Below are positions 1 to 38,683 of a stretch of 38,683 nucleotides of DNA, piece after piece. The DNA is from Treponema sp. GTDB lineage: Bacteria; Spirochaetota; Spirochaetia; Treponematales; Breznakiellaceae. Location: contig JAISMC010000101.1 in NCBI GenBank assembly GCA_031276965.1, forward strand, positions 1 through 38,683, read 5' to 3'. Position 1 is the stretch's first letter. The number at the start of each line of letters is the position of its first letter. The notes under the pieces were generated by a model. It worked only from the letters and a program-made list of their open reading frames with translations. It was not told the origin of the DNA and made no database searches. The position numbers were made by a program, and so were the translations under genes.

Positions 1-118
1 GAGGCTCGTTCGATAGGAAGTTTATAATACCGTCTGGTTTAATACCAATTTTTTGTATGCGTTACGCTATTTGAGCCGGAGCAGAGCTCCGGGGTATTAA
101 ACCAGACTTTCGAATAAA
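1..118. repeat. 118-bp inverted repeat, copy 1
   Basis: This stretch is, by eye, identical over all 118 bases to the reverse complement of 26536-26653. It contains a 15-bp inverted pair, GTCTGGTTTAATACC at 32-46 and its complement at 93-107. Inside that is a smaller hairpin, CCGGAGC / GCTCCGG with a 3-nt loop, at 76-92. The window begins inside or at the edge of the element, so its true left end is unknown. Both copies lie downstream of a gene (dus here, pckG at the other copy) in the same orientation relative to incoming transcription. It may be a MITE-like or REP-like element; no coding capacity is seen. Confidence 0.9.
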
Positions 119-181
119 ACCAGCAGAAAGTCCCCCTGTAGCGATAGATCCCTGTTGTTACCCTGAATACCTCCAGCTACA

Positions 182-300
182 GAGGCTTTCCCAAAACTTC
201 AGTTTTTGGGAAGGCTACCTTAGATTTATATGAAAAAACGGGCTTTTGACCGTTTTTTCGGAAGCTTTTCCCGAAACTAACCGAGTTTTGGGAAAAGCTC
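182..300 (+). repeat. Three-hairpin dispersed element, copy A
   Basis: Three consecutive stem-loops are visible: about 186-214 (CTTTCCC.../...GGGAAGG), 232-259 (GAAAAAACGG / CCGTTTTTTC, perfect 10-bp stem) and 264-298 (GCTTTTCCCGAAAC / GTTTTGGGAAAAGC). A related element with the same hairpin order and the same linker (accttagattta) is at 24415-24531. A lone third-hairpin relative is at 11480-11516. The stretch 119-181 just before it has only a weak 7-bp inverted pair (136-142 with 176-182), and 301-383 shows nothing. Function is unknown; it may be a mobile repeat, a small RNA or a terminator for dus. Confidence 0.75.
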
Positions 301-383
301 TACAATTAAAACCTTTATTCGCAGTGAGGTCTAATACCCAAGAACCCGCTTGCGCGGGGAGCTTCATACGTACATCTTCCGGC

Positions 384-1385
384 TTACGTCCGCCGGACCT
401 GCCGTTCCCCGGGATGTTCCCGTATATGGGCCGAGAGCGCCCTCCCCATACCGATCAGATCCTCTTCCCGGCCCAGCAGGGTTTTAAGGTAGCTTCCCCA
501 GATAAAATTATCGCAGTAATAGCCGAAAAACCGGCGGGCCCGGCTTAGGCGGAACTCCGGGGGCTGATACCGGGCCAGCAGGTCCAGAAAGCGCAGGGCC
601 GTCTCTTCCGGATCCGGCGTTTCCCAGGTCCGGCCCTGCTCAAGGACCTCCGCTTGGGCGAAGATCCAGGGCCGTCGCACCGCCCCCCGGCCGGTCATAA
701 CCCCGTCACAGGGGCCTGCAGCCCGGCGGAGCAGATCCTCCGCGCCGGCTATATCTCCGTTTCCCGCTACGGGAATACTCAGGGCATCCCGAAGCCGGCC
801 CACATACTCCCAGCGGGCCCGGCGCTTGAACTTTTCACCGCCGGTCCGGGGATGGAGGGCTATCCGTTCCGCCCCGGCGTCTTCCAGGCGGCGGCAAAAA
901 CGGAGCAGATAATCAAAACGGGCCTCATCCATCCCTGACGCGGCAGACCGGGACGCCGGGGGGATATTTTCCGGTCCCAGCCGCAGCTTTACGCTGAGCC
1001 GTTTTTTGGTTCTTTTCCGCACCGCTGCCAGCATGGCGGCGGCCTTCTCCGCATCGTCCATCCACCGGATACCCGCCCCCGTCCTGGCGATGGCTGGGGC
1101 GGAACAGCCCATATTGATATCAATGCCGGCGCATTCATACCGGTCCAAAAGGGCCGCCGCCGCCGCCAAGTGTTCCGTATTGGCCCCCGTCAGCTGATAC
1201 ACCACCCGATCCGGACAGGGTCCGGCATCAAGATACCAGGACTCGAAGGGACCGCCGCTTACCAGGGCCCCGGCGCTGATCATTTCCGTATAGTATTCAC
1301 CGCAGCCTCCGAAGGTCTCTATCAGTTCCCGAAGGGCCCGGTGGCTCAATTCCGCCATAGGAGCTAGAATAAAGGGCGCCCGCAT
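384..1385 (-). CDS. dus: tRNA-dihydrouridine synthase
   Basis: A 333-aa flavoprotein of the Dus family, which reduces uridines in the tRNA D-loop using FMN and NAD(P)H. The N-terminal FILAPMAELSHRALRELI matches the FMN-binding start of the TIM barrel. Residues 88-95 (IDINMGCS) hold the catalytic-cysteine motif with Cys94, although the usual following Pro is Ser. KLRLG (about 133-137), HPRTGGEKFKRRARW and NGDI, and GVMTGRGAVRRPWIF are further family blocks. Length is normal. The subfamily (A/B/C) cannot be fixed. The ATG lies 6 nt after a TACAAT -10 box with no ribosome-binding site, so translation is probably leaderless. Confidence 0.93.
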   Translation of the reverse strand: MRAPFILAPMAELSHRALRELIETFGGCGEYYTEMISAGALVSGGPFESWYLDAGPCPDRVVYQLTGANTEHLAAAAALLDRYECAGIDINMGCSAPAIARTGAGIRWMDDAEKAAAMLAAVRKRTKKRLSVKLRLGPENIPPASRSAASGMDEARFDYLLRFCRRLEDAGAERIALHPRTGGEKFKRRARWEYVGRLRDALSIPVAGNGDIAGAEDLLRRAAGPCDGVMTGRGAVRRPWIFAQAEVLEQGRTWETPDPEETALRFLDLLARYQPPEFRLSRARRFFGYYCDNFIWGSYLKTLLGREEDLIGMGRALSAHIREHPGERQVRRT

Positions 1386-1391
1386 AACCCT

Positions 1392-1420
1392 ATTGTAGGC
1401 CGTTTTGCGGGAGAAAGGAA
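1392..1420 (-). promoter_or_regulatory. Promoter of dus (leaderless)
   Basis: Reading the minus strand, TACAAT occupies 1397-1392 and is followed by 6 nt and then the dus ATG. The -35 at 17-bp spacing is weak (TTCCTT, 1420-1415). The start point would fall on the ATG. Confidence 0.5.
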
Positions 1421-1469
1421 ACTGCCGGAAATTTCGCCTCCCCGGTTTCCAAAATTTAGACCAGGTATC

Positions 1470-1498
1470 TTGACTTGTAGAGATCTATGTCCTACAGT
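1470..1498 (+). promoter_or_regulatory. Sigma-70 promoter for the cheY-like gene
   Basis: TTGACT at 1470-1475, a 17-bp spacer and TACAGT at 1493-1498. The predicted start near 1505 gives a leader of about 20 nt with a purine-rich ribosome-binding region (gagaagaggag) before the ATG at 1525. Confidence 0.65.
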
Positions 1499-1524
1499 AT
1501 AAGGAGAGAAGAGGAGCGTGCCGC

Positions 1525-1962
1525 ATGATAGCAAAGAGTGATATGCCCGCCATTAACGAGAAATCACCGGAAGGTCAAAAGCCCGAAGGAGGTTCGTACC
1601 GGGTTCTCATAGTCGATGATTCCATGTTTATCGCCAAACAACTGGGTCAGATTTTTACATCTGAGGGCTTTGAAATTGCGGATACTGCTGGGGACGGAGC
1701 CCAAGGGGTGGAAAAGTACAAGGAATTGTACCCTAATGTTGATCTGGTTACCATGGACATCACCATGCCTGTAATGGACGGTGTTTCCGCTTTGGAAAAG
1801 ATACTGGAATTTGACAAAGAAGCAAAGGTTATTATGGTCAGCGCCCTAGGCAAGGAAGATGTGGTCAAAAAGTCCCTTATGATGGGTGCAAAAAGCTACA
1901 TTGTTAAGCCCTTGGACCGCAAAAAGGTACTGGAACGGGTCGTTTCCGTACTCAAGCGGTAG
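1525..1962 (+). CDS. CheY-like single-domain response regulator
   Basis: A 145-aa receiver domain preceded by a ~24-residue polar extension. The acidic pair is D31-D32, the phosphoacceptor is D78 (LVTMDITMPVMDG), the switch Ser is S106 (VSALG) and the conserved Lys is K128 (IVKPL). There is no output domain, so it must act by protein contact, as CheY does on the flagellar motor or as a phosphorelay shuttle. No chemotaxis gene is adjacent; the next gene, 20 nt downstream, is a flavodiiron protein. It has its own promoter (1470-1498). The motor-binding role is inference; it could serve the hydrogenase-chemoreceptor at 28.4 kb or an unlinked kinase. Confidence 0.92.
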   Translation: MIAKSDMPAINEKSPEGQKPEGGSYRVLIVDDSMFIAKQLGQIFTSEGFEIADTAGDGAQGVEKYKELYPNVDLVTMDITMPVMDGVSALEKILEFDKEAKVIMVSALGKEDVVKKSLMMGAKSYIVKPLDRKKVLERVVSVLKR

Positions 1963-1982
1963 TTGTACTTACAATAAGCAGC

Positions 1983-3221
1983 ATGAAAGCTCATTTAATC
2001 GCGGACAATGTTTATTGTCTGCATGCCGATATTCAAACCGCAGATCTTTTTGAAGGGATTTGGCCCATTCCCCAGGGGGTTTCTCTCAATTCCTACCTGG
2101 TAAAGGGGGAAAAAACCGCCCTTATCGATTTGATCCGGGATTGGGAGGGCGCTCCCAACCAGATTGAACTGGGCCTGGCCTCGGCGGGGGCACGTTTTGA
2201 CAATGTGGATTACCTCATCCTGAATCACCTGGAGCCGGATCATACGGGCTGGCTCAAGGAATTCCGGGAACAGAACCCCAGGGCCGAGATCATCGCCACC
2301 GCCAAGGGGATAAGCCTGGTAAAGGCCTTCTACAAGATTGATACGGGCCTGCGGGTGGTAAAAGACGGCGACATCCTGGATTTGGGATGCGGCAAGGTCC
2401 TTACCTTCTTTGAAACTCCCAATATCCACTGGCCCGAAACCATGATTACCTGGGAAAGCCGGTCAAGGACCCTCTTCCCCTGCGACGCCTTCGGTTCTTT
2501 TGGGGCCCTGGGGGACCGGGTTTTTGATGATGAATTTACCCCGGAGGAGCATGTTTTCTTTGAAAAGGAGTCCCTCCGGTACTATGCCAATATCGTCTCC
2601 TCCTTTTCCGTATTTGTCGAAAGGGCAATAAAAAAGCTGGCGGAGTTAGATATTGCCTGCGTCGCCCCCAGCCACGGTATAGTCTGGCGGAGGGATCCTA
2701 AAAAGATAATTGACAGGTATCTCAAGTACGCCTCCTATTCCAGGGAGGGAGAAAAGGAAATTGCCATTATCTGGGGTTCCATGTACGGTAACACCAAGGC
2801 CGGCCTGGATGCGGTAGTCCGGGGTATTGAAAAGGAGGGGGTCCCCTACTCCCTCCACCGGGTCCCCGACGAAAATGTTTCCTATGTACTGGCGGATGCT
2901 TATAAGAGTACGGGCATGGTTATCGCCATGCCCACCTACGAGTACGCCGTCTTCCCCCCCATGGCCTATGTACTGGACATATTCCGGCGCAAGCATATCT
3001 CCAACAAGATCGCGCTCCGCATCGGTTCCTGGGGCTGGGTTGGGGGCGCCAAAAAGGAATACGACGCAATCTTGACAGGGTTCAAATGGGACAACCTGGA
3101 ATCCCTGGAATGGACGGGCTACCCCACGGAGGCGGAATTCACGGTGCTGGAGGAGCGGGGCCGGGCGTTGGCCAGGGCCGTCAGCCAGAGCGGATCCGGA
3201 AACCAGCCGGCGGAGCCTTAA
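1983..3221 (+). CDS. Flavodiiron protein (O2/NO reductase)
   Basis: A 412-aa two-domain protein that reduces O2 to water and/or NO to N2O, taking electrons from rubredoxin or a similar donor, in the cytoplasm of anaerobes. The metallo-beta-lactamase-like domain has the full diiron ligand set: H82-x-E84-x-D86-H87 (NHLEPDH), H149, D168 (FPCDAFGSFG) and H231 (PSHGIVW). From about residue 258 comes a flavodoxin domain with the FMN phosphate loop GSMYGNT (265-271). No C-terminal rubredoxin domain is present. It follows the CheY-like gene by 20 nt. TACAAT at 1970-1975 lies 7 nt before the ATG and there is no Shine-Dalgarno, so it may also have a leaderless start. Whether it prefers O2 or NO cannot be told. 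Confidence 0.94.
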   Translation: MKAHLIADNVYCLHADIQTADLFEGIWPIPQGVSLNSYLVKGEKTALIDLIRDWEGAPNQIELGLASAGARFDNVDYLILNHLEPDHTGWLKEFREQNPRAEIIATAKGISLVKAFYKIDTGLRVVKDGDILDLGCGKVLTFFETPNIHWPETMITWESRSRTLFPCDAFGSFGALGDRVFDDEFTPEEHVFFEKESLRYYANIVSSFSVFVERAIKKLAELDIACVAPSHGIVWRRDPKKIIDRYLKYASYSREGEKEIAIIWGSMYGNTKAGLDAVVRGIEKEGVPYSLHRVPDENVSYVLADAYKSTGMVIAMPTYEYAVFPPMAYVLDIFRRKHISNKIALRIGSWGWVGGAKKEYDAILTGFKWDNLESLEWTGYPTEAEFTVLEERGRALARAVSQSGSGNQPAEP

Positions 3222-3263
3222 CCGGATTTCGCGCCGCTGCCGGAAGATCCGGCCCGCCCGCCT

Positions 3264-5141
3264 CTAGCCTGCCGCGGGAAGACGGATCATAAAACGGCAT
3301 CCCGAGGGGCTGAGATTTTCAGCGGTAATCTCCCCGCCCATCTTTTTGACGATATTATAGGATATGGACAGGCCGAGCCCCATGTGGCCCGAAGCGCCCC
3401 GTTTGGTTGAATAGAAGGGCAGGAAAATGGACCGCGCCTCCCCGGCGGGAATGCCGGGACCGGAGTCTTCCACCGTCAGTTCCGCCATGGGGGAACTGCC
3501 CCCGGTTCTGGTCAGGAAAACTCCCATGGAGCCTCCGTTGGCCATGGCCTCAATAGCGTTCTTAAACAGATTTAAGATCACCTGCTTCATTTCGATTTTG
3601 TTTACCCGGATCAGAACGCTTGTCCGGGCGGATTGGTAATCGATGCTTATCTTCCGGTACCGGGTATTGTAGCGTACCAGGTTGATAATATCCTCCAGCA
3701 GTTCATTGAGGTCGATGGTTTCGATATCGACCCCTTCTTCATCCCCGAAGGAAATTAAATTACGGACAATGTGTTCTATGGCCTCCGCCTCGGATTCCAG
3801 CCGTTCCACCGTGCGAAAGGCATTGGATCCGGAACCGCCGCTGATTACGGGCTTTTCCAGATTCAGCTTTAAAGTATCGGTACAACTGTAGATGGCCTCC
3901 AGGGGATTGTTGATCTCGTGGGCGACCCCCGCCGCCAAAAGTCCTACGGAGGCAAGCTTTTCAGAAAAAACTATCCGTTCCCGAAGCTGCTGCTGTTCGG
4001 TAATGTCATTGATGATCAGAATACAGCCTATATACTGCAGTCCGTCCCGGATCGGCGAAAGGGTCATATCGATGATACGCCGTTCCCCGTCGAATTCCAG
4101 ACCCAAATCGTAGGCGGTGTAGGCGGCGCCCTCCGATATAGCCTTCAGCAGAGAGCGGCTTGATTCGCCGATAAGAAAATCAAGCACCTCGGTGATATGC
4201 CTGCCGAAGGAGGGCTTGTCTTCCAGATGCAGATACTCTACCGCTTCCTTATTCATCAGTTTGACAACCCCCGTATGATCCACCACCATCAGGTTTACCG
4301 GCAGCCGTTCCAGGATCGCCTCGTTGTACTTGAGAAATTCGTAGAATTCCCGGTTGATATTCCGGCGCCGGGCGTTTTCGGATATCTGGGTATAGGCAAG
4401 TTTGATAAGACTGATCTTGTCAATCTCCCGTACCGATTCGGTGATCAGCACCCGGCCGTCCCGGATAATGGTTACCCGGTCGGAAAATTCATATATGTCG
4501 TCAATCCGGTGGGTGATGAACAAAACCGAAGAACCGTTTTTTACCAGCCGCCGGAGGTGGCCGCGGATGCGCACCAGATCGTAGGCCGCAAGTTTTTCCA
4601 GGGCTTCGTCCAGGATAAGAAGCTGGGGTTCCGGGTAGAGGTGGCGTATAATGTCCACCAGTACCCGTTCCGGCAGGGAGATGTCCGCCATCTTCTTCCA
4701 TACCGGGATGGATACCTCCATGGAAGCAAAAATATCTTCCGCCGCCGAAAAGATCCTGCTGCGGTTAAAGAAAAACCGGGGAAAGACCTGGGCGCGGTTG
4801 ACAAAGAGGTTATACGCTACCGGCTGATATTGGAAAAATTCATTATCCTGGGAAACCAGCTCTATCCCCAGGTTCCTGGAGGCGTTCACGTCGGGAAGCT
4901 GGCGCTGCCGGCCTTTCCATAAAATGCGTCCTTCTTCGGGCTGGATCAGCCCGGCGAGTACTCTGGCTACGGAAGATTTTCCGGCTCCGTGCTCTCCTAC
5001 AATGGCGTGGATTTCTCCGGAGGCGATAGTAAGAGAAAGATCCTCCAGCCCCAGCAGGTTACCGTAGGAAACCCGAATTCCCTGAAGCTCTACCATGCTG
5101 CGCTCCGCAGGGAAAGGAACGGGAAATTCCTTAAATGCCAT
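3264..5141 (-). CDS. ABC-ATPase / PAS / histidine kinase fusion protein
   Basis: A 625-aa soluble sensor kinase with an unusual input module. Residues ~17-250 are an ABC-ATPase domain resembling the first domain of RbsA/MglA sugar importers: Walker A GEHGAGKSS (49-57), Q-loop Gln98, Walker B LLILDEA (174-180, Glu179) and H-loop His211. The ABC signature is degenerate (ISLPERVLVDI instead of LSGGQ). A PAS domain follows (~275-385), then a dimerisation/phosphoacceptor helix with His408 (HEINNPL) and a GHKL ATPase domain with N-box NLFKNAIEA, DSGPGI (559-564) and MGLGL (587-591). No membrane segment or signal peptide is seen. It overlaps the end of the response-regulator gene by 11 nt, so the two are translationally linked. 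An alternative start at 5096 has a better ribosome-binding site (gcggag). The partner is almost certainly the adjacent NtrC-type regulator; the signal is unknown. Confidence 0.9.
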   Translation of the reverse strand: MAFKEFPVPFPAERSMVELQGIRVSYGNLLGLEDLSLTIASGEIHAIVGEHGAGKSSVARVLAGLIQPEEGRILWKGRQRQLPDVNASRNLGIELVSQDNEFFQYQPVAYNLFVNRAQVFPRFFFNRSRIFSAAEDIFASMEVSIPVWKKMADISLPERVLVDIIRHLYPEPQLLILDEALEKLAAYDLVRIRGHLRRLVKNGSSVLFITHRIDDIYEFSDRVTIIRDGRVLITESVREIDKISLIKLAYTQISENARRRNINREFYEFLKYNEAILERLPVNLMVVDHTGVVKLMNKEAVEYLHLEDKPSFGRHITEVLDFLIGESSRSLLKAISEGAAYTAYDLGLEFDGERRIIDMTLSPIRDGLQYIGCILIINDITEQQQLRERIVFSEKLASVGLLAAGVAHEINNPLEAIYSCTDTLKLNLEKPVISGGSGSNAFRTVERLESEAEAIEHIVRNLISFGDEEGVDIETIDLNELLEDIINLVRYNTRYRKISIDYQSARTSVLIRVNKIEMKQVILNLFKNAIEAMANGGSMGVFLTRTGGSSPMAELTVEDSGPGIPAGEARSIFLPFYSTKRGASGHMGLGLSISYNIVKKMGGEITAENLSPSGCRFMIRLPAAG

Positions 5142-6444
5142 ACTGCTTCATCTTTTTGTACAGGGTAGAACGGCTCATGGAAAGGCGCTCGGCGGTACGG
5201 ACCTTGTTATTGCCCTCTTCCTCCAGGGTCCGGGCAATGCAGTCCATCTCCGCCATTTCCAGAGGATTGGCGCCCTTTCCCCTTCGCCCGGCAATCAGAC
5301 GGGGAAGATCCGAAACCTGTATGACCCTGCCCTCCGAAACGGCGCAGGCATAGTAGACGGCCCCCTTCAATTCCCGGATATTTCCAGGCCAGCCGTAATC
5401 CATCAGGACCCCGGCGGCGGAAACCGACAGCGCCTGCCGGGGACAGCCGTTTTCTTTGGCATAATCGGCGGTAAAACGTTCCGCCAGGGGGATGATGTCC
5501 CCCTGACGTTCCCGGAGGGGCGGCAGATGGAGTATCGCCGCATTCAGCCGGTAAAGGAGATCGCTGCGGAATTTGCCCTCCGCGGTAAGGGCCCCCAGAT
5601 CCTTGTTGGTGGCGGTGATGAACCGGACATCTACCTTAAAGGTTTCCCTGCCCCCCACCCGGCGCACCTCCTGATTCTGCAAAACCCGGAGTATCTTTGC
5701 CTGGCTCGAAAGGCCCATATCGCCGATTTCGTCTAAAAACAGGGTTCCCCCGTCGGAACGTTCAAAAATGCCGGGGAAACGTTCAACGGCGCCGGTAAAA
5801 GCGCCCCGTTCATGGCCGAAGAGCTCGCTCTCCAGCAGAGATTCGGTAAAGACCGCGCAGTTAACCCGCTGCAGGGGATTTGCCGCCCGGGGAGATGCGG
5901 CGTGAATCAGCTCCGCCAAAAGCTCCTTGCCGGTTCCGCTCTCCCCGCAGATAAGTACGGGCATGGTGGTGGCCGCCAGTTTCCGGGCCCGAGACAGAAT
6001 ATCCCGTACCACAGGAGACTTGCTGATCATCGCCGTTTCCGCGGAACAAAACAGGCGGCTTTCTTGTTCCGGCCGGAACACGCGCAGGGCGTTCTCCATG
6101 GTTTTAAGCAGTTTTCCTATTTTGATAGGCTTCTGCAGATAGTCAAAGGCGCCCTGCTTTATTGCCTGTACGGCGGTTTCAACCGTTCCGTAACCGGTAA
6201 TGAGGATCACCGGCAGGGAAGGATCAAGCTCAAGAATACGGGGCAGCAGGAAGACTCCGTCTTCACTCCCCAGGCGCACGTCCAGCAGCACCACATCCTG
6301 TTTCGCTTCCCGGAGCGCCCGCAGGGCGCCCGTGGAATTGTGGGCCACGGACACCCGGAAATTCCGCATACTGAGACTCTCCCGGAGGCTGTCGCAGAGA
6401 GGAAGATGATCGTCTACTATCAGGACCGAGGAGCCGGTGTCCAT
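5131..6444 (-). CDS. NtrC-family sigma-54 response regulator
   Basis: A 437-aa activator. The receiver domain has D11/D12 and phosphoacceptor D55 (VVLLDVRLG). The AAA+ domain has Walker A GESGTGKE (167-174), the sigma-54-contacting loop GAFTGA (214-219), Walker B GGTLFLDEI and an arginine-finger region (FRSDLLYRL). The C-terminal Fis-type helix-turn-helix (~408-437) ends with SRSTLYKKMKQYGI. It is first in a two-gene operon with the ABC-domain kinase and diverges from the sugar ABC transporter, whose promoter is sigma-54 type; that transporter is the obvious target. A ribosome-binding site (aaggag) lies 11 nt upstream. An 18-bp dyad in the divergent region is a candidate binding site. Confidence 0.95.
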   Translation of the reverse strand: MDTGSSVLIVDDHLPLCDSLRESLSMRNFRVSVAHNSTGALRALREAKQDVVLLDVRLGSEDGVFLLPRILELDPSLPVILITGYGTVETAVQAIKQGAFDYLQKPIKIGKLLKTMENALRVFRPEQESRLFCSAETAMISKSPVVRDILSRARKLAATTMPVLICGESGTGKELLAELIHAASPRAANPLQRVNCAVFTESLLESELFGHERGAFTGAVERFPGIFERSDGGTLFLDEIGDMGLSSQAKILRVLQNQEVRRVGGRETFKVDVRFITATNKDLGALTAEGKFRSDLLYRLNAAILHLPPLRERQGDIIPLAERFTADYAKENGCPRQALSVSAAGVLMDYGWPGNIRELKGAVYYACAVSEGRVIQVSDLPRLIAGRRGKGANPLEMAEMDCIARTLEEEGNNKVRTAERLSMSRSTLYKKMKQYGI

Positions 6445-6476
6445 TTTTCGTACAACTCCTTGTGCAGTGTTTGAAT

Positions 6477-6506
6477 ATTATACATCGTTATTCCGGGAAA
6501 ATGTAA
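6477..6506 (-). promoter_or_regulatory. Sigma-70 promoter of the two-component operon
   Basis: On the minus strand, TTACAT (6506-6501), an 18-bp spacer and TATAAT (6482-6477) precede the regulator gene by about 32 nt. The dyad at 6517-6534 lies just upstream of this -35, so the regulator could also control its own synthesis. Confidence 0.6.
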
Positions 6507-6516
6507 AATTTTTTCG

Positions 6517-6534
6517 ACCGGCGTGAATGCCGGT
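6517..6534. promoter_or_regulatory. Candidate upstream activator site (dyad)
   Basis: ACCGGC-N6-GCCGGT is a perfect 6+6 inverted repeat in the divergent intergenic region. It is centred about 90 bp upstream of the predicted sigma-54 start, a usual distance for NtrC-type activators. That the neighbouring regulator binds here is inference. Confidence 0.5.
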
Positions 6535-6587
6535 AAGTCTGGTAACATCTTTTGACAGATACTGCGGTTTCCTGCATCATCCCGGAT

Positions 6588-6604
6588 TTGGCATGATTCT
6601 TGCA
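6588..6604 (+). promoter_or_regulatory. Sigma-54 (-24/-12) promoter of the sugar ABC operon
   Basis: TTGGCATGATTCTTGCA matches the RpoN consensus: GG at 6590-6591 and GC at 6602-6603 with exactly 10 nt between them. The predicted start is near 6615, giving a leader of only ~10 nt that contains GAGGA (6616-6620) ahead of the ATG at 6625. A GAFTGA-type activator is encoded divergently next to it. Confidence 0.85.
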
Positions 6605-6624
6605 GTTAAAATCCTGAGGATAAC

Positions 6625-8184
6625 ATGCCGAATTTACTGCGGATAGAACATATCGAGAAAAACTTCGGGGGCATCAGGGCGCTGCGGGATGTAAGCTTTA
6701 CCATCGAAGCGGGCAAAGTATGCGCCCTTATCGGAGAGAACGGAGCGGGGAAAAGTACCCTGGGCAAGATTATCGCCGGAGTTGAACGGGCCGACAGCGG
6801 CGCCCTGTTTCTGGCGGATCAGGAGTATAGTCCCCAGAACCCCCTGGAAGCCCAGCGCCAGGGGGTGGCCATGATATTCCAGGAACTGGATCTGTTTCCA
6901 AACCAGAGCGTGGCGGCGAACCTTGCCCTGGGCAACCTGGAGTTGATGGATAAAAAACAGAAGCTGGTAAACCGGCGTATTCTGGAAAAAGCGGCCCGGC
7001 CCTGGCTGGAAAAAGTGGGGCTTAACATCGGCTCCGATATTCCCCTGGGTTCCCTGCCTATCGCCCACATACAGCTGGTGGCCATAGCCCGGGCCTTGAG
7101 CATGAATACCCGGCTCATCGTGATGGACGAACCCACCAGCGCCCTTACCGGGGAAGCGGCGGAGATCCTCTTTTCCGCCATCGAAAGACTTACCGCCCAC
7201 GGGGTAACGGTGGTGTACGTTTCCCACAAAATGGACGAGATCTTCCGCATCGCCCATTCCATCGTGGTCATGCGGGACGGGGAATATATCGGTACCCGGC
7301 TGAAACCGGAAACCAATGTCAACGAAATTATCTCCATGATGGTGGGCCGCAGTTTCGAGACCGGCTCCCGGCGGGCCGCCCATACCACCGAAAAAAACCT
7401 GCTTGCGGTCCGGGACCTAAATACGAAGAAGCTCTCCGGCATTTCCTTTGAACTTAATGAGGGGGAGGTGCTGGGCATTGCGGGGCTGGTGGGATCGGGG
7501 CGTACCGAATTGGGGCAGGCCCTCTTCGGCCTGGACTATGTACGGCGGGGAGAAATGACCGTGAGGGGCCGTCCCTACGCGCCCCGCTCCCCCCGGGACG
7601 CCATGAAGGCGGGGCTGGGGCTCATCCCCGAGGATCGCAAAAAAGAGGGGCTCTTTATCCAGCAGTCGGTGTCGGATAATATGGCCATCTCTATTATGGA
7701 AGAGAATCAGCGCCTGGGCTTTATACGCCAGGAGGCCGTAGCCGCCCGGGTAACGGACATGATAGGCAAAACCCGGCTTAAGACGGCGAATGCCCGGGCA
7801 AGCGTCAATACCTTGAGCGGCGGGAATCAGCAGAAGGCCCTGGTCTGCCGCTGGCTCATGGTGGACCCCGCCATCATCTTTCTGGACGATCCGACCAGGG
7901 GGGTCGATGTGGGGGCCAAGGAAGATATTTACGAAATCATTGAAACCCTGGCCTCCCGGGGCAAGGGCATACTTTTCGTCAGCTCGGAACTGCCGGAGCT
8001 TCTGCGCTGCGCCAACCGGATCATGGTACTCTATGACGGCAGGATGGCGGGCATTGTGGACACCCAGGAAACGGATCAGCAGGAACTTATGCGGCTCGCC
8101 ATGGGATACGGGACCGCTAAAACCCCGGATAAGGCTTCCGGCGGTTCACCAACAACAACGGAGGCAGCCGGAAATGGGCGCTAG
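6625..8184 (+). CDS. Sugar ABC transporter, tandem ATP-binding protein (RbsA/MglA family)
   Basis: A 519-aa protein with two ABC domains, which powers import of a pentose, hexose or similar sugar. The first domain has Walker A GENGAGKST (37-45), a signature-like segment LPIAHIQLVAIARAL and Walker B LIVMDEPTSAL. The second has the family's altered Walker A (GLVGSGRTEL), a true LSGGNQQK signature and LDDPTRGVDVG, where Asp replaces the usual catalytic Glu. First gene of an operon with permease (11-nt overlap) and binding protein, under the sigma-54 promoter. The substrate cannot be read from sequence. Confidence 0.95.
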   Translation: MPNLLRIEHIEKNFGGIRALRDVSFTIEAGKVCALIGENGAGKSTLGKIIAGVERADSGALFLADQEYSPQNPLEAQRQGVAMIFQELDLFPNQSVAANLALGNLELMDKKQKLVNRRILEKAARPWLEKVGLNIGSDIPLGSLPIAHIQLVAIARALSMNTRLIVMDEPTSALTGEAAEILFSAIERLTAHGVTVVYVSHKMDEIFRIAHSIVVMRDGEYIGTRLKPETNVNEIISMMVGRSFETGSRRAAHTTEKNLLAVRDLNTKKLSGISFELNEGEVLGIAGLVGSGRTELGQALFGLDYVRRGEMTVRGRPYAPRSPRDAMKAGLGLIPEDRKKEGLFIQQSVSDNMAISIMEENQRLGFIRQEAVAARVTDMIGKTRLKTANARASVNTLSGGNQQKALVCRWLMVDPAIIFLDDPTRGVDVGAKEDIYEIIETLASRGKGILFVSSELPELLRCANRIMVLYDGRMAGIVDTQETDQQELMRLAMGYGTAKTPDKASGGSPTTTEAAGNGR

Positions 8185-9220
8185 GATCATCGAATTTTTC
8201 AAATCGCGGCGGAAGCTGCTCTTTACTGTGGGGAACTTTCAGCAGGTTATCGGGCTGGTGCTGCTCTTTATCATCGCGGCAATAATAAGCCCCGTGGCCC
8301 ACCGGACCGGCCAGAACATCTTCCTTTCCGGGGCGAATTTAACGGACATCATGCGGCAGGTTTCGGAGAAGGGGATCATCGCCCTGGGCATGACCTTTGT
8401 GATCCTCACCGGCGGCATCGACCTCAGCGTCGGATCGGTGCTGGCCCTGTCGGCGACCTTTACGGCCAATACCCTTACCAACTGGAAGACCGATATGTCC
8501 TGGCCCATGGAGATCTGCGTGGTCATCATCATGGCCCTGGCGATCTGCACCGCCTTTGGAACCCTCCAGGGAACCCTCATCGCCAAACTCAAGGTCCAGC
8601 CCTTCATCATCACCCTGGCGGGGATGATCGGCATCCGGGGCTTCGCCCGCTTTCTTACCACCAACGCCAACATCGACATAGGCTTCGGGGATGATATTTC
8701 CTCCCTCTTTGCCAAGACCATACAGAACAAGACCATCGTCATCGCCGCCTTTGCGGCGCTGGCGCTGATCTTCGGCGTCATCCTGGCCAGAACCGTCTTC
8801 GGTCTCCAGGTAAAGTCCGTGGGGGACAATCCCGTGGCCGCCCGTTATGCGGGGCTCCCGGTAACAAAGACCTTGATTTACACCTACGCCATCTCCGGCT
8901 TTCTGGTGGGTATCGCCGGCGTTCTTCACTGCGCCCAGAACCACCAGGGGAACCCCAACGACGGGGTTTCCTACGAGCTGGACGCCATCGCGTCGGTAGT
9001 CATAGGGGGTACCAGCATGTCCGGGGGCAAGGGGACCATCACGGGAACGATCATCGGCGCCTTCATCCTGGGGATCCTAACCAATATTTTCCGTCTCAAA
9101 GGGGTAGACATAAACGTGGAGATGATGTGCAAATCGGTGATTATCGTCATCGCCGTCTGGCTTCAGATGCCCCGCAAAGCGAAGGGCGCCGCCAAGAAGC
9201 AGAGCGCAGGCAGGAACTAA
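8174..9220 (+). CDS. Sugar ABC transporter permease (RbsC family)
   Basis: A 348-aa polytopic inner-membrane protein. The start at 8174 (MGARIIEFFKSRR) is chosen because GAGG lies 9-12 nt upstream and because sequence before it in this frame only repeats the end of the ATPase gene in another frame. Hydrophobic segments run from about residue 22 to 335. Family blocks include GIIALGMTFVILTGGIDLSVGS near the first third and GGTSMSGGKGTITGTIIGA in the C-terminal part. It overlaps the ATPase gene by 11 nt, implying translational coupling, and is followed 40 nt later by the binding protein. Confidence 0.95.
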   Translation: MGARIIEFFKSRRKLLFTVGNFQQVIGLVLLFIIAAIISPVAHRTGQNIFLSGANLTDIMRQVSEKGIIALGMTFVILTGGIDLSVGSVLALSATFTANTLTNWKTDMSWPMEICVVIIMALAICTAFGTLQGTLIAKLKVQPFIITLAGMIGIRGFARFLTTNANIDIGFGDDISSLFAKTIQNKTIVIAAFAALALIFGVILARTVFGLQVKSVGDNPVAARYAGLPVTKTLIYTYAISGFLVGIAGVLHCAQNHQGNPNDGVSYELDAIASVVIGGTSMSGGKGTITGTIIGAFILGILTNIFRLKGVDINVEMMCKSVIIVIAVWLQMPRKAKGAAKKQSAGRN

Positions 9221-9260
9221 CCGGTCCTGGACCGGCTAAACATATTTTTTGGAGGAGAAC

Positions 9261-10220
9261 ATGAAAAAGTTTTTACTGGTTGCTGTGGTATTGTTGATGG
9301 CAGCCTCCCTGGTTTTCGCAGCGGGGCAGAAAGGAGGAAGCGGCAAAAAGCTGGTTATCTTCAGCCAGTGCAACAACGCCGAGCCCTACCGGGCGGCGCA
9401 GAACGCCTCATTCCAGCAGCTCTGGGGCCAGTATCCCGAGGTCCAGTTTGAGATCATGGACGCCCAGCAGGATAACTCCACCCAGGTTTCCCAGATTGAA
9501 ACGGCGATACGCCGCAGTCCCGACCTCTTGATCGTGGCCCCCAACGAAAGGGCGCCCCTTTCGGACGTTATGGGCAAGGCCAAGGCCGCCGGTATCCCCG
9601 TTATCTGTCTTGAGCGGGATATTGTGGATCACAACAACTTTGATACCTGGATCATGTCCGACAACCGGGCCATAGGAAAACTGGCGGGCGAATTCATCGT
9701 CGATTTCCTGACCAAAAAGTACGGAACCCCCAAGGGAAACGTGGTTGACATGCAGGGCCTCCTCGGCGTGGAAGGCGAAGAGAACCGGCGGGAAGGGGCC
9801 TGGGATGTGCTTAGGCAGTATCCCAATATCAAGCAGGTTGCCAAGGCCGAAGCCAAATGGCTTCAGTCCGACGCCCGGGACCGGATGACCGAAATTCTCC
9901 GCGTCCAGCCCCAGATCGACATACTCTACGGCCACAACGATCCCATGGCCATAGGCGCCTACCTGGCCGCCCAGGAACTGGGCCGGGAGAAGGAGATGAT
10001 CTTCATCGGCGTGGACGGCCTTAACGGCGAAGCCGGAGGAATCAAAAAGGTAATCGACGGCGTCCTTGCCGCCACCTTCATCTATCCTCCCTGTACCGAA
10101 AAAGCGGTGGAGATTGGCTACAAGATGATAAGCGATCCCGGCTTCAAACCCGAAAAACAGTACGAAGTTAAGTCCCAGATGATCACCATCGAGAACGCGC
10201 AGCAGCTTTACAAGCCGTAA
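9261..10220 (+). CDS. Periplasmic sugar-binding protein (RbsB-like)
   Basis: A 319-aa exported binding protein of the periplasmic-binding-protein 1 / LacI-like fold. The ATG at 9261 follows GGAGGAGAAC directly; an upstream in-frame TTG at 9249 overlaps that ribosome-binding site and is rejected. The signal peptide is residues 1 to ~20 (MKKFLLVAVVLLMAASLVFA). Typical blocks are ETAIRRSPDLLIVAPNE, AGIPVICLERDI, MSDNRAIGKLAGEF, YGHNDPMAIGAYLAA and FIGVDGLNGEAGG. Last gene of the transporter operon, ended by a hairpin-T-run terminator. Ligand unknown. Confidence 0.94.
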   Translation: MKKFLLVAVVLLMAASLVFAAGQKGGSGKKLVIFSQCNNAEPYRAAQNASFQQLWGQYPEVQFEIMDAQQDNSTQVSQIETAIRRSPDLLIVAPNERAPLSDVMGKAKAAGIPVICLERDIVDHNNFDTWIMSDNRAIGKLAGEFIVDFLTKKYGTPKGNVVDMQGLLGVEGEENRREGAWDVLRQYPNIKQVAKAEAKWLQSDARDRMTEILRVQPQIDILYGHNDPMAIGAYLAAQELGREKEMIFIGVDGLNGEAGGIKKVIDGVLAATFIYPPCTEKAVEIGYKMISDPGFKPEKQYEVKSQMITIENAQQLYKP

Positions 10221-10240
10221 TTTTTACCGGAATCTGCCAT

Positions 10241-10270
10241 AAAGGGACTGTCTCTGACGGTCCCTTTTTT
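10241..10270 (+). terminator. Intrinsic terminator of the sugar ABC operon
   Basis: AAAGGGAC (10241-10248) and its complement GTCCCTTT (10260-10267) form an 8-bp stem around an 11-nt loop, running into a T-tract, 20 nt after the binding-protein stop codon. Confidence 0.8.
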
Positions 10271-10300
10271 ATGACCCTCCGGTGTATTATACTATACATG

Positions 10301-11479
10301 ATGGGTGATACGATTTCCCTTTGCCTGCACAATGGTACGGTAATGACCGGTTTTGCCGCCATGGAAAACTGCGCCGTCCTTATTGAAGAGGGCAAGGTGG
10401 CCGATGTTTTTTCAAAAAAGCGCTTTGAACAAAAACACTTTGGTCCCGGCGTCAAGATTATCGATATTGGAGGAGCCTATATAGCTCCCGGTTTTATTGA
10501 TACCCACATTCACGGTTTCGGCGGCTATGGAACCGACGACGCCTCCACCGGTTCGGCGCTGGAGATGTCCCGGCTCCTCTGCCGCTGCGGGGTAACCGCA
10601 TTCAATCCCACCCTCTACCCTTCGGAACCCGAAGAGATGCTCAAGGCGGTGGCCAATACCGCCGCCGCCATAGGCCGCGAAGAGGGCGCCCGGATCATGG
10701 GGCTGCATCTGGAGGGGCCCTTCATCTCCCCGGAACGCCTGGGGGTGCAGAAGCCGGAGACCGTAAGGGCCGTGGATATTTCCCTGATGGAACAACTCTG
10801 GCAGGCCGCGGAGGGACATATTGTAAACATGACCGTAGCTCCGGAACTAAAGGGTATGCGGGAGCTGGCCCTGTACTGTATCAAGAAGGGGATCATCCTC
10901 CAGGCGGGACATACCAATGCAAAGTACGAAAATATGGTAGAGGGGATGCAGGCGGGGATACTCCACAGTACCCATCTCTTCAACGCCATGAGCAGGCTGG
11001 ATCACCGGAACCCCAATGCGGTGGGGGCGATCCTTACCCATCCGGAGATGTCCTGCGAGATCATCGCCGACGGCTGTCATGTCCACCCCGATCTTTTTAA
11101 GCTGCTCCTGCATGACAAGCCCACCGACAAGATTATACTGATCACCGACGGCCTTAAACCGACGGAGCAGGAAGAGGGGCCCTTCTTCGCCAACCGGGAA
11201 GAGGTGGTTTTCCACGACGGCCTCTTCCACCGTAAAATAGACGATGTCATTGCCGGTTCCGGCCTTACCATGATCCGGGGGGTTAAAAACCTGGTGTCCT
11301 TCGGGTTCAGCGTGGAAGATGCGGTAAAGGCGGCCTCCTCCAACCCCGCCCGGGTGATGCGCTATATCCGCAAGGGGACTATCATCCCCGGCAGCGATGC
11401 GGACCTTACGGTGTTTGACCGTAAGTTTGAGGTACAGATCGTCCTTGTAGGAGGGAAGATTAAATTCAATAATCTTTAG
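10301..11479 (+). CDS. nagA: N-acetylglucosamine-6-phosphate deacetylase
   Basis: A 392-aa amidohydrolase that converts GlcNAc-6-P to glucosamine-6-P and acetate. Metal and catalytic residues are present: H69/H71 (DTHIHG), E138 (LHLEGPF), H204 (AGHTN), H225 (STHLFNAM) and the catalytic Asp283 (LITDG). I place the start at 10301 because TATACT (10288-10293) ends 7 nt before it and no ribosome-binding site exists; ATGs at 10298 and 10271 are in frame, but the latter lies at the end of the preceding terminator. nagB follows after ~100 nt. The upstream sugar transporter is separated by a terminator, so shared function is only suggested. Confidence 0.94.
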   Translation: MGDTISLCLHNGTVMTGFAAMENCAVLIEEGKVADVFSKKRFEQKHFGPGVKIIDIGGAYIAPGFIDTHIHGFGGYGTDDASTGSALEMSRLLCRCGVTAFNPTLYPSEPEEMLKAVANTAAAIGREEGARIMGLHLEGPFISPERLGVQKPETVRAVDISLMEQLWQAAEGHIVNMTVAPELKGMRELALYCIKKGIILQAGHTNAKYENMVEGMQAGILHSTHLFNAMSRLDHRNPNAVGAILTHPEMSCEIIADGCHVHPDLFKLLLHDKPTDKIILITDGLKPTEQEEGPFFANREEVVFHDGLFHRKIDDVIAGSGLTMIRGVKNLVSFGFSVEDAVKAASSNPARVMRYIRKGTIIPGSDADLTVFDRKFEVQIVLVGGKIKFNNL

Positions 11480-11516
11480 AGGCTTTTCCAAAACTAAGCG
11501 GGTTTTGGAAAAAGCT
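11480..11516 (+). repeat. Dispersed palindrome, single hairpin (third-hairpin type)
   Basis: GCTTTTCCAAAAC and GTTTTGGAAAAAGC pair around a short loop, between nagA and nagB. It closely resembles the third hairpin of the elements at 264-298 and 24496-24530. It could modulate nagA/nagB read-through. Confidence 0.6.
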
Positions 11517-11582
11517 CTTTAAGAAGAAGTTTTAAGGCGTCTGCATTAAAACGCTATTTTTAATTTTTTAGAGGAAGGTTTT

Positions 11583-12368
11583 ATGCGTCTTGTCATTCAT
11601 AAGGATTACGAAAAGGCCTGTGTCTGGACGGCCCGGTACATTGCAAACCGGATCAATAAATTCAATCCCGGGCCGGACAAGCCCTTTGTCCTCGGGCTGC
11701 CCACAGGTTCAAGTCCCCTGGGGATCTACCAGGAACTTATACGGCTGTGGCAGGAACGGCAGGTTTCGTTTTCTCAGGTGGTTACCTTCAACATGGACGA
11801 ATACGTGGGCCTCGGAGCGGAACATCCCCAGAGTTACCATGCTTTTATGTGGAATAATTTCTTTAGTCATGTGGATATTGATAAAAAAAACGTCCATATT
11901 CTGAACGGCACAGCGGAGGATCTAAAGGCCGAATGCAAAGCCTACGAGGAGCGTATCGCCTCCTTTGGGGGGATAGAACTGTTTCTCGGCGGAATGGGCG
12001 CCGACGGCCACATTGCCTTTAACGAACCCGGATCTTCCCTCCATTCCCGGACCAGGGTAAAGGTCCTTGCCTGGAACACCCGCACTGCCAACGCCCGTTT
12101 CTTTGGGGGAGATCCCGAAGCGGTACCCGCCACCGCCCTTACCGTGGGGGTGGGAACCATTACGGACGCCCGGGAGGTGCTTCTCCTGGTAAGCGGTCAT
12201 GCCAAGGCCCGGGCGCTCCAGGCCGTCGTCGAAAATGGGATCAACCACATGTGGACCGCCTCCTGCCTGCAGAACCATCCCCGGGCCATTATCGTCTGCG
12301 ACGAAGCGGCCGCCGACGAATTAAAGGCCGGTACCGTGCGGTACTTCAGAGACAGTGAAGCTTTTTAA
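11583..12368 (+). CDS. nagB: Glucosamine-6-phosphate deaminase
   Basis: A 261-aa enzyme that turns glucosamine-6-P into fructose-6-P and ammonia. The active-site residues match the E. coli enzyme in kind and position: D72 (FNMDEYVGL), D141, H143 and E148 ([12 protein letters not shown]), plus the phosphate loop [11 protein letters not shown] (39-49). Length is close to the usual 266. A ribosome-binding site (gaggaagg) lies a few nt before the ATG. With nagA it forms the standard amino-sugar catabolic pair; the intervening ~100 nt holds a palindromic repeat and an AT-rich stretch that might carry a separate promoter. Confidence 0.96.
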
Positions 12369-12407
12369 GGATCGGTCCCCCGGACGAAATTCATCCTAAA
12401 GCCTTGG

Positions 12408-12435
12408 TTGACAAAGCCCCTCCCTTTCCTATAAT
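12408..12435 (+). promoter_or_regulatory. Strong sigma-70 promoter for infA
   Basis: Perfect TTGACA (12408-12413) and perfect TATAAT (12430-12435) are separated by 16 bp. The start near 12442 would give infA an unusually long leader of about 190 nt. Confidence 0.8.
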
Positions 12436-12634
12436 AGAGTTGTTCGGAAACTTCTGCTTTCCGTCGAACCAAGTTCGTTAACAGCCGCCCAAAAACAGCA
12501 AAAATGTGGATTTCGTCAAGAAGTCCGCGTTTTTTGGGAGACCTGTGGCGGACTATAGTCCGCGAGAACCAGCCTGGTTCCCGGACAAGTCCAATAGAAC
12601 ATGCCCGCGGGAACCGGCGCGCCAAGGAGTTACA
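12436..12634 (+). promoter_or_regulatory. Long structured leader of infA
   Basis: This untranslated stretch holds several inverted repeats: GTTCGGAAA...TTTCCG-TCGAAC near 12439-12466, a perfect 16-bp palindrome GCGGACTATAGTCCGC (12548-12563), GAACCA-GCC-TGGTTC (12566-12580) and CCCGCGGG (12604-12611). The first hairpin starts like the repeat at 36211-36242. No recognised riboswitch class or leader peptide is evident. It could be a folding leader or attenuator. Confidence 0.45.
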
Positions 12635-12859
12635 GTGGCTAAAGAAGAAGCTATCGAAGTTGAAGGGGTTGTCAAGGAAGCTCTCCCCAATACCATGTTC
12701 AGGGTTGAGCTTGATAACCAGAACGGCCACCTTATACTAGCCCATCTTTCCGGTAAGATGCGCAAGCATTATATCCGCATAGTCCCCGGAGACCGGGTGC
12801 GGATCGCCCTTTCCCCCTACGATTTAAGCCGGGGCCGGATCATATACCGGGAACGGTAA
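12635..12859 (+). CDS. infA: Translation initiation factor IF-1
   Basis: A 74-aa S1/OB-fold protein that binds the ribosomal A site during initiation. It reads [44 protein letters not shown] and [19 protein letters not shown], matching IF-1 along its full length. It begins with GTG, supported by AAGGAG 6 nt upstream; the same frame is open further upstream, but that sequence is non-homologous leader. Preceded by a strong promoter and long leader. Confidence 0.96.
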
Positions 12860-12917
12860 ATCCCTCGTCCCGCCGGAAATTTAACTTAACGGAAAAATTC
12901 AGCCCCTCGAGCCGGTT

Positions 12918-13442
12918 TCAAGCCCCGGCTGGTTTTGAAACGGCCTCTTTTAAAAAAACCCAGGTGCTTCCCGTCCCCCCGTCCTGGACGCCGCTGTGTC
13001 CGCTTTCTCCCGCAAATGGACAGCGCTCGATAAATTCCCTGGAGGTCCGTTTCAAAACCGCCTCCCCCTCGGAGTGGTTTCCCTTTCCGTGGATGATGAG
13101 CAGCTTCTCAAGGCGCTGATTCCGGGCATTGCGGAAAAATCCATCCATGACGGTCCAGGCTTCATCCCTGGTAAGATTGTGAAGATCCAGCACCGCATCG
13201 GGTTTTTTCTTGAGCAGCCGGCGGCGGCGTTCTGCGGCGCAGACCCTGGGGTTTTCCCCGGAAACCGCCCTGCCGCCGAAGGCCGGATCTTCCGCTCCGG
13301 CATCCCCGCCGTAAATGTTCTTTTTTTGAAGCCGCTGTTTTTCTCCCGGGGAGGATTCCGGCAAAGCCGCGGGGCCTGTTTTTCCTGCGGAAGATCCCGC
13401 GACCCGCCTATCCCATTCATCCAAAATAGACCCAAAATCCAT
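12918..13442 (-). CDS. Small Smr-domain protein
   Basis: A 174-aa protein with a charged, low-complexity N-terminal half and a C-terminal Smr domain (~82-168), related to the nuclease domain at the end of MutS2. Landmarks are LDLHNLTRDEAW (DLH, 86-88), IIHGKGNHS (HGKG, 118-121) and GGTGSTWVFLK (155-165). Family members nick DNA or cleave mRNA during ribosome rescue or recombination control; which applies is unknown. It lies upstream of nothing co-directional except the Bat cluster behind it, with its stop facing infA. Confidence 0.88.
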   Translation of the reverse strand: MDFGSILDEWDRRVAGSSAGKTGPAALPESSPGEKQRLQKKNIYGGDAGAEDPAFGGRAVSGENPRVCAAERRRRLLKKKPDAVLDLHNLTRDEAWTVMDGFFRNARNQRLEKLLIIHGKGNHSEGEAVLKRTSREFIERCPFAGESGHSGVQDGGTGSTWVFLKEAVSKPAGA

Positions 13443-13478
13443 GGTAAACTTTTCTCACTCCCGGCGGCTCCAAAGAGC

Positions 13479-14972
13479 CTAATAGTACACCAGATTTTCC
13501 CGAAGCACCCATCCGGCGTTTCCCTCCGCAGACTCCACGTAGACCCAGGAATCAGCCTCAGCCCGTACCGCGGCGGGTAACCCCTCGGGAAAACGGAAAT
13601 CCTCCGCCCCCAGAACATCGGGTACCCGGTATGCCGCGCAGGCCCGGAGAACTGCCCTAGGGGTCCGGTCCAGGAATCTGTCCGCAAGGCCCGCCAATCC
13701 CGTCAAGAGGACCAGCGCCGGCACTGCTATTATGTACTTATAACCCCGGGAAAGGCCGGAGGTTACCCGTTTTTTCAGCCTGGCTGTTCCCAGAACACCC
13801 AGGGGGATCAGGGCGGCAATGCTTATCAAAAGGAGGAATACCGGGGGCCGCCGCTTCTCGTCCTCCGTATCTTCTATGCCCAGCGCCTGTTCCGCTTCCC
13901 GGCGGAGGGGTGTCAGGGTAAAACCGGCAAGATGATCTCCTTCATTTTTACGGAGCAGCGCCAGGGCTTCGGGGCGGCGGCCCTGATCCCACAGAGCCCG
14001 GGCTGCCCCGGCGTTACGCCGGTATGCGTTCCGGAATAAAAGGGGCGGCGATCTTTCGGGAAAGGGTCCGGCGGCCCTGCCGGAATCCGCCGCCAAAACT
14101 CCGGCTTCCGCTCCGGCGGCGGATTTTGGCCTGGAAACGGCGCCGGGCGGAGGATCCGCCGCTTCGCTACCGGTCCGGCCGGCAGCGGCTGGACCCGTTT
14201 CCGGTTTACCCAATACGACCCGGAGGCGGATACCGGGAATATTCAGATTAACGCCGCTATAGTGGACATGGGGAAAGACCAGAGAAAGATCCGCCCCCTC
14301 CAGGGGAATGATTCTGAGGCGGAAGACGACTCCCCGTTCCGCCTCCGGGGCGGAGACCGGCAGTTCCTCAAGCACCGCCTGTTCCATTACCGCCAGGTTA
14401 AGGGGAAAGCTGCCGGACCGGGGCAGCCGGGGGTCCCAATCGGAAAGGACCAGAGCCAGTTCCGCCCGCTCCCCCGTTTTAAGTTCCAACCCTTCCCCAA
14501 GGGGCTCCGGCGAAGACAGTAATTCCCACCGCAGCCGGGGCTTGTACTCCCGGTCAACTCCGTCCTCCCAGCGGACCCGGAAAACCAGAGGCGATGTACG
14601 GGCCCGGTTATCGGGGGTGATAATTTCAAAAGCATTGAGGAGAAATTCTCCGGCCCGGTTCGGAATAAAGGTAAATTCCACCGCTGTCCACCGTTCATTG
14701 GAGGCCCACCGGGCCAGGCGGGACTCGGTACGGACCCGTTCCAGGCTAAGCGCCGGAGGCAGCTCCGGGGGACGGACCGTAACCTCCGGCGGAACCGGAT
14801 GAGCCACCAGGATCGAAACCGTCCAAGGGGCGCCGCGGATGGGATTTTCGGGAGAAGTCCATACCAGTACCGAAAGGTCCTTTCCGTACAGGGGAAGAGA
14901 ACAGAGTAAGAGAAGGCCTAATAATCCGGACCTAAAGAAGAATCCGCCTCGGTCCATTCCCGGCTTTTCCAT
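13479..14972 (-). CDS. BatD-like membrane protein with C-terminal SH3-like region
   Basis: A 497-aa exported, membrane-anchored protein. A signal segment (FFFRSGLLGLLLLCSLPLYG) is followed by beta-rich, Ig-like stretches typical of BatD. Then come a Pro/Ala-rich linker, two hydrophobic helices (about residues 373-395 and 408-430) and a C-terminal tail ending in WVYVESAEGNAGWVLRENL, which resembles a bacterial SH3 domain. The start is supported by AAGGAG 8 nt upstream and gives a 55-nt overlap with the preceding TPR gene. Last gene of the Bat operon. Assignment rests mainly on operon position and topology. Confidence 0.7.
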   Translation of the reverse strand: MEKPGMDRGGFFFRSGLLGLLLLCSLPLYGKDLSVLVWTSPENPIRGAPWTVSILVAHPVPPEVTVRPPELPPALSLERVRTESRLARWASNERWTAVEFTFIPNRAGEFLLNAFEIITPDNRARTSPLVFRVRWEDGVDREYKPRLRWELLSSPEPLGEGLELKTGERAELALVLSDWDPRLPRSGSFPLNLAVMEQAVLEELPVSAPEAERGVVFRLRIIPLEGADLSLVFPHVHYSGVNLNIPGIRLRVVLGKPETGPAAAGRTGSEAADPPPGAVSRPKSAAGAEAGVLAADSGRAAGPFPERSPPLLFRNAYRRNAGAARALWDQGRRPEALALLRKNEGDHLAGFTLTPLRREAEQALGIEDTEDEKRRPPVFLLLISIAALIPLGVLGTARLKKRVTSGLSRGYKYIIAVPALVLLTGLAGLADRFLDRTPRAVLRACAAYRVPDVLGAEDFRFPEGLPAAVRAEADSWVYVESAEGNAGWVLRENLVYY

Positions 14973-15517
14973 TGGCTCTGCTCCTTTTCGCGGATATACT
15001 CGAAGAGGGTTTCATTTTTCCCGCCCCCGGATATCTTTACCGGCGCTTCCGCCTCCGCTCCGGCCCGGACCAGGGAGAGGAGACTTAACTCCAGGTTCCG
15101 TTTTGCCTCAAGGCGGCTGCCATCAAGCTCCAGGGCGCCCCTAAACTGTTCCGCCGCTTCGATATAGTCTCCCTTCTCAAAACAGATCACCCCCGTATTG
15201 TAACGGATCCGGTACAGCAGTTCCCGGTGGCTTTCCAGGGGCAGAAACTTGAGGGCTTCCTCCGCCGCGGCAAAACGTTCCTGGGCGGCGTTCCCTTCGT
15301 TAAGGGAGAGGTACACCAGCGCAAGGCCGTATTCCCCATAGGGTACGGCCTGGGGAAAGCGGAGCGATTCCGTATAAGAAACGATGGCTTTGGTATAGAG
15401 GCCCCGGGAATGAAAAAAATTCCCTTCCATAACGAGGAGCCGCCCTGAAAAGCGGGAACAGCTTCCCAGCAGGAAAATTCCCCAGAGCAGGCGCCGGAGT
15501 TTACTCTTTCCTGCCAT
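14918..15517 (-). CDS. TPR lipoprotein of the Bat cluster (BatE/BatC-like)
   Basis: A 199-aa protein with a lipobox-like N-terminus (LLWGIFLLGSC; lipidated Cys probably at residue 19), followed by tetratricopeptide-like helices (GNFFHSRGLYTKAIVSYTESL; YNTGVICFEKGDYIEAAEQFRGALEL). It probably scaffolds the vWA proteins at the periplasmic face. A ribosome-binding site (ggagaaagg) precedes the ATG. It overlaps the upstream vWA gene by 17 nt and the downstream BatD gene by 55 nt. Bat naming differs between spirochetes and Bacteroides, so no symbol is given. Confidence 0.75.
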   Translation of the reverse strand: MAGKSKLRRLLWGIFLLGSCSRFSGRLLVMEGNFFHSRGLYTKAIVSYTESLRFPQAVPYGEYGLALVYLSLNEGNAAQERFAAAEEALKFLPLESHRELLYRIRYNTGVICFEKGDYIEAAEQFRGALELDGSRLEAKRNLELSLLSLVRAGAEAEAPVKISGGGKNETLFEYIREKEQSQWKSREWTEADSSLGPDY

Positions 15518-16520
15518 ATCCTTTCTCCAAAAATTTCGCTATCCCCAGGGCGGCAAGACCGGCGATAACAAAGAGATGCCACTGGGGCCGGGGCTCCCGC
15601 CGGTAACCCCGGGCGGCTTCGGCGGCGCCGGAGGATGTAAGATAGTCTATCAGAACCGGCACAGCGTCACTTCTGTTACCGTCGACATAGAGACCGCCGG
15701 TCCGTTCCGCGGCGCTGCGCAGGGCTCCGCTCCGCAGGCTGCTGAACACCGGGGCGCCGCCCTCGTTCTGGAGAAAGTCTCCGCCCATGGGAACCGGCCC
15801 CCCCGCTTCGGAACCAAGCCCCAGGGCAATTACCCGGATGTCCGCTGCCTTGGCCCGGTCAAGGGCGGCGTTCAAGGAACCCGACAGGGGCTCCCCATCG
15901 GAAAAGAGGATGATCTCCCGGCGGGCCGGCAGCGTATCCTGAAAGGCGGAACAGGCGGCGTCCAAAAGCTTTTCCAGATTAGTTCCCCTGCCGGTAATGG
16001 CGGAACCGGACAGCGCATTGAGGAAGTTGATTACCGCCTCGGTGTCACCGGTTAGGGGAACCGCCAGAATGCCGCTTCCCTTACCTATGGCAACGCCAAA
16101 GCGTATCCCCGGAGAAGCGCTTACCAGCTCCCTGGCCACCGCCGCCCCCCGGTCCATCCGGGAGAGACCCTCTCCGCCGGAGGTCTTCAGAGACGGGGAC
16201 AAATCCTGTACATCCATGCTGCGGGACAGATCCAGAGCCAACACCACATCAATCCCCCGGCGTATCTCCGGGACAACCCTGGTTCCCCAGCGGGGACCGG
16301 CGAGGGCGGTAATCATCAAACATAAAAAGAGGACAAAGAAAAAAAGTGAAAAAATAAACCGGAGGCGGATCTCCCGGACTCCCCCCGCCGGGGCAGAGCG
16401 GGACAGGAGGACCAGAAGGCTCCGGCGCCGGTAATAATGCAAAGAGGCAAAACCGAAGGCGGGGATCACGATAAAAAGGATAAAGAGAAGCCGGGGATTG
16501 TCAAAACCTGCGCCTTTCAT
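15501..16520 (-). CDS. vWA-domain membrane protein (BatB-like)
   Basis: A 339-aa protein with two N-terminal hydrophobic segments (about residues 10-27 and 50-70), a von Willebrand A domain and a final transmembrane helix (WHLFVIAGLAALGIAKFL). The metal-binding MIDAS motif is intact as DLSRSMD, with FSDGEPLSG further on. It overlaps the preceding vWA gene by 4 nt (ATGA type). In Bat systems paired vWA proteins are thought to work with a MoxR ATPase in envelope stress or protein maturation; the exact substrate is unknown. Confidence 0.88.
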   Translation of the reverse strand: MKGAGFDNPRLLFILFIVIPAFGFASLHYYRRRSLLVLLSRSAPAGGVREIRLRFIFSLFFFVLFLCLMITALAGPRWGTRVVPEIRRGIDVVLALDLSRSMDVQDLSPSLKTSGGEGLSRMDRGAAVARELVSASPGIRFGVAIGKGSGILAVPLTGDTEAVINFLNALSGSAITGRGTNLEKLLDAACSAFQDTLPARREIILFSDGEPLSGSLNAALDRAKAADIRVIALGLGSEAGGPVPMGGDFLQNEGGAPVFSSLRSGALRSAAERTGGLYVDGNRSDAVPVLIDYLTSSGAAEAARGYRREPRPQWHLFVIAGLAALGIAKFLEKGYGRKE

Positions 16521-17518
16521 AACAGCGCCCCCAGAACATAACGGCGGACAAAGCGGGCAAAGCAGAGGAGAATCAACGCGGCGATGATAAGGGGCCGGTG
16601 AACAGAATGGGTCTTCGTTAAAAGTCCGGAACGGCGGATGATCATTTCCCCCTCGTGGAGACGGGCAAAGGCTGTGGCAAAGGCCTTGGCGGAGGGCGCT
16701 GACAAATAGGTTCCTCCGGCCCTTTGGGCTATGGTCTTGAGGTTTTCCGGCTCAAAGCGGGAATAAAAGGAACCGGTTCGGCGCATTCTGGTACGGGGAT
16801 CTACATAATCAATGGGAACTTCTCCGCTGCTGCCCACGCCGATTACCCAGAGGGAAATTCCTTCCTCCCGCAGGACCGCGGCGGCGGTTTCAGGATGCAC
16901 CGGTCCCGCATTATTTTCCCCGTCGGTAATCAGCACCGCCACCTTTCTGGGGGCGGAGGATTTTCGTATATGCAGGGCCGCTACCGACAGGCCAAGCCCC
17001 AGGGCAGTACCGTCTCCCATCTCAGCGATGTGCAGGCTCTGAAGCCGGGAATTAAAGGCCTCCCTGTCCACCGTGGGGGGAACCAGCAGGGCCGCGCTGT
17101 CCCCCACCGCTACCAGTCCCACGGCATCGGAGGGCCGTTCCCGGGCAAAAGCGGCGACCAGGTGCCTGGCGGCATCGAAACGGTTTATACCGTCCATGTC
17201 GATCCCCGCCATGCTGGGGCTCACGTCCACCACAAAAATTACGTCCGCCCCCCGGTTAAGCCACACCGTTTCGGATCTGATCAGATAGGGGCCGGAGGCG
17301 GCAATAAAGAGGAGCAGCGTCCCCGCCAGCTCCATGATAAAGATCAGCCTGATAAGCAACTCCACCTTAAAGGGAGGAACAAAGGGAGTTCCGCCGGGGG
17401 GACCCAAAGGTATTTTCAAGGCGAAGGGATCCTTTACAAAGCGGTTAATCCCCAGGATGAGAAATCCCGCCAGTACCGCCAGGAGGATCAGCAGGGGCCG
17501 TTCAAAACTGAGGCTCAC
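16517..17518 (-). CDS. vWA-domain membrane protein (BatA-like)
   Basis: A 333-aa protein with the same plan as its downstream neighbour: N-terminal membrane segments (LLILLAVLAGFLILGI; LIFIMELAGTLLLFIAA), a vWA domain with MIDAS DVSPSM and ITDGENNAG, and a C-terminal hydrophobic helix (PLIIAALILLCFARFV). Four-nt overlaps at both ends show tight translational coupling across the operon. Confidence 0.88.
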   Translation of the reverse strand: MSLSFERPLLILLAVLAGFLILGINRFVKDPFALKIPLGPPGGTPFVPPFKVELLIRLIFIMELAGTLLLFIAASGPYLIRSETVWLNRGADVIFVVDVSPSMAGIDMDGINRFDAARHLVAAFARERPSDAVGLVAVGDSAALLVPPTVDREAFNSRLQSLHIAEMGDGTALGLGLSVAALHIRKSSAPRKVAVLITDGENNAGPVHPETAAAVLREEGISLWVIGVGSSGEVPIDYVDPRTRMRRTGSFYSRFEPENLKTIAQRAGGTYLSAPSAKAFATAFARLHEGEMIIRRSGLLTKTHSVHRPLIIAALILLCFARFVRRYVLGALL

Positions 17519-18534
17519 TGAAACCTCCCGGCGCTCCCGCCGGCAAGGGCCCCGGCGGCGGCCCCGAAGGAAGCAGGGGCGGGTCTTTGTTTTTCGGCTT
17601 TCTCCAGGGCGGATACAAAGTTCCGTATATCTTCCATCACATCGAGGGTAATCTTACGATTGATGACGCCGCCGCTGAAACGAAGGGTATCGCAGCGCCG
17701 GAAAAGGTCCCGGAGAAAGCCGCTTGTATCGAACGGGGCTTTCCCCTCCTCCGGCGGAAACAGGGGGGGCAGCTCCAGGAATTCTCCGGGAACCATAGCC
17801 CGGCAGTTCATCCCCGAAAAACAGCTTAAAAAATTTCTAAATTCCGAAGATACCAGGGTTAGGGCCTCGCCTTCCCCGGTTTTATTCTTCCCAAGAGCAA
17901 AGCGGAGCCGCCGGAGCATCCTCCACATGTTCCGCAGCGCCCGCCGGCGCAGGCCGCGGATCCGAAGATAGTCCAGATGATTCCCGTACCAGATTCCCCC
18001 AAAGACCGCCCCCAGAATGACAACTATACCGGCAAAGACGGCGCCGTAAATGATCAGGACCGTACCGGGAACCGCCAGCGGAGGGGCGGGAGGAGACAGG
18101 ACCAAATCTTCATCGGATTCCAGTATAGACGCAACCCTTACTTCAAGCCCCGTAAAACTGCGGGAGGCGATTTCCACCGGAGGCAGGGGAATGAGCCCCG
18201 GCGCAAAGGCCTGAAAATCAATGAGCAGCCTGGCCCCTTCTCCGCGCCGGTCCATCTCTATCCTGGTGATGATCAGATCCTTTGCCTTGGGAAGATCCCT
18301 GGGCATGTCGAGGATAAGGTTCTCCCCCGGAGGGACGGGATCCTTCAACGGACACACCAGCCGGCCCAGATCTCCTACAAAAACGGTCTGGGGAATCAAG
18401 TATGACTCCATGAAGGGCCGGGATTCCGCCGGGGGTCCGGACTCCGCCGGAACCTGCGGCTCCGAAACTTCCTGAGCGGCAGCGGCGGCGGCAAAAAAAC
18501 AGCCCAGGCAGAACGGAAGAAAGGGCCGCCTCAT
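17515..18534 (-). CDS. Bat-cluster membrane protein of unknown function
   Basis: A 339-aa protein with a signal peptide (to about residue 20, AAAAAAQE), a ~150-residue beta-rich exported part, one transmembrane helix (GTVLIIYGAVFAGIVVILGAVFGGIWY) and a basic cytoplasmic tail with helical segments. The topology resembles the DUF4381-type or BatD-related proteins found between DUF58 and vWA genes in such clusters, but no motif clinches it. It overlaps both neighbours by 4 nt. Confidence 0.65.
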   Translation of the reverse strand: MRRPFLPFCLGCFFAAAAAAQEVSEPQVPAESGPPAESRPFMESYLIPQTVFVGDLGRLVCPLKDPVPPGENLILDMPRDLPKAKDLIITRIEMDRRGEGARLLIDFQAFAPGLIPLPPVEIASRSFTGLEVRVASILESDEDLVLSPPAPPLAVPGTVLIIYGAVFAGIVVILGAVFGGIWYGNHLDYLRIRGLRRRALRNMWRMLRRLRFALGKNKTGEGEALTLVSSEFRNFLSCFSGMNCRAMVPGEFLELPPLFPPEEGKAPFDTSGFLRDLFRRCDTLRFSGGVINRKITLDVMEDIRNFVSALEKAEKQRPAPASFGAAAGALAGGSAGRFQ

Positions 18535-19418
18535 AAACGGCTCCGGCCGCCGAAAAAACGCTTCAATACCGCCGGCGCATCCGCTGCGGTGGAAAGCTCT
18601 GCCGCCGCGGCGCCGCAGCGGCGGCAGGCGGTCTTCCAGTAGCGGACCCGTTCTTCATGCCATTCGGTCCACGCCTTCTGAAAGGACGGAAAAGCCGCAG
18701 GAGCATGGATGCGCAGCCCCGTTTCGGGGTCCTCCATGACGATAAGCCCCGTTCCGGGAATTGCAATATCCAGAGGAGAGGAGATCCGCAGGGCAATCAC
18801 ATCGTGGCGGCGGGAAAGATCCCCCATCTCCTCCTCCCAGTTAAGGCAGAGAAAATCCGAAATAACCGCCACCAGACTCCGGCGCTTGAGCAGCCTCCCC
18901 GTTCCCTTAAGGGCAGCTCCAAGGCCGCTCCCCCTTCCCCGGGACTTTCCCCGCAGGGCGGCGCTTATTACCGTCATAATATGGGCCCGTCCCTTCCTGG
19001 GCGAAAAGACCGTACTCAGTTCCCGGTCAAAGAAAACCGCCCCCACCCGCTGGCCCGAGCTTTCCGCAGAAAAGGCAATCAGGGCGGCGGCGAGTACCCC
19101 CTGTTCATAGCGGCTCAAATCTCCGGCCCCGCCTCCGGTATGCATGGAAGCGGAATTGTCCAGCACAATGCAGACCGTCAGTTCCCGCTCTTCCCGGTAC
19201 ATTTTTACATAGGGAGTTCCAAAGCGGGCGCTTACATTCCAGTCGATGGCGCGTACATCGTCACCGGGTTCATAATGCCTGACCTCATCAAACTCAATCC
19301 CCTGGCCCTTAAAAACAGAACGGAAATCCCCCGAGAGCAGATCCTCCGCCAGTCCCGAAGCGATCAGGGGGAAGGTCGTGATTTTTTGCAGCAGTTCATG
19401 CCTGTCCATGTTTTTCAA
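18531..19418 (-). CDS. DUF58 domain protein
   Basis: A 295-aa protein with the DUF58 hallmark block FKGQGIEFDEVRHYEPGDDVRAIDWN (given in part: key residues are the E-x-R-x-Y-x-x-G-D-D and the I-D-W-N), then VKMYREERE and a vWA-like DNSASM motif. In Bat/MoxR loci the DUF58 protein follows the ATPase and is thought to be its partner. It starts 63 nt after the MoxR gene and overlaps the next gene by 4 nt. Confidence 0.92.
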   Translation of the reverse strand: MKNMDRHELLQKITTFPLIASGLAEDLLSGDFRSVFKGQGIEFDEVRHYEPGDDVRAIDWNVSARFGTPYVKMYREERELTVCIVLDNSASMHTGGGAGDLSRYEQGVLAAALIAFSAESSGQRVGAVFFDRELSTVFSPRKGRAHIMTVISAALRGKSRGRGSGLGAALKGTGRLLKRRSLVAVISDFLCLNWEEEMGDLSRRHDVIALRISSPLDIAIPGTGLIVMEDPETGLRIHAPAAFPSFQKAWTEWHEERVRYWKTACRRCGAAAAELSTAADAPAVLKRFFGGRSRL

Positions 19419-19481
19419 TAACCTCGAACGGATACATGGATCCGAAACTTTTTATGCACGGTCATATCCGAAGGATGCCGC

Positions 19482-20486
19482 CTAAGGTACGGGAACAAAG
19501 GCCAGAATCCTGGAGATAACTCCGTCCGGATCCAGGCCGTCCGCCTCTGCCTCATAGGAGAGAACAATGCGGTGCCGCAAAACCGGAAGAGTTACCGCCT
19601 TTACATCTTCGGGACTTACAAAGGAACGGCCCGCAAAGAGCGCGGCGATACGGCTGCAACGGTGCAGCGCGATGGATGCCCGGGGGGAGGCGCCGAAAGA
19701 AATGTACCGGTAAACCCCTTCCTTTATGGCGGCGTCGCCGGAGACGGGCCTGGTGGCGGCTACCACCGAAACAATGTACTTGGTGATCCGCTCGTCGATT
19801 CTAACCGCATCCGCGGCGGCCCGGAATTCCTCCAGGACCTCCGCAGACAGAACCACCTTTAAGGGCTTGAGGGCCTGCCGTTCCCGGGAAATGGGAGCGG
19901 AAAAATGCAGGACCCGGATCTCCTCCTCATGGCTGGGATAACGGATCAGCAGTTTAAGGAGGAAGCGGTCCAGTTCCGCCTCGGGCAGCGCATAGGTCCC
20001 CTCGTGTTCAATCGGGTTCTGGGTAGCCAGCACAAAAAAAGGATCCGGCAGGGAATAACTCTTTTCGCCGATGGTAACCTGCCGTTCCTCCATAGCTTCG
20101 AGCAGGGCGGACTGAACCTTGGCGGGCGCCCGGTTGATCTCATCCGCCAGAATTACATTGGCGAATACCGGTCCCCGGCGTACCGAAAAGGTTCCCGAGG
20201 ACTGCTCCCAGACCAGAGTCCCGGTAAGATCCGCCGGAAGCAGATCCGGGGTAAACTGAATCCGCTTAAAGGCCAGCCCCGTAATGTCCGCCATGCTCTT
20301 TATGGCCAGAGTCTTCGCCAGTCCCGGCACGCCCTCCAGCAGAATATGACCGCCGGCGATCAAGGCCATCAGGAGGCCGTCTATCATCTCTTCCTGACCG
20401 ACAATGCGCCTGGCCAGTTCCTGCCGGGCGGTATTTAAAAAACCAAGGCATCTGCCAAGGCGGGTATCTCCATTATTTTCACCCAT
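19482..20486 (-). CDS. MoxR-family AAA+ ATPase
   Basis: A 334-aa chaperone-like ATPase, first gene of the Bat operon. Walker A is GVPGLAKT (52-59), Walker B ANVILADEINRAPAKVQSALLEAMEE in part, followed by sensor-1 FVLATQNPIEHEGTYALPEAELDRF and a lid domain with SFGASPRASIAL. MoxR proteins act with vWA partners to activate or insert cofactors or to handle envelope stress. A TTGCTA-N17-TAGAAT promoter ends 6 nt before the ATG without a ribosome-binding site, predicting a leaderless operon mRNA. Confidence 0.95.
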   Translation of the reverse strand: MGENNGDTRLGRCLGFLNTARQELARRIVGQEEMIDGLLMALIAGGHILLEGVPGLAKTLAIKSMADITGLAFKRIQFTPDLLPADLTGTLVWEQSSGTFSVRRGPVFANVILADEINRAPAKVQSALLEAMEERQVTIGEKSYSLPDPFFVLATQNPIEHEGTYALPEAELDRFLLKLLIRYPSHEEEIRVLHFSAPISRERQALKPLKVVLSAEVLEEFRAAADAVRIDERITKYIVSVVAATRPVSGDAAIKEGVYRYISFGASPRASIALHRCSRIAALFAGRSFVSPEDVKAVTLPVLRHRIVLSYEAEADGLDPDGVISRILAFVPVP

Positions 20487-20492
20487 AGCCTT

Positions 20493-20521
20493 ATTCTAAT
20501 CCCGGAGGGGACGGATAGCAA
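20493..20521 (-). promoter_or_regulatory. Promoter of the Bat operon (leaderless)
   Basis: Minus strand: TTGCTA (20521-20516), a 17-bp spacer, TAGAAT (20498-20493), then 6 nt to the moxR ATG. The predicted start falls at the start codon. Confidence 0.65.
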
Positions 20522-20535
20522 GATTTCAATTTTAA

Positions 20536-20572
20536 GAGTCTTTCTCAAAACCTGACATTTTGAAAAAGCGGC
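20536..20572 (+). repeat. Degenerate dispersed palindrome
   Basis: Starts GAGTCTTTCTCAAAAC and continues to ATTTTGAAAAAGCGGC, forming an imperfect hairpin. It resembles the first hairpin of the elements at 182 and 24415. It lies between the divergent moxR and aminotransferase genes. Confidence 0.4.
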
Positions 20573-20627
20573 CCGCAGAAGAATTTCATGGCATTGACAC
20601 GGGGGCCTATTCCCATGACATAGTGGC

Positions 20628-21941
20628 ATGATGAACAGTCTTGCAAGTGAACTCAACATTGTGCTTGAGGGAACCGCTGCGGGGCGGCTCCTGTCCCAGT
20701 TTGGCCGCCGGTTATATTTTCCCAACGGCATCATTGCCCAGTCCGCAGAGGCAAAAAAGGCCGCCCACAGGGCCAACGCCACCATAGGCATGGCTTACAG
20801 CGGCGGCCGGCCGATGATTCTCTCCGCCATTGCCGAAAGCATGCCCTCCCTCAGCGCGGAGGCGGCGGTAGCCTACGCTCCCACCGCGGGACTGGAACAG
20901 GCCAGGGAGGCCTGGAAGGATCTGGTCCTTCAAAAAAATCCTTCCGTCAATACCAGCCACATTTCCCTGCCCGTGGTGATTCCCGGCCTTACCGCAGGAC
21001 TTTCCTATACGGCGGATCTTTTCCTTGAAGCGGGAAGGACCATCCTGACCAGCGATCCCTGCTGGGACAATTACGGCCTGATCTTTGCCGGACGCCGGGA
21101 GGCGCTTTTACAGGGGATTCCCTTCTTCGGCAATGGTTCTCCCGGCGGTACCATCACTTCCGGCCTGGATATGGAAACCATAGCCTGCGCCGTCAGAGAA
21201 AGCGCCAAGACCGGGACGGTAAGGTTTATCTTCAACTTCCCCAACAACCCCTCAGGTTACTCTCCCACCTGTCCTGAAACGGACGCCCTTGTACAATGTA
21301 TCAGGGATGCCGCCGAAGCGGGGGCGGATGTACTGGTAATCTGCGACGACGCCTACTTCGGCCTCTTCTACGAGGAGGAGATCAACAAGGAATCCCTCTT
21401 TGGCCGTTTTGCTTCCCTCCACGAGCGGGTTTTGGCCATAAAGATAGACGGTCACATAAAAGAAGATTACGGCTGGGGACTCCGGATGGGGTTCCTTACC
21501 TTCGGTTCCCTGGGCCTGGAGCCGGAACACCACGAAGCCCTGGTTAAAAAGATGATGGGGGCGATCCGCTCCTCCGTATCCTGTGCTAATACCCCGGCCC
21601 AGCACTTTATGCTCAAGGCCATGGAAGATCCCCGGACCGGGATAGAAAAGGACCGGTACTATGAAATACTCCGCCGCCGCTACCGGACGGTTAAGAACTT
21701 TATCAGGGAAAACCCCGGACATCCCCGGCTCAAGCCCCTTCCTTTCAATTCGGGCTATTTTATGAGTTTCCGCTGCGTGGGAATCGATGCCGGGCTTCTC
21801 CGGCGGAAGCTGTTGTACAAGGAAGGAATCGGCACCATAGCCCTGAATGCGGATTATCTGCGCATAGCTTTTGCCGGCATAGAAGAGGAGCAGATCCCCG
21901 GCGTTTACCGGATCATCTACGATACCGCATTGAAGCTGTAA
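20628..21941 (+). CDS. Class I/II PLP-dependent aminotransferase
   Basis: A 437-aa fold-type I enzyme. FIFNFPNNPSGYSPT carries the conserved Asn-Pro, VICDDAYFGLFYEE the cofactor-ring Asp and Tyr, and KEDYGWGLRMGF matches the K-x5-G-x-R pattern in which the Lys forms the Schiff base. The usual SFSK before it is replaced by GHIK. Substrate is unknown; it lacks operon partners. There is no Shine-Dalgarno. TTGACA (20594-20599) lies upstream, and a poor -10 (CATAGT, 19-bp spacing) would place the start close to the second ATG (20631). Confidence 0.88.
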   Translation: MMNSLASELNIVLEGTAAGRLLSQFGRRLYFPNGIIAQSAEAKKAAHRANATIGMAYSGGRPMILSAIAESMPSLSAEAAVAYAPTAGLEQAREAWKDLVLQKNPSVNTSHISLPVVIPGLTAGLSYTADLFLEAGRTILTSDPCWDNYGLIFAGRREALLQGIPFFGNGSPGGTITSGLDMETIACAVRESAKTGTVRFIFNFPNNPSGYSPTCPETDALVQCIRDAAEAGADVLVICDDAYFGLFYEEEINKESLFGRFASLHERVLAIKIDGHIKEDYGWGLRMGFLTFGSLGLEPEHHEALVKKMMGAIRSSVSCANTPAQHFMLKAMEDPRTGIEKDRYYEILRRRYRTVKNFIRENPGHPRLKPLPFNSGYFMSFRCVGIDAGLLRRKLLYKEGIGTIALNADYLRIAFAGIEEEQIPGVYRIIYDTALKL

Positions 21942-21954
21942 AGCAGCCTGCGTA

Positions 21955-22440
21955 TTACCCGCCTATAAGCTGGCGGCCTACATCCCTGAGCTCCGGTATC
22001 TGAACATAGAGGGGCATGTGTCCCCTGGCATCCGCCTTGTCCATTTCCACCAGTTTAACGTATAACTCGTTGATTAGATCCGCAAAAACCTGCAAATTGG
22101 AAGCAAAATTGTTGACGGCCATGTCCCGCAGCACCTTATTGGGTCCGGTAACGGCGGGAACGCTGGAACGGTTCCGCAGACCCGGCACCAGATCCCGGCG
22201 GACCATAGAGATAAAACGGGCGCAGGCGGCTATTTGACGGTATAATTCGTCCAAGTGAAACCCTTGATAACGAAACTGATCAACCTTTTCCGTCAAAATA
22301 TCGATTAAATCCCAGGTTGCCTTATCCAGAGGCATTTGCAACAGCGCCGGCCGTATATACTGGTTATAAATATTCATCCGGTAATGTTCGCTGATCTGTT
22401 CTATTAATCTGACAATATGAGCGTCCTGTATCGGCTGCAT
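21955..22440 (-). CDS. Conserved-looking helical protein, unknown
   Basis: A 161-aa protein, almost all predicted helix, rich in Leu, Ile and charged residues (LIEQISEHYRMNIYNQYIRPALL; ELYRQIAACARFISMVRRDLV). No signal peptide, membrane segment or catalytic motif is seen and I do not recognise the family. A clear promoter (TTGTAA-N17-TATTAT) ends 7 nt before its ATG, supporting a real, leaderless gene. It is convergent with the aminotransferase, 13 nt apart. Confidence 0.75.
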   Translation of the reverse strand: MQPIQDAHIVRLIEQISEHYRMNIYNQYIRPALLQMPLDKATWDLIDILTEKVDQFRYQGFHLDELYRQIAACARFISMVRRDLVPGLRNRSSVPAVTGPNKVLRDMAVNNFASNLQVFADLINELYVKLVEMDKADARGHMPLYVQIPELRDVGRQLIGG

Positions 22441-22447
22441 TAATTCT

Positions 22448-22476
22448 ATAATACTGATCCCGAAACCGATTTACAA
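22448..22476 (-). promoter_or_regulatory. Promoter of the 161-aa gene (leaderless)
   Basis: Minus strand: TTGTAA (22476-22471), a 17-bp spacer, TATTAT (22453-22448), then 7 nt to the ATG. No ribosome-binding site lies between. Confidence 0.6.
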
Positions 22477-22549
22477 GTTCCCGGAGAAAAAATCGTACTA
22501 AAATTTCCCCCGCCGGTTCCGATACTGTAATTAGAAAAGGAACGCTACC

Positions 22550-22942
22550 ATGACCTATGGGATTATGTCAGCAACCGCCTTTCCCAGCGTGGGATACGCA
22601 ATCAGCGCCTCCCTGGGGGGCAAAATGTCCCTGCCCGTGGCCCCTTCCAGCCTCATGTATTCCCATTTTGAGCATGTTTCCGGCGTACCCGCCCCTGACG
22701 GCAGCCGGGGAGTTACTATCAATAAACTAAAAATCCTGAATGTGCTTATCGAACAATTAGGACAGATTAAAAAACAGCCCCAGAACACCGGTGCATCAGG
22801 CCCCCTCTCCGACGAACGGATAGACGCCCTCATCGAACAGTACGAAAGCCAGATCCGCTCCGCCCGGGCCGCCAGCGCCGCCATGCCCTACAAGCCCCGG
22901 CCCGCCGCTCCGCTGGGGGCTGTTTTCAGCATGGTAGCCTGA
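22550..22942 (+). CDS. Small hypothetical protein
   Basis: A 130-aa protein with a ribosome-binding site (aaaaggaacg) ahead of the ATG. The N-terminal part is small-residue rich (YAISASLGGKMSLPVAPSS), the centre is amphipathic helix (INKLKILNVLIEQLGQIKKQ; LSDERIDALIEQYESQIRSARAA) and the end is Pro/Ala-rich. No family recognised. It may be a spirochete-specific protein. The 158 nt after it (22943-23100) show nothing recognisable. Confidence 0.6.
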   Translation: MTYGIMSATAFPSVGYAISASLGGKMSLPVAPSSLMYSHFEHVSGVPAPDGSRGVTINKLKILNVLIEQLGQIKKQPQNTGASGPLSDERIDALIEQYESQIRSARAASAAMPYKPRPAAPLGAVFSMVA

Positions 22943-23100
22943 ATCGTACTCTAAGACGTAAACATAAAAGACCCGGCCCACAGGAACCCGCCGGGGGATT
23001 AAAGCGCATTCATTTTACTCCCCCATTGAAAACCCGGTACGGCGCCTACACAGATCTGTTGGAAAGAGCGGCGGAGGAAGCGCGTTTTCCCTATTTCCCT

Positions 23101-24333
23101 TCAAGGTTGAAGCAGTTTATAGCTTTCCCGGGCAACCCCCAGCTCCTCGTTAGCGGCGATAACCCACACCGCCGCCTTTGATGCGGCGGAACTGATAAGC
23201 CGTCTTCTTCCAGCGGCGTCCATGCCCTGGGCGTTAGCTTCGCCGTCCAGCTCAATGCCCAGACTTCGCACCGATTCGCAGATCCGCTTCCGAAGGAAGG
23301 GCGAATTTTCCCCTATGCCTCCGGTAAAGACCAATGCGTCCAGGCCCTCCAATTCCACATAGTACTGTCCTATATAACGCTGAACCGCATTGACAAAGAT
23401 GTCCAGGGCAAGCTGCGCCCGCTCGTGCCCGCCGCAGGCCGCCTTTTCCAGATCCCGCATGTCGTTGCTGAGGCCGGAGATCCCCATCATGCCGCCGTTC
23501 TTTTCAAGACCTTCAAGCAATTCCTCCATGCCCATCCCCTCATGAAGAAGGTAGAGAATTATGTAGGGGTCCAAATCGCCCGCCCGGTTTGCATGGGGCA
23601 CGCCGGCCTGAAGGGAAAAGCCGAAACTATTGTCTACGCTTTTGCCGTCGAGGATCGCGCAGATGGAACAGCTTCCGCCAAGATGGCAGGAGATAATACG
23701 CCGGGCTGCAGTTCCGGCGGCATCCGTACCAGCCATGGTCCGGGCGATGTAGGAATGGGAAGCGCCATGGTAGCCCATACGCTGGACGCCATATTTTTCG
23801 TACCACTCATAGGGAAGGGCATAGATACGCCGTTCCGGGGCTATGGTGGCGTGGAAGGCGGTTTCAAAAACGCCCACCATCTGCGCTTTGGGAAGCTGTT
23901 CCCGGAAGCGGGCGATGGCTTCCAGGTATGCGCCGTTGTGAACCGGAGCAACAAAACGGTAATCCTCCATGGCCCGAAGAACCGCCTCATCCAGAAGGTG
24001 GACCCCGGAAAAACCCTTGGCAAGAACCGTCTTAAAACCCACCGCCGTTATGTCTTCAAGGCCGATTGTACCGGAACCGGCGGCTTTTACGGGCCCGGTT
24101 TCACTGTGCAGAAGACTGTCCAGAAAGCGCCTTATCCCCCGGCTATAGTCAGGAATATTCTGCTTTTCTTCCTTAAACGCAATGCCCCGTCCGGGATTTC
24201 TGTAGTGATAGATCGCCCCACCGGCGCTTCCCACCCGTTCCACCCTGCCTTCACAGAGTACGGTCTCTGCGGGCATATCAAAAAGCTTGAATTTGAGGGA
24301 GGTACTCCCCGCATTGCTTACCAGAACCAGCAT
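23101..24333 (-). CDS. Acetate-kinase-family protein with altered active site
   Basis: A 410-aa acetokinase-family enzyme (acyl phosphate + ADP <-> carboxylate + ATP). The start at 24333 begins MLVLVSNAGSTSLKFKLFD, the family's first motif; a longer in-frame extension is rejected because a -10 box sits between. Family blocks present: GYHGASHSYIA (His193), ISCHLGGSCSI, NRAGDLDP (Arg250), FTGGIGENSP and NEELGVARE. Two catalytic positions differ from characterised enzymes: the usual GHRVVHGG is GFKTVLAKG (Arg replaced by Lys101) and FDTAFH is FETAFH (Glu157). HLGNG is also HLGGS. It could be a genuine but divergent acetate kinase or act on another acid. No pta is adjacent. Confidence 0.85.
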   Translation of the reverse strand: MLVLVSNAGSTSLKFKLFDMPAETVLCEGRVERVGSAGGAIYHYRNPGRGIAFKEEKQNIPDYSRGIRRFLDSLLHSETGPVKAAGSGTIGLEDITAVGFKTVLAKGFSGVHLLDEAVLRAMEDYRFVAPVHNGAYLEAIARFREQLPKAQMVGVFETAFHATIAPERRIYALPYEWYEKYGVQRMGYHGASHSYIARTMAGTDAAGTAARRIISCHLGGSCSICAILDGKSVDNSFGFSLQAGVPHANRAGDLDPYIILYLLHEGMGMEELLEGLEKNGGMMGISGLSNDMRDLEKAACGGHERAQLALDIFVNAVQRYIGQYYVELEGLDALVFTGGIGENSPFLRKRICESVRSLGIELDGEANAQGMDAAGRRRLISSAASKAAVWVIAANEELGVARESYKLLQP

Positions 24334-24339
24334 GGGTAC

Positions 24340-24368
24340 AGTATAACTCCCCGTTCCCGATCTTCCAA
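24340..24368 (-). promoter_or_regulatory. Promoter of the acetate-kinase-like gene (leaderless)
   Basis: Minus strand: TTGGAA (24368-24363), a 17-bp spacer, TATACT (24345-24340), then 6 nt to the ATG at 24333. A second possible -10 (TATAAT) lies near 24400. Confidence 0.6.
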
Positions 24369-24414
24369 GGTCTTGAGTATTCTCCTGGTTTTTACTATTA
24401 TAAAATAAGAAAGG

Positions 24415-24531
24415 AGGCTTTCCCAAAACTTCAGTTTTTGGGAAAGCAACCTTAGATTTATGGGAAAAAGCGGATTTTAGGCCGTTTTTTCAAGAGCGTT
24501 TCACAAAACTAACCAAGTTTTGGGAAATGCT
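24415..24531 (+). repeat. Three-hairpin dispersed element, copy B
   Basis: Three stem-loops in the same order as at 182-300: 24417-24447 (GCTTTCCCAAAAC / GTTTTTGGGAAAGC), 24464-24491 (GAAAAAGCGG / CCGTTTTTTC, one G-T pair) and 24496-24530 (GCGTTTCACAAAAC / GTTTTGGGAAATGC). It sits between the divergent acetate-kinase-like gene and pckG. Base changes relative to copy A often keep the stems. Confidence 0.75.
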
Positions 24532-24640
24532 CAAAGTAAAGGTGTTTCCAATCTTTTATCGGTTAAACGAAAAAAGTTTCGGGAATGCGGACGGCGGTCT
24601 GTTTCCCTTCCGGTGGACGGAAATACATTAAGGAGTATTT

Positions 24641-26464
24641 ATGACTGTAAATGATCTTAAACATTCAGATTTGAAAAAGTGGGTTGAGGAGGCGGCTGCC
24701 CTCATGGGTCCCGATTCGGTGGAGATCTGCGACGGTTCGCAGGCCGAATATGACCGGATGATCAAAATCACCCTCGATGCGGGGCTTGCCACTCCCCTTA
24801 AACAGCGGCCCAATAGTTTTCTGTTCCGTTCGGATCCCTCCGACGTGGCGCGGGTGGAAAACCGTACCTACATTGCCAGTGAAAAGGAAAGCGACGCGGG
24901 GCCCACCAACAACTGGATAGACACGGCGGAGCTGAAAAAGACCATGACCGGACTGTACCGGGGCAGCATGAAGGGCAGGACCATGTACGTGATCCCCTTC
25001 TCCATGGGCCCGGTGGGTTCCGATATTGCCAAAATTGGCGTGCAGATTACCGACAGTCCCTACGTGGTGGTAAACATGCACATCATGACCAGAGTAGGAA
25101 CCAGGGTCCTGGAGGTGCTGGGAGACAGCGGCTTTTTTGTGCCCTGCTATCATTCGGTGGGAAAACCCCTGGGGCCCGGCGAGAAAGACAACGGCAAGTG
25201 GCCCTGCGCGCCTATCGACAACAAGTACATCAGCCATTTCCCCGAAACCAGGGAGATCTGGTCCTACGGTTCGGGCTACGGCGGCAACGCCCTCCTTGGC
25301 AAGAAGTGCCTGGCGCTGCGTATCGCATCGGTGTTGGCCAGAGACGAAGGCTGGCTTGCCGAACACATGCTGATTCTCAAGATCACCAATCCCCAAGGTG
25401 AAGTGAAGTACATCACCGGCGCCTTCCCCTCGGCCTGCGGAAAAACGAACCTGGCCATGCTTATCCCCACCCTCCCCGGCTGGAAGGTTCAGACCGTGGG
25501 CGACGACATTGCCTGGATGAAGTTCGGCGCCGACGGCAGGCTCTATGCGATCAACCCCGAGGCGGGTTTCTTCGGCGTAGCGCCGGGAACCAACAATGAT
25601 TCCAACTTCAATGCGATGGAATCGATCAAGCGGAACACGATCTTTACCAACTGCGGCCTCACCGAAGACGGCGACATCTGGTGGGAGCAGATAGGCCGCG
25701 GCGCGCCGGGCAAAGAGATCATCGACTGGAAGGGACAGAAACGGCCCGCCCCCCAGACCGACAAGAGTCCCAAGGGGGAGGAAATTGCCCACCCCAACGC
25801 CCGGTTCACCGCCCCTGCACGGCAGTGTCCGGTCATTGCCCCGGAATGGGAGGACCCCAGGGGAGTGCCGATCAGCGCCTTCCTCTTCGGCGGCCGGCGG
25901 CCCAGTACCATCCCCCTGGTAAACCAGAGCAAGAACTGGATCCACGGGGTCTTCATGGGTTCCATCACGGGGTCGGAAGTAACCGCCGCGGTGATATCCG
26001 ACCAGGTGGGACAGGTCCGGCGGGACCCCTTCGCCATGCTGCCCTTTTGCGGCTACCACATGGGGGACTACTTCAAACACTGGATCAAAATAGGCCGGAC
26101 CCATGACGAGTCAAAGCTCCCCAAGATCTTTTTTGTCAACTGGTTCCGTAAAGACAGGGACGGCAGGTTTATATGGCCCGGGTACGGCGAGAACAGCCGG
26201 GTCCTGGCCTGGATCTTCGACCGCTGCGACAACAAAGATAACTTTGTGGAAACCGCCATCGGCAAGCTCCCCAAACCCGGCGCCATCGAGACTCCCAAGG
26301 GGGTCAGCGAGGAAGCGATGAAAGAAATTACCTCGGTGGACACCGAAGGCTGGAAAAAGGAAATCGCCGATGTCCGGCAGAATCACTATCCCAAGTTCGG
26401 GGACAGGCTGCCGAAAGAGTTATACGCGGAACTGGACGCCATCGAGCAGAGGCTCAACGCATAG
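24641..26464 (+). CDS. pckG: Phosphoenolpyruvate carboxykinase (GTP)
   Basis: A 607-aa GTP-type PEPCK interconverting oxaloacetate and PEP; in fermenting anaerobes it often runs toward oxaloacetate. The PEPCK P-loop is [10 protein letters not shown] (261-270), followed by VGDDIAWM and [14 protein letters not shown] with metal-binding Asp residues; [13 protein letters not shown] and [14 protein letters not shown] are further GTP-family blocks. Full length. AAGGAG lies 6-7 nt before the ATG. The gene stands alone and ends just before the second 118-bp repeat. Confidence 0.97.
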
Positions 26465-26535
26465 CCGGCGGCCCGATAGCTTGGGCATGGCGCGGCGTAT
26501 CCCGCCGTATCCGGTTTTGCCTGTTATCACCTTTG

Positions 26536-26653
26536 TTTATTCGAAAGTCTGGTTTAATACCCCGGAGCTCTGCTCCGGCTCAAATAGCGTAACGCATACA
26601 AAAAATTGGTATTAAACCAGACGGTATTATAAACTTCCTATCGAACGAGCCTC
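26536..26653. repeat. 118-bp inverted repeat, copy 2
   Basis: Exact reverse complement, by eye, of 1-118. It holds the same 15-bp terminal inverted pair and inner 7-bp hairpin. It begins 72 nt after the pckG stop. Another perfect palindrome, CCGCGGAGC-TCT-GCTCCGCGG (26682-26702), follows closely and shares the GGAGC/GCTCC core. Confidence 0.9.
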
Positions 26654-26726
26654 CGGTCAAACCAACGCAGCGCCTAAGATACCGCGGAGCTCTGCTCCGC
26701 GGAGGCTCATTTCTACCCCTGTACCA

Positions 26727-26919
26727 AGCTTGTTCATAAAACGCGGGACGCCCAGGGCAAGACGCGGAAGGTCTATGACCAGCCGGCCACGCCCTATGAA
26801 CGGCTTCTGGCGCGGGAGGACGTCAGTGAGGAAGCGAAGAAGCGGCTGAACATCGTCCGCCTCCGGACGCGGTGGACCGGGCGCTTGACCAGCTCTTGCA
26901 AACCGCGCAAAGATACTGA
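26727..26919 (+). pseudogene. Transposase (integrase-type) C-terminal remnant
   Basis: Reading from 26727 gives LVHKTRDAQGKTRKVYDQPA and then TPYERLLAREDVSEEAKKRLN, which resembles the C-terminal tail of rve-type integrase transposases (the TPYxRLL...VSEE pattern). Near 26870 the frame breaks: the likely continuation DAVDRALDQLLQTAQRY-stop lies in another frame and ends at 26919. No catalytic domain remains. Recognition is from tail patterns only, so the IS family is uncertain. Confidence 0.6.
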
Positions 26920-26933
26920 CAGGCAAACCCATG

Positions 26934-26994
26934 GTCAGATTTTTGACGTGAGATTTTTCCGCTTTTCGGTCAGATTTTTACATGAGGCTCCACG
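26934..26994. mobile_element. IS-end-like repeats
   Basis: GGTCAGATTTTTGACGTGAG (from 26934) and GGTCAGATTTTTACATGAGG (from 26970) are two near-copies in tandem directly after the dead transposase tail. Paired motifs of this sort are common transposase-binding sites at the ends of integrase-type elements. They lie just outside the DUF4230 gene's 3' end. Confidence 0.5.
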
Positions 26995-27001
26995 TAAGCT
27001 C

Positions 27002-27658
27002 TCAGAAATCGTCTTCGCCAGGAGGAATTTCGGAGACATCGGGCCAAATAAAGACGATCCGGCAGTCCTTGAGGGCCTGAAGCCCCCGGAACATGGCGCT
27101 AAACTGCTCCTCCAGAGAAGTCCGGGCCATGTCAAAAACGGCGCCGTCTTCCTGGACCTGTTCTTCCACTATCGCCTTTTGGCCGGCGGTAAAATCAATA
27201 TACTCTTGAAGTTTAATCTGATTAAAAATATTGAAGGTCTGATCGTAAACCTTGGTGGTTTCTTCATGGATCTGATGGGAAAGTATCCTTACCGGAGGCA
27301 GGATAACCTGCACTGTATCGTCAGTTTGATCGATCCGGATATCCCTGCCGTCAATACCCAGCTTCAGGGTCCCATCGTAGACTACCAGGTATTTCTTGGT
27401 GGTGAGGGGTATATTCCAGCCCCGGATAGCGAAACGGTTCTCGCTTTCCGCAACCCTGGTATACCGGTACACCAAGCTGACATATTCGGAGACCGGGAGC
27501 ACCTCTTTCACCATGGTTCTGGCGGATTCTTCCTGCCTGGAGCTTATTCCAAAAGGAGTCTTCCCCAATAATACACCGGTAACAACAAGCAAACCTGCGG
27601 CAAAGAGAATAAAACCGGTAAAGGCAAGCGCTGTCCCCAGGGAAGAACCTTTTTTCAT
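27002..27658 (-). CDS. DUF4230 family membrane-anchored protein
   Basis: A 218-aa protein with one N-terminal membrane helix (ALAFTGFILFAAGLLVVTGVLLG), then a domain whose blocks match DUF4230: VLPVSEYVSLVYRYTRVAESE, KKYLVVYDGTLKLGIDGRDI, VQVILPPVRILSHQI and an acidic C-terminal tail. Function is unknown. I use the start at 27658 rather than an in-frame upstream ATG at 27742, because it directly precedes the membrane helix and TATAAC ends 7 nt before it. Confidence 0.75.
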   Translation of the reverse strand: MKKGSSLGTALAFTGFILFAAGLLVVTGVLLGKTPFGISSRQEESARTMVKEVLPVSEYVSLVYRYTRVAESENRFAIRGWNIPLTTKKYLVVYDGTLKLGIDGRDIRIDQTDDTVQVILPPVRILSHQIHEETTKVYDQTFNIFNQIKLQEYIDFTAGQKAIVEEQVQEDGAVFDMARTSLEEQFSAMFRGLQALKDCRIVFIWPDVSEIPPGEDDF

Positions 27659-27782
27659 ACCTGCTGTTATAACCCCATTTGACCGGTCCCGTAAGCTTCG
27701 TTCCTCCGGGCAGGGCCGGCAGGTTTTACCCTTTAAGTCCAATTACCGCATTGATCGTCAAGGTAAATGTTTCTCTAAAGTT

Positions 27783-27855
27783 TAGCGGCAATTGGACTTG
27801 AACCAATGACCGAACGGATATGAGCCGTTTGCTCTACCAACTGAGCTATGCCGCC
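27783..27855 (-). tRNA. tRNA with CAU anticodon (Met elongator or Ile2)
   Basis: The minus strand folds as a complete 73-nt cloverleaf. Its acceptor 5' strand is GGCGGCA with a final G-U closing pair, the D-arm is GCTC-AGTTGGTAGA-GC, the anticodon stem is AACGG/CCGTT with loop CTCATAT, and the T-arm is ATTGG-TTCAAGT-CCAAT. The anticodon is CAT. The anticodon stem lacks the three G-C pairs of initiator tRNA. Elongator Met and lysidine-modified Ile2 cannot be separated by eye. CCA is not encoded. Confidence 0.92.
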
Positions 27856-27933
27856 AAGCGGCCATATGGCCGCGTTAAATCTCCCTTCTCCCCGGCGCCA
27901 GCCGCAGGCTGATGCCGCCAAGCGGCCGTATGG
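27848..27933. repeat. 22-bp direct repeat next to the tRNA
   Basis: ATGCCGCCAAGCGGCC[A/G]TATGG occurs at 27848-27869, where it includes the first 8 nt of the tRNA gene, and again at 27912-27933, with one mismatch. The sequence from the second copy to the SRP RNA (27934-28131) shows no gene I can support. Confidence 0.6.
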
Positions 27934-28131
27934 AAGCAGCGCTTCCTTCCGGCGCTGAAACAGCGTATCAAAACCAAAGGGGGTTTGTCAATTACGCAAC
28001 AAACATGCTGTCCTTGATGGTCCGGATAGCGGCCGGCTCCCCCAGACCCGGCGGCTGTTCCGTCCGGCGCCGGGGCGTCAAGGATAGGCCCTCTAGTGTA
28101 AAGTTCCAGGATATAGTACTATGGAGACGCT

Positions 28132-28250
28132 CCGCCGCCAGGAACCATGCGAGCGGACGCCGCCCAACCCCGTCAGGTCCGGAAGGAAGCAGCGGTAAGC
28201 GGTTGTCCGCTGCGCCGTGGCGCCGGGTTTTGGCCTGTTCTGGCGGCGGG
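28132..28250 (+). ncRNA. ffs: Signal recognition particle RNA (small bacterial type)
   Basis: The SRP core GTCAGGTCCGGAAGGAAGCAGC at about 28172-28193 carries the GGAA tetraloop and the Ffh-binding symmetric and asymmetric loops. Flanking arms pair: AGCGGAC (28152-28158) with GTCCGCT (28205-28211), and a 10-bp terminal stem CCGCCGCCAG (28132-28141) with CTGGCGGCGG (28240-28249). The result is a single long hairpin of ~118 nt without an Alu domain. A T-run follows at 28252, so the terminal stem may double as terminator. Exact ends are estimates. Confidence 0.9.
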
Positions 28251-28409
28251 GTTTTTACTGCGGGGGTTTTCCGTATCTTTTTCTTCTTCATCGTTCGGCT
28301 TGTGCGGGTTACGCTGCCCCGGTTCTCTTATTATTAAGTCAGGAGTCTGCGCATAAAGAAATCATGTCCCGTTTGCCGGGGTTTTTCAACGCTAAGAGAG
28401 GAAACAAAG

Positions 28410-30500
28410 ATGGGAACCCAAATGGAAGCGAATCATTTACGGCCTGTTATTCATGTTGTGGAAGATAAGTGCGTTAACTGCCACCGCTGTATTATGGTGT
28501 GTCCCGCCAAGATGTGTAACAACGGCGCAGGCAGCATTGTGGATCATCACAGCGAGCTTTGCATCGGATGCGGCGAATGTATCAGCGCCTGTACCCACAA
28601 GGCCCGTATCGGCCTCGATGATTTTGACGGCTTTATGGAGGACCTGAAAAACGGGACCAACATCATCGCCATCGTAGCCCCTGCTTCCGCCGCCAGTTTT
28701 GAGGGGAAGTACCTCAACCTCAACGGTTTCCTCAAGTCCCTGGGGGTTCAGGGCATATTCGATGTCAGCTTTGGGGCGGAACTGACGATAAAGTCCTATC
28801 TTCATCACATAAAGAAAAACAAACCCCGTACCGTCATAGCCCAGCCCTGTCCCGCTCTGGTTACCTTTATCGAGATGTACCGGCCCGAGCTTCTCCCCTA
28901 TCTGGCGCCCGCGGACAGCCCCATGATGCATACCATGAAGATGATCAAACGGTACTATCCCAAGTACAAGAACCATAAAATAGCGGCCATATCTCCCTGC
29001 TATGCGAAAAGGCGGGAATTCGACGCCTGCGGCATGGGGGACTACAACGTTACCTTTAACTCTATCCAGCAGTACCTGGACAGCAAGGGGGATACGGTGT
29101 CCCATTACCCTGAGGCGGATTACGATAACCCCTCGGCGGAACGGGCGGTTCTCTTTTCCAGCCCCGGAGGGCTCATGCGTACCGTGGGGCGCTACGATCC
29201 TGAAGTACACGCCCATACCCGGAAAATCGAAGGTTCCCCCGAGGTGTACCATTATTTTGCCCATCTTTCCAAGGCTATTCAAAGGGGAAGCGCCCCTGTT
29301 TATCCGCTCATCGACTGCCTTAACTGCCACATGGGCTGCAACGGCGGCGCCGGTACGGGAAACCGGGGTAAAAATCTTGACGATGTTGAATACCTGGTAG
29401 AAAAGCGGGCCAGGGAAGTAAAAGAAAAGTACCGGCCCAGGGGATTCGCAAAGCTCTTCCGCAAAAACAAGATCGAAAAAATCCTTAACGCCCATTGGGA
29501 AGAGGGGCTCTATACCCGTTCTTATGTTAACCGGTCCGCGGTTTTTAAGGAGCGGATCATAGTCCCATCCCAGGCGGATATTGACGCCATGTTTGTAACC
29601 ATGCACAAGACCGAACCGGAGGATATCCTTAACTGCGGGGCCTGCGGATACCGGAGCTGTGAACAGATGGCGGTAGCCATCATCAACGGGCTTAACAAAC
29701 GGGAAAACTGCCAGTATTACAAGGAATTTGAAAAGAATGTGCACAATGAACGAAAGATGAAAGATACGGTAAACACGGTTTTGGATCATGTCCTTGAGGA
29801 AATGGATAAGAGTATTGAAGGGATAAGCAGCCTCTCCGAAGAGATAAGTTCCGCCGCGGAATATGTTCTTTCTTCGTCGTCTACCATAGAAGAGATGGTA
29901 AAAAACATCCGCCTAATAGACACCTCCCTGGATCATAACGCCGCCACGGTTCTTAAGCTGAATGAATCATCCGCGGAAGGCAAAAAGCGGATGGCTAAAA
30001 TAGGGGAACTTATCGGTGAAGTTTCCTCCCAGGCCGAATCCCTCATCCAGTCCTGCCTGGTCATCGGCGACATCGCGGATCAGACCAGCATTCTGGGGAT
30101 GAACGCGGCCATTGAAGCGGCCCATGCGGGAGAAGCCGTAGGCAGGGGTTTTGCGGTGGTCGCCGGAGAGATACGGAAACTGGCGGACAATTCAGGCCGC
30201 CAGGCCAAGGAAATTTCCGAGAGTCTCAAGAATATCAAAGCCCTGATCATCAGCTCCCTGGAATCGTCGGACAATGCCCAGGCCCAGTTTGATTCCATCG
30301 TATCCCTTATAGATGCGGTGAAAAACGAGGCGGTAAACATAAAGGACGCCATGGACGCCCAGAACAGCGGGGGAAACCAGGTAATAAATTCCCTGAACGA
30401 GATAAACAATCTGATTGTCAAAATCAGGGATGAATCGGCGGGCCTCAGATCTTCGGGAGAGACCATCGTCAAGGACATACATTCCCTCAAGGCCATATAG
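28410..30500 (+). CDS. [FeFe]-hydrogenase-like H2 sensor fused to a chemoreceptor signalling domain
   Basis: A 696-aa soluble protein. Residues 21-31 and 51-61 form a 2x[4Fe-4S] ferredoxin domain. The H-cluster domain (~80-350) has the three Cys motifs in reduced form: QPCPAL (C147), SPCYAK (C197) and [11 protein letters not shown] (C306 and C310). The Cys that normally donates protons in TSCCP is a Pro. A [4Fe-4S] domain of C-x2-C-x4-C-x16-C type follows (C409, C412, C417, C434). Residues ~455-696 are a coiled coil with the MCP hairpin tip [20 protein letters not shown]. No membrane segment exists, so it is a cytoplasmic receptor. The likely role is H2 or redox sensing for chemotaxis; no maturation genes are nearby. 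GAGAGG precedes the ATG. Confidence 0.93.
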
Positions 30501-30516
30501 GGGTCTGTCCCGTGGC

Positions 30517-30545
30517 TTACAAAGAAGCGCCCTTCCGGGTATACT
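30517..30545 (+). promoter_or_regulatory. Promoter of dnaX (leaderless)
   Basis: TTACAA (30517-30522), a 17-bp spacer and TATACT (30540-30545), then 6 nt to the dnaX ATG. No ribosome-binding site is present. Confidence 0.65.
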
Positions 30546-30551
30546 TAAACC

Positions 30552-32219
30552 ATGGCAGAAGAAGCGAGCGCCGGCAAAAAATTTGAGGTTACCGCCACCC
30601 GCCGCCGTCCCAAAACTTTTGACGAATTGGCGGGACAGGACTTTGTAGCGGCCACCCTCAAAAATTCCATCGAAACCGGCCATATCGCCCACGCCTATCT
30701 TTTCTCCGGCCCCCGGGGCTGCGGTAAAACCAGCGCCGCCCGGATTCTGGCCCGGTCCCTTAACTGCGAAAAGGGCCCCACCGCCGCGCCCTGCGGGCTT
30801 TGTTCCTCCTGCCTGGAAATAAGCCGGGGAGCAAGCCTGGACATCATCGAGATAGACGGAGCCTCCAATACCAGCGTCAACGACGTGCGGCAGATCAAGG
30901 ATGAGGTCCTTTTCCCCCCAAACTCGGGGCGCTACAAGATCTACATCATCGACGAAGTTCACATGCTTTCCAACAGCGCCTTCAACGCCCTCCTTAAAAC
31001 CATCGAGGAACCTCCGCCCTATATCGTTTTTATCTTTGCCACCACCGAGCTTCACAAGGTGCCTGCCACCATCAAGAGCCGGTGCCAGCAGTTCAACTTC
31101 CGGCTTATTCCCATCGAAACTATCCGGGCCATACTGCAGGATACCTGCAAAGAGATGCAGATCCAGGCCGAAGATGAGGCTCTCTTTTGGATTGCCAAGG
31201 AGTCCACCGGCAGCCTCCGGGATGCCTATACCCTCTTTGATCAGGTGGTCTCGTTTTCGGAGGGAACTATCAGGGCGGAGCTGATTCGGGAAAAGCTGGG
31301 CCTGGTGGGGCTGGATAAGCTTAACGCCCTGGCGGAGGCCTGCGCCGCTAACGACGCCGCCGCTTCCCTGGCCATAATAGACGCCGTGCTGGAGGCGGGA
31401 ATTGCCATCGAGCAGTTCGTTATCGATCTGGCGGGGTACTACCGGAGCCTGCTCCTGATTAAAAACGGCGTACTCAGAGAATCCCTTTTGGGGTACGGGG
31501 CGGATCGTTTTTCCGCCAAGCCCCTGGAAAAGCTGGACGCTCTCCGGCTGGAGCAGGCCCTTTCCCTGCTGCTGGATCTCTACCGGAATATACGGTACTC
31601 GGTTTCTCCCCGGTTTGAACTGGAGAATGCGGTATCAAAACTCTGCTGGCTTGACCGCTGGGTTTCTCCGGCGGAACTAAGGGCCGCGGTAACCGAAGTC
31701 CGGGAAATCCTGGGCCGGGAAGGAGGATTAGGCCGCCCTTTAGCCGTGCCGGAACCGGCGGATTATCCGCCGGTTCCGGCTGACGCCGGAGACAGCGGCG
31801 CCAGGGGTAATGCCGTCCCGGCCGGGACAAGCTCCGGCGCTGCCGTGTCCCCGCCGGAGCCCGGTTCGGCGGCTTTCCGTCAGGAGCTGATTGTCCGGCT
31901 CCGTCAGGAACGGGGCATCCTTGCATCGGCCCTGGACGGTTCCCTGCCTTGGGAGTGGGAGGGGGATAAACTGGTCATCCCCGTCAGAGACGCCTTTAAG
32001 ATCCAGCTGCTTCAAAAGGACAAGGCCTTGATAAGCCGTGTTCTGGCGGCCCTTACCGGCAAGGATCCGGTCTTCGAGGTGGTACAGCGGAATGCCGGGG
32101 GAGAATTCCCCGCCGGCGTTTCCCGGGCCCGGACCGGAGAGACGCCGGAATTGTCCCCCCAGGCGGAGCGGGTACGCCGTGTCTTTCAGGGGACCGTAGT
32201 AAAAGACCGTATGGAGTAA
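30552..32219 (+). CDS. dnaX: DNA polymerase III gamma/tau subunit
   Basis: A 555-aa clamp-loader ATPase. Walker A is GPRGCGKTS (53-61), the zinc site is C72/C81/C84/C87 (NCEKG...CGLCSSC), Walker B lies in YIIDEVHMLS, and sensor-1 and arginine-finger blocks follow (FATTELHKVPATIKSRC). A variable Pro/Ala/Gly-rich linker (~385-440) leads to a C-terminal polymerase-contact domain. First gene of dnaX-ybaB-recR. I saw no A-rich slippery site for a short gamma form. A leaderless start is predicted. Confidence 0.96.
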   Translation: MAEEASAGKKFEVTATRRRPKTFDELAGQDFVAATLKNSIETGHIAHAYLFSGPRGCGKTSAARILARSLNCEKGPTAAPCGLCSSCLEISRGASLDIIEIDGASNTSVNDVRQIKDEVLFPPNSGRYKIYIIDEVHMLSNSAFNALLKTIEEPPPYIVFIFATTELHKVPATIKSRCQQFNFRLIPIETIRAILQDTCKEMQIQAEDEALFWIAKESTGSLRDAYTLFDQVVSFSEGTIRAELIREKLGLVGLDKLNALAEACAANDAAASLAIIDAVLEAGIAIEQFVIDLAGYYRSLLLIKNGVLRESLLGYGADRFSAKPLEKLDALRLEQALSLLLDLYRNIRYSVSPRFELENAVSKLCWLDRWVSPAELRAAVTEVREILGREGGLGRPLAVPEPADYPPVPADAGDSGARGNAVPAGTSSGAAVSPPEPGSAAFRQELIVRLRQERGILASALDGSLPWEWEGDKLVIPVRDAFKIQLLQKDKALISRVLAALTGKDPVFEVVQRNAGGEFPAGVSRARTGETPELSPQAERVRRVFQGTVVKDRME

Positions 32220-32221
32220 GG

Positions 32222-32563
32222 ATGAATATAAATCCCTTTGACATTTTTAAAAACGCCCAGAAGATTCAGGAGCAGATGGGTTCCTTTCAGGAGAAGCTGG
32301 GGACCATCTCCGTAACCGGATCCGCAGGAGGCGGCATGGTGGAGCTTGACATCAACGGCCGCCTGGAGGTCCTGGCGGTCCGCATTGCCCCCGAGGCGGC
32401 GGACCCGGAGGATGTGGAGATGCTCCAGGATCTAACGGCGGCGGCCTTTACCAGCGCCATGGAGAAGATAAAAGAAGCTATCAACCGGGAAATGGGGGCC
32501 CTGGCGGGCCTTTCCGGCCTTGGCCTTCCGGGCTTTCCCGGACTTGGGGGCGGGACCTCATGA
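32222..32563 (+). CDS. YbaB/EbfC nucleoid-associated protein
   Basis: A 113-aa DNA-binding protein. FDIFKNAQKIQEQMGSFQEKLG and the central GGMVELDINGRLEVLAVRI match the family, and the Gly/Leu-rich tail is typical. Two nt separate it from the dnaX stop, and its own stop overlaps the recR start. The classic dnaX-ybaB-recR order supports a role in chromosome maintenance. Confidence 0.94.
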   Translation: MNINPFDIFKNAQKIQEQMGSFQEKLGTISVTGSAGGGMVELDINGRLEVLAVRIAPEAADPEDVEMLQDLTAAAFTSAMEKIKEAINREMGALAGLSGLGLPGFPGLGGGTS

Positions 32564-33174
32564 ACGGCGGCGGTTCCGGCCCGGTCCTCAATGCCCTGGA
32601 CCGGCTGGTGGTTCTCCTCTCCAAACTGCCGGGTATAGGCAGGAAGAGCGCCGGCCGTATGGCCTATCATATTCTGGAGAGCGATCCTAACTATGCCCGG
32701 ACCCTGGCGGAGCAGCTGCAGACGCTCCACAGCGCAATACGCCGCTGTTCGATCTGCGGCAGTTTTACCGAAGCCGACCCTTGTCCCATCTGCACCGATC
32801 CGAACCGGGACAGTTTGACCATCTGCGTAGTTGAACGGGCTCAGGATGTGCGGGTTATCGAAGAATCCCGGGAATTCCGGGGCCGTTTCCATGTACTGGG
32901 GGGGCTTATCGCTCCCCTGGAAGGGATAGGACCGGATAAGCTTGCCATTGGGGATCTGCTCAACCGGGTACGCCGGGACGGAGTAAAGGAGGTGATCCTT
33001 GCCATGAATCCCACCGTGGAAGGGGACACCACCGCCCTCTACCTGCAGCGGCAGCTCAAGGACAGCGGCGCCGAAGTTACCCGCCTTGCCTCGGGGCTTC
33101 CCGTGGGGGGAGACCTGGAATACGCCGACCGGCTTACCCTTTCCCGGAGTTTCCGGGGAAGGATGAAACTGTAA
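32560..33174 (+). CDS. recR: Recombination protein RecR
   Basis: A 204-aa protein that acts with RecO/RecF in loading RecA at gaps. It has the helix-hairpin-helix LPGIGRKSAGRMAYHIL, a four-Cys zinc finger (CSICGSFTEADPCPIC, ~66-81) and a Toprim domain (ICVVERAQDVRVIEES; HVLGGLIAPLEGIGPDKL). The ATG overlaps the ybaB stop by 4 nt. Full length. Confidence 0.97.
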   Translation: MNGGGSGPVLNALDRLVVLLSKLPGIGRKSAGRMAYHILESDPNYARTLAEQLQTLHSAIRRCSICGSFTEADPCPICTDPNRDSLTICVVERAQDVRVIEESREFRGRFHVLGGLIAPLEGIGPDKLAIGDLLNRVRRDGVKEVILAMNPTVEGDTTALYLQRQLKDSGAEVTRLASGLPVGGDLEYADRLTLSRSFRGRMKL

Positions 33175-33198
33175 TTTTTGAAGGGCGGTTCGGCCCGG

Positions 33199-34314
33199 TC
33201 ATTGCGGGGCAGGCGTCCGGGCGCTCAGGCCCGCTTCGGCGCAGAGAGATTCAAGCATCCTGCAGGTAGCCTCATCAAGACTTATGCCGTTTTTCAGAGC
33301 CAAAGCGCGGGCCTCCGCTTCTTTTTCGCCGTGGATATAGATCCGCTCCCGGCCTTCCGCTTTGGCTCCGTTCTTGACGTGGTCCAAAATACCAGCAATG
33401 TGGGCCTTAAGCGCCGGAACGCCGCCGAAAAGATCCAGCCTGATGGCGCCAAAAAAGTGGGTAATCCCCGATCCTCCGCCCGGCAGGAACGTATCGTAGC
33501 TGGCCGCCCCAAGGGAAAGCCCCGAGCAGAGAAGCTCCACCAGAAGGCCCAGGCCGAAACCTTTATGACCGCCGCTTTCCTCGCCTTCGCCGCCAAGGTA
33601 GAGGTGCCCGCCAAACTGCGGATTTGCCCAGAAGAGTTTTTCAAACGCGGTGGCATCGTGCATAACAAGGCCCTGATCGTCCACCGCCCAGCCCGAGGGC
33701 ATGGTTTGCCTGCGGCGGTCATACACTTCAACTTTACCGTGGGCCACGGTGGTGGTTGCCATGTCCAGCATAAAAACACGGGACCCCTCTTCCGGGCCGC
33801 AGGGAATGGCAACGCACAGAGGATTGGTGCCAAGGACCCGTTCGCGGCCGTAGGTGGGAATACCGCAGGTACGGGTATTGGTAAAGGCAAGCCCTATCAT
33901 GTTCTTCTGCGCCGCCTTTTCCGCCCAAAAACCCGCGATGCCGAAATGGTTTGAATTACGGACGCTGCAAAAAGCGCCGCCCTGCTTTTCGGCCTTGGCC
34001 AGCATCCGTTCAACGCTGAAACCGGCGATGTAAGGCCCTACACCGTCATGCCCGTCGATTACCAGGGAGGAGGGCGTTTCGTAGACAATTTCCGGTTCAG
34101 TCCCAGGCCTGGCGAAACCGCCCTTAAGGTTCCCGCGGTAGAAATCGAGCCGCGATACGCCGTGGGAAGGTATATTCCGCGCATCGGCTTCGACAAGGAC
34201 CTCCGCCGTTATCTGCGCCTCCGCCCCGGAATATCCGTAGAGAGACACCAGCAGGGTCTCCGTCAGTTTCATCAATTCGCCGTAGGCATAGGTGTTTTTC
34301 ATTACGCCGCTCAC
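33199..34314 (-). CDS. Ldh2/malate-lactate dehydrogenase family oxidoreductase
   Basis: A 371-aa NAD(P)-dependent enzyme of the Ldh_2 family (malate, ureidoglycolate, sulfolactate, diketogulonate and similar 2-hydroxy acids). Characteristic parts are the early SHGVSRLDFY, NSNHFGIAGFWAE with the catalytic His, LGTNPLCVAIPCG, FMLDMATTTVAHGKVEVY and GGHKGFGLGLLVELL. It starts with GTG overlapping the symporter stop (GTGA), with AGGAGG 4 nt upstream; an ATG at 34302 is an alternative. Coupling to a transporter suggests it processes the imported acid, but the substrate is unknown. Confidence 0.88.
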   Translation of the reverse strand: MSGVMKNTYAYGELMKLTETLLVSLYGYSGAEAQITAEVLVEADARNIPSHGVSRLDFYRGNLKGGFARPGTEPEIVYETPSSLVIDGHDGVGPYIAGFSVERMLAKAEKQGGAFCSVRNSNHFGIAGFWAEKAAQKNMIGLAFTNTRTCGIPTYGRERVLGTNPLCVAIPCGPEEGSRVFMLDMATTTVAHGKVEVYDRRRQTMPSGWAVDDQGLVMHDATAFEKLFWANPQFGGHLYLGGEGEESGGHKGFGLGLLVELLCSGLSLGAASYDTFLPGGGSGITHFFGAIRLDLFGGVPALKAHIAGILDHVKNGAKAEGRERIYIHGEKEAEARALALKNGISLDEATCRMLESLCAEAGLSARTPAPQ

Positions 34315-35789
34315 TTATCCTCCTGGGGCACAAGCTTGTCCGCCCGTGTTTTGCAGAAAATAGCGCATACGGCGAAGATGACAATACAGAAGATCCATTC
34401 GGGGTAGACAAGCTGCCCTTTGAAGAAGGCTTTAATATTGAGGGCTTTAAGGGCCGGCGAAACCTTTTCCATCGCCGGGAGAAAGGTCCAAATAAGCCAG
34501 AGAACCAGGGACGCAAGCATGATGGGGAAACCCGCGGCCTTCCTGCAGAGCCCCGGCAGGTAGATGTCAGCCAGAATCAGGAGGGTAAAAGAAGTAGTGA
34601 TGGCCAGGGCCGTGGTAATCGTCGCAATGATGCTGCTCGAGGTAAGGGCAAGGAAAAATGAAAACAGGCTGACCAGAAGCACCGTAATACGGGACACAAG
34701 CATCTGGTTTTTGCCCTGGATTGGCTTTTTGTAGATTTTTTTTACGATGTCCTCCACCACAAGCGTCGAACAGCCCATAAGCAGCCCCACGGCGGTCGAA
34801 ATATCCGCCGCCCAAAGCGCGGCAAGGAATATGCCCCCGACTAAGGGTGAAAGCTGGGCCGCCACGGTGGGAAGCGCCATCTGGGGGGAAATGCCGGGAA
34901 ATTTTGCCGCCGCCACGATGCCGAAGAGGGCGCATAAAAAACCGGCGGGGAGAATCAAAATGCCGCCGACGAGAAAACCCTTCTGGGCAACCTTTTCGTC
35001 CCTGGCGGCAAAGCCAATCTGCGCCACGGCCTGGGTACTTACCGCCATGGTTACCATAACGGCCATAAAACCCGCCACGGCCCAGCCGCCCATGGCGCCT
35101 TCAGAGGCCCTGCCTATCCAGGCAAACCAGTGATCGCCCGGCGGAAGGCTCCGCTTTATAGACTCAAGGCCGCCGAATTTTCCAAAGGTTTGAAAGAGGG
35201 CGGCAATAATGCCGATATAGATAACAATAACATTGATAAAATTAGTCAGCCCGCTGGCCCAGTAACCGCCGGTAACGGTGATAAGGATGAAGATCGCCGC
35301 CGAAACAAACATCCCGCTGTTTCCCGTAAAAATATCCGGCAAAAGCGCCTTCAGGATCGTACCGCCCGCGACATACTGCATCGAAGTTATCGTAATCATA
35401 ATTAAAAGCTGATTGACAACGCCCAAAAACCGCGTCCTGGGACCGTACATAAGGCCCATCATTTCCGGAATCGTCTTTACCTTCATCCTGCGGAGATACT
35501 TTACCGCAAAGAACCCAACGAAGATTCCCCCCGCGCCCCAGGCCGCATTGTACCAGCCGGCGGAAAGGCCGTTTCTATAGGCGTTCTGCGCCACACCCAC
35601 CGTCGATGCGCCGCCCACGGCGAGCCCGGTAAGCATAACGGCCACAATAATCCAGGGCATGTCGCGGCCGGCAAGCAGGTAGCTTAACATCCTGCCGGCG
35701 GTAGACCGTTTTTGAATCCGCGTAGCCCATGCCGCCAGCGTAAGCAGTCCGATGATATACACAATGAGAATAAGCAGTTGAACACTCAT
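34311..35789 (-). CDS. Sodium:solute symporter family transporter
   Basis: A 492-aa membrane protein with about 13 hydrophobic segments, beginning QLLILIVYIIGLLTLAAWA. Family features include the early segment GLAVGGASTVGVAQNAYRNG and the central WAADISTAVGLLMGCSTLVVEDI stretch (key residues only). GAGGAG lies 5 nt before the ATG. First gene of a two-gene operon with the Ldh2-type dehydrogenase. A carboxylate is a reasonable guess for the substrate, but nothing proves it. An inverted pair, CGGAATA/TATTCCG (35804-35810 with 35824-35830), lies just upstream. Confidence 0.9.
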   Translation of the reverse strand: MSVQLLILIVYIIGLLTLAAWATRIQKRSTAGRMLSYLLAGRDMPWIIVAVMLTGLAVGGASTVGVAQNAYRNGLSAGWYNAAWGAGGIFVGFFAVKYLRRMKVKTIPEMMGLMYGPRTRFLGVVNQLLIMITITSMQYVAGGTILKALLPDIFTGNSGMFVSAAIFILITVTGGYWASGLTNFINVIVIYIGIIAALFQTFGKFGGLESIKRSLPPGDHWFAWIGRASEGAMGGWAVAGFMAVMVTMAVSTQAVAQIGFAARDEKVAQKGFLVGGILILPAGFLCALFGIVAAAKFPGISPQMALPTVAAQLSPLVGGIFLAALWAADISTAVGLLMGCSTLVVEDIVKKIYKKPIQGKNQMLVSRITVLLVSLFSFFLALTSSSIIATITTALAITTSFTLLILADIYLPGLCRKAAGFPIMLASLVLWLIWTFLPAMEKVSPALKALNIKAFFKGQLVYPEWIFCIVIFAVCAIFCKTRADKLVPQEDK

Positions 35790-35851
35790 GGATACTCCTC
35801 TCCCGGAATAGTACGGAGCGGTTTATTCCGCATCCGGTCCGTTCTTTTGTA

Positions 35852-36108
<257 letters not shown>

Positions 36109-36210
36109 GACAATCCCCTGAAAACCCGGCATAATACTGTTTTCCCTTTTTAAAATCTGTCCCTTCGGGAATTTCTACAATATCCTCTTCCGATTCATAT
36201 ATTGCATTAG

Positions 36211-36242
36211 AGTTGTTCAATAACTTCAGTTATTGAACAACT
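36211..36242. repeat. Perfect 14-bp-stem palindrome of the dispersed family
   Basis: AGTTGTTCAATAAC and GTTATTGAACAACT pair perfectly around a TTCA loop. The AACTTCAG loop context also occurs in the hairpins near 193-203 and 24425-24434, and the beginning resembles 12437-12445. Confidence 0.7.
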
Positions 36243-36298
36243 TCTGCTTAAAAACGGCAGAATTTCACAAAATGCGAAGTATACGGAGTTTGTAGGGT

Positions 36299-36326
36299 AA
36301 AAAATCGCCTGATCGGCGATTTTTTG
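36299..36326. terminator. Bidirectional terminator-like hairpin
   Basis: AAAAAATCGCC and GGCGATTTTTT pair around a 5-nt loop, so a T-run follows the stem on either strand. It lies ~75 nt upstream of the binding-protein promoter, and may insulate it. Confidence 0.65.
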
Positions 36327-36398
36327 GGGTTTTACGTGCGAAGCGCAACAAGCTCCTAGTAAAACCATATAAAAAATATGAAAATTTTAAAAATACTC

Positions 36399-36426
36399 TT
36401 GACATTAGTTTTTATTTCTGTAAATT
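36399..36426 (+). promoter_or_regulatory. Sigma-70 promoter of the NMT1-type binding protein
   Basis: TTGACA (36399-36404), a 16-bp spacer and TAAATT (36421-36426). The leader is ~55 nt and contains AAGGAGG just before the ATG at 36489. Confidence 0.65.
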
Positions 36427-36488
36427 CATAGTAAATACTTCGGAATTATATGAATTTGAAGTATAACAAAAGTCATAAGGAGGCTTTT

Positions 36489-37517
36489 ATGAAAAGGAAA
36501 CAGTTGTTTCTCTTACCGGTTTTGATGGCGTCCCTTGCCTGTATGGTATTTGCCGGCGGGAAAAAGGAATCCGGCCAGTACCCCTTGGGGGAATATGATA
36601 TTGCCTACGGCGGGGCGACTTGTAGTTCTCCCATAGCAATTGCATCCCTTAAAGGTTTTTTTGATGAAGAAGGGGTCAAGATAAACCTGGTAAGCGGCAG
36701 TACCTTTGAAGTTGAACGTACCGCCCTGGCCGCCGGGAAAATGGCGGTCCAGAACGGGGACTTCCAGTACTTTCCGGCGGTTCATAACGGGATTGACGTA
36801 AAGCTTATCGGTGCTTTGCATGAGGGATGCATCAAAATCCTGGCGCCAAAATCTTCCGGAATTGCCACCCTGGAGGATCTGAGAAACAGGAAGGGCATCC
36901 GCTTCGCTGTGGACGAGATCGGCGGGACCCCCATGTCGGTGGCCTCGGTCTCGGTGGGCAGCATAGGGCTCGACCCCCAGACCGACGTTACCTGGCTCCC
37001 CTTCCCGGCGGACCAGGAAGTTCAGGCCGTGGAAAGCGGCGAGGCCGACATCCTCGCCGCCTGGGACCCCTTTGCCACCATCGCGGAGAATACCGGAAAG
37101 TACAATGTCCTAGTGGACATCAGGACCCATCCGCTGTTCAAGGACAGGGCCTGCTGCTTCATCTTCGGTTCGGGCAAGCTGGTACGGGACAACCCCGGCG
37201 CGGTGGCGGCGGTACTCCGGGCAATCAACAAGGCCGCCGACTGGATAGGCCATAACCCGGAAGAGGCGGCCAAACTCCTCATAACGGAGAAGAAGATCGC
37301 CACCGAGGATACCGCCCTGGTGGCGGGCCTGCTCAGTCATTATGCCTATGACGCCCATACCGGCGCTGCGGCTAATGCCAGGGCCAAAGACGATGCTGTG
37401 TACTTTGCCCGGCATCTGACCCAGATAGGCTACCTGCCGGCGGATCTTGATCCGCAGAAGTTTGTGGACGATCTCTACGTGGATATTTTCGCTTTGGAAG
37501 CGGCGAAAAAAAGGTAA
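36489..37517 (+). CDS. NMT1/TauT-type ABC substrate-binding protein
   Basis: A 342-aa exported protein of the NitT/TauT/SsuA/NMT1 class. The start at 36489 follows AAGGAGG; the frame is open 39 nt further up, but without support. The signal segment is MKRKQLFLLPVLMASLACMVFA; a lipobox reading (SLAC) is possible. The mature part has the class features IASLKGFFDEEGVKINLV, AVQNGDFQYFPAVHNGIDVKLIG, SSGIATLEDLRNRKGIRFAV and ESGEADILAAWDPFATI. The class binds taurine, sulfonates, nitrate, thiamine precursors and others; the ligand here is unknown. Permease and ATPase genes are not adjacent but may start at 38558. Confidence 0.9.
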   Translation: MKRKQLFLLPVLMASLACMVFAGGKKESGQYPLGEYDIAYGGATCSSPIAIASLKGFFDEEGVKINLVSGSTFEVERTALAAGKMAVQNGDFQYFPAVHNGIDVKLIGALHEGCIKILAPKSSGIATLEDLRNRKGIRFAVDEIGGTPMSVASVSVGSIGLDPQTDVTWLPFPADQEVQAVESGEADILAAWDPFATIAENTGKYNVLVDIRTHPLFKDRACCFIFGSGKLVRDNPGAVAAVLRAINKAADWIGHNPEEAAKLLITEKKIATEDTALVAGLLSHYAYDAHTGAAANARAKDDAVYFARHLTQIGYLPADLDPQKFVDDLYVDIFALEAAKKR

Positions 37518-37526
37518 GCCATAGGA

Positions 37527-37578
37527 AACAGCGGGCAGGATCACCGCCGGTAAGGACGGCTGTCCCCTGCCCGCTGTT
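37527..37578 (+). promoter_or_regulatory. Large intercistronic hairpin
   Basis: AACAGCGGGCAGG (37527-37539) pairs perfectly with CCTGCCCGCTGTT (37566-37578), and the loop contains a smaller GCC/GGC stem. No T-run follows, so it looks more like an mRNA-stabilising or attenuating structure between the binding protein and the cyclase than a classical terminator. Confidence 0.6.
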
Positions 37579-37607
37579 AACTGTACATGAGACTCAAGGG
37601 AGTGAAA

Positions 37608-38420
37608 ATGAAAAAATTTTTATTAATTACGGTTTTTATGGCAGGCGCGGCATTGGTATTTGCCGGCGGCAAAAAAGAAAAAAACGATCTGTGGCGGGAA
37701 CTTGCCAGACTGCAGTCCGATTACCGGTGGGTGGATTTAAGCTTTGAGGTAAGCCCTGAAACGCCCCACTGGTACGGATTTGATCCTCTTGCCGTAAAGC
37801 CCCTGTATACTTTTGAAAATACCGACGGCGTCTTCCTGGCCTATCAATACACCTTATCCGGGCAGTACGGTACGCATACCGATTTCCCCGGACATTTCGA
37901 TCCGCCGGGACGGCTCCAGGATGATTATGGCCCGCTTGAGTTTGCCTATCCCCTGGTGGTGATCGATAAATCGGCGGCCGTTGCGGCGAATCCCGATTAT
38001 GTCCTTACGAAACAGGATATTCTTGATTTTGAAAAGATCCATGGACAGATACCGGCAGGTTCATTTGTCGCTTTTAGAAGCGACTGGTCAAAACGCGATG
38101 CGGGGGAATATGAAAACAAAGACGCCGCCGGTAATGCACACTACCCGGGCTGGGATATAGAGGCTTTGCAATTTTTGATTGACATACGCAATGTTGCCGC
38201 CGTGGGACACGAAACGCCGGATACCGATTCGGCGCTTACGGGGGCGGCGGTTGGATTTATCGGCGAAGACTACGTTCTCGACCACGGTAAACTCAACGTT
38301 GAATTGCTTAAAAACCTCGATCAGGTCCCGCCCGTCGGCGCTATCGTATTTGACACCTTTCCCAAAATAAAAGGCGGAACGGGCTTTACCAGCCGGGTAT
38401 TTGCCATAGCGCCCAAATAA
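37608..38420 (+). CDS. Exported cyclase-family (kynurenine-formamidase-like) hydrolase
   Basis: A 270-aa protein of the metal-dependent cyclase family (PF04199 type). The motif YGTHTDFPGHFDPPGR holds the metal-binding H-x-D-x-x-x-H residues, and ALTGAAVGFIGEDYVLDHG and VGHETPDTDS are later blocks. It starts at 37608, with AAGGGAG upstream; a 21-nt longer in-frame start lacks support. The signal peptide MKKFLLITVFMAGAALVFAGGKKEK is unusual for this mostly cytoplasmic family and ends like that of the preceding binding protein. It probably hydrolyses an amide or ester of the transported compound outside the cytoplasm; that is inference. Confidence 0.87.
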   Translation: MKKFLLITVFMAGAALVFAGGKKEKNDLWRELARLQSDYRWVDLSFEVSPETPHWYGFDPLAVKPLYTFENTDGVFLAYQYTLSGQYGTHTDFPGHFDPPGRLQDDYGPLEFAYPLVVIDKSAAVAANPDYVLTKQDILDFEKIHGQIPAGSFVAFRSDWSKRDAGEYENKDAAGNAHYPGWDIEALQFLIDIRNVAAVGHETPDTDSALTGAAVGFIGEDYVLDHGKLNVELLKNLDQVPPVGAIVFDTFPKIKGGTGFTSRVFAIAPK

Positions 38421-38430
38421 CAAACCAACA

Positions 38431-38453
38431 ACCCCGTCCTAAAGGGCCGGGGT
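38431..38453 (+). terminator. Possible terminator after the cyclase
   Basis: ACCCCG (38431-38436) and CGGGGT (38448-38453) form a stem followed by the weak T-tract TATTTGTTCT. Further on, GGGGTATTAAACCCC (38517-38531) shares 13 bases with the 118-bp repeat (91-103). Confidence 0.4.
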
Positions 38454-38557
38454 ATTTGTTCTCATAAGGTGGTTACATTCGGGATTTAATCCTCTTTATT
38501 AACCGCCCTAAAGAACGGGGTATTAAACCCCTCAGCACGAATGAAAGGAAGTGAATC

Positions 38558-38683
38558 GTGGCAGGGCAGGAGCGGCGTAAAACCGCATGGTATGAGGATC
38601 CAAAGATCGCGGGGGATACGGCGTACTGGAAACCGAAATCCGAATTCTGGGTTTGGGCGGCGCTTCTTTCTTTCGCGGTGGTT
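38558..38683 (+). CDS. Start of a membrane protein, cut by the window edge
   Basis: From a GTG at 38558, preceded by AAGGAAG, the frame stays open to the end of the window (42 codons). It reads a charged N-terminus (AGQERRKTAWYEDPKIAGDT) and then the start of a hydrophobic helix (FWVWAALLSFAVV). This fits an inner-membrane transporter subunit such as the permease for the NMT1-type binding protein, but too little is visible to assign it. Confidence 0.5.
   Translation, partial: MAGQERRKTAWYEDPKIAGDTAYWKPKSEFWVWAALLSFAVV

Follow-up and report, generated by a model that had tools for sequence, protein, structure and literature searches.

A candidate sigma-54-dependent two-component circuit linking an ABC-domain histidine kinase to a CUT2-type sugar importer in Spirochaetota

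CbrA/CbrB and CrbS/R are SLC5-STAC transporter-kinase systems (PMC9100948, PMC13022988, PMC6296734), and in the BceAB-BceS modules an ABC transporter controls a histidine kinase (PMC3023708, PMC11109136). NifA, as cited in PMC6296734, binds an upstream activator sequence of the form TGT-N10-ACA. The spirochaete sigma-54 literature that we found is mostly about Borrelia and Leptospira. The locus described here resembles each of these systems in part. Like CbrA/CbrB and CrbS/R, it fuses a transporter-derived domain to a PAS/histidine-kinase core, and like CbrA/CbrB it pairs the kinase with a sigma-54 activator that would control carbon uptake. As in BceAB-BceS, an ABC transporter would act together with a histidine kinase as a single sensing unit. 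Its predicted TGT...ACA palindromes upstream of a -24/-12 promoter, next to the gene of a sigma-54 activator, recall NifA sites as far as the citing paper describes them.

The window, by which we mean the whole stretch of 38,683 bases that was analyzed, is part of a 2.7-Mb assembly (G000:C162), and the nearest related module was found in a Treponema MAG. On the minus strand, the gene of a histidine kinase (3264-5141) overlaps that of an NtrC-type response regulator (5131-6444). The latter encodes a receiver with an invariant Asp55, a sigma-54 AAA+ domain with a GAFTGA motif and a Fis-type HTH (PF00072; PF00158, 7e-64; PF02954; alignment A2); its best NCBIfam scores are to AtoC and NtrC, all of them below the curated cut-offs. 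On the plus strand, an importer operon encodes a CUT2-type double ABC ATPase of the RbsA/AraG-like kind (6625-8184; two PF00005 stretches, and NCBIfam), a CUT2 permease (8174-9220; BPD_transp_2, PF02653, 1e-44) and, as its last gene, a sugar-binding protein (9261-10220; Peripla_BP_4 in Pfam).

Using the neighboring kinase gene as a marker, we located related modules in relatives and in GTDB genomes. The combination of kinase, NtrC-type regulator, tandem sites and CUT2 importer recurs across Spirochaetota, and most loci come from Spirochaetota MAGs. Single contigs with the module are labeled Bacteroidia, KSB3, Opitutae and Poribacteria, which could reflect transfer or mis-binning. Assembly UASB270 holds at least 5 copies (L096, L098, two on L104, and L116); on L104 (scaffold_14), two ABC-kinase/NtrC modules lie side by side at 6659-9803 and 14197-16850. 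For the comparisons of promoters and binding sites, we used 38 control regions, namely, that of the window and those of 37 related modules, which divide into a main group of 31 (including the window) and a sister group of 7.

A soluble kinase with an importer-type ATPase domain

We characterized the kinase by Pfam, NCBIfam, hydropathy, motifs, a tree and an AlphaFold model. Pfam recognized an N-terminal ABC_tran domain (about residues 16 to 260) together with PAS, HisKA and HATPase_c domains, and it gave no match to an SLC5 or STAC domain. No membrane helix was predicted (the maximum 19-residue hydropathy average was 1.34), which by hydropathy separates this protein from membrane-embedded sensors of the BceS type. 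The phospho-acceptor H408 and residues N524, N528, D559, G561 and G563 of the N and G boxes are invariant in the 37 kinase sequences. The AlphaFold model (80.5 pLDDT, pTM 0.45) confirms the ABC fold, which it models with confidence, and the kinase domains, but its inter-domain arrangement is unreliable.

By NCBIfam, the ABC domain of the kinase resembles CUT2 sugar-importer ATPases. In the tree, all 37 kinase ABC domains formed one clade (100/97), placed among the NBD1 and not the NBD2 domains of the linked importers. These domains keep Walker A (GEHGAGKS), the Gln of the Q-loop and Walker B, and they have lost LSGGQ, with LSLPER-like sequences in its place. Because the signature loop of the LSGGQ type is replaced, we regard the domain as ABC-derived but do not class it as a transport ATPase. 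A search of open-access full texts returned no description of an ABC-ATPase histidine kinase, a negative result that carries little weight. We also weighed T. denticola AtcS as a possible relative; the abstract describing it mentions no ABC fusion.

Since the kinase has no membrane or periplasmic part, it can see the outside only indirectly. We compared evolutionary distances across 24 loci by partial Mantel tests. Distances between the ABC domains correlated with those between the linked permeases after correction for the regulator and the kinase core (r = 0.40, p = 0.001), and the kinase core showed no such relation to the permease (r = -0.01). The correlation was similar without the importer subfamily of the window (n = 19, r = 0.37), and it was not significant after four further loci from two clades had been dropped (n = 15, r = 0.10, p = 0.29). 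This co-variation is suggestive, and shared inheritance can mimic such a signal. Together with the ancestry of the domain, it makes it conceivable, at close to an even chance in our judgment, that the ABC domain lets the kinase read the importer. In the most specific form of this proposal, which we put forward tentatively, a soluble kinase with a captured importer NBD would act as a decoy ATPase on the permease, read its conformational cycle and switch the operon on via the NtrC-type activator at tandem TGT-N11-ACA enhancers.

Alternatively, the cue for the ABC domain might not be the importer but, for example, the ATP/ADP ratio or a ligand in the cytoplasm, or the domain might only dimerize, with the PAS domain sensing a metabolite. 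This explanation, which touches only the sensing step, is a serious one that we nonetheless hold to be somewhat short of probable. Retention of the Walker motifs with loss of the LSGGQ signature, as in a nucleotide-binding regulatory domain, and the presence of the PAS domain are in its favor, but it leaves aside that the kinase is genetically linked to CUT2 importers throughout, that its ABC domain is closest to importer NBD1 and that the distances of this domain follow the permease more than those of the kinase core do.

The control region between regulator and importer

Upstream of the importer, the first-pass annotation had proposed a sigma-54 promoter with GG and GC at the required spacing and a leader of only about 10 nt. 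The element TTGGCATGATTCTTGCA (6588-6604, plus strand) bears this out: its GG (6590-6591) and GC (6602-6603) have the standard GG-N10-GC spacing, and it ends 20 bases before the importer ATG at 6625, with a start predicted at ~6615. No other sequence in the window matches TGGCAYRN4TTGCW exactly, and the 2.7-Mb genome has 12 such matches in all; the element scored 18.4 with a consensus matrix that gave nothing else in the window a score above 11. An rpoN gene, whose absence from the genome had been named as a ground for refuting the promoter, was found (PF04552, 2.5e-53, at C157:8536-9003). At one mismatch, a scan of the genome showed no excess of sites (34 versus 55 in a reversed control), so the own-genome scan was limited to exact matches.

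We then took the best site of each of the 38 control regions. A -24/-12 site scoring 12.5 bits or more preceded the linked importer in all 38, with the GG conserved in 38 and the -12 GC in 37, and in 34 of them it was the top site of its own locus. Elsewhere, 21 sites reached 12.5 bits in 1.1 million strand-bases, which corresponds to ~0.004 expected per 200 bp. Because the density elsewhere is so low, chance is a negligible explanation for 38 of 38, even though the best site was picked in each region. One locus outside this set (L106) contains the module without a good sigma-54 site. Given the rpoN gene and the conserved position, the element at 6588-6604 is almost certainly the real promoter of the importer operon.

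Other exact sigma-54 sites in the genome lie directly 5' of two genes that we read as encoding sigma-70-family factors (L006, G000:C79; L009, G000:C96), an arrangement that recalls the RpoN-RpoS cascade of Borrelia. Further exact sites precede an ammonium-transporter-like gene (L013, G000:C184) and an Hsp20-like gene (L004, G000:C40). All four identities were read from the translations.

Binding sites of the regulator were sought with a custom-written, unpublished palindromic ZOOPS-EM motif finder, which was given the 31 regulator-to-promoter regions. It returned gTGTatAAaatTTatACAc, a motif of width 19 with a score of 163, versus 29 to 44 in eight shuffled sets. Two such 19-bp palindromes of the form TGT-N11-ACA stand in tandem in the window, ~30 to 31 bp apart, and constitute a predicted proximal site, GTGTTTGAATATTATACAT (6467-6485), and a predicted distal site, GTGTCCATTTTTCGTACAA (6437-6455). 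With a hold-out matrix whose training set left out both the window and L087, the closest relative, as a guard against circularity, the proximal site ranked first (15.9 bits) and the distal site second (12.2 bits) in the whole 38,683-base window, the next score being 10.7. In leave-one-out scans of the loci (8 to 39 kb), the control region contained the top-scoring position of the whole locus in 27 of 31 cases, and the site at 6467-6485 again ranked first in the window. A second site with p <0.05 was present in 23 loci and lay 30 to 34 bp from the first in 20 of these. The pattern TGTNYN(W5)NRNACA occurs at 6 places in the genome of the window; two of these form the tandem pair, and the remaining four stand alone.

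The proximal site contains a perfect TATAAT of the regulator gene (6477-6482, minus strand), and the distal site overlaps its start codon (6442-6444). The motif overlaps a TATAAT-like -10 in the divergent loci, where part of its AT-rich core could represent a promoter constraint. Taken by itself, this position in most loci, together with a copy retained at the regulator's start in L110, where the importer promoter lies elsewhere, would suit a pair that serves only as an operator for autorepression, the importer being activated via other, unrecognized sites. We consider this unlikely, however. In L105, L109, L110 and L119, the importer promoter does not adjoin the regulator gene, and a copy of the motif still stands upstream of the sigma-54 site, as the best or second best of its locus (in L109, it lies 366 bp upstream of the importer promoter, outside the region first searched). 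Because it is kept upstream of these displaced promoters, the motif is not merely the -10 or the ribosome site of the regulator gene. Furthermore, no other conserved palindrome reached a comparable score in the EM search. The TGT-N11-ACA pair is therefore best read as a tandem enhancer of the importer operon, a role that conservation makes very probable.

Where the genes are divergent, this enhancer would also act as an operator for autoregulation. The idea that one site activates the transporter and represses the regulator, advanced earlier for a different dyad, is plausible at the TGT-N11-ACA pair, over the -10 and the start codon. The sigma-70 promoter that had been assigned to the regulator held up in its TATAAT but not in its -35, for which we found no acceptable sequence, and a promoter scan did not list it.

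Two side observations concern related control regions. The sister-group regions L068, L070 and L080 contain, by inspection, dyads resembling TGTGCC-N6-GGCACA (TGT-N12-ACA), a hint that the specificity of the enhancer has shifted there. In L087 (L062 4810-5200), the regulator-promoter region is longer and has extra inverted repeats between the enhancer and the promoter, for example, GCTTTTCCAA-N10-TTGGAAAAGC.

Between the enhancer and the sigma-54 site lies a sigma-70-like sequence, TTGACA-N17-CATCAT (6552-6580, plus strand). If this putative rival promoter were the main driver of the importer, the sigma-54 site would be secondary or silent. Its 10 of 12 consensus matches, its good spacing and the longer leader that it would provide count for such an arrangement. 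Judged by eye, however, the region of L087 has no visible counterpart, whereas the sigma-54 site is kept in all 38 control regions. We rejected this sequence as the main driver, a role that appears quite improbable; it may still act as a basal promoter in addition to the sigma-54 site.

The first-pass annotation had further taken a perfect ACCGGC-N6-GCCGGT dyad, ~90 bp upstream of the predicted start, for the activator site. The dyad is exact (6517-6534), its center is ~90 bp from ~6615 and it is the sole exact copy in the window. The genome holds 5 exact copies, of which the other 4 are all within ORFs. Perfect 6-bp dyads with a gap of 0 to 10 are expected 0.53 times per shuffled 215-bp region (probability of at least one, 0.38), and at the window's own density those with a gap of 4 to 8 number 0.42 per 180 bp. 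Conservation in relatives had been named as the check, and at up to 2 mismatches the dyad was found in none of the 30 other main-group regulator-to-promoter regions, L087 included, whose regulator is 75% identical to that of the window with a nearly identical recognition helix (alignment A2). That the dyad activates the importer and also represses the regulator is most improbable: although perfect, suitably placed (-90) and the only exact copy outside ORFs in the genome, it is of a kind expected by chance ~0.4 to 0.5 times per region, has no match even beside an almost identical recognition helix and yields to the TGT-N11-ACA motif, which tops its own locus in 27 of 31. On the grounds of chance expectation and lack of conservation, we rejected it as a conserved enhancer; it is probably due to chance or the site of another factor.

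The importer operon and its substrate

An intrinsic-terminator-like hairpin with a T-run (10238-10273, plus strand; -18.7 kcal/mol, z = -5.2) separates the importer operon from nagA. A simple scan for terminators missed this hairpin, perhaps because the T-run forms part of the stem. As this hairpin follows the binding-protein gene, nagA/nagB probably form a separate unit, and scans of the relatives' loci gave no matches to nagA/nagB. Both results weaken the proposal that nagA/nagB belong to the operon and that the importer hence carries amino sugars. NCBIfam and PDB were considered as guides to the substrate and yielded resemblance below threshold only. Among PDB sequences, the binding protein came closest to 2x7x, an entry deposited as a 'sensor protein' and not as a transport protein.

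The proposed circuit and its relation to known systems

We propose the following circuit. First, the sigma-54 promoter at 6588-6604 would drive the importer operon (ATPase, permease and binding protein). Second, the divergently encoded NtrC-type regulator would bind the palindromes at 6437-6455 and 6467-6485, ~3 helical turns apart and 140 to 170 bp upstream of the start; once phosphorylated, it would form an AAA+ hexamer at the pair and loop onto the sigma-54 polymerase. Strong sequence conservation speaks for these two steps. Third, since both the -10 and the start codon of the regulator gene lie under the pair, binding would also limit expression of the regulator and the kinase, an autoregulation that the overlap makes reasonably likely. 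Taken as a whole, these three steps probably describe a local two-component circuit controlling a CUT2-type sugar ABC importer. Fourth, the kinase, whose ABC domain is related to the first nucleotide-binding domain of the importer, would most likely dock on the importer permease, replacing the latter domain or sitting beside it, and would phosphorylate the regulator in response to substrate-loaded or transporting states. For this last step, domain ancestry, gene linkage and modest co-variation allow us a tentative proposal, at slightly less than an even chance.

If true, a soluble kinase that has only the ATPase domain of an importer would be a third, modular design beside the CbrA fusions and the BceAB-S complexes. 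A kinase that reads the importer predicts physical contact between the two, which is directly testable. The enhancer motif offers a concrete target for mutation and predicts the targets of the circuit across spirochaetes.

Each of the known systems differs from this locus in a defined way. In CbrA, a whole membrane symporter is fused to the kinase, whereas here the fusion comprises a soluble ABC ATPase domain only and the membrane part would be the separate importer; SLC5-STAC kinases such as CbrA combine a membrane symporter with STAC, and by hydropathy and Pfam, the kinase of the window has neither. For CbrB, non-palindromic subsites have been reported (PMC6296734), unlike the tandem palindromes predicted here. 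Compared with NifA sites, again as cited in that paper, the spacer is 11 and not 10, two sites lie ~31 bp apart and the activator belongs to a two-component system. The regulator has the receiver, AAA+ domain, GAFTGA loop and Fis-type HTH of the NtrC/AtoC/ZraR family but scores below its curated NCBIfam cut-offs and has another sensor partner and another target. Finally, the kinase BceS is a membrane protein in its own right, which interacts with a whole transporter and responds to peptide antibiotics, whereas the kinase described here is soluble by prediction, itself bears an ATPase-like domain and has genetic links with a sugar importer and a sigma-54 activator.
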